Source: a virus. From it: a stretch of 23,912 bases of DNA. The stretch covers positions 1 to 23,912 of the IMG/VR virus record IMGVR_UViG_3300046450_001092. The stretch is one strand, 5' to 3'. Position numbers and translations under genes: made by a program. Below the pieces are notes generated by a model. It searched no databases. It was not told the origin of the DNA and worked only from the letters and a program-made list of their open reading frames with translations. Positions within the stretch are counted from its first letter, which is position 1. Every line of letters starts with the position of its first letter. Below, piece after piece: positions 1-23,912 of the stretch.

Positions 1-1270
1 AAGTACCAACGTTAGCAGGACTACTTATAGCAGGTGCTGATAATGTTGGATTAAGAATAGTAATGCTATCTGCACTACTAGCAGCCGAAGTACCATAATA
101 TGATGCTGTATCTGCAGCAGTAGCTGTTACAGAATAAGTAGCCTCTGCTGTAAATTGAATAGTTACTACAGGGTTACTAGCACCAAAACTAACACATTCA
201 ACTGTGTTACCGACTTTTGAAGCGGTTGCTCCAGATACGCCTTGATAAGTAAAATTAGCTGTACCTGGATCTAATATAAGTTTGTTATCATCAGCATCAT
301 TAGAAGTAATTGTGTATACAACATCTGTAGCAGTGCCGACATCAGCAGGACTACTTAAACTAGGAGCTGTTAGTACTCTATTAGCAATTGTAATATTATC
401 AGTATTACTAGCAGCTGAAGTTCCAAAAGAACCATCAATTTTAACAGACGTAGCTGTTACTGAATAAGTTGCTTGAGCTGTGAATTGGATAGTTACTACC
501 GGATTATTGGTAGTAAACCCAACACACTCAACAGTATTTCCTACGTGCGATGCAGTACCTCCCCCTGAAACATTTACGAAGGTAAAGTTAGCTGTTCCAG
601 GATTTAGTATTAATTTATCGTCATCAACTGTAGTTGAAGTTATTGTGTAAATAACATCTATAGCAGTACCAACGTCAGCAGGGCTACTAATAGTAGGGGC
701 TGTTAATGCTGTTGTAAGGTTCTTAGTTACTGTATTTGAATCAGCTAGACCTAATGAAGCTGTAGTAGCTATAATTGTGTAAGAAGGTAAGCCACTTGTG
801 TGAGTTACTACAAATTCGCCTGAAGCATTTACTGTACTTACAGTACAATTGGTTGGAGTAATAGTCCAAGAAAGATCATCCGACCAATTAGTAATTGTAT
901 GAGTTACTGTTCCACCATAAAGTACTGACAGAGTTCCAGTTACTGTTGGTAAATCTAATTGTGTAGCCCCTATAGCTACTACTTGCCAAGTATTGTCACC
1001 TCTTAAGAATTTTGTGTTATCTGCTGCACCAGTTCCTAATCTAGCTGTATTTACAGTTCCACTACTAATATTATCAGCATTAGTTGTATCTGTTGTTGCT
1101 GAAGTAGCTAATCCATGAGAAGGAATTGAGGTAACTGCACCTGATAATTTTGAAGTTACTATAGCTGCATCTGATTTGATATCAGCATCTATAATAGAAT
1201 CATCAGCAATATCAGCTGAAAGAACAGTCGAATCTTCTAACGACTTTGAATTAATTTTACTAATTGCCAT
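1..1270 (-). CDS. Tail fibre-like protein with Ig-like repeats (partial, C-terminus off window)
   Basis: A reading frame with no stop runs from ATG at 1270 to the window edge, giving at least 423 residues. The start follows GGAGATATAA and touches the stop of the upstream gene (TAAATG). The N-terminus (MAISKINSKSLEDSTVLSAD) is unlike the neighbouring 836-aa fibre. From about residue 106 (GTLSVLYGGTVTHT) the two proteins become closely similar. This part has a shared 85-residue domain, then two full repeats of about 105-110 residues (each opening near SSPADVGTA and closing near SADSITIAN) and the start of a third. The repeats look like beta-sandwich (Ig/cadherin-like) stalk domains of a fibre. 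A receptor-binding or stalk role is inferred; the tip is not in the window. Confidence 0.75.
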   Translation of the reverse strand, partial: MAISKINSKSLEDSTVLSADIADDSIIDADIKSDAAIVTSKLSGAVTSIPSHGLATSATTDTTNADNISSGTVNTARLGTGAADNTKFLRGDNTWQVVAIGATQLDLPTVTGTLSVLYGGTVTHTITNWSDDLSWTITPTNCTVSTVNASGEFVVTHTSGLPSYTIIATTASLGLADSNTVTKNLTTALTAPTISSPADVGTAIDVIYTITSTTVDDDKLILNPGTANFTFVNVSGGGTASHVGNTVECVGFTTNNPVVTIQFTAQATYSVTATSVKIDGSFGTSAASNTDNITIANRVLTAPSLSSPADVGTATDVVYTITSNDADDNKLILDPGTANFTYQGVSGATASKVGNTVECVSFGASNPVVTIQFTAEATYSVTATAADTASYYGTSAASSADSITILNPTLSAPAISSPANVGT

Positions 1271-1636
1271 TTATATCTCCTTCCATTCTAAATTATCTTC
1301 ATCCCAACCATACCTTTTGCCATCATCTGGGAGAGTAGCTGGTGCATTCCACAAACACGTATCATCATCTAACGTCCAAGACGGATAAGGTTGTGGAGCG
1401 TAAAAAGCATCTCTTGAGACATCATATGTAAACCCAACACCAGCGTAATTTTTTCTCAACCCCTCACCATCTGAAACTGTTGAACCATCTGAATAGTGTT
1501 TACCATTTCTAGTGTTATACGAAGTTTGAACCCATTTACTAGCTTCTCCGACTGCTCCACTATTTATAAATTTTTGCTCTGCCGATATAACTCTTTGTAC
1601 TATGTTGTTATTATCTATTTCTGCAAAGTAACTCAA
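1271..1636 (-). CDS. Tail fibre-associated protein, marine phage type
   Basis: 121 residues. The start codon is TTG (1636), placed 9 bases after a clear AAGGAG; the protein has no internal methionine, so no ATG alternative exists. The sequence carries features I recognise from many marine phage tail regions: an N-terminal MSYFAEIDNNNIVQRVI segment, SKWVQTSYN, KNYAGVGFTYD and PQPYPSWTLDDDTC, with an acidic, Trp-rich end. Members of this group sit beside fibre genes; their role (small tail protein or fibre assembly helper) is not established. It lies between two fibre genes and ends at the start of the second, which suggests translational coupling. Confidence 0.7.
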   Translation of the reverse strand: MSYFAEIDNNNIVQRVISAEQKFINSGAVGEASKWVQTSYNTRNGKHYSDGSTVSDGEGLRKNYAGVGFTYDVSRDAFYAPQPYPSWTLDDDTCLWNAPATLPDDGKRYGWDEDNLEWKEI

Positions 1637-1648
1637 TTTATATTCTCC

Positions 1649-4159
1649 TTATTGGAATTTGTAGCGGATAACTATTATACCACTACCGCCATTTCCAGCG
1701 ATAGCAAATGATCCTGAACCTCCCCCTCCACCGCCAGTATTTATAACTCCTCCAGTTCCGTTTGTGTTAGAACTTCCACCAACACCTCCACCATGAGAAG
1801 CTGATCCATAGGCAGAAGATGTACCGCCGCCTCCTCCTCCACCAGCATAGCCAACAGGCGATCCAGTGATTGAATAATTTGTTCCTGCTCCTCCATTACC
1901 AACGTTACCACTTATTGAATTTTGACCAGCTGCACTATGCCCACCTCCACCACCTCCACCATATGGAGAGGTATAACTTATAGTTGCACCACCATTATTC
2001 CCCTGCCCACCTATTCCTGTTCCACCAGCAGTTACGGAATGTCCACCACCACCTCCAGAACCACCACTACCCGGAGTTATATAAGAACTATAACCACCTG
2101 CCCCAAAACCACCTCCTGTTGCTGTTAAAGTAGAAATAGAACCTCCAGAAAAACTACTAGTATCCCCCTTTGCTCCACTTAGGTAAGTTGAACCAGTTGC
2201 TCCAGGCCCTCCCGCACCAACAACTGCAGTAAAAGTAGCTGCCGTCACCGTTAGGTTTGTGCCATAAAGTAGACCCCCTGCTCCTCCAGCACCAGCACCT
2301 GCCCCGCCGCCAGTTCCAGAGCAACCTCCTCCTCCTCCGCCAGCGACAACAAGGTATTCTATAACTGCATCATCACCTAATGTTGTAATTTGGAAGTTAG
2401 AAGTACCACTAATAAATCTATGATATTTATAATCTCCATCAATAGTTCCAGCAGATACCTCTCCACCATTAGCAACCATGCCGACATAATTAGCAATAGT
2501 AATACTATCTGCACTACTACTGGCTGAAGTTCCATAATACCCTGTTGTATCTACCGCTGTGGCAGTTACAGAGTAAGTTGCTTCCGCTGTATACTGAATA
2601 ACTACGGCAGGATTGTTTGTAGTAAATCCTGTTACCTCAACTGTGTTTCCTACTATACTTCCCGCACCAGGTGTCACACTTACCAAAGTGAAGTTAGATG
2701 AACCTATATTTAATATAAGTTTATTGTCTTCTGCATCATTTGAAGTAATTGTATAAGTAACATCTGTAGCAGTCCCAACATCTGCGGGACTACTGATAGC
2801 AGGAGCTGTTAATGCTCGATTAGCAATAGTGATACTATCTGCACTACTGGCAGCTGAGGTTCCGAAAGAACCATCGATCTTAACTGCTGTAGCAGTGACA
2901 GAGTAAGTTGCTTGGACTGTAAATTGGATTGTTACGACAGGATTACCAGTACCAAAACCAACACATTCAACAGTATTACCAACTTTTGATGCCGTACCTG
3001 GCCCTGATTCACTTTGGTAGGTAAAGTTAGCTGTACCAGGGTCTAATATAAGTTTATCATCACCAGTATCAGTTGAAGTGATTGTATACACAACATCTAT
3101 AGCAGTACCCACATCTGCAGGACTGCTTAAAGTAGGTGCTGTTAGTGTAATTGTTATATTTTTAGTAACTACTGCAGAATCAGCTAATCCAAGAGAATCC
3201 GTAGTTGCTTTAATTGTATAAAAAGGTACGCCACTTGTATGAGTCACAACAAATACACCAGAGCCATTCACCGCTCCTACTGTGCAGTTGGTTGGAACAA
3301 TTGTATAAGAGACATCATCTGACCAATTAGCAACTGTATGACTTACTGAGCCACCAGAAAGCACCGATAAAGTTCCAGTGATTACTGGAGAATCTAACGC
3401 TCCAGAAGCCTGTGTAGTCCAACTAAGCACTCCTGCACCATCAGTTTTTAAAACTTCATCAGCATTCCCATCAGTAGTAGGTAAAGTTAATGTATAAGAA
3501 GAGTTTGTAACATGAGCAGGACTTTGAATACTTACTCCATGTGTATTTTGACTACAATTTAAAGTAATCTTTCCGTCTGTAGATGAACCATCACCTTGAG
3601 CTATTATTGTTCCAGTTAACTTGTTAGCAGCTAATGTAGCAAGTCTAGCTTCTGCTACGGTCCCTGTAGTTAGATTAGTCGCTGACAACGTAGTTAAATC
3701 TATATTAGAATTTAACGCTGTAGAAGGTAACCTAGCATCTATAATTGTGCCTGTTGTTATCTTACTGGTATCTAAATCAGGTATTTCAGCAGCATCTAGA
3801 CTAATTCTAGCGTTATCTATTGTACCAGTCAGTTTACTTGCTGCTATGCTTACTAACATAGCATTAGTAATTGATCCATTAGCAATTGTAGGTACAGAAG
3901 TATGCTGGGCTTTTCCTAAAAACAAACAATACATTGTATCTGTTGCTGCTGTTGCTGCAGATAAAGTTAATGCTGTACCACTTACTGTATAAGCGTAGCT
4001 TGCTCCTGGTTGTTGCCTAACATTGTTAATAAACAATGCTATTTCATTTTCATTAGCAGCTGCAGTATCTAATACGTACGCAGCAGTTGCAGTAACTGTA
4101 AAGTGTTGTACTGTTAAATTACCGTAATTTTCAGCAGGTGTATTTCCTATATATGCCAT
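1649..4159 (-). CDS. Tail fibre protein with Ig-like repeats and glycine-rich tip
   Basis: 836 residues, start ATG after AGGAGAATTGA. Residues 1-90 form a conserved N-terminal module (MAYIGNTPAENYGN, then a domain with ALFINNVRQQPGASY) common in marine phage fibres and probably the attachment end. Residues 90-190 hold short repeats of the type ASKLTGTIDNARI and DARLPSTALN, as in trimeric fibre shafts. Residues 257-340 plus two repeats of about 110 residues (341-450 and 450-558) match the partial fibre gene downstream. Residues 601-836 are a glycine-rich domain opening with EYLVVAGGGGGG and closing with GSGIIVIRYKFQ, typical of polyglycine receptor-binding tips. Fibre function is well supported; the receptor is unknown. 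Confidence 0.85.
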   Translation of the reverse strand: MAYIGNTPAENYGNLTVQHFTVTATAAYVLDTAAANENEIALFINNVRQQPGASYAYTVSGTALTLSAATAATDTMYCLFLGKAQHTSVPTIANGSITNAMLVSIAASKLTGTIDNARISLDAAEIPDLDTSKITTGTIIDARLPSTALNSNIDLTTLSATNLTTGTVAEARLATLAANKLTGTIIAQGDGSSTDGKITLNCSQNTHGVSIQSPAHVTNSSYTLTLPTTDGNADEVLKTDGAGVLSWTTQASGALDSPVITGTLSVLSGGSVSHTVANWSDDVSYTIVPTNCTVGAVNGSGVFVVTHTSGVPFYTIKATTDSLGLADSAVVTKNITITLTAPTLSSPADVGTAIDVVYTITSTDTGDDKLILDPGTANFTYQSESGPGTASKVGNTVECVGFGTGNPVVTIQFTVQATYSVTATAVKIDGSFGTSAASSADSITIANRALTAPAISSPADVGTATDVTYTITSNDAEDNKLILNIGSSNFTLVSVTPGAGSIVGNTVEVTGFTTNNPAVVIQYTAEATYSVTATAVDTTGYYGTSASSSADSITIANYVGMVANGGEVSAGTIDGDYKYHRFISGTSNFQITTLGDDAVIEYLVVAGGGGGGCSGTGGGAGAGAGGAGGLLYGTNLTVTAATFTAVVGAGGPGATGSTYLSGAKGDTSSFSGGSISTLTATGGGFGAGGYSSYITPGSGGSGGGGGHSVTAGGTGIGGQGNNGGATISYTSPYGGGGGGGHSAAGQNSISGNVGNGGAGTNYSITGSPVGYAGGGGGGGTSSAYGSASHGGGVGGSSNTNGTGGVINTGGGGGGSGSFAIAGNGGSGIIVIRYKFQ

Positions 4160-4168
4160 TCAATTCTC

Positions 4169-4498
4169 CTATATGCTAATTGCGTCAACTGTGCTTACCC
4201 ATACATCTGCAGAAGAAGCTGTATCACTTTTAACATACATTACATCACCAGAGTGAACAACCATTTTGGCTCCACCATCTAAAATTTGTAAAGATGATCC
4301 TTGAGGAATAGGGGCACTTTTAACTAAATAAATATCCTGAGCACCATCATTTACATAAACATCTACAGTGATAGACGCACTGGGTAATATGTTAGAAACA
4401 TGTATTCCAATAACAGTGTCGTAACTGTCACTAGTAAAAACAAGTGCAGCTCCTGTGCCTACGTTATTTTGTGTATATCTTCTAAAATCTTGAGCCAT
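4169..4498 (-). CDS. Small virion-associated protein, hypothetical
   Basis: 109 residues, start preceded by TTGGAGATATTAA. The sequence is rich in beta-prone stretches (VIGIHVSNILPSASITVDVY, SSLQILDGGAKMVV, DVMYVKSD) and has no membrane segment. Proteins of this style (an IYLVKSAPIP-like middle and a strand-rich C-terminus) are common in tail blocks of marine phages without a known role. Its position between a 115-aa structural protein and the fibre suggests a tail or fibre-connector component. Function is inferred from position only. Confidence 0.6.
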   Translation of the reverse strand: MAQDFRRYTQNNVGTGAALVFTSDSYDTVIGIHVSNILPSASITVDVYVNDGAQDIYLVKSAPIPQGSSLQILDGGAKMVVHSGDVMYVKSDTASSADVWVSTVDAISI

Positions 4499-4531
4499 TT
4501 AATATCTCCAATAAAATATATGCTGGTATGC

Positions 4532-4879
4532 TCACAGAGCAATACTCATTGCTGTTGAAAAACCCTTAGAAGCATGATCACCATCGCCAGTTAAATCATT
4601 TAACATAGCGGCTGTAAGTCGTAACTCAATAGTATCCCCGGACAGCGCAGAAGCAGCTGCTGTATTATCTTGTGCACGTACACATGTGAAGGTATTTACC
4701 GATACACTAGTTACTTTAACAACTTCAATATTAGCAAGACTAACTATAGTTAGATACATGTGATCCCCAGCTGCTAAGTTAGGGAAGCTAAGGACACTAG
4801 TTACACTAATAGAGGTAGCAGTATCTGTTATACCAGCGCTCAGTGTGGTAGTAGCATTATTTGTAAATTTAACTGCCAT
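4532..4879 (-). CDS. Putative tail/virion structural protein
   Basis: 115 residues, ATG after AGGAGAATATTA. It opens with MAVKFTNNATTTLSAGITDT, followed by TSISVTSVLSFPNL and VVKVTSVSVNTFTCVRAQD, and ends near IELRLTAAMLND. This pattern (a short beta domain describing an uneven start, a ThrCysValArgAlaGln strand and a LRLTAA end) recurs in phage tail regions next to fibre genes. It is likely a structural beta-domain protein; an adaptor role is a guess. Spacing to its neighbours is 10-33 bases, so it belongs to the leftward virion operon. Confidence 0.6.
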   Translation of the reverse strand: MAVKFTNNATTTLSAGITDTATSISVTSVLSFPNLAAGDHMYLTIVSLANIEVVKVTSVSVNTFTCVRAQDNTAAASALSGDTIELRLTAAMLNDLTGDGDHASKGFSTAMSIAL

Positions 4880-4889
4880 TAATATTCTC

Positions 4890-5327
4890 CTAAGAAATAG
4901 TTACTGCCCAACTAACTGTCATTGTATCAGCAGCACCTTTATTAATAACAGCAAATACTGTTCGACATAACATAGTGCCACTACTACTAGCATTAAATAC
5001 ACCAGCTTCTGTTATCGCGCCTGTATGAGAACCTGCAGCATAAGTACACGCGTATGTAATAACTGCTCCTGCTACTGTACCGCCAGAAGTAGTTAAACCA
5101 CTTCGTGTACTAAGTTGTGTTCCCAGTGCGGTATCTCCAACGACTGCTGCAGTAGAATTAGTTCCAACACCCATATGAGTCATTACACTTGCAGTAGCTG
5201 CATTCATTCTAGATGCTATCCAACTTTTACCAGCTGTAACAACAAGGTTATTAACTTCTTGTACAACTTTGCCATTAAGCGAAATTGATAATCTGCCTGT
5301 AAGGGCAACTCTATCTTGTATACTCAT
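4890..5327 (-). CDS. Putative tail-region structural protein
   Basis: 145 residues from the start at 5327 (MSIQDRVALTGRL). An in-frame ATG 12 bases upstream (5339) exists, but the GGAG at 5337-5334 is correctly spaced for 5327 and nothing comparable precedes 5339. The protein has an N-terminal strand pair (LSISLNGKVVQEVNNLVVT), then GKSWIASRMN, HMGVGTNSTA, a Gly/Thr/Ala-rich middle (YACTYAAGSHTGAITEAGVFN) and a C-terminal strand (TMTVSWAVTIS). The GVG(T/D)...ITEAGVF arrangement is common in tail proteins that sit beside fibres. Exact role unknown. Confidence 0.6.
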   Translation of the reverse strand: MSIQDRVALTGRLSISLNGKVVQEVNNLVVTAGKSWIASRMNAATASVMTHMGVGTNSTAAVVGDTALGTQLSTRSGLTTSGGTVAGAVITYACTYAAGSHTGAITEAGVFNASSSGTMLCRTVFAVINKGAADTMTVSWAVTIS

Positions 5328-5343
5328 AGTAAGCTCCATATTT

Positions 5344-5982
5344 CTAAGTTATAGTAACTGTAATATTATCTGTACGAAATCTGTCAGGGTCCACTAGTAA
5401 AGCATGGGTATTCAATGGAGCAGTATTAATTGCACCACCATAATCTGTAAAGTACCCATCAGCTGCTGTAATAGAATTAGCAACTTGTATATTAATTTGT
5501 AATCCTAATGCATCTGCAATACTAAACGAATCTGAAAAAGGTTTCGTAGTACCTAAAGAAACAAGCTCGTTAATAACTGATATATCAGCTAGTACTTTAG
5601 TAGTATCTATTAAATTAAGTGCATCCGCAGTTGCTACACTATCTGCTTTATTTAATTGAGGCGCTAATACAACTTGATCTGTATTTGCTACAGAATCTGC
5701 AAGAATTTTAGCATTACTTATCGCAATAAGTTCCTGAATAGCAAGTAATTGCTCAGTAAAAGCCCGTTCCCACGCTACAAATCTTGTAAATCCTGCACTA
5801 TCATCAACTGTTACAATATCATCTGGTAATTTATTTTTACTATCATAATCTAAATGAATATCTGTGATAGCATTAATATAATCTAAATCAGTAACAGCCT
5901 TAATAACCGATATGTCGGCGACTGGATTAATATGACCTATTGATGAACGTGCATTTCCAATTAAGGATTTTCCTAATGCCAT
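5344..5982 (-). CDS. Virion protein with degenerate ADS-type repeats
   Basis: 212 residues, start ATG overlapping the upstream stop by one base (TGATG), with AAAGGACTTCTG as binding site inside the upstream gene. The middle is built of loose 20-30-residue repeats containing LADSVANTD, KADSVATAD, LADISVINE and FSDSFSIADA, a pattern seen in structural proteins of marine podovirus-like genomes. The C-terminus (YFTDYGGAINTAPLNTHALL) is Tyr- and Asn-rich. There are no membrane segments or catalytic motifs. A tail or fibre-scaffold role is inferred from location and composition. Confidence 0.6.
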   Translation of the reverse strand: MALGKSLIGNARSSIGHINPVADISVIKAVTDLDYINAITDIHLDYDSKNKLPDDIVTVDDSAGFTRFVAWERAFTEQLLAIQELIAISNAKILADSVANTDQVVLAPQLNKADSVATADALNLIDTTKVLADISVINELVSLGTTKPFSDSFSIADALGLQINIQVANSITAADGYFTDYGGAINTAPLNTHALLVDPDRFRTDNITVTIT

Positions 5983-6359
5983 CAGAAGTCCTTTCTTACT
6001 TTAAACTTAAGTTTATCAAATAGAGTTTGGACTCGTGTATCGGCATACGTTAGTGCAATTTCACCTTCGTAAGTACCAGCAGCAACATCTAGAGTAGTTA
6101 GATTCCATGTCATAAAGCATTTTCCATTTGTATATGGAGCAATCTTTGTACAAGTCATCGTATCTAAAATAGTTGAACTACCTAAAGCTTTAAATTTTAC
6201 CGTAACAGCGGGATCGCTAATATCGATTATAGCCCAGGTACTTGAGTCATCTGGGTCTAGTGTAAGACCGGCTAAAGCGGTGTTGGAATCTTTTAAGGTA
6301 AGGTTTATCTCTGGTTTATCATCACCAGCAACTAAATTAATAGTTTCGTAGTAAGCCAT
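5982..6359 (-). CDS. BppU-like N-terminal domain tail protein
   Basis: 125 residues, start after AGGAGTTAAAA. The order of features fits the Ig-like N-terminal domain of baseplate upper proteins: an opening strand with DKPEINLTLKD, a central PAVTVKFKALG strand, FMTWNLTTLDVAAGTYEGEI, and a closing strand in VQTLFDKLKFKVRKDF. In that family this small beta domain anchors receptor-binding parts to the tail. Only this domain is present, so it probably acts as an adaptor. Recognition is by pattern and not by a search. Confidence 0.6.
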   Translation of the reverse strand: MAYYETINLVAGDDKPEINLTLKDSNTALAGLTLDPDDSSTWAIIDISDPAVTVKFKALGSSTILDTMTCTKIAPYTNGKCFMTWNLTTLDVAAGTYEGEIALTYADTRVQTLFDKLKFKVRKDF

Positions 6360-6447
6360 TTTTAACTCCTAAGGAGGTTTTTCTCAGCATTGGCTATGCA
6401 GCATTTGCTATTTTAGAATACGTTAATACTTTATAAAGTCAAACTAA
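6360..6447 (-). promoter_or_regulatory. Intergenic spacer with possible late promoter
   Basis: This 88-base spacer on the leftward strand contains TTTGACTTTATAAAGTAT (about 6426-6443), which includes the perfect 12-base palindrome ACTTTATAAAGT. The core loosely resembles phage promoters of the T7/SP6 class, where a GAC/TGAC element precedes CTATAG. A direct repeat of CAGCATT lies closer to the gene. The spacer is one of very few in the virion operon, which makes it a reasonable place for a promoter of the phage RNA polymerase. This is a weak call made without alignment. Confidence 0.25.
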
Positions 6448-7128
6448 TTATACAAATCCGTTATCTTCTAATTTAGTATTAACTTCAATTTCATTATTAC
6501 CCCACATACCTGAGTTAATAAGCTGTTTACAACTAGCTTCATATCGTAGATAGTAGGTATTATTTTCATCTTTCATATCCCCGCTAATAGCCCCATGTGC
6601 TTTATACGCCGAGTAATTCAGTAATGCTTCTGTGTATACTTCATTAATTTTTAAATCTGTAGTAGTTGTCTTAGCTTTTTTAGGAGCTGCTGCGTATTTT
6701 AAAAGAATTTGAGTACGTTTAGGTGTTTCAGCATCTGTACCTTTAATAATTGCTTTAAATGGTTCAGGTATAAGAATAGATACATGTTGATCTATTTTTT
6801 GTACTAATTTTACTGAATTATCTTTAATAGGTATTTCTGTAAAATCTGAAGCGTAATATGCGTAGATAGAAGCAAGAAAATCTGAAGGTAAAGTAAATTC
6901 TTCTCCGTCTAGTGGGTTATCCATCTCTAATGTTTTTATCACTAAATGAAATCGTTTATGTAAAGCTAAATTAGCTAAATTTACATAATTAATAAATTTA
7001 TTTTGATTAACTATTTGTACTGCAGAAGGTGCTGGGCTTGGGTTAGCTGACATGTCACCAACACTAGCAATAGCAAGCTTACTACATTCTCCAGTAGACA
7101 AATAATCAATATATTCAGAAACTTTCAT
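6448..7128 (-). CDS. Putative head-tail connector / adaptor protein
   Basis: 226 residues from the start at 7128 (MKVSEYIDYLSTGECSKL). An ATG 30 bases upstream (7158) is in frame but lies inside the terminator stem and lacks a binding site, whereas AAAGGATATTAGT fits 7128. The N-terminus resembles small phage adaptor/tail tubular A proteins, which begin with a short helix followed by helices around NKFINYVNLANLALHKRF. There is a central segment with DGEEFTLPSDFLASIYAYYA and IPIKDNS. The C-terminal helix (EALLNYSAYKAHG, NTYYLRYEASCKQL) is typical of such adaptors, which seal the portal to the tail. First virion gene after the terminase-side terminator. Confidence 0.5.
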   Translation of the reverse strand: MKVSEYIDYLSTGECSKLAIASVGDMSANPSPAPSAVQIVNQNKFINYVNLANLALHKRFHLVIKTLEMDNPLDGEEFTLPSDFLASIYAYYASDFTEIPIKDNSVKLVQKIDQHVSILIPEPFKAIIKGTDAETPKRTQILLKYAAAPKKAKTTTTDLKINEVYTEALLNYSAYKAHGAISGDMKDENNTYYLRYEASCKQLINSGMWGNNEIEVNTKLEDNGFV

Positions 7129-7141
7129 ACTAATATCCTTT

Positions 7142-7181
7142 AAAAAAGAGGTAGGCAAGAGTGCCGAAACCCTTACCTACC
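7142..7181 (-). terminator. Intrinsic terminator after terminase gene
   Basis: On the leftward strand a 10-bp stem (GGTAGGTAAG at 7181-7172 with CTTGCCTACC at 7159-7150, one G-U pair) encloses a 12-base loop. Two bases later comes a run of six T (7147-7142). It lies between the end of the terminase gene and the connector gene, so it should reduce or end transcription from the non-structural operon before the virion genes. Confidence 0.8.
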
Positions 7182-7193
7182 CAGGAGGCACAA

Positions 7194-7216
7194 CAACTCG
7201 TTGAGAAGACGAGTTG
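7194..7216 (-). promoter_or_regulatory. Second RNA hairpin beside the terminator
   Basis: A perfect 8-bp stem (CAACTCGT with ACGAGTTG) closes a 7-base loop, 11 bases past the terminase stop and 12 bases before the terminator stem on the leftward transcript. It has no T-run of its own. It may protect the 3' end after exonuclease trimming or form part of an anti-/terminator switch. Only the structure is seen. Confidence 0.5.
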
Positions 7217-7226
7217 GCATGAGTTC

Positions 7227-8825
7227 TTAAACAAAGTAGGAGCTATCTCCTGCTTTCTTAGTTGTACTATCACCCCACATAGTTGAGTTTTCTAATTCAT
7301 CATCTTCTTGTGTTTGTGGCCCTACTTCACTTGGTTTCCATGCATTTAATTCTGCTAGCATAGTAATTGTATCTATCTGATCATCGTGTTTACTTTTAAA
7401 CCCCTTAAGAGTAGCTAAAGATAACTCAAAAAGCAACTCTACAAGTTCTTCACTGTCTTTTAATTCTTCAGGCAACCATATTTTTTTAGATTTAAATAAG
7501 GGAATAGCATTCTGTTGAAATCTACTCATCTTATCTTTAGTCGGCCTAATACCTATTGTATTACTATTTCTTCCCTTAGACAAAGTAAAATAATTATTTC
7601 GTTGTCCCATTTCATTTTGGATCCAACTAATAAACCCTCCTTGCTGTCCGGTAGTTTCAATACCTACTTCCTGTGGTCGATATTCCTGAACTAATCTAAA
7701 TAATTCATCAATAGTCTTATCCATTAATGTTCGTTTACAAAACCCATCCACCCAAAGCCAATCTCCATTATTATTGTATGCCCATACGTTAATAACACTA
7801 AAATCAGCGTGTTCCTTATCACTAGTAGCAAAATCAGTAGTAATATAAAAGTTATACGCACCTTTATTTTGTAGTACATTACTACGCTTATACCAAATTA
7901 TATCTGAATCATTAATCAATCTTTCTTCAGGAGACGTAATACGTAACATTAACTCTTGATTAAATGAATCTAATTTACCAGCACCTTTAGATTTAAAATA
8001 CTGATTATTTACATAATCAAAACTAAACCTATCTTCCCAAGCGCCTTTAAACTCTTCACGAGAGCACGGAAATGCCTCACAAACCGGATATACATTAACA
8101 TACCAGACACCCGATTCAATTGCCTTATATAAAGGATCTTTAGCATTAAACGGAGTTCCAGACCAAATAACTTTCCTCTTATTAGGATGTAACGCATAGT
8201 CAATGGCCGAGTAAACAGTATTTTCCACATTTTCGATAATAGTTGCAGACCTAGCATCTTCATCTCCTAGTAGATCATCAAGTACAGCAAGTTGTGGTCT
8301 CGTATTTAATTCAACCGTACCACGAACACCTGTTTTAGCACCATGTCCTGTAACAACAAACTCTTTACCTTCAGCATTCTTAAAATACCATCTAATGTCT
8401 GTAAATCTAGAAGTAGTAATGTACTTCTTTAAAAACTCACTATTTTCACATCTGCGTTCCATACGTAAACGCATCTTCTTTACACCATTCTCAATACTAT
8501 CAGATACATACAGTGCATAGTCTACATTACCAAATCCTGGAATTGACCCGTAAACCGCTATATACAAAAACAAATACTCAGCAAATATAGTAGTTTTAGC
8601 TAAACCACGAGCACACATGTTAGCTGTGTTCTCTTTTTTACCTGCTATTTTATCCATCATCTTGTAATGTATTACCGGAGTCTTGTTCTCTTCCCCCTTT
8701 TCACCATTAACTAATTTAATAAACGACACAAACTCTAATGCAAACTCACTAGGTACGTAAGTAGGATCATCATTGTAATCAATGTCATTAAGCCATTCAT
8801 CTACTGTTTTTTTAACTAGGGACAT
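7227..8825 (-). CDS. terL: Terminase large subunit
   Basis: 532 residues, ATG after GAGGTGAATA. This is the DNA packaging motor of tailed phages: an N-terminal ATPase drives DNA into the capsid and a C-terminal RNase H-like nuclease cuts the concatemer. The ATPase shows a Walker A-like ARGLAKTT at residues 72-79 and Walker B LAVLDD with D183/D184. The adenine/coupling region VIWSGTPF is at 219-226. The nuclease shows acidic residues in ITTDFATSD (D331), VGIETTG (E390) and KHDDQIDT (D481, D482, D485). Length is normal for the family. It is the last gene of the leftward non-structural chain and is followed by a terminator. No small terminase subunit was securely identified; the 254-aa gene upstream is a candidate. 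Confidence 0.95.
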   Translation of the reverse strand: MSLVKKTVDEWLNDIDYNDDPTYVPSEFALEFVSFIKLVNGEKGEENKTPVIHYKMMDKIAGKKENTANMCARGLAKTTIFAEYLFLYIAVYGSIPGFGNVDYALYVSDSIENGVKKMRLRMERRCENSEFLKKYITTSRFTDIRWYFKNAEGKEFVVTGHGAKTGVRGTVELNTRPQLAVLDDLLGDEDARSATIIENVENTVYSAIDYALHPNKRKVIWSGTPFNAKDPLYKAIESGVWYVNVYPVCEAFPCSREEFKGAWEDRFSFDYVNNQYFKSKGAGKLDSFNQELMLRITSPEERLINDSDIIWYKRSNVLQNKGAYNFYITTDFATSDKEHADFSVINVWAYNNNGDWLWVDGFCKRTLMDKTIDELFRLVQEYRPQEVGIETTGQQGGFISWIQNEMGQRNNYFTLSKGRNSNTIGIRPTKDKMSRFQQNAIPLFKSKKIWLPEELKDSEELVELLFELSLATLKGFKSKHDDQIDTITMLAELNAWKPSEVGPQTQEDDELENSTMWGDSTTKKAGDSSYFV

Positions 8826-8839
8826 TATTCACCTCACGT

Positions 8840-8962
8840 TTACCCAAATGGGCTATCGAACCAACCCATCATTATTGTAATAAGAAAGTTATTGGCTAGA
8901 AGAGTTAATGTATTAATTGCTATCATCCAAATTAACCATTTGAAAATTATTGGCTTAATCAT
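8840..8962 (-). CDS. 40-aa membrane protein
   Basis: ATG at 8962 after AAAGGAATAAT, stop TAA at 8842-8840. The 40 residues (MIKPIIFKWLIWMIAINTLT, then LLANNFLITIMMGWFDSPFG) are almost all hydrophobic and form one long or two short membrane helices. It starts one base after the FabZ-like gene ends and stops 14 bases before terminase. In T7-like genomes a small holin lies next to packaging genes, so a lysis role is possible, but the sequence alone cannot show it. Confidence 0.7.
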   Translation of the reverse strand: MIKPIIFKWLIWMIAINTLTLLANNFLITIMMGWFDSPFG

Positions 8963-8963
8963 A

Positions 8964-9401
8964 TTATTCCTTTGTGTTATTTATTATAACGGATGTCCAT
9001 GTAGCTTGAGTTATTAATACGTTATCAACATATGCTTTACCAGAAAATTTAGCATATTTGGATAAGTTAGTAGTGATGTTTATATCAAATTTTATTTGAT
9101 CTCCAGGAAGTGCAGGTTTAATAAATTTAACTTTATCTATTGTAGTTACATAAGCTAATTGTCCTTCAACTAAATCAGCACAACCAAATAGTAGTCCTCC
9201 AGATTGAAACATCCCCTCTAATATAAGTACTCCTGGCATAATAGGAAAATTAGGAAAATGCCCACTAAAATAAGGCTCGTTATGTGATACATTTTTTAAA
9301 GTAACTATATTTGTATCAGTTTTACTTATAACCTTATCTACCATAAGAAACGGATATTTATGTGGAAGTACTTTAAGTATTTCTGAAACGTTATTTTTCA
9401 T
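8964..9401 (-). CDS. fabZ: FabZ-like 3-hydroxyacyl-ACP dehydratase
   Basis: 145 residues from ATG at 9401, chosen because GAGG sits 7 bases upstream; two earlier in-frame ATGs lack a binding site. FabZ is the hot-dog-fold enzyme that removes water from 3-hydroxyacyl-ACP in bacterial fatty acid synthesis and acts as dimers or hexamers in the cytosol. The family signature is complete: LPHKYPFLMVDKV near the N-terminus, NEPYFSGHFPNFPIMPGV with catalytic H48, and ILEGM with E62 (spacing 14, as in E. coli His54/Glu68). Then come IDKVKFIKPALPGDQIKF and KFSGKAYVDNVLITQA. Length equals that of bacterial FabZ. The start overlaps the end of the 254-aa gene by 11 bases. In a phage it is an auxiliary metabolic gene that could alter host acyl chains; this role is inferred. 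Confidence 0.9.
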   Translation of the reverse strand: MKNNVSEILKVLPHKYPFLMVDKVISKTDTNIVTLKNVSHNEPYFSGHFPNFPIMPGVLILEGMFQSGGLLFGCADLVEGQLAYVTTIDKVKFIKPALPGDQIKFDINITTNLSKYAKFSGKAYVDNVLITQATWTSVIINNTKE

Positions 9402-10155
9402 CAATGACCTCATAAGTTGTTTCAACAGGCGGCGTATTCACCTTCCGAGCTAATATTTCACTATGTGCTATCTCCTTAGCACTGGATTGCCCATTTAAGA
9501 TCATCTTTAGTTGTTGCTGTGCAAGTGCTTTAGTAGTTGCACGTAGATCCTCTACTATGTCATTACTGTAGTTAATATCAATATCTAGTTTAGCGACAGC
9601 AGGAGCTGCTAGGTTGCTAATTAAACTTTCTGCAGCTTTCTGCCTTACTAGCTCTGATTTAGCTGTGTGCATCAGCTCTGCTTGTACGTTGATAGCTTCC
9701 TGATACACTCCCGCATTTAATATATGCGTAGGCACCATAGTTTGTTCCATGATCTTAGTTATGAGCCCTGTTTTACTATAGTTATCTGCAAAACTAGCTA
9801 TATAGGATCCAGAAGCCCCTTTATCTATTAAATTCTGATATCGATCCGGGAATACTTTACTATACGCAGTAGATGACTTATCTCCCATTAACTTAAGGGA
9901 CACAAACTTAACAGCATTTACATAAGCTGCTAATGAGTATTTACCGGTAGACAACACTGCAGCATACGTTAATGTATTATCCCGAAATACTCGTCTTAAC
10001 TCTGAATCAGGCTCTGAATTAATAACTTCTACAACAGCATCAGTTATATGCTTACGGAAGCGCTTATCCGGAAGGGCCCCTTCTAACATACCTTTAGTTA
10101 AATGATCTGTTGTTTCTAAATTAGTATCTACATCTGCTAAATTAGTTAATTGCAT
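9391..10155 (-). CDS. Hypothetical protein, possible terminase small subunit
   Basis: 254 residues, ATG after GAGGCTAATA and inside the end of the upstream gene (14-base overlap). The sequence is mainly helical, with charged N-terminal helices (LTKGMLEGALPDKRFRKHIT), a middle with KTGLITKIMEQTMVPTHILN and a long C-terminal helical part (ELVRQKAAESLISNLAAPAV, DDLRATTKALAQQQ-like). There are no catalytic motifs or membrane segments. Position three genes upstream of terminase and the helical make-up would suit a small terminase subunit or a DNA-packaging partner, but I do not recognise the family. Confidence 0.55.
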   Translation of the reverse strand: MQLTNLADVDTNLETTDHLTKGMLEGALPDKRFRKHITDAVVEVINSEPDSELRRVFRDNTLTYAAVLSTGKYSLAAYVNAVKFVSLKLMGDKSSTAYSKVFPDRYQNLIDKGASGSYIASFADNYSKTGLITKIMEQTMVPTHILNAGVYQEAINVQAELMHTAKSELVRQKAAESLISNLAAPAVAKLDIDINYSNDIVEDLRATTKALAQQQLKMILNGQSSAKEIAHSEILARKVNTPPVETTYEVIDEK

Positions 10156-10477
10156 TATTAGCCTCGTTCCATTTAATAATTAACGCATTATGTGATGAGT
10201 CTTCCGCGTAACACTCATGCGGAGATACCATCCACTTGTGGTCATCTAATCTTACTATGAAATTTTTTTCTACTAATTCTACCCAGTACTTCTCCCAAGT
10301 ACGGTAGTCTGTTATCCACTTTACTGTCCTAATAAACTTATGTTTGTCTATCTCATTGTCTTTATTAGCTAATACCATAAGTGGTAAAAGTAGTGCTTGC
10401 CCGGTACGAGACAACTCATCTATACGAGACGGCTCATCATCTTCTATTTCACAATATGTATTAATGTATTTACTCAT
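10142..10477 (-). CDS. Winged-helix-like protein
   Basis: 111 residues from ATG at 10477, whose first base is the last base of the upstream stop (TGATG); an in-frame TTG one codon earlier is less likely. The layout resembles a small winged-helix DNA-binding protein: a helix with LSRTGQALLLPLMVLANKDN, a central helix pair around KWITDYRTWEKYWVELVEKN, then a wing and FIVRLDDHKWMVSPHECY. The last segment parallels the MLNPDVMF end of the RepL-like protein at 13028, so the two may be distant relatives. It may be a regulator or replication-linked protein; confidence is modest. Confidence 0.5.
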   Translation of the reverse strand: MSKYINTYCEIEDDEPSRIDELSRTGQALLLPLMVLANKDNEIDKHKFIRTVKWITDYRTWEKYWVELVEKNFIVRLDDHKWMVSPHECYAEDSSHNALIIKWNEANNAIN

Positions 10478-11247
10478 CAAGGTATATGTCTAAATGTTAA
10501 ACTTATTCTACGTCCTAATGGCGCACTTACTGAATGCTTGTATTTATTCTGGAAGTCACCTTCAGGCATTACGTAACAACTTCTATCTGTTAGTTTAATC
10601 TTAAAATATTTACTACGATCATTCCTAGCTATAGTAGCAACTGTTGTTTCTCCTAAACTGATAGTTGCTACAGCCCCTACAATTCCGTTATTTTCCGTGA
10701 AAACAGCTTCATCATCTGAGTGAAGGTCTAGACCCTTATTAGTATATAAATTAACTAATAAACTATTAAAATAGTTATTAGAAAACACTAACTGGTTTTC
10801 TATATCTCTAGCAATGTTTTGAAATAAAACAGGCATTTCCTGAGCTTCGTGCCTTAAATCTGTATACGCGTATTCAACACAACCAAATGCTTGTTCTTCA
10901 TCTAGATTAGTTGATACATCTACAGGACCATACCAAGTAGCTATGTGGTTACGATTGGTATGAAAAATATACCCAAGTTCCTGAGTTTTTCCTCCCCAAT
11001 CAGCTCTTTCTTCCCGTTTACCCGTTAATTTTTGCCAAATTTTAGGAGCATACTGCTGTAACCATGCTGCTTTTTGTTTTCTAGTCATACTGCTTGCTGC
11101 TTTGGTATTACCTCGGCTGATTTTTTCCTGTTTTACAACTGAGTCCCAAAGACTATCAAAGTCTCGTAAAACAGAATGTTTTTTGTTATCAATAGATCCT
11201 AAAATTATTTCTTGGTCATCTACAAGTATGATCTTATCATTAAGCAT
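10477..11247 (-). CDS. AlkB-like 2-oxoglutarate/Fe(II) dioxygenase
   Basis: 256 residues. Enzymes of this family use Fe(II) and 2-oxoglutarate to oxidise methyl groups on DNA or RNA bases, or to modify proteins. The C-terminal half carries the AlkB pattern: NSLLVNLYTNKGLDLHSDDE supplies H176 and D178 for iron, AVATISLGE is the next strand, YVMPEGDFQNKYKHSV supplies H238, and RRISLTFRHIP contains the arginines (R247, R253) that bind 2-oxoglutarate. The N-terminal 90 residues are basic and helical and are not part of the catalytic fold. The gene lies between two coupled genes in the leftward chain. It could repair methylated phage nucleic acid or counter host methylation; the substrate is unknown. 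Confidence 0.85.
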   Translation of the reverse strand: MLNDKIILVDDQEIILGSIDNKKHSVLRDFDSLWDSVVKQEKISRGNTKAASSMTRKQKAAWLQQYAPKIWQKLTGKREERADWGGKTQELGYIFHTNRNHIATWYGPVDVSTNLDEEQAFGCVEYAYTDLRHEAQEMPVLFQNIARDIENQLVFSNNYFNSLLVNLYTNKGLDLHSDDEAVFTENNGIVGAVATISLGETTVATIARNDRSKYFKIKLTDRSCYVMPEGDFQNKYKHSVSAPLGRRISLTFRHIP

Positions 11248-11248
11248 T

Positions 11249-11428
11249 TTATTTCTTCTCTTTTTTCCATCGCGTAAGCTGAAGGTACATTAAATGATTT
11301 TTTCTTTTTTGCGTTTTTCGTAACTTAGCTTGATAAACGTGATGCGCTGAAGGAGATCTAATAACACTTGTTACTAGTAACATAACAAACAAAGGCCACA
11401 ATCCAGTTAAATATGTCTTAAGAGTCAT
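11249..11428 (-). CDS. 59-aa single-span membrane protein with basic tail
   Basis: ATG at 11428 overlaps the end of the radical SAM gene by 11 bases; stop TAA at 11251-11249, two bases before the AlkB-like start. Residues 7-24 (LTGLWPLFVMLLVTSVIR) form one membrane helix. The rest (HHVYQAKLRKTQKRK, RWKKEKK) is strongly basic and probably faces the cytoplasm or binds nucleic acid or membrane lipids. No family is recognised. The binding site is weak (GAAAAG), so it is probably translated by coupling. Confidence 0.6.
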   Translation of the reverse strand: MTLKTYLTGLWPLFVMLLVTSVIRSPSAHHVYQAKLRKTQKRKNHLMYLQLTRWKKEKK

Positions 11429-13031
11429 TTAACACTTTTCTACTAATTAAGCGCATTCTTATAATAATTACAATCCAACGACAAAGTTTCCAAATAGTTT
11501 CAGAAAAATATTTTGGATAGAAAACAAGAGGCGATTCCATTGGTAAAGTAGGTCGCCTATCTTTACGTGATTTACGGCGGAAAACCCCACCTTTAGTAGG
11601 ATGAATCTTTTCAATACCAATACAACCTTTAAACATAGTAATTAGGGTAACTAAGTCTAGTGCTTTACTGGAACTTGTACCAGTTGCCATCATACGTTTT
11701 AAAGTAGTTTTGGTATGCTCATATGTGTAATAAGCATTCCAAGCTTTATAATAAGTTTCTTCCCAATTTACTTTTGACATTTTAGGATGTGCAGTAACTG
11801 CATGATTTAAATCATACATGTTTAAATCTTCATCCATAGCAACTCCAGCAGTGTATAACTTCTCATGATCTTTTGAACCAGGAAGAGGCGTAAGACAAAG
11901 AAACGATATTAGATCCATAGGAAGTTCTTTTTTAATAATTTCAATGTCGCGCAAGATTGATTCTTGAGTATCATTAGGGAAACCTAAAATATACCCGCAA
12001 GAGGTTATAATTCCAGCCTCATCTAAAGCAAGCAACATTTTACGGTAATCAGAAATTTTATTTTGCCGCTTATCGACACTTAAAAGAGCATCAGAATTAA
12101 TATTTTCTAAACCAATAAAAACCTGTGTAACACCTGCGCGTCTTGATTTTTCAATAAACCCTGGCAACTTATAGGCAAGAGTATCAATCATAAAAGAAAA
12201 CTCGATTTTTAATTTATGAACTTCACGCAACTCAATAAACATATCTAAAATGCTTTCCCAATTCTTATTTCGTGCAAAATCATCATCAGAAATAAAAAAT
12301 AAATGTAAGCCCTGTTTAACGTTAAAGCGGATTATGCGCTCAATACTTTCAACTGACCTGTTTCTTGATGTATGTCCTTGAACATTTATAATCGTGCAGA
12401 ACGAACAAGTAAAAGGGCAACCACGTCCAGCATCAAAACTAGCTGTTAAACCTGCCGTCAGACGAACTCTATCTGCCGGAATAAATGGCATTGCAGTATT
12501 ACTAATATCAGGTAAATCATCTAAAAAGTTGTAAATTGGTTTAAGTTCGTTATTAGCCGCATCAATTAAAACTTGTCCAAGTCTGTCTTCAACTTCTCCT
12601 GAAAACATTGAAACACCAATGTCTAAAGCCTTTTGCATGTAAGCATCAGGCTCTTTAATCATTGCCAACACTCCTGATATATGAAAACCTCCCATAGCAA
12701 CTTTAATACCCATTGCTCGTAATGGTGTAGCAATATCTAATGCACGGGGAAATTGACTTGATTGTACACCAACAAGCATAAGCATTCCGTCATCTGCACT
12801 TTTTATTAAAGAAGCAATTTTATCTGTATTAATGTGTGTATTTGTTTCGTCAAATACATGAAGGTCTATTTTGACATTTTTACCTAATACCCTAGTCTTT
12901 TTACATTCAGTAGCTAAACCATAAAGACAAGCTAGTGAATTTGCCGGCAGCCAAGACCTAAACCACTGAATTACATATCCGTCATCGTCATAATGTGAAG
13001 GTGCCACCAAAACAAGGCTGAATGTTTTCAT
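11418..13031 (-). CDS. B12-binding-type radical SAM enzyme
   Basis: 537 residues; the ATG overlaps the stop of the RepL-like gene (ATGA). Radical SAM enzymes split S-adenosylmethionine at a [4Fe-4S] cluster to start radical chemistry. The cluster motif CPFTCSFC is present (C205, C209, C212) in GRGCPFTCSFCTIINVQ. Residues 50-120 form a Rossmann-like half (LVGVQSSQFPRALDIA, GIKVAMGGFHISG) in the place of the cobalamin domain, but the usual DxHxxG B12 ligand motif is not obvious. The TIM-barrel part shows FFISDDDFARN, VFIGLENIN and SCGYILGFPNDT, as in BchE/hopanoid-type enzymes. A C-terminal extension of about 130 residues ends in a hydrophobic basic helix (WKLCRWIVIIIRMRLI) that may bind membrane. 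Substrate unknown; a lipid or cofactor is plausible. Confidence 0.85.
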   Translation of the reverse strand: MKTFSLVLVAPSHYDDDGYVIQWFRSWLPANSLACLYGLATECKKTRVLGKNVKIDLHVFDETNTHINTDKIASLIKSADDGMLMLVGVQSSQFPRALDIATPLRAMGIKVAMGGFHISGVLAMIKEPDAYMQKALDIGVSMFSGEVEDRLGQVLIDAANNELKPIYNFLDDLPDISNTAMPFIPADRVRLTAGLTASFDAGRGCPFTCSFCTIINVQGHTSRNRSVESIERIIRFNVKQGLHLFFISDDDFARNKNWESILDMFIELREVHKLKIEFSFMIDTLAYKLPGFIEKSRRAGVTQVFIGLENINSDALLSVDKRQNKISDYRKMLLALDEAGIITSCGYILGFPNDTQESILRDIEIIKKELPMDLISFLCLTPLPGSKDHEKLYTAGVAMDEDLNMYDLNHAVTAHPKMSKVNWEETYYKAWNAYYTYEHTKTTLKRMMATGTSSSKALDLVTLITMFKGCIGIEKIHPTKGGVFRRKSRKDRRPTLPMESPLVFYPKYFSETIWKLCRWIVIIIRMRLISRKVLNDS

Positions 13032-13369
13032 TTAGTTCTAAGTCCTTTAGTAGTTTGTGTATCCCACATATGCTTAACTATAAAATACCGCCTGTCATCT
13101 CCATTAAACATAACATCTGGATTAAGCATATACTCCTTTTTAGTGTATTTACGAATCAAATCACATTTCTTCAAGGCACGAACGCCTATTGTAAAGTCCC
13201 CTATTGTTACCCCAACTGTTTTAGCTATTTCTTTAGGAGTCCCTACTACCATATTTATTCTATTAATGTGATACATCATCTTGAGCAACACCAGTGCTGC
13301 GGAGCTGTTTAATTTATTTTTAGATAAAAAAGTAGCTGGATGTGTACCTAATTGAAATTTGTTAAACAT
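13028..13369 (-). CDS. RepL-like winged-helix protein
   Basis: 113 residues, ATG preceded by AGGAGGG at 13 bases. It fits the RepL/plasmid replication winged-helix pattern: an N-terminal LSKNKLNSSAALVLLKMMYH helix, INRINMVVGTPKEIAKTVGV as the first HTH helix, a recognition helix around TIGDFTIGVRALKKCDLI, and the wing plus YMLNPDVMFNGDDRR. In plasmids RepL binds iterons at the origin; in phages such proteins can be replication initiators or repressors. Its proximity to the palindromic control region makes that region a likely binding site. It is coupled to the radical SAM gene by an ATGA overlap. Confidence 0.7.
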   Translation of the reverse strand: MFNKFQLGTHPATFLSKNKLNSSAALVLLKMMYHINRINMVVGTPKEIAKTVGVTIGDFTIGVRALKKCDLIRKYTKKEYMLNPDVMFNGDDRRYFIVKHMWDTQTTKGLRTK

Positions 13370-13372
13370 GTA

Positions 13373-13594
13373 TTACCAAAACCCTCCTTCTAGTGGCTTC
13401 TCGCTGATATACATAGTTAGCCTGTAGTTCTTAGGATTCTTTATATACGTCTCTCGTTCTTTCATAGAGGTCTCCCCTATTTCATAATTCATAAAGACCC
13501 CACAGTTCCATTTCACCACCCACTCCCCTTTTACCTTTTCCTCTATCACATAAATAAAGTTCCGATGTCTTCTTGGTTCTCTCCCTTGAATCAT
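13373..13594 (-). CDS. Hypothetical 73-aa protein, first leftward gene
   Basis: 73 residues, ATG after GGGGAGTGAAAG. The sequence is basic, with an opening MIQGREPRRHRNFIYVIEEK and a strand-rich middle (GEWVVKWNCGVFMNY). A CysGlyValPhe segment and a C-terminal TMYISEKPLEGGFW complete it. No family is recognised. It is the first gene after the predicted leftward promoter, a position often held by early regulators or host-takeover proteins. Its 3' end carries the binding site of the RepL-like gene. Confidence 0.6.
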   Translation of the reverse strand: MIQGREPRRHRNFIYVIEEKVKGEWVVKWNCGVFMNYEIGETSMKERETYIKNPKNYRLTMYISEKPLEGGFW

Positions 13595-13610
13595 CTTTCA
13601 CTCCCCTATT

Positions 13611-13624
13611 TAGTTAGCTAACTA
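13611..13624. promoter_or_regulatory. Palindromic operator candidate
   Basis: TAGTTAGCTAACTA is a perfect 14-bp palindrome. It lies 7 to 20 bases downstream of the predicted leftward -10 box, across the likely transcription start, and 16 bases upstream of the 73-aa gene. A repressor bound here would block the leftward promoter. The overlapping TTAGTTAGCTAACTATAAAG also loosely resembles the candidate promoter at 6426-6443. Confidence 0.45.
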
Positions 13625-13631
13625 TAAAGCA

Positions 13632-13659
13632 ATAGTACCCTAAAAACTACAAATAGCAA
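13632..13659 (-). promoter_or_regulatory. Leftward sigma70-type promoter (predicted)
   Basis: On the minus strand TTGCTA (13659-13654) and TACTAT (13637-13632) are separated by 16 bases. Both differ by two bases from the sigma70 consensus. It would start transcription about 30 bases before the 73-aa gene and serve the leftward non-structural chain before phage RNA polymerase is made. Confidence 0.5.
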
Positions 13660-13671
13660 TGCTTAACTTCA

Positions 13672-13729
13672 GTTTAACGTTGTATACAACGCTTAACGGC
13701 TCAGTTAAACCACGTATACAACGTTTAAC
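13672..13729. repeat. Two 26-bp near-palindromes, 32 bp apart
   Basis: Copy 1 (13672-13697) and copy 2 (13704-13729) both have the form GTTTAAC...GTATAC...GTTTAAC/GCTTAAC, centred on GTATAC at about 13684/13685 and 13716/13717. Arms are nearly perfect inverted repeats. A further half-site GCTTAAC lies at 13661-13667. The centre spacing of 32 bp is close to three helical turns, so dimers would sit on the same face. They lie just upstream of the leftward promoter and are good candidates for operators or origin sites, possibly of the RepL-like protein. Confidence 0.65.
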
Positions 13730-13783
13730 TTTTTGTAACTTGTTCTATCTAAAGAAGTTATTCCCCCTTAAGAACATAAGAAG

Positions 13784-13822
13784 AGTCCTCCAGACTTCTC
13801 GCCCCTGCGGGGCTTCAGTCTG
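13784..13822 (+). promoter_or_regulatory. CTCCA-loop hairpin pair, copy 0
   Basis: Hairpin A is AGTC-CTCCA-GACT (13784-13796); hairpin B is GCCCC-TGC-GGGGC (13801-13813). An alternative outer pairing CAGACT (13791-13796) with AGTCTG (13817-13822) would enclose hairpin B and break hairpin A, so two exclusive folds are possible. It is the first of four similar pairs on this strand. Confidence 0.5.
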
Positions 13823-13882
13823 TCGTCCTCGCTACCGCCTATATTATTATTATATTATATAAATGAGAGAGGCAAACAGTAA

Positions 13883-13971
13883 GATGGTCTACGAAAAAGC
13901 CATTAGCAATTTTTTCATTCTAGGTAGATGTGCAGTACTAACTAGCTGAAAGCTAGAAACCAAAGACCATC
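13883..13971 (+). promoter_or_regulatory. Structured early leader
   Basis: GATGGTCT (13883-13890) can pair with AGACCATC (13964-13971) over 8 bp, closing a 73-base domain that contains a second hairpin CTAGCT-GAA-AGCTAG (13942-13956). It lies upstream of the first rightward gene. Shape only; no known riboswitch is recognised. Confidence 0.4.
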
Positions 13972-14012
13972 CCCCCTCCTTTAAAACAAAACGATCTTTT
14001 ACCCACACACAA

Positions 14013-14046
14013 GATGACCTCCAGTCATCAGAGGCAATCATGCCTC
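14013..14046 (+). promoter_or_regulatory. CTCCA-loop hairpin pair, copy 1
   Basis: Hairpin A GATGAC-CTCCA-GTCATC (14013-14029) is followed after one base by hairpin B GAGGCA-ATCA-TGCCTC (14031-14046). The binding site AAGGAG of the 77-aa gene starts nine bases after hairpin B and could pair with CCTCC in the hairpins, so translational control is possible. Confidence 0.6.
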
Positions 14047-14066
14047 CAAGATCCAAGGAGATTAAC

Positions 14067-14300
14067 ATGAAGAAGATGTATAGAGCAGGTTCAGATGCTG
14101 TTGTAGGAGTCCTAGAGCCAGTAGTTGACCTAGGTAAATCCTTAGCCATCGGTGCCGAAATGGGTCGCCGAGTTATGACAGACGAGTGCTTCCATCAGGA
14201 GCTCGCTTCTGAAGGCGTTATGCGTAAATCGCTCGATAAGTGTAAACTTAGTCCTGAGCGTATAGCTTACTATGAACGTAAGTATCATATCGCATCCTAA
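14067..14300 (+). CDS. Hypothetical early protein
   Basis: 77 residues from ATG at 14067 (AAGGAG seven bases upstream). An ATG 27 bases earlier is in frame but lies in hairpin B and lacks a binding site. The N-terminal half (GSDAVVGVLEPVVDLGKSLA) is amphipathic and alanine/valine-rich, followed by GAEMGRRVMTDECFHQEL and a basic C-terminus with SPERIAYYERKYHIAS. It is the first rightward gene, so an early host-directed role is possible; no family is recognised. Confidence 0.65.
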   Translation: MKKMYRAGSDAVVGVLEPVVDLGKSLAIGAEMGRRVMTDECFHQELASEGVMRKSLDKCKLSPERIAYYERKYHIAS

Positions 14301-14309
14301 AGGCCCTGT

Positions 14310-14350
14310 CCTCGAGCGTGTTCCTACGCTCGGGGGCAACCCTTATTTTT
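14310..14350 (+). terminator. Terminator-like hairpin
   Basis: CCTCGAGCGT (14310-14319) pairs with ACGCTCGGGG (14326-14335) over 10 bp with one G-U pair and a 6-base loop, just after the 77-aa gene. The T-rich run (TTATTTTT) starts six or more bases past the stem, which makes it a weaker terminator or an RNA processing site. Confidence 0.5.
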
Positions 14351-14424
14351 ACACACAAGATAACACAGTAAGAGAGTGCCTCGAGAGACATAGATTCTAC
14401 TAGTAGCAAGTTTTTATAAAACCT

Positions 14425-14495
14425 TTCGCCTCCAGCGAAAAGGAACAATAACGTTCCTGCTTCAAACAGTTGTGTTCTTAGACTGGACGCAACTG
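14425..14495 (+). promoter_or_regulatory. CTCCA-loop hairpin pair, copy 2, plus third hairpin
   Basis: Hairpin A TTCGC-CTCCA-GCGAA (14425-14439, extendable outward with one bulge) is followed by hairpin B AGGAAC-AATAAC-GTTCCT (14441-14458). A third stem CAGTTGTG/CGCAACTG (14467-14495) follows. The 136-aa gene starts 35 bases later with a strong AGGAGG. Confidence 0.6.
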
Positions 14496-14529
14496 TACTT
14501 TTAATTCTTTATCCTAGGAGGATAGTTTT

Positions 14530-14940
14530 ATGTCTAATCAAACAGTTGGTTTAGTTTCAAATTTACCTGTTAACGGTAATGGTCGAAAATCTACAGATAT
14601 AAAGTTTAAGTTTAATCTTGGTGTAGATACTCCTTATCAGTTTGTATTTACTGTAGGAGCACATGACACTAATTTAGAAGCGATTCGGAAATTGATGACT
14701 GTTACAGGTATCACTAATTTCTTTGCTAAGCTAGGAGACGACTACCAGTTAGTCGATTCTGACGGCAAGGGCATCCAGATTAAAGGTAACAACGGAGATT
14801 CTTGTGGCTTTGTTAATCATAGTAATTTTGATAAAGAAATTACTTTAGAAGTCCACGGTGAAGATATTATTGAAGCCGCTAAAGTAAGTATACTCGCAGT
14901 AAGGGATAAACTTACTATCGCTTCTGCGTTTACCGCGTAG
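14530..14940 (+). CDS. Hypothetical early protein, 136 aa
   Basis: 136 residues, ATG after TAGGAGGATAGTTTT. It appears soluble and strand-rich: LVSNLPVNGNGRKSTD, IKFKFNLGVDTPYQFVFTV, a helix AIRKLMTVTGITNFFAKLGD, a Gly/Asn-rich loop (KGIQIKGNNGDSCGF) and a C-terminal helix EDIIEAAKVSILAVRDK. No catalytic motif is seen. Strong binding site, own terminator and a structured leader suggest a highly made early protein. No family is recognised. Confidence 0.7.
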   Translation: MSNQTVGLVSNLPVNGNGRKSTDIKFKFNLGVDTPYQFVFTVGAHDTNLEAIRKLMTVTGITNFFAKLGDDYQLVDSDGKGIQIKGNNGDSCGFVNHSNFDKEITLEVHGEDIIEAAKVSILAVRDKLTIASAFTA

Positions 14941-14961
14941 AACAACAGTTTCATCAATATT

Positions 14962-14999
14962 GGCAGACCTACTTAATTGTAGGTTTGCCTTTATTTTTT
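14962..14999 (+). terminator. Intrinsic terminator after 136-aa gene
   Basis: GGCAGACCTAC (14962-14972) pairs with GTAGGTTTGCC (14979-14989) over 11 bp with one G-U pair and a loop of TTAATT, followed at once by TTTATTTTTT. Confidence 0.9.
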
Positions 15000-15021
15000 A
15001 CTTATAAGATAGATAGAACTT

Positions 15022-15056
15022 AATCCGCCTCCAGCGGGTTGGCGGGTTCTTCCCGC
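15022..15056 (+). promoter_or_regulatory. CTCCA-loop hairpin pair, copy 3
   Basis: Hairpin A CCGC-CTCCA-GCGG (15025-15037, extendable to 7 bp by AAT/GTT) and hairpin B GCGGG-TTCTT-CCCGC (15042-15056). The next gene starts at 15098 with AGAGGAGG. This repeats the order hairpin A, hairpin B, AGGAGG, gene seen at copies 1 and 2. Confidence 0.6.
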
Positions 15057-15097
15057 TAAAAGTTTTCTTCTTTCAACGTCAAAAGAGGAGGTTTGAA

Positions 15098-15322
15098 ATG
15101 ACATACAATCAGGCTATAGAGCATGAGTATTTTAATTACTTCAATAGGATTATAGGTGTAGATCCTGATCCAAATATAAAAAGAGTACTATTTGTATGTG
15201 ATGAATACGAACGTATACATAATTACGAAAGATCATCACCTCGCTTAATTCCTAAAGAATGGGGTGATCTACCAATTGACGAGTTCTATAAACCAAAGCC
15301 TGTAATATTGGAGGCATCATGA
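15098..15322 (+). CDS. Hypothetical 74-aa protein
   Basis: 74 residues, ATG after AGAGGAGGTTTGAA. Acidic and aromatic-rich: MTYNQAIEHEYFNYFNRIIG, VLFVCDEYERIHNYERSS and a Pro-rich end with KEWGDLPIDEFYKPKPV. No membrane segment or known motif. It overlaps the next gene by four bases (ATGA), so the two are probably coupled. Function unknown. Confidence 0.65.
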   Translation: MTYNQAIEHEYFNYFNRIIGVDPDPNIKRVLFVCDEYERIHNYERSSPRLIPKEWGDLPIDEFYKPKPVILEAS

Positions 15323-15453
15323 TTAACTACATGATTATCTGGCTATTAGTAGTAATAGGACTATTTGTAACTTCTGATGTTGTTAATACATGGGAAGTTG
15401 CTAATAACTATCCATACGGTAAGTTATGTGACTTATACAATAACTGTAAATAA
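15319..15453 (+). CDS. 44-aa membrane protein
   Basis: ATG at 15319 overlaps the upstream stop (ATGA), with TGGAGG eight bases before it; stop TAA at 15451. Residues 4-20 (YMIIWLLVVIGLFVTSD) form a single membrane helix, and the C-terminal half (WEVANNYPYGKLCDLYNNCK) is polar with two Cys. Small inner-membrane proteins of this type in early phage regions may be superinfection-exclusion or lysis factors; nothing more specific can be said. Confidence 0.7.
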   Translation: MINYMIIWLLVVIGLFVTSDVVNTWEVANNYPYGKLCDLYNNCK

Positions 15454-15465
15454 AGGAGATAGAAC

Positions 15466-15651
15466 ATGCATAATCCTAAGGCAACTAAATCACAGTTAAA
15501 TGCTTACATAGCTCTGCAAGATACACTCATTCTATCTTTGCAAACCGAGGTTATGAATAATAAGAGTTTATTGATAGAAACTATCATAGCTATTCAAAGA
15601 TCAGCTGTTCGTTATGCTGAAGAAGAAATGAAGAAATACAATGGCTACTAA
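15466..15651 (+). CDS. Hypothetical 61-aa helical protein
   Basis: 61 residues, ATG after AAAGGAGATAGAAC. Almost wholly helical with a coiled-coil look (LNAYIALQDTLILSLQTEVM, LIETIIAIQRSAVRYAEEEM). No family is recognised. Confidence 0.6.
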   Translation: MHNPKATKSQLNAYIALQDTLILSLQTEVMNNKSLLIETIIAIQRSAVRYAEEEMKKYNGY

Positions 15652-15655
15652 TAGT

Positions 15656-15688
15656 AACCCGAGACCAGCGTTAGCTGGTCGTAGGGTT
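15656..15688 (+). promoter_or_regulatory. Strong nested RNA hairpin
   Basis: GACCAGC-GTTA-GCTGGTC (15663-15680) forms a 7-bp stem, enclosed by AACCC (15656-15660) and GGGTT (15684-15688). No T-run follows, so it is probably a processing or stability element between two small genes and not a terminator. Confidence 0.6.
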
Positions 15689-15734
15689 TAATGGTAAGAT
15701 AGAATAGGTAGTGATTCTATAATGTGGAGGTTTT

Positions 15735-15920
15735 ATGAAAACTTATACAGTATATGAGATTCAAAGGGAAAAGATAGAAAATAAAGTTAACCCTAGGTTG
15801 GTCAAATTTAATACTGTCCTTGCTATGTCTAGCGAATCAGCTAGGCGGAAAGCAATTATTGGAACTGATAAAGAGTATAGTACTACACGTGCCTATGCAT
15901 ACACTAAGGAAAAGGTATGA
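15735..15920 (+). CDS. Hypothetical 61-aa protein
   Basis: 61 residues, ATG after TGGAGGTTTT. It opens MKTYTVYEIQREKIENKVNP and has an SSESARRKAI segment followed by DKEYSTTRAYAYTKEK. Basic, strand then helix, as in small phage proteins that carry a K-x-Y-x-V-Y-E strand at the start. Coupled by an ATGA overlap to the next gene. Function unknown. Confidence 0.6.
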   Translation: MKTYTVYEIQREKIENKVNPRLVKFNTVLAMSSESARRKAIIGTDKEYSTTRAYAYTKEKV

Positions 15921-16138
15921 GCTCTATAAAATTTACTAATCAACTAGACGATCTATTCCAGGAATGGGTTAGGCAAGAGTACAAGGCTAAAAACTATAGT
16001 GGTACGTATAGTAAAGAGGCTTTGCTTAAATTTATTAAACAAGTAGAAGATTGGACTATGTTTACGTATTGCGTAAAAGAGGGTAAATCCATGGATACTA
16101 TATATAAGTTAGAGCCTAGTGAATTAAAGGAGCAATAA
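15917..16138 (+). CDS. Hypothetical 73-aa protein
   Basis: 73 residues, overlapping the previous gene by four bases. Mostly helical and charged (LDDLFQEWVRQEYKAKNYSG, ALLKFIKQVEDWTMFTYCVK). No family is recognised. Confidence 0.6.
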   Translation: MSSIKFTNQLDDLFQEWVRQEYKAKNYSGTYSKEALLKFIKQVEDWTMFTYCVKEGKSMDTIYKLEPSELKEQ

Positions 16139-16142
16139 GATA

Positions 16143-16343
16143 ATGTGGATACTACTAATGATTGTGTTTAGTCAACCTTATCAAATATCACATATAGATG
16201 TTATGGGTGCATACGGAAGTAAAAAGTCCTGTACTAAAGAAGTGCAACGGGCTTTAGATTTAGATATACCTGTAAAAGCTAGCTTTGGCTGTATATTAGT
16301 TAAAGGTTTACCTAAGTTACGAGGTGTAACAATAAGGAGTTAA
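16143..16343 (+). CDS. Hypothetical 66-aa protein, possibly exported
   Basis: 66 residues, ATG after AAGGAGCAATAAGATA. The first ten residues (MWILLMIVFS) are hydrophobic and could be a short signal or anchor. The rest has two Cys (SKKSCTKEV and SFGCILVKG) that might form a disulfide outside the cytoplasm. No family is recognised. Confidence 0.6.
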   Translation: MWILLMIVFSQPYQISHIDVMGAYGSKKSCTKEVQRALDLDIPVKASFGCILVKGLPKLRGVTIRS

Positions 16344-16344
16344 T

Positions 16345-16518
16345 ATGAAATGGATAGTGGCTCATCATATGGAAGGCAGCCCAGAACTTGCTAAATTAGG
16401 AGATGAAGATAACAATATTTTAGAGTTTGATTCAGAATCTGATGCTGTTTACTATTTGTATAAAATAGGGCAGAACTTAGAAGAAGTAATGATAATCCCT
16501 GAAATGGAGTTTCTGTAA
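16345..16518 (+). CDS. Hypothetical 57-aa acidic protein
   Basis: ATG at 16345 after AAGGAGTTAAT, TAA at 16516-16518. Opens MKWIVAHHMEGSPELAKLGD and is followed by an acidic segment (FDSESDAVYYLYK). Its last base is the first base of the next start. No family is recognised. Confidence 0.6.
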   Translation: MKWIVAHHMEGSPELAKLGDEDNNILEFDSESDAVYYLYKIGQNLEEVMIIPEMEFL

Positions 16519-16685
16519 TGTACCATGTTTTGCTTAGTGAACAAGAAATAGCATATCTTCAAGATATAGTAGTTCAAAAGTTAAATAACTACTCAGGACA
16601 TGAATCTAAAGTTTTAGAAAGTATTAAGAAAAAACTAGACGATCCAGAAAATGCCGATGAGTACTACGATGGACCTGAGTATTAA
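16518..16685 (+). CDS. Hypothetical 55-aa protein
   Basis: ATG at 16518 (TAATG overlap) with TGGAG upstream; TAA at 16683-16685. A helical N-terminal half (LLSEQEIAYLQDIVVQKLNN) resembles the small acylated/Lys-rich helical proteins of early regions; the tail is very acidic (DDPENADEYYDGPEY). No family is recognised. Confidence 0.6.
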   Translation: MYHVLLSEQEIAYLQDIVVQKLNNYSGHESKVLESIKKKLDDPENADEYYDGPEY

Positions 16686-16850
16686 ATGAAAGAAAAAGAT
16701 GTAAAACTTATTCTTATTCCTGTTACTAAACCAGAGAGACTTTATCAATGTGGAACATGGAGCTGGGTATATCCACCTAAAGGATACCTAGCTTATAACG
16801 CAAAAAAGGAGGAGCATAAAAATGAAACTACCAATACCATCATTACGTAA
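16686..16850 (+). CDS. Hypothetical 54-aa protein
   Basis: ATG at 16686 directly after the previous stop; TAA at 16848-16850, so it overlaps the next gene by 29 bases. Sequence includes VKLILIPVTKPERLYQCGTW and SWVYPPKGYLAYN. There is no clear binding site, so translation would depend on coupling. It could be a real small gene or part of a spacer; moderate confidence. Confidence 0.45.
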   Translation: MKEKDVKLILIPVTKPERLYQCGTWSWVYPPKGYLAYNAKKEEHKNETTNTIIT

Positions 16851-17145
16851 TACGCTTGCTTTAGTTGGGGTTGTTAAGGATTTACTACCTAGTAACAATA
16901 CATCAGATTCTAGTTTATTAGGAGTTATTAAAGAGCAAGCAGATAGTATTTACGCTAAGAAAAATGAAATATGTATACTAGAGGAAAAAGTTACAAACTT
17001 AAATAAACGTATATGGGAGTTAGAAGAAACTCTAACAATCACTAGTGATGAGTTACGTGCAGCTATTAGTACTCTTAGTCAAAACGATCTAGAAGTAGGT
17101 GGTAATCCAAGCACCACAGCAGGAGAATCATCAAACTATGTCTAA
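16822..17145 (+). CDS. Coiled-coil hypothetical protein, 107 aa
   Basis: 107 residues, ATG after AAAGGAGGAGCATAAAA. Residues 35-90 are a clear coiled coil (KKNEICILEEKVTNLNKRIW, then ELEETLTITSDELRAAIS). The N-terminus (LPIPSLRNTLALVGVVKDLL) is amphipathic and may touch membrane. The tail is polar and overlaps the next gene by eight bases. Function unknown. Confidence 0.65.
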   Translation: MKLPIPSLRNTLALVGVVKDLLPSNNTSDSSLLGVIKEQADSIYAKKNEICILEEKVTNLNKRIWELEETLTITSDELRAAISTLSQNDLEVGGNPSTTAGESSNYV

Positions 17146-17542
17146 GAAAACTAATCCTAAAGATGCAATATCTATTAAAAAACCTAGGTTTTATTCTGGG
17201 TTACCATTAAATGTAACTAAAGAAGTTAGTATTGGGATGATGGAGGGGGCTATGAAATATGGTCGCCATAACTATCGTGTAACAGGGGTCCGTGCTAGCG
17301 TCTACTTAGATGCTACTATGGGCCATCTAGCTGATTACTGGGAGGGTCAAGATATTGACCCAGATAGTAATCTTCATCACATAACTAAAGCTATAACATC
17401 GTTATACGTACTGAGAGACGCTCAGTTGCAAGGTATGTGTGAAGATGACCGACCACCTAAGTCAGATGTTGAAGGAACTAAAGCTTATCTACAAGTTATT
17501 GTAGATGAGTTATTTAAAAAATACCCTAAGGAGACCAAATGA
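17138..17542 (+). CDS. dATP/dGTP diphosphohydrolase-like protein (DUF5664 type)
   Basis: 134 residues from ATG at 17138, after AGGAG; an upstream in-frame GTG (17099) lies inside the previous gene. The family signature is visible: NPKDAISIKKPRF, MEGAMKYGRHNYRVTGVRAS, YLDATMGHLADYWEGQD, SNLHHITKAITSLYVLRDAQ and DDRPP near residues 110-114. Proteins of this type are frequent in phages and are described as dATP/dGTP diphosphohydrolases related to MazG-like helical NTP pyrophosphatases. They trim nucleotide pools during replication. Substrate use here is inferred. The gene is coupled to HU by an ATGA overlap. Confidence 0.75.
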   Translation: MSKKTNPKDAISIKKPRFYSGLPLNVTKEVSIGMMEGAMKYGRHNYRVTGVRASVYLDATMGHLADYWEGQDIDPDSNLHHITKAITSLYVLRDAQLQGMCEDDRPPKSDVEGTKAYLQVIVDELFKKYPKETK

Positions 17543-17814
17543 CTAAAGAAGACATAGCAACTATAGTAGCTAAGACAGCAAATATAAGAAAAGGAGTAGC
17601 AGAGAATAGTATAGATGTAATTTTAAAATGTATGAAACAAGGCTTAAATAAGAATGGGTCTTTAACCATTCGAAAGTTTGGCTATTTTAATACTAAGAAT
17701 AAAAGAGAACGATCTGGGCGTAATCCTAAAACAGGTGAACCTGCTGTTATTACAGCTCGAAGAGTTGTAACATTTAGCCCTTCTAAAACCTTAAAACAAG
17801 AGGTAAATAAGTAA
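17539..17814 (+). CDS. HU/IHF family DNA-binding protein
   Basis: 91 residues, the usual size. Bacterial histone-like proteins bend DNA as dimers. The N-terminal helices (MTKEDIATIVAKTANIRKGV and IDVILKCMKQGLNKNG), the strand SLTIRKFGYF, and the DNA-grasping arm with RNPKTGEPA (R61-A69; the Pro that inserts into DNA is P63) and the closing VVTFSPSKTLKQEVN all match HU. In a phage it may compact genomes or assist replication. Four-base overlap with the upstream gene. Confidence 0.95.
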   Translation: MTKEDIATIVAKTANIRKGVAENSIDVILKCMKQGLNKNGSLTIRKFGYFNTKNKRERSGRNPKTGEPAVITARRVVTFSPSKTLKQEVNK

Positions 17815-17900
17815 TGGAAAAGTATTTAGATAGGTTTGCATGGATAACTATTTGTTTTACGATTGTGTACATCGGAGGACATCTGATTAACGCTAACTAA
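17814..17900 (+). CDS. 28-aa membrane peptide
   Basis: ATG at 17814 shares a base with the HU stop (TAATG), AGAGG lies upstream; TAA at 17898. The peptide MEKYLDRFAWITICFTIVYI plus GGHLINAN is a single membrane helix. It is short, so its reality depends on coupling to HU. Confidence 0.45.
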   Translation: MEKYLDRFAWITICFTIVYIGGHLINAN

Positions 17901-17933
17901 AGTAAATAACAATTAAATAATACTAGTGTATAT

Positions 17934-17970
17934 CGCCTCTAAGCGTTAGTTCTTAGGGGCGTTTTTTATT
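17934..17970 (+). terminator. Intrinsic terminator before RNA polymerase
   Basis: CGCCTCTAAG (17934-17943) pairs with CTTAGGGGCG (17952-17961) over 10 bp with one G-U pair; six T follow at once. It would end the small-gene operon before the RNA polymerase gene, which then needs read-through or its own promoter. Confidence 0.9.
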
Positions 17971-17991
17971 TATATAGTTAAGGGAGGGTAT

Positions 17992-19731
17992 ATGACAACT
18001 GCTACTAAACAATACGCATTAGAAACTTCTTGGTCTACTCGAGTTACAGATGAAATTGTACTTCAATCTATTGAAGGATCTATTCCTGAGCAAATGGAAT
18101 CAACTATTTTACAAAATATTACTGAAATTAATAAAGGAAAAATAAACAATAAAACAATACTTATTAAATTCTTTTCTATTATCCTTAAAGACACTATAGC
18201 TAAACCTATTCAAGCTATTGCTGGGCAATTGGGACATATTGCACATGTTTCAGATCCTGAAAAAGCAATTCATTGGGGATTTTTACTTATTAAACTTTGT
18301 AAAGATAGTGGTTTGTACACTTTAATGTTAGTTGACACGGACTGGTACGTGCACCCTAATTTTGCCCTAAATAAAAGTACAAGACAAAAAATAAATAAAT
18401 TGCAATATCTGCCTCCTATGAAAGTAATACCTAAGAATTGGTCTACTAATCGTAATGGAGGATGGTTATGGGAAAGTAAACATTTAGTACTTGGTAATAC
18501 ATTTACTAAACATAACAAACCTTTAGCTTACGATGTTATTAACAAATTACAAAATATTCCTTGGGAAGTGGATTCTTCAACTTATTTATTTGAAAAACAA
18601 ACAAATAATATGATGGATAAAAAGAAATTTCTAAGAGTAATTGATGAGTATTTAGGTAATCCCTTTTATTTTGTATGGAGATATGATTCTAGAGGTAGAA
18701 GTTATTCTTCTGGTTATGATTTAAATTTACAAAGTAATGAATATGGAAAAGCATTGCTTTCATTACACAACAAAGAAAAAATTACTAACATATCTAATCT
18801 ATACATAGCAATAGCTAATCATGGTGGTAAAAATAAGCTTACCTGGGAAGAACGTAAAAAGTGGTTTCTTTCTCAAAATATCGATTCCATTTCTTGGGAA
18901 GAACCTATTTTAGGCAGAAAAGCTATTAGAGCATTAGAAGACACTCTTAATAATAAACCTTCAGGTTACGTTATGAGCTTAGATGCTACATCATCTGGAT
19001 TGCAAATAATGGCAGTTATATCAGGGTGCAAGAAAACTGCTAAATTAGTAAATTGTATTGATTCAACTACTAGATATGATCTATATACAGAAATAGTTAA
19101 AATGATGAATCAAAAGCTTTCAAAACCTGTATCTAGAAAGATTATAAAGCAAGTTGCAATGACTCATTTTTATAATTCTAGAGCTACACCTAAAGCATTG
19201 TTATCTTCTGAAGAATTAGTAGTATTCTATGAAGTTATGGAAGGACTACTTCCTGGAGCTGAAGAGGTAATGACAGTTATTAATAAATGTTGGAATTATA
19301 ATAAAGACCATCATACATGGGTGATGCCTGATGGACATACAGTCTATATCCCTGTAGTTAACGCAGTTAATAGTGTGTACTTAGATCCAGATCTAGGAGA
19401 AATACCTTTTAGATATAATGAACAATTACCATCTATTAACTTTAGGTCCTTGTGCCCTAATGTTATTCATTCTATAGATGGTTACGTTGCTAGAGAAATG
19501 ATTAGACGATCTACTTTTCAATTAAGTCATATTCATGATTGTTTTGTATTTAGTCCAGATCATTTACAAAAAGTAACTGCTATGTACAGAGAAATCATGG
19601 CAGAAATTGCTAAAAGTAATCTTTTTGAAGATATTTTACAACAGATTACTGGTAATACTGCGTTAAAAGTAAATAAATTTAGTAACGATCTTGATCAAGA
19701 TATTTTAAATAGTGAATATATGTTGTCGTAG
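17992..19731 (+). CDS. T7-type single-subunit RNA polymerase, compact form
   Basis: 579 residues, ATG after GGGAGGGTAT. Motifs of the T7 family occur in order: WRYDSRGRSY (D232; T7 D421 region), motif A LDATSSGLQIMA with catalytic D331 (T7 D537), motif B RKIIKQVAMTHFYNS with K386 and Y394 (T7 K631, Y639), the PDGHTVYIPV region, CPNVIHSIDG (H493) and motif C IHDCF with catalytic D516 (T7 D812). The Lys-to-Tyr spacing of 8 is kept. The residue after Tyr is Asn where T7 has Gly640. The protein is about 300 residues shorter than T7 RNAP (883 aa): the N-terminal promoter-binding domain is much reduced, the specificity-loop region between B and C is shorter, and it lacks the C-terminal FAFA foot. 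It should transcribe later genes from its own promoters. Confidence 0.93.
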   Translation: MTTATKQYALETSWSTRVTDEIVLQSIEGSIPEQMESTILQNITEINKGKINNKTILIKFFSIILKDTIAKPIQAIAGQLGHIAHVSDPEKAIHWGFLLIKLCKDSGLYTLMLVDTDWYVHPNFALNKSTRQKINKLQYLPPMKVIPKNWSTNRNGGWLWESKHLVLGNTFTKHNKPLAYDVINKLQNIPWEVDSSTYLFEKQTNNMMDKKKFLRVIDEYLGNPFYFVWRYDSRGRSYSSGYDLNLQSNEYGKALLSLHNKEKITNISNLYIAIANHGGKNKLTWEERKKWFLSQNIDSISWEEPILGRKAIRALEDTLNNKPSGYVMSLDATSSGLQIMAVISGCKKTAKLVNCIDSTTRYDLYTEIVKMMNQKLSKPVSRKIIKQVAMTHFYNSRATPKALLSSEELVVFYEVMEGLLPGAEEVMTVINKCWNYNKDHHTWVMPDGHTVYIPVVNAVNSVYLDPDLGEIPFRYNEQLPSINFRSLCPNVIHSIDGYVAREMIRRSTFQLSHIHDCFVFSPDHLQKVTAMYREIMAEIAKSNLFEDILQQITGNTALKVNKFSNDLDQDILNSEYMLS

Positions 19732-19748
19732 TTTTAGTTAATATTTGT

Positions 19749-19777
19749 GGCCTCCCTTCGGGGAGGTCATTTTTTTT
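19749..19777 (+). terminator. Intrinsic terminator after RNA polymerase
   Basis: GGCCTCCC-TTCG-GGGAGGTC (19749-19768) makes an 8-bp stem with a stable UUCG loop and one G-U pair, followed by A and eight T. Confidence 0.92.
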
Positions 19778-19851
19778 ACAAAAACCTTTCATACTTAACA
19801 TTATAGTACCTACACCGATGGGTACTGCTAATAATTAAAAGGACTTTAATC
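19778..19851 (+). promoter_or_regulatory. Short spacer with possible phage promoter
   Basis: The spacer holds TACTTAACATTATAGTACC (19792-19810), where AAC-AT-TATAG resembles the core of T7-class promoters. It sits between a terminator and the next gene, where a promoter is needed. Weak single-site call. Confidence 0.3.
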
Positions 19852-20040
19852 ATGTATTTTGTAATAGAGTATTGTGATTTACAAGCTTGTCAACATTGGC
19901 GAATAGATAATAAATGTACTAAACATAACCTATCTATAGCTGATAACGCTAAGTACGTAATAAATATTCACGATAGTTCTATTTGTGAAGTACGCCGACA
20001 GATCGATAAGTATCGATTAGAACATTTACTGGAGGAATAA
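19852..20040 (+). CDS. Hypothetical 62-aa Cys/His-rich protein
   Basis: 62 residues, ATG after AAAGGACTTTAATC. The first 25 residues hold C8, C13, H15, C22 and H25 (EYCDLQACQHWRIDNKCTKH), which might bind zinc. The C-terminus is helical and charged (CEVRRQIDKYRLEHLLEE). No family is recognised. Confidence 0.65.
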   Translation: MYFVIEYCDLQACQHWRIDNKCTKHNLSIADNAKYVINIHDSSICEVRRQIDKYRLEHLLEE

Positions 20041-20043
20041 ATA

Positions 20044-20679
20044 ATGGCAAGAATTGGAGATTACGAATTAAGAAACATAAGAAATAGAATATTAGATGAT
20101 TTGTATTTCAAAAGAGAAGAAGAATTTAAAGTTCGTCAAATTGCTATAGCTAAGCAAAGCAGAGAATTGTATTTAAAACCGTATCAATATTTAATAGATC
20201 AATTACCAGTTGAAATGATAAGTCATGATAGAGATTACCAATTAAGAGTTAAATATACCCCAAATGAAGATAAATCAGATATTTCTGTAGATGAAAAATG
20301 GGTTTACAAATCAGAAACTCCAATAATAAATCCAGTAGATGCTAGTAGTAGAGGTAGTTACAATCACACGCCTGAAAATATACCAGATAAAAGTCTATGG
20401 AATATTACTGAGCAACTTTGTAAAGAAATGCTAGCTTTAAAAGCTGAAAGAGATGAACAAAATCATTATTTACTACAAACAACTAAAATGTATACAGGGT
20501 CTGTGCAGTTAAGAAAAGCATGGCCAGAGTCATTACATAAATATTTACCTAATGAACCAGTTAAACCAGAACGTAAAATTAGAAATGCAATTACAGGTAA
20601 ATTAGTAAAAAGTCCTGATCCTGTAGTACCTGAATCCCTTAAAACTCGAATGACCACTAATTTATTAGAGGACAATTAA
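20044..20679 (+). CDS. Hypothetical 211-aa protein
   Basis: 211 residues, ATG after TGGAGGAATAAATA. Highly charged: an N-terminal coiled helix (NIRNRILDDLYFKREEEFKV), a middle strand part (DYQLRVKYTPNEDKSDISVD), helices with ELCKEM-like and LALKAERDEQNHYLLQT, and a Pro- and Lys-rich end (NEPVKPERKIRNAITGKLVK). No catalytic motif. Function unknown; position before the MoxR cassette suggests a link but does not prove it. Confidence 0.65.
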   Translation: MARIGDYELRNIRNRILDDLYFKREEEFKVRQIAIAKQSRELYLKPYQYLIDQLPVEMISHDRDYQLRVKYTPNEDKSDISVDEKWVYKSETPIINPVDASSRGSYNHTPENIPDKSLWNITEQLCKEMLALKAERDEQNHYLLQTTKMYTGSVQLRKAWPESLHKYLPNEPVKPERKIRNAITGKLVKSPDPVVPESLKTRMTTNLLEDN

Positions 20680-20680
20680 A

Positions 20681-20803
20681 ATGGATGACATGGAATTAAT
20701 ATATGAAGAGATAAAAGACATAGATCCTGAATTAATAGAAAATGCTAGTGATTTAGAAGATCTACTAGAATTATTACTATTTTTAGGATTTCCCACTATA
20801 TAA
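20681..20803 (+). CDS. 40-aa acidic peptide
   Basis: ATG at 20681 after AGAGGACAATTAAA, TAA at 20801. Very acidic and helical (MDDMELIYEEIKDIDPELIE), ending in a leucine-rich hydrophobic stretch (DLLELLLFLGFPTI). It could be a nucleic-acid mimic or a partner of a basic protein; unrecognised. The stop is followed directly by the strong AAAGGAGG of the MoxR gene. Confidence 0.6.
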   Translation: MDDMELIYEEIKDIDPELIENASDLEDLLELLLFLGFPTI

Positions 20804-20818
20804 AAGGAGGCACAATAC

Positions 20819-21838
20819 ATGTTTGAGGTAAATGCAGATGAGTTAAAGGAGGCTCTTATTAGAGACTTCAAGGTAGGGCTTACTCCGATGGTAGCATCTA
20901 GCCCAGGCATGGGAAAATCAGATATCATTCGCAGTATAGCTGCTAAATTTGAACTAAAGGTAATTGATTTTAGAGTATCTCAGTGTGAACCAGTAGATAT
21001 GCAAGGTTACCCAGGTGTGAAAGATGGAAGAATGACATTTCATATTCCTGAATATTTTCCAATTGAAACAGATAAGGTACCGGATGGTTATGATGGATGG
21101 TTACTATTTCTAGATGAATTTAACTCAGGGAATAAGCAGACAGAGGCTGCTGCCTATAAGTTAATATTAGATAGAGAAGTCTATAAGCATAAATTACATC
21201 CTAGATGTTTAATTGCTGCGGCGGGTAACTTAACTACTGATAGAGCTATTGTAAATACTCAAAGCACAGCTACTACATCTAGACTAAATCATTACCGTAT
21301 GCGAGTTGATCATAAAGTATGGATTGATTGGGCAAACTCCCATGATATTGATCATCGTATTATTTCATTAATTAAATTTAAACCAGAGTTACTTCATAGG
21401 TTTGATACTTCAACAAATGAATTAACATTTCCCTGTCCTCGTACATGGGAATTTGCTTCTAAAGTAATTAAAGGAGAAGAGACTATAGATCATATTAATA
21501 AAATACGATTAGCAGGTACTGTTGGTGAAGGTGCTGCAGTAGAGTTAGCAACTTATGCTGAGATCTATCAGAATTTACCTACTATTGAACAGATACTTGC
21601 TAATCCTAGATCAGGATGGAAAGTACCTAAAGAACCAAGTGAACAGTATGCAGTTACAACAATGCTATCTCACAACAGTACGTTGAAAAGCATTAATCAA
21701 ATAATAGTTGCTATCAATCGACTACCAGTAGATTTTCAGGTAATCACTTTTAAAGATATTTATAAGAGAACACCTGAATTAAAAAATCATCCTGTTATTA
21801 CCGATTGGATAGCTAAGCATGCTCACATTATATTTTAA
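20819..21838 (+). CDS. MoxR-type AAA+ ATPase
   Basis: 339 residues, ATG after AAAGGAGGCACAATAC. MoxR ATPases are ring-forming chaperone-like enzymes that usually work with VWA-domain partners. Visible parts: Walker A SSPGMGKSD (G30, K33, S34), pore/strand region FRVSQCEPVDMQGYPG, Walker B LLFLDEF (D99, E100), sensor 1 AAAGN (N137) and an arginine-finger candidate in TTSRLNHY (R155). The C-terminal lid spans about 190-339 with CPRTWEFASKVIKG. Length suits the family. The metallopeptidase-like gene at 23605 is the expected type of partner, but the two are separated by the 5-nucleotide arrays and two unknown genes. Confidence 0.9.
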   Translation: MFEVNADELKEALIRDFKVGLTPMVASSPGMGKSDIIRSIAAKFELKVIDFRVSQCEPVDMQGYPGVKDGRMTFHIPEYFPIETDKVPDGYDGWLLFLDEFNSGNKQTEAAAYKLILDREVYKHKLHPRCLIAAAGNLTTDRAIVNTQSTATTSRLNHYRMRVDHKVWIDWANSHDIDHRIISLIKFKPELLHRFDTSTNELTFPCPRTWEFASKVIKGEETIDHINKIRLAGTVGEGAAVELATYAEIYQNLPTIEQILANPRSGWKVPKEPSEQYAVTTMLSHNSTLKSINQIIVAINRLPVDFQVITFKDIYKRTPELKNHPVITDWIAKHAHIIF

Positions 21839-21846
21839 TATTTACG

Positions 21847-21894
21847 CAGTCCAGTTCGGCTCGTTAGCTTGGAGTTAAGTGAGATAACACATCG
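21847..21894 (+). repeat. 5-nt-period array 1 (10 triplets)
   Basis: Triplets CAG, CAG, CGG, CGT, GCT, GAG, AAG, AGA, ACA, TCG follow each other every 5 bases, with spacers that all begin with T or C. It starts 9 bases after the MoxR stop and is the least regular array. Confidence 0.7.
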
Positions 21895-21939
21895 TAATTT
21901 TTACCCCTAATAAATTTAACAATAACGTTAGGTATCACC

Positions 21940-22017
21940 TAGTATAGTACAGCTCAGTTCAGTATTGTGAAATTCAGCGTAATTAAATTGAATGTAGCGT
22001 AATACCATATCACAAGG
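21940..22017 (+). repeat. 5-nt-period array 2 (16 triplets)
   Basis: Sixteen triplets in one register: TAG, TAG, CAG, CAG, CAG, TTG, AAA, CAG, then TAA, AAA, GAA, TAG, TAA, CCA, TCA, AGG. All fifteen spacers start with a pyrimidine. The array ends in AAGGATTTT. Confidence 0.9.
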
Positions 22018-22048
22018 ATTTTATCCCCTAAAAAATTTATAGAAACCT

Positions 22049-22136
22049 TAGCCTAGTTTAGTTAAGTGTGATCGAGTAGAGTACTGTGTAATTCAGTACC
22101 GTAGGATTAGTTGGAATAGGATGTCTCATCTCAAGG
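22049..22136 (+). repeat. 5-nt-period array 3 (18 triplets)
   Basis: Eighteen triplets in register, beginning TAG, TAG, TAG, AAG, TGA, GAG, GAG and ending TCT, TCT, AGG. All seventeen spacers start with a pyrimidine. Same end as arrays 2 and 4 (CA then AGGATTTT). Confidence 0.9.
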
Positions 22137-22183
22137 ATTTTATTTACCCCTAATAAATTTAAAAGCAAAAAAGAACTATGTCG

Positions 22184-22241
22184 CGGTATAACTCGGTCTA
22201 GTTTAGTTCAGTGCGATAATGTTAAATCTCATATCTCAAGG
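22184..22241 (+). repeat. 5-nt-period array 4 (12 triplets)
   Basis: Twelve triplets in register: CGG, TAA, CGG, TAG, TAG, CAG, CGA, ATG, AAA, TCA, TCT, AGG. All eleven spacers start with a pyrimidine. Followed by the ACCCCTAACAAA tail. Confidence 0.9.
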
Positions 22242-22268
22242 ATTTTTTTACCCCTAACAAAATTATCA

Positions 22269-22341
22269 CAGTTTCGCCAAGTTGAATGTAGCGTGATTGG
22301 GTTAAGTGCAGCGCAATTCAGTAACACAAGTCAACATAACT
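22269..22341 (+). repeat. 5-nt-period array 5 (15 triplets), leader of the 198-aa gene
   Basis: Fifteen triplets in register, including CAG, AAG, GAA, TAG, TGA, GGG, AAG, CAG, CAA, CAG and ending ACA, AGT, ACA, ACT. All spacers start with a pyrimidine. It is followed by an A-rich stretch and AAAGGAGAATCAAA before ATG at 22367. Confidence 0.9.
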
Positions 22342-22366
22342 TTAATTTTAAAAAAGGAGAATCAAA

Positions 22367-22963
22367 ATGTATGTAACAGCAGAGTGTCATTTAACAGGTG
22401 CAGGTATTTACAGTCAATCAAGACCATATCAAGTAGAAAAAAAACCTAGAGAAATTCCAGCAGACTATGAAAAACGAACATGGAAAGAAAGGATGCATCT
22501 TAGTGAAGTAAATAAAGGGAAAATTGTAATTCCAGGAATGCAATTTAAAAATAGCTTAGCAGAATGTGCAAAGTATATGTCTACACAGATTCCAGGTAAA
22601 GGAAAAGCGACTTATACTAAACACTTTGAAGCTGGTGTTATGCCTATGGGTCCTATGGAATTAGATATTAAAGCAGATGACGTTATAGGTGAATGGGTAT
22701 TTGTTCCTTCTAGCGGAAAACGAGGAGACGGTAATAGAGTCTATAAATGTTTTCCAAAAATAGATAGTTGGTCAGGAATTATGAACTTTACAATTTTTGA
22801 TCATACTATTACAGAAGACGTTTTTAAAGAACATCTTATGCAATCAGGACAATTCATTGGTATCGGTAGATGGCGACCTCGTAACAATGGAATGTATGGA
22901 AAATTTGGAGTAGATAAAGTTATTTGGAAAGAGCATGAAAGTGTAATAGCTAAAGCAGCCTAA
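22367..22963 (+). CDS. 198-aa phage protein, possibly RAMP/Cas7-like
   Basis: 198 residues, ATG after AAAAGGAGAATCAAA. I know similar unnamed proteins from phages by their conserved blocks: YSQSRPYQVEKKP, DYEKRTWKERMH (34-44), GKIVIPGMQFKNSLAE (51-66), IPGKGKATYTKHFEAG (75-90), YKCFPKIDSWSG (126-137), and GQFIGIGRWRPRNNGMYGKF (161-180). The IPGMQFKNSLAE and GxGRxRPxNxGxYGxF elements resemble the helix-start and glycine-rich segments of Cas7/RAMP RNA-binding proteins. No Cas genes or CRISPR are nearby, so this is a hypothesis from pattern. Its gene follows array 5, and array 6 starts four bases after its stop. Confidence 0.65.
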   Translation: MYVTAECHLTGAGIYSQSRPYQVEKKPREIPADYEKRTWKERMHLSEVNKGKIVIPGMQFKNSLAECAKYMSTQIPGKGKATYTKHFEAGVMPMGPMELDIKADDVIGEWVFVPSSGKRGDGNRVYKCFPKIDSWSGIMNFTIFDHTITEDVFKEHLMQSGQFIGIGRWRPRNNGMYGKFGVDKVIWKEHESVIAKAA

Positions 22964-22966
22964 TCA

Positions 22967-23049
22967 AAGTGCGTTTAAATTGCGTGGAGTATGATTTGGT
23001 AGTGTGAAATTCAGTGCAGTGTAATTTAGTATAATCTAACAACTTAAGG
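22967..23049 (+). repeat. 5-nt-period array 6 (17 triplets), leader of the 172-aa gene
   Basis: Seventeen triplets in register from AAG at 22967 to AGG at 23047, including GAG, TGA, CAG, CAG, TAA, TAG, TAA, TAA, ACT. All sixteen spacers start with a pyrimidine. The last triplet AGG is the ribosome binding site AAGGA of the gene at 23061, so the array and the binding site share one register. Confidence 0.92.
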
Positions 23050-23060
23050 AATTTTTTAAT

Positions 23061-23579
23061 ATGACTAATCCAACAGTAAATGAAGCAAGAAAACCTTTTT
23101 GTCGAGCAATAGAAACTACAAGTCTAATACAAGAATTAGAAAAATATAGAGATAGTGAGGAAATCCCTTACGATACTTTAACTAAACCAGCAATGGGGAA
23201 TTGCGCACCAGGTGGAATTAAACATAGTTTTCTTCAATCTGCTAGAACAATCCTATTTAAAGAAAAAGGAATTGAATTTAAAGCAATACCTAACATAGGG
23301 TTATTACGCATGTCTGATTCTGATAAAATAGTAAAAACTAAAAAAGTTTTACCTAGTTATAACAAAAAAGTTAAGAAAGATATGGCTAGACTAGCTTCAG
23401 TAGAATTCGATAATTTATCTAGAGATGAGCAGTTATGCCATCAAGTAAATTTTTCAATTTTAAATTGTCTTCAAGAAGAAAGTTCAGGAACGGGAATACA
23501 AAAAGTTAATAAAACAATAGCTAGTAATCCTCATCCTGAAAGATTAGCACTAGAAGAAACTCTTAAACTATTTATGTAA
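23061..23579 (+). CDS. Hypothetical 172-aa protein
   Basis: 172 residues, ATG 10 bases after AAGGA. Basic and mainly helical: an N-terminal ARKPFCRAIETTSLIQELEK, a central GNCAPGGIKHSFLQSARTIL with IPNIGLLRMSDS, and a long C-terminal helical part (KKDMARLASVEFDNLSRDEQ, NFSILNCLQEE). No catalytic motif is clear. It lies between the 198-aa protein and the metallopeptidase-like protein, so it probably belongs to the same cassette. Function unknown. Confidence 0.65.
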   Translation: MTNPTVNEARKPFCRAIETTSLIQELEKYRDSEEIPYDTLTKPAMGNCAPGGIKHSFLQSARTILFKEKGIEFKAIPNIGLLRMSDSDKIVKTKKVLPSYNKKVKKDMARLASVEFDNLSRDEQLCHQVNFSILNCLQEESSGTGIQKVNKTIASNPHPERLALEETLKLFM

Positions 23580-23604
23580 CAACATACTCTAAAGGAGGTA
23601 TTAA

Positions 23605-23912
23605 ATGTCTGCAGATCTAGAAGGAAAGCTACTTAAAGCTAAGATCGAGCTTATGACTAGGTCTGCATTTATATCTACTATTGCTTTAAGTTTACGACAT
23701 GTCATTACTAATGCTACTCCAACAGCAGATGTTAATGGAACTGTTATCCGGTATAACCCGGAGTTTTTAGAAAAACAAACAGTTCTACAATTTGCTGGAC
23801 TTATGGCGCATGAATGCTGGCATGTTGCATTTCAACATCTATCTCGTAGAGGAAATAGAGATCCTATTATTTGGAATGTAGCAGGTGATTATATTATTAA
23901 TCATCTACTTAC
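23605..23912 (+). CDS. Metallopeptidase-like protein, MoxR-partner type (partial)
   Basis: At least 102 residues, ATG after AAAGGAGGTATTAA; the C-terminus is past the window. The zinc motif HExxH is present as H69-E70-C71-W72-H73 in LMAHECWHVAFQHLSRR, followed by RDPIIWNVAGDYIINHLL. This is the pattern of the DUF2201 N-terminal putative metallopeptidase domain, which in known members is followed by a VWA-like domain and is often encoded near MoxR ATPases. The VWA part is not visible here. Last seen gene of the MoxR cassette. Confidence 0.85.
   Translation, partial: MSADLEGKLLKAKIELMTRSAFISTIALSLRHVITNATPTADVNGTVIRYNPEFLEKQTVLQFAGLMAHECWHVAFQHLSRRGNRDPIIWNVAGDYIINHLL

Follow-up and report, generated by a model that had tools for sequence, protein, structure and literature searches.

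Early promoters of the type used by phage N4 carry their 3-nt loop in a GC-rich heptamer, stand upstream of early genes at the genome end that is injected first, are bound by the virion RNA polymerase (vRNAP), and require supercoiling by gyrase together with host SSB; in N4, release and stability of the RNA on the single-stranded template are ascribed to host SSB. N4 is, to our knowledge, the only phage whose vRNAP promoters have been characterised in detail. The passages of PMC4496689 that deal with early transcription describe N4 early genes as being transcribed by vRNAP from template-strand hairpin promoters with a 3-nt loop, in which the loop centre lies at −11, the template loop reads G-(A/G)-A, and the RNA starts opposite a C. 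The same passages state that vRNAP recognises the promoter hairpin with its loop, and that the RNA tends to stay hybridised to the single-stranded template, with host SSB helping to displace it. Hairpin promoters have been predicted, according to the relevant passages, for phages LUZ7, LIT1 and PEV2 (PMC3715699) and for Pectobacterium phage CB1 (PMC6027278; annotated in NC_048653).

Here we describe three hairpin pairs in a 23,912-nt stretch of viral DNA (IMG/VR record IMGVR_UViG_3300046450_001092, positions 1 to 23,912; hereafter, the window), and compare them with the N4 early promoters and with corresponding hairpins in relatives.

The window comes from an N4-like phage

Family matches identify N4-like genes throughout the 23.9-kb record, including an N4-type ATPase, and place the window, a genome fragment, among the N4-like phages (Schitoviridae). 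Late genes are directed leftward and early genes rightward, diverging from a control region at ∼13.6–14.0 kb, and two IMG/VR contigs, of 37 kb and 32 kb, are near-identical to the window. Two of the genes are:

7227–8825, − strand: terminase large subunit, up to 62% identity to N4-like phages
17992–19731, + strand: T7-like RNA polymerase, one 579-aa ORF with family matches to N4 RNAP1 and RNAP2; N4-like marker

In the polymerase gene, the two N4 RNAPII subunits are apparently fused and shortened, without the large insertion of N4 RNAP2. Between the terminase gene and the early region lie genes for a radical-SAM protein (11418–13031) and a RepL-like protein of a plasmid replication protein family (13028–13369). 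By eye, 8964–9425 resembles a FabZ-type dehydratase and 10477–11247 an AlkB/2OG-oxygenase-like protein.

Three hairpin pairs stand upstream of early genes

The initial annotation had reported four tandem hairpin pairs with the loop CTCCA. Three of these, at 14013–14046, 14424–14457, and 15025–15056, are confirmed, while the likeness of the fourth, at 13784, is superficial: that site forms one long hairpin and is treated separately below. The early region comprises the following features, all on the + strand:

14013–14029: pair 1, first hairpin, putative vRNAP promoter; GATGAC[CTCCA]GTCATC, template loop GGA, centre 14021
14031–14046: pair 1, second hairpin, GAGGCA-ATCA-TGCCTC; 5′ end of early transcript 1, predicted start ∼14031–14033
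14067–14300: early gene 1, with AAGGAG at 14055–14060; no family match
14307–14348: intrinsic terminator 3′ of early gene 1
14424–14440: pair 2, first hairpin, putative vRNAP promoter; TTTCGC[CTCCA]GCGAAA, centre 14432
14442–14457: pair 2, second hairpin, GGAAC-AATAAC-GTTCC; 5′ end of early transcript 2, predicted start 14442/14443
14530–14940: early gene 2, with AGGAGG upstream; no family match
14962–14999: intrinsic terminator 3′ of early gene 2
15025–15037: pair 3, first hairpin, putative vRNAP promoter; CCGC[CTCCA]GCGG, longer with G.T pairs, centre 15031
15041–15056: pair 3, second hairpin, GCGGG-TTCTT-CCCGC; 5′ end of early transcript 3, predicted start 15041/15042
15098–15322: first gene of early unit 3, with AGGAGG upstream

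The three pairs are real and far beyond chance. The loop CTCCA is common to four 5-nt-loop hairpins that are followed by a second hairpin, against a maximum of two in 300 dinucleotide shuffles of the window, and each of the three pairs, folded as single-stranded DNA, forms two hairpins (z −3.1 to −5.5). The earlier description of a fixed loop on varying stems is right in substance, with a refinement of the unit: the constant element is the 7-mer CCTCCAG, in which the outer C-G pairs, C.A is a degenerate closing pair, and the loop proper is the 3-nt TCC. The stems of the first hairpins comprise 4–6 pairs. A search of the window against Rfam gave no matches above the gathering score.

The early region reads promoter, gene, terminator, promoter, gene, terminator, promoter, with each of the three putative promoters upstream of an early gene and with the terminators just 5′ of promoters 2 and 3. 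Terminator-like sites are enriched (8 found versus 1.0 expected in shuffles), and no sigma-70 promoters are found above chance. The ORF listed from 14040 begins inside the second hairpin of pair 1. A second terminator-like hairpin, possibly an attenuator, is present at 14466–14496 in the leader of early gene 2.

The first hairpins resemble N4 early promoters

The hairpins at 14013, 14424, and 15025 are very probably vRNAP early promoters, each giving a transcript that opens with the second hairpin; we interpret the first hairpin in every pair as a DNA hairpin promoter and not as an RNA element. In particular, each has a 3-nt-loop inverted repeat that is centred at −11 in N4 terms (TCC in CCTCCAG, with starts at +10 to +12 from the loop centre by the GG rule given below), and the template strand reads C-T-GGA-G-G at all three, so that the loop conforms to the N4 consensus G-(A/G)-A (−10G, −11 purine, −12A). 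G is present at +10 and +11 from centres 14432 and 15031. From centre 14021, +11 is occupied by A, with the closest Gs at +10, +12, and +13; the predicted start at 14031–14033 is derived from N4 spacing, with the loop centre at −11.

The three N4 promoters P1–P3 share with the hairpins of the window a template hairpin, a loop G-(G/A)-A, a loop centre 11 nt before the start, and a place upstream of early genes, the start and the left-end location being putative for the window's phage; N4 P2 has the very same template loop, GGA. N4 P1 and P2 also have a second inverted repeat at the transcript start. Specifically, P1 comprises GTTGC-TTC-GCAAC, followed by GGACA-TGT-TGTCC from exactly +11 relative to the loop centre, and P2 comprises GAAGC-TCC-GCTTC, followed by GGATG...CATCC at +11; P3 has the same geometry with a weaker second hairpin. 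The differences concern two N4 contacts: the loop-closing pair, which is G-C in N4 and a template G.T wobble in the window, and template position −8, which is G in N4 and C in the window, as in Dinoroseobacter phage R7L. Because these two contacts differ, the hairpins of the window are best called N4-like, of a variant type. Moreover, all three loops of the window are GGA, and a clear second hairpin is present at every predicted start, in contrast to N4 P3.

Similar hairpins occur in other phages. LUZ7, LIT1, PEV2, and CB1, as presented in the passages cited above, have three early 3-nt-loop hairpins in analogous places, likewise predicted from sequence, but with another loop and stem code. 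In R7L (L031, Rhodovirinae), early genes are preceded by CC[TCC]GG hairpins, in some cases together with a second repeat at the start; the closing pair there is C-G, in contrast to the C.A of the window (template G.T). At the orthologous site, the 97% relative L122 has TGGC[TTCCA]GCCA and a second hairpin of its own; its loop-closing pair is T-A.

On the N4 model, supercoiling upon genome entry would extrude the inverted repeat as a hairpin; the virion RNA polymerase would recognise the template-strand hairpin, with loop 5′-GGA-3′ and loop centre at about −11; and the RNA would start at a G located 10–12 nt 3′ of the loop centre, predicted to fall at the very beginning of the second inverted repeat. 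With a start there, every early transcript would open with a hairpin, and the first hairpin, being upstream of the predicted start, would lie outside its own transcript, so that only the second hairpin is expected in RNA. The earlier proposal of a selected RNA is thus upheld as regards selection on the hairpins, but not as regards an RNA role of the first one. Binding by a phage protein, also proposed earlier, would come close, provided that what binds is the injected RNA polymerase and what is bound is template-strand DNA.

A vRNAP gene is expected next to the 37-kb contig

The N4 vRNAP core, compared directly with the contigs, was too diverged and gave one match, and we therefore used a PHROG profile. 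A giant vRNAP gene is absent, by this search, from all three contigs of the window's phage, each of which is incomplete. Giant vRNAP frames with catalytic motifs are present in relatives such as L046 and, where the contigs are longer, measure 4000–4800 aa. The sample that yielded L122 also yielded contig L153, which shares an overlap of 80% nucleotide identity with the left end of the 37-kb contig and runs directly on into a 4303-aa vRNAP (phrog_2206, E = 3e-191), with the gene order around it being that of N4. The motif EIDGISNG of this protein fits ExDGxxxG, the signature of the family (PMC10654107). The 37-kb contig breaks off in the gene that directly precedes vRNAP in L153, and this synteny leads us to expect the vRNAP gene just beyond the break, beside the gene at the left end of contig IMGVR 3300047669_000545, as part of the genome of the window's phage. 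When vRNAPs are aligned and compared with loop types, the catalytic motifs align and the −11 recognition element does not.

The layout recurs in relatives with phage-specific loops

Single-sequence scans with an early protein, the whole RNAP, or the radical-SAM protein retrieved few relatives, whereas an RNAP alignment as query retrieved 80 loci. The search set comprised 80 RNAP-bearing viral contigs and ∼19 cultured phages, from which hairpins were collected if their loop recurred in one phage with different stems, in non-coding sequence, upstream of a ribosome-binding site and ATG. Among 59 recurrent-loop hairpins, GG occurs 18, 14, 11, and 9 times at +10, +11, +12, and +13 after the loop centre, as compared with ∼1–2 times per offset elsewhere. 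This GG peak, 10–13 nt after the loop centre, is a start-site signature and provides independent support for the recurrent-loop hairpins as start signals. The loop is constant within a phage, a constancy partly built in by the collection rule, and differs between phages (CTCCA, TGAA, TAAA, TATC, TAC, TYC), the same layout being seen with TGAA in L046, TAAA in L057, TATC in L045, TAC in L048, and TTC/TCC in N4.

For a fold test of the start region, seven hairpins were added by name, picked on the first hairpin and position only: that of the window at 14013, N4 P1, three of G7C, and one each of JWAlpha and Piffle. In 40 candidates with GG at +9 to +12, the ensuing 28 nt fold better than shuffles (mean z −1.2, combined p = 2e-9; 9e-8 with the window left out), and pairing of the 5′ G is more frequent than in shuffles (p = 4e-7); these p-values are optimistic because the candidates share ancestry and are not fully independent. 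A perfect stem of at least 4 pairs beginning in the first 3 nt is present in 17 of the 40, against 3.6 expected. At several candidates, among them N4 P3 and G7C P3, a second hairpin is weak or lacking.

A covariance model built from the four CTCCA copies, as the initial annotation had suggested, retrieved the copies of the window and its near-identical contigs, L122, and the 13784-type element of L040 (E = 0.005); the match in L044 was weak, and the R7L promoter scored only E = 1.3. The model finds few relatives because the loop is phage-specific.

Alternative explanations of the hairpin pairs

Two alternatives place the function of the pairs in early RNA. As noted in the initial annotation, the loop contains CCTCC and three genes have AAGGAG or AGGAGG sites upstream, and the pairs could accordingly be early-leader elements whose CCUCC loop pairs with the Shine-Dalgarno sequence and controls translation. 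However, a start at +10 to +12 puts the loop outside its own transcript, the GG peak at a fixed offset is left unexplained, and the layout is kept in relatives whose loops (TGAA, TAAA, TATC, TAC) are unable to pair with a Shine-Dalgarno sequence; with the loop differing between phages in this way, translation control by the first hairpin is very improbable. The occurrence of tandem hairpins between early genes also suggests that, as in T7, a polycistronic early RNA might be cut at these sites by RNase III or a different nuclease. RNase III sites have far longer stems than the 4–6 pairs seen here; the terminators directly 5′ of units 2 and 3 make processing of read-through RNA less likely; and the fixed loop and fixed GG offset suit initiation. 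We consider processing, too, hardly credible.

A further alternative leaves the promoters in place and concerns the second inverted repeat, which might function at the DNA level, extruded as a second hairpin or serving as an SSB platform at the start site, instead of as an RNA hairpin. The second hairpin is about equally stable in both DNA strands, consistent with such a role, and its G.U and A.C pairs (2 versus 0) are too few to tell DNA from RNA. However, the bases of the second repeat vary freely, the structure that N4 vRNAP recognises is the promoter hairpin with its loop (passages of PMC4496689), and the second repeat is part of the predicted transcript, in which a repeat of any kind also forms an RNA hairpin. 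A role as DNA is possible but on balance unlikely. As an RNA hairpin, located within the predicted transcribed region from its first base, the second hairpin would most likely shield the 5′ end of the transcript, help to strip the growing RNA from its single-stranded template, or both: an RNA hairpinned at its 5′ terminus would be displaced more readily and would also have that end protected.

The copy at 13784 is a separate element of the control region

The fourth CTCCA site coincides with the following feature:

13791–13822, + strand: long conserved hairpin, outer stem CAGACT/AGTCTG, inner GCCCC-TGC-GGGGC; not a promoter pair

This site shares the 7-mer CCTCCAG and is kept in L122, and it might therefore be read as a fourth, outermost promoter that makes a small RNA, all four copies then being promoters. 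Its best fold, however, is a single long hairpin (z −1.3), which absorbs the 3′ half of what had been taken as the first hairpin. A seven-phage alignment preserves the long form, the changes there including a compensatory pair (A-U/G-C) and a paired deletion, while CTCCA is not kept in relatives (CTCCG, CGCCG). Furthermore, GG is absent from +8 to +14, and in L046, L043, L040, and L053 the loop orthologous to 13784 is unlike the phage's own promoter loop. A fourth promoter is thus distinctly unlikely; on the grounds of the single long fold, the missing start GG, and the loop mismatch, we have taken 13784 out of the promoter set, and we conclude that it is a structured control-region element in its own right.

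The ends of the long hairpin read AAGxGTCC...GTCCT. The block GCAATTTTTTCATTCTAGGTAGATGTGCAGTACTAAC at 13904–13950 keeps both its position and its sequence in many relatives, and a control-region profile still matches this part in the distant contigs L071, L073, L092, L097, L099, and L111; the block could be a genome end, a packaging site, or a replication site. Upstream of the control hairpin, at 13660–13740, imperfect palindromic repeats are arranged around GTATACAACGTTTAAC, a layout that is kept in relatives.

A proposed two-hairpin start module

Hairpin promoters as such are already known; what look new are the recurrent start-site hairpin and the altered loop closure. The passages on N4-type promoters in the literature cited here make no mention of a start-site hairpin, and older N4 papers may have mentioned it. 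We propose tentatively, as a generalisation somewhat short of an even chance, that Schitovirus early units share a conserved two-hairpin start module, in which a phage-specific DNA hairpin is followed by an RNA hairpin from +1 that frees or shields the transcript, and in which the loop serves as a private code, different from phage to phage and changing in concert at all early promoters of any one phage. The natural promoter variants, with template loops GGA with G.T, TTCA, TTTA, GATA, and GTA, provide a test set for how the hairpin is read, and variants with matched loops also show how the hairpin code changes. The +1 hairpin, present at N4 P1 and P2 as well, raises the question of RNA release and stability on the single-stranded template.

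In L084, L085, and L086 (e.g. L085:7967), near-identical hairpins, gctcgCTACGcgagactgagttgaac, are located upstream of several genes and possibly represent another promoter class.

Follow-up and report, generated by a model that had tools for sequence, protein, structure and literature searches.

The pentameric arrays found in a 23.9-kb virus record (the window, that is, the whole stretch of DNA analysed) are very probably the variable parts of the guide RNAs (vrRNAs) of a VIPR system carried by an N4-like podovirus. The arrays are read as vrRNAs because they lie beside a homologue of Vipr and a member of the vap family, and because period-5 arrays flank vipr in 88 of 89 loci, the window included. 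VIPR, described in a 2026 preprint, is a relative of CRISPR that lets one phage silence other DNA by means of gapped pairs of guide letters; it consists of a phage-encoded ancestral RAMP protein (Vipr), an accessory gene (vap) and vrRNAs, each built from 9-16 YNNGG repeats followed by a tail (PMC13142463). Double-stranded DNA is recognised by pairing of the NN letters at a 1-nt skip, and transcription of competing elements is repressed by the complex; the targets found are satellites and prophages, and RNA expression, the RNA-protein complex, DNA binding and repression were measured in the SUSP1 and P. fulva systems (PMC13142463). The kind of system seen here is, with high confidence, one already described, present as a variant with an A-purine-pyrimidine (A-R-Y) word in an N4-like phage.

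The repeat locus is bordered on the left by an ATPase gene (20819-21838) and on the right by a DUF2201 metallopeptidase gene (from 23605), between which lie two genes and two repeat-rich gaps. Judged by a single-subunit RNA polymerase that matches N4-like families, the source virus is an N4-like podovirus, whose nearest cultured relative by this protein is Alteromonas phage vB_AemP_PT15-A5 (34%). Elsewhere in the window, positions 20044-20679 give a weak match to Nmad5 (nucleotide-modification associated domain 5, E 0.003), and the minus-strand half encodes a Radical SAM superfamily protein (11418-13031, -). A FabA-like hydroxyacyl dehydratase domain, unusual for a phage, is found at 8964-9425 (-), and a member of the 2OG-Fe(II) oxygenase superfamily (2OG-FeII_Oxy_2, AlkB-like family) at 10477-11247 (-).

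An initial annotation, made from the letters of the window, had described six arrays of triplets with a strict 5-nt period, and this period is confirmed. Autocorrelation at lags 5, 10 and 15 lies far above that of dinucleotide-preserving shuffles in the gap at 21839-22366 (z = 7.8, 0/1000 shuffles) and is likewise exceeded by 0/1000 shuffles in the gap at 22964-23060 (z = 4.7), so that the shuffled control proposed at the time comes out in favour of the period in both gaps. The arrays do fall within the span first given, 21839-23060, but they are confined to these two intergenic gaps, and the gene between them (22367-22963) shows no period-5 autocorrelation. Both coding sequence and a simple tandem repeat are rejected, as had been argued before, since the sequence varies at a fixed period and a control period gives no signal.

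A hidden Markov model (HMM) without indels resolves six arrays, all on the + strand, with 10, 18, 15, 10, 11 and 14 units in a second run. The number of arrays thus agrees with the earlier reading, whereas the total of 78 units replaces the 88 triplets counted by eye, a surplus probably due to continuation into the conserved 3' tails. The HMM places array 1 at 21844..21895 (10 NN-ARY units), array 2 at 21919..22013 (18-19 units), array 3 at 22048..22122 (15 units), array 4 at 22183..22232 (10 units), array 5 at 22268..22327 (11-12 units) and array 6, between vipr and vap, at 22966..23040 (14-15 units). The register first assigned, NAG plus a YN spacer, is one base off. By information content, the unit consists of a variable dinucleotide NN, with entropies of 1.87 and 1.95 bits, and a constant word A/G-G/A-Y (A-R-Y, AGY/AAY), with 1.51, 1.32 and 0.78 bits; the variable dinucleotide corresponds to the second base of the former spacer and the first base of the former triplet. 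The pyrimidine said to open every spacer is present in 78/78 units, where it forms the last base of the constant word.

Arrays 1 to 4 each lead into a conserved tail, AUC..AAGGA-(AU-rich)-CCCCUAA.AAAUUUA. On the + strand, these tails are located behind array 1 at 21896..21918 (AATTTTTACCCCTAATAAATTTA), array 2 at 22014..22041 (AAGGATTTTATCCCCTAAAAAATTTATA), array 3 at 22123..22162 (GTCTCATCTCAAGGATTTTATTTACCCCTAATAAATTTAA) and array 4 at 22233..22267 (ATCTCAAGGATTTTTTTACCCCTAACAAAATTATC). Array 5 continues into the vipr leader and array 6 into that of vap. RNAalifold, which considers nested pairing and places pseudoknots outside its scope, predicts no nested pairs in the tail. Because Rfam gave no match in the window and five relatives, no hammerhead ribozymes are seen in these sequences.

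The gene between the two gaps, vipr (22367..22963, +), encodes a 198-aa protein that matches no Pfam family. It matches phrog_4652 (E 4.9e-9), the family that also contains the Vipr of SUSP1, and profiles built from 56 and from 7 of its relatives retrieve PDB 36pp, the SUSP1 Vipr, at E 3.3e-10 and 2e-5 as the sole convincing PDB chain. Comparison of the protein family with SUSP1 Vipr using hhalign gives a probability of 97.4, and the AlphaFold model (pLDDT 94) is matched by Cas7 and Csm3 chains in Foldseek. Family membership and predicted fold identify the 198-aa protein as a homologue of Vipr, a Cas7-like RAMP. The second gene, vap (23061..23579, +), encodes a 172-aa accessory protein with a predicted winged-helix DNA-binding domain plus helices, and its family adjoins vipr in 72/89 loci. 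The AlphaFold model of Vap (pLDDT 89), for which winged-helix matches are weak throughout, suggests a winged-helix DNA binder. Between Vap and SUSP1 Vap1, the hhalign probability is 10.

The related loci comprise 81 viral and 7 genome loci, or 89 with the window; the lone locus in which arrays do not flank vipr, L079, begins at the vipr gene itself. Across these loci, 2% of bases exceed the period-5 threshold compared to 0.001% for a period-7 control, and 387 arrays are called by the HMM. At the same place in related phages the period of 5 is kept and the sequence is different, the outcome under which the period reading stands. The unit of the relatives is again NN plus a triplet with a final pyrimidine (97% of 6047 units), and lineages differ in this triplet: of the 72 non-redundant loci, 31 have GGC, 11 GAC, 7 CGC, 5 CTC and 3 GTC, with AGT, AAT and GTT in 2 each, besides others; CAC also occurs in relatives. 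L007 and other loci, for instance, use GAC, CTC, CGC, GTT and CAC. With few exceptions, the word and vipr share a strand, a constant relative orientation that fits an RNA. Among the alternatives of the initial annotation was recognition of an RNA by the adjacent RAMP-like protein, and this is the reading supported by the Vipr homologue with arrays at its side.

If the message lies in the dinucleotides and the triplets serve as a scaffold, related arrays should keep the former and lose the latter, and orthologous arrays in the window's clade do retain 95-100% of NN letters with triplets at random identity. Between the array at 4642 of locus L008 and that at 3662 of L012, 22/22 NN letters agree and triplet positions agree at 0.64/0.64/0.55; for the array at 21846 of the window and its counterparts in L009/L011, the values are 14/14 and 0.29/0.43/0.57. 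Random units of the clade give a chance triplet identity of 0.45/0.45/0.60, and, as the orthologous pairs were picked by NN similarity, it is the triplets at chance level that are still informative. The NN core of array 1, cc-tc-tc-ag-gg-ta-ga, has 7/7 pairs in common with L009/L011, and that of array 5, gt-gt-tg-ta-gc-gc, recurs in L002, L003, L004 and L009. This sequence comparison points to dinucleotides as message and triplets as scaffold, and constitutes evolutionary evidence independent of the experiments in the preprint.

The 1-nt skip in NN pairing is supported by the loci of relatives rather than by the window's own guides. When arrays are compared with their own locus, 24 matches of ≥18/24 letters occur at a 1-nt skip, 6 at 0 and 7 at 2, counts that include some near-copy loci. 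After removal of near-copies, the skipped base falls on the codon wobble position in 14/17 of the 1-nt-skip matches inside ORFs (p = 5e-5 vs 1/3; p = 0.002 vs weak matches). In three loci, L069 (5811), L060 (304) and L059 (3436), vrRNAs agree with genes carried by their own phage at 20-21/24 letters with the skip at wobble, possibly reflecting self-regulation or an attack on homologues in rivals.

Those of the window's own guides that were searched yielded no target in viral contigs, clade genomes or gammaproteobacterial genomes. Scanning viral contigs for exact matches to decoded guides returned one match at chance level (18 specified bases, off wobble, with mismatched flanking pairs) and otherwise zero, clade guides showed no 1-nt-skip excess in clade genomes, and two conserved window-clade guides gave 0 and 1 matches in 94 gammaproteobacterial genomes, as in controls. 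A guide array located after vap and conserved among three relatives (L002 4267-4331, L008 4642-4711, L012 3662-3726), which is absent from the window itself, behaves differently. Its antisense reads (F/L)(I/M)(D/E)L(F/L)AGPGG(I/M), motif I of cytosine-5 methyltransferases, and with ≤2 mismatches it matches 20/369 gammaproteobacterial genomes vs 1 for a reversed control. All ten of the matches examined are in frame and place the skip at wobble; the ORFs read (F/I/V)IDLFAG(I/P/L)GG, and PF00145 was detected in 3/3 ORFs tested. These matches are suggestive, short of proof, of a cytosine-5 methyltransferase as the natural target of this guide, and no stronger term is used because about five conserved guides were decoded and two others gave nothing beyond the control level. 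A related guide in L009 and L011 reads A-[DE]-P-G-G-L-G. For the L002/L008 guide, a RecA-like reading was also tried and was not confirmed.

Since triplets at regular spacing invite comparison with TRAP, the initial annotation had drawn the parallel with this ring protein, which binds (G/U)AG triplets two bases apart in leader RNA and thereby attenuates the downstream gene. The short triplets and their similar spacing are indeed shared, but the constant word is A-R-Y in the window and GGC, GAC, CGC, CTC, GTT or CAC in relatives, not (G/U)AG; the gene next to the arrays encodes a Cas7-like protein, no TRAP is present among the domains found in the proteins scanned, and orthologous arrays conserve dinucleotides and not triplets. 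There is hardly any probability left for a TRAP-type explanation. A DNA half-turn array, another alternative offered at the time, would be a double-stranded DNA site at which a filament or partition-like protein reads every half turn; it could draw on the match of 5 bp to about half a helical turn and on the predicted winged-helix DNA-binding fold of Vap. Such a site is not needed to explain the arrays, and it is considered highly improbable: the orientation of the word relative to vipr is constant in nearly all loci, the information resides in the dinucleotides, which are conserved while the common word drifts, and a DNA-site model does not predict gene matches with a 1-nt skip at wobble.

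A variant compatible with the VIPR reading is that the arrays are vrRNAs which regulate the phage's own genes instead of attacking other elements. The own-gene matches in L069, L060 and L059 speak for it, yet they carry mismatches, as expected if the true target is the homologue in a competitor; guides of the window clade show no surplus of matches to the genomes of that clade, and satellites and prophages are the targets in the preprint (PMC13142463). Self-regulation is regarded as unlikely.

Under the preferred VIPR reading, each array, 10-19 NN + A-R-Y pentamers long, would supply the variable portion of a small guide RNA, and the conserved 3' tail would follow in most of them. Vipr subunits would coat the vrRNA side by side, presumably one per 5 nt, gripping the A-R-Y word, and the exposed NN pairs would read double-stranded DNA while skipping one target base between pairs. 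Transcription of whichever gene is matched would be blocked by the Vipr-vrRNA complex, with Vap, as a predicted DNA binder, probably assisting. By analogy with the characterised VIPR systems, this phage would use its arrays in the same manner.

A puzzling sequence can now be identified as a putative RNA-guided DNA-recognition locus, which brings an N4-like phage whose word is A-purine-pyrimidine within the range of VIPR. The word changes 30 times on the Vipr tree. As strong raw associations, its position 1 co-varies with Vipr residues F129 and V113 (phi 0.75 and 0.72) and its position 2 with R168 (phi 0.58), which lose significance after kinship control, supported independent tree pairs being too few. 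It is hypothesized, tentatively and with considerable doubt, that Vipr lineages have split into repeat alphabets (GGC, GAC, CGC, CTC, GTT, CAC, and AGY/AAY in the window clade) determined by a handful of residues, the first base by 113/129 and the second by 168, near a glycine-rich loop, so that the systems are mutually orthogonal; as part of the same proposal, the window clade would also retain a guide directed at genes for cytosine-5 DNA methyltransferases, aiming VIPR at host or prophage modification genes and not at rival phages alone. The diversity of words and the co-varying residues make RNA reading by Vipr and the orthogonality of systems directly testable. Should the methyltransferase guide prove genuine, the VIPR machinery may serve phages against host modification genes.

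Compared to known systems, the locus resembles TRAP sites in having short triplets at regular spacing in a probable RNA, and differs in protein fold, in the word and in that the information lies in the spacers, not in the words. With Class 1 CRISPR-Cas it shares the Cas7/Csm3 fold of Vipr and, presumably, a protein filament on a guide RNA; the period is 5 instead of 6 nt, the guide letters are discontinuous, no CRISPR-type repeats and spacers and no further cas genes are seen at the locus, and no cas domains occur among the proteins scanned. From the characterised VIPR systems it differs in its word, A-R-Y here and GGY there. The preprint admits 'a related consensus' to GGY (PMC13142463), and the locus is kept out of VIPR type II (SUSP1, P. 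fulva) because its word is not GGY. Unlike in these systems, six arrays are located upstream of and between the genes in an N4-like podovirus, Vap has no clear homology to SUSP1 Vap1, and the tail, a pseudoknot in the SUSP1 clade, is conserved without pairing predicted by RNAalifold, which covers nested pairs. The likeness to the VIPR systems of SUSP1 and the P. fulva prophage nevertheless extends to a homologous RAMP, a neighbouring vap, arrays in the gaps around the genes, pentamers with a variable NN and a pyrimidine-ending constant word, a 3' tail, a phage host and, in relatives of the window locus, the 1-nt skip aligned with the wobble position.
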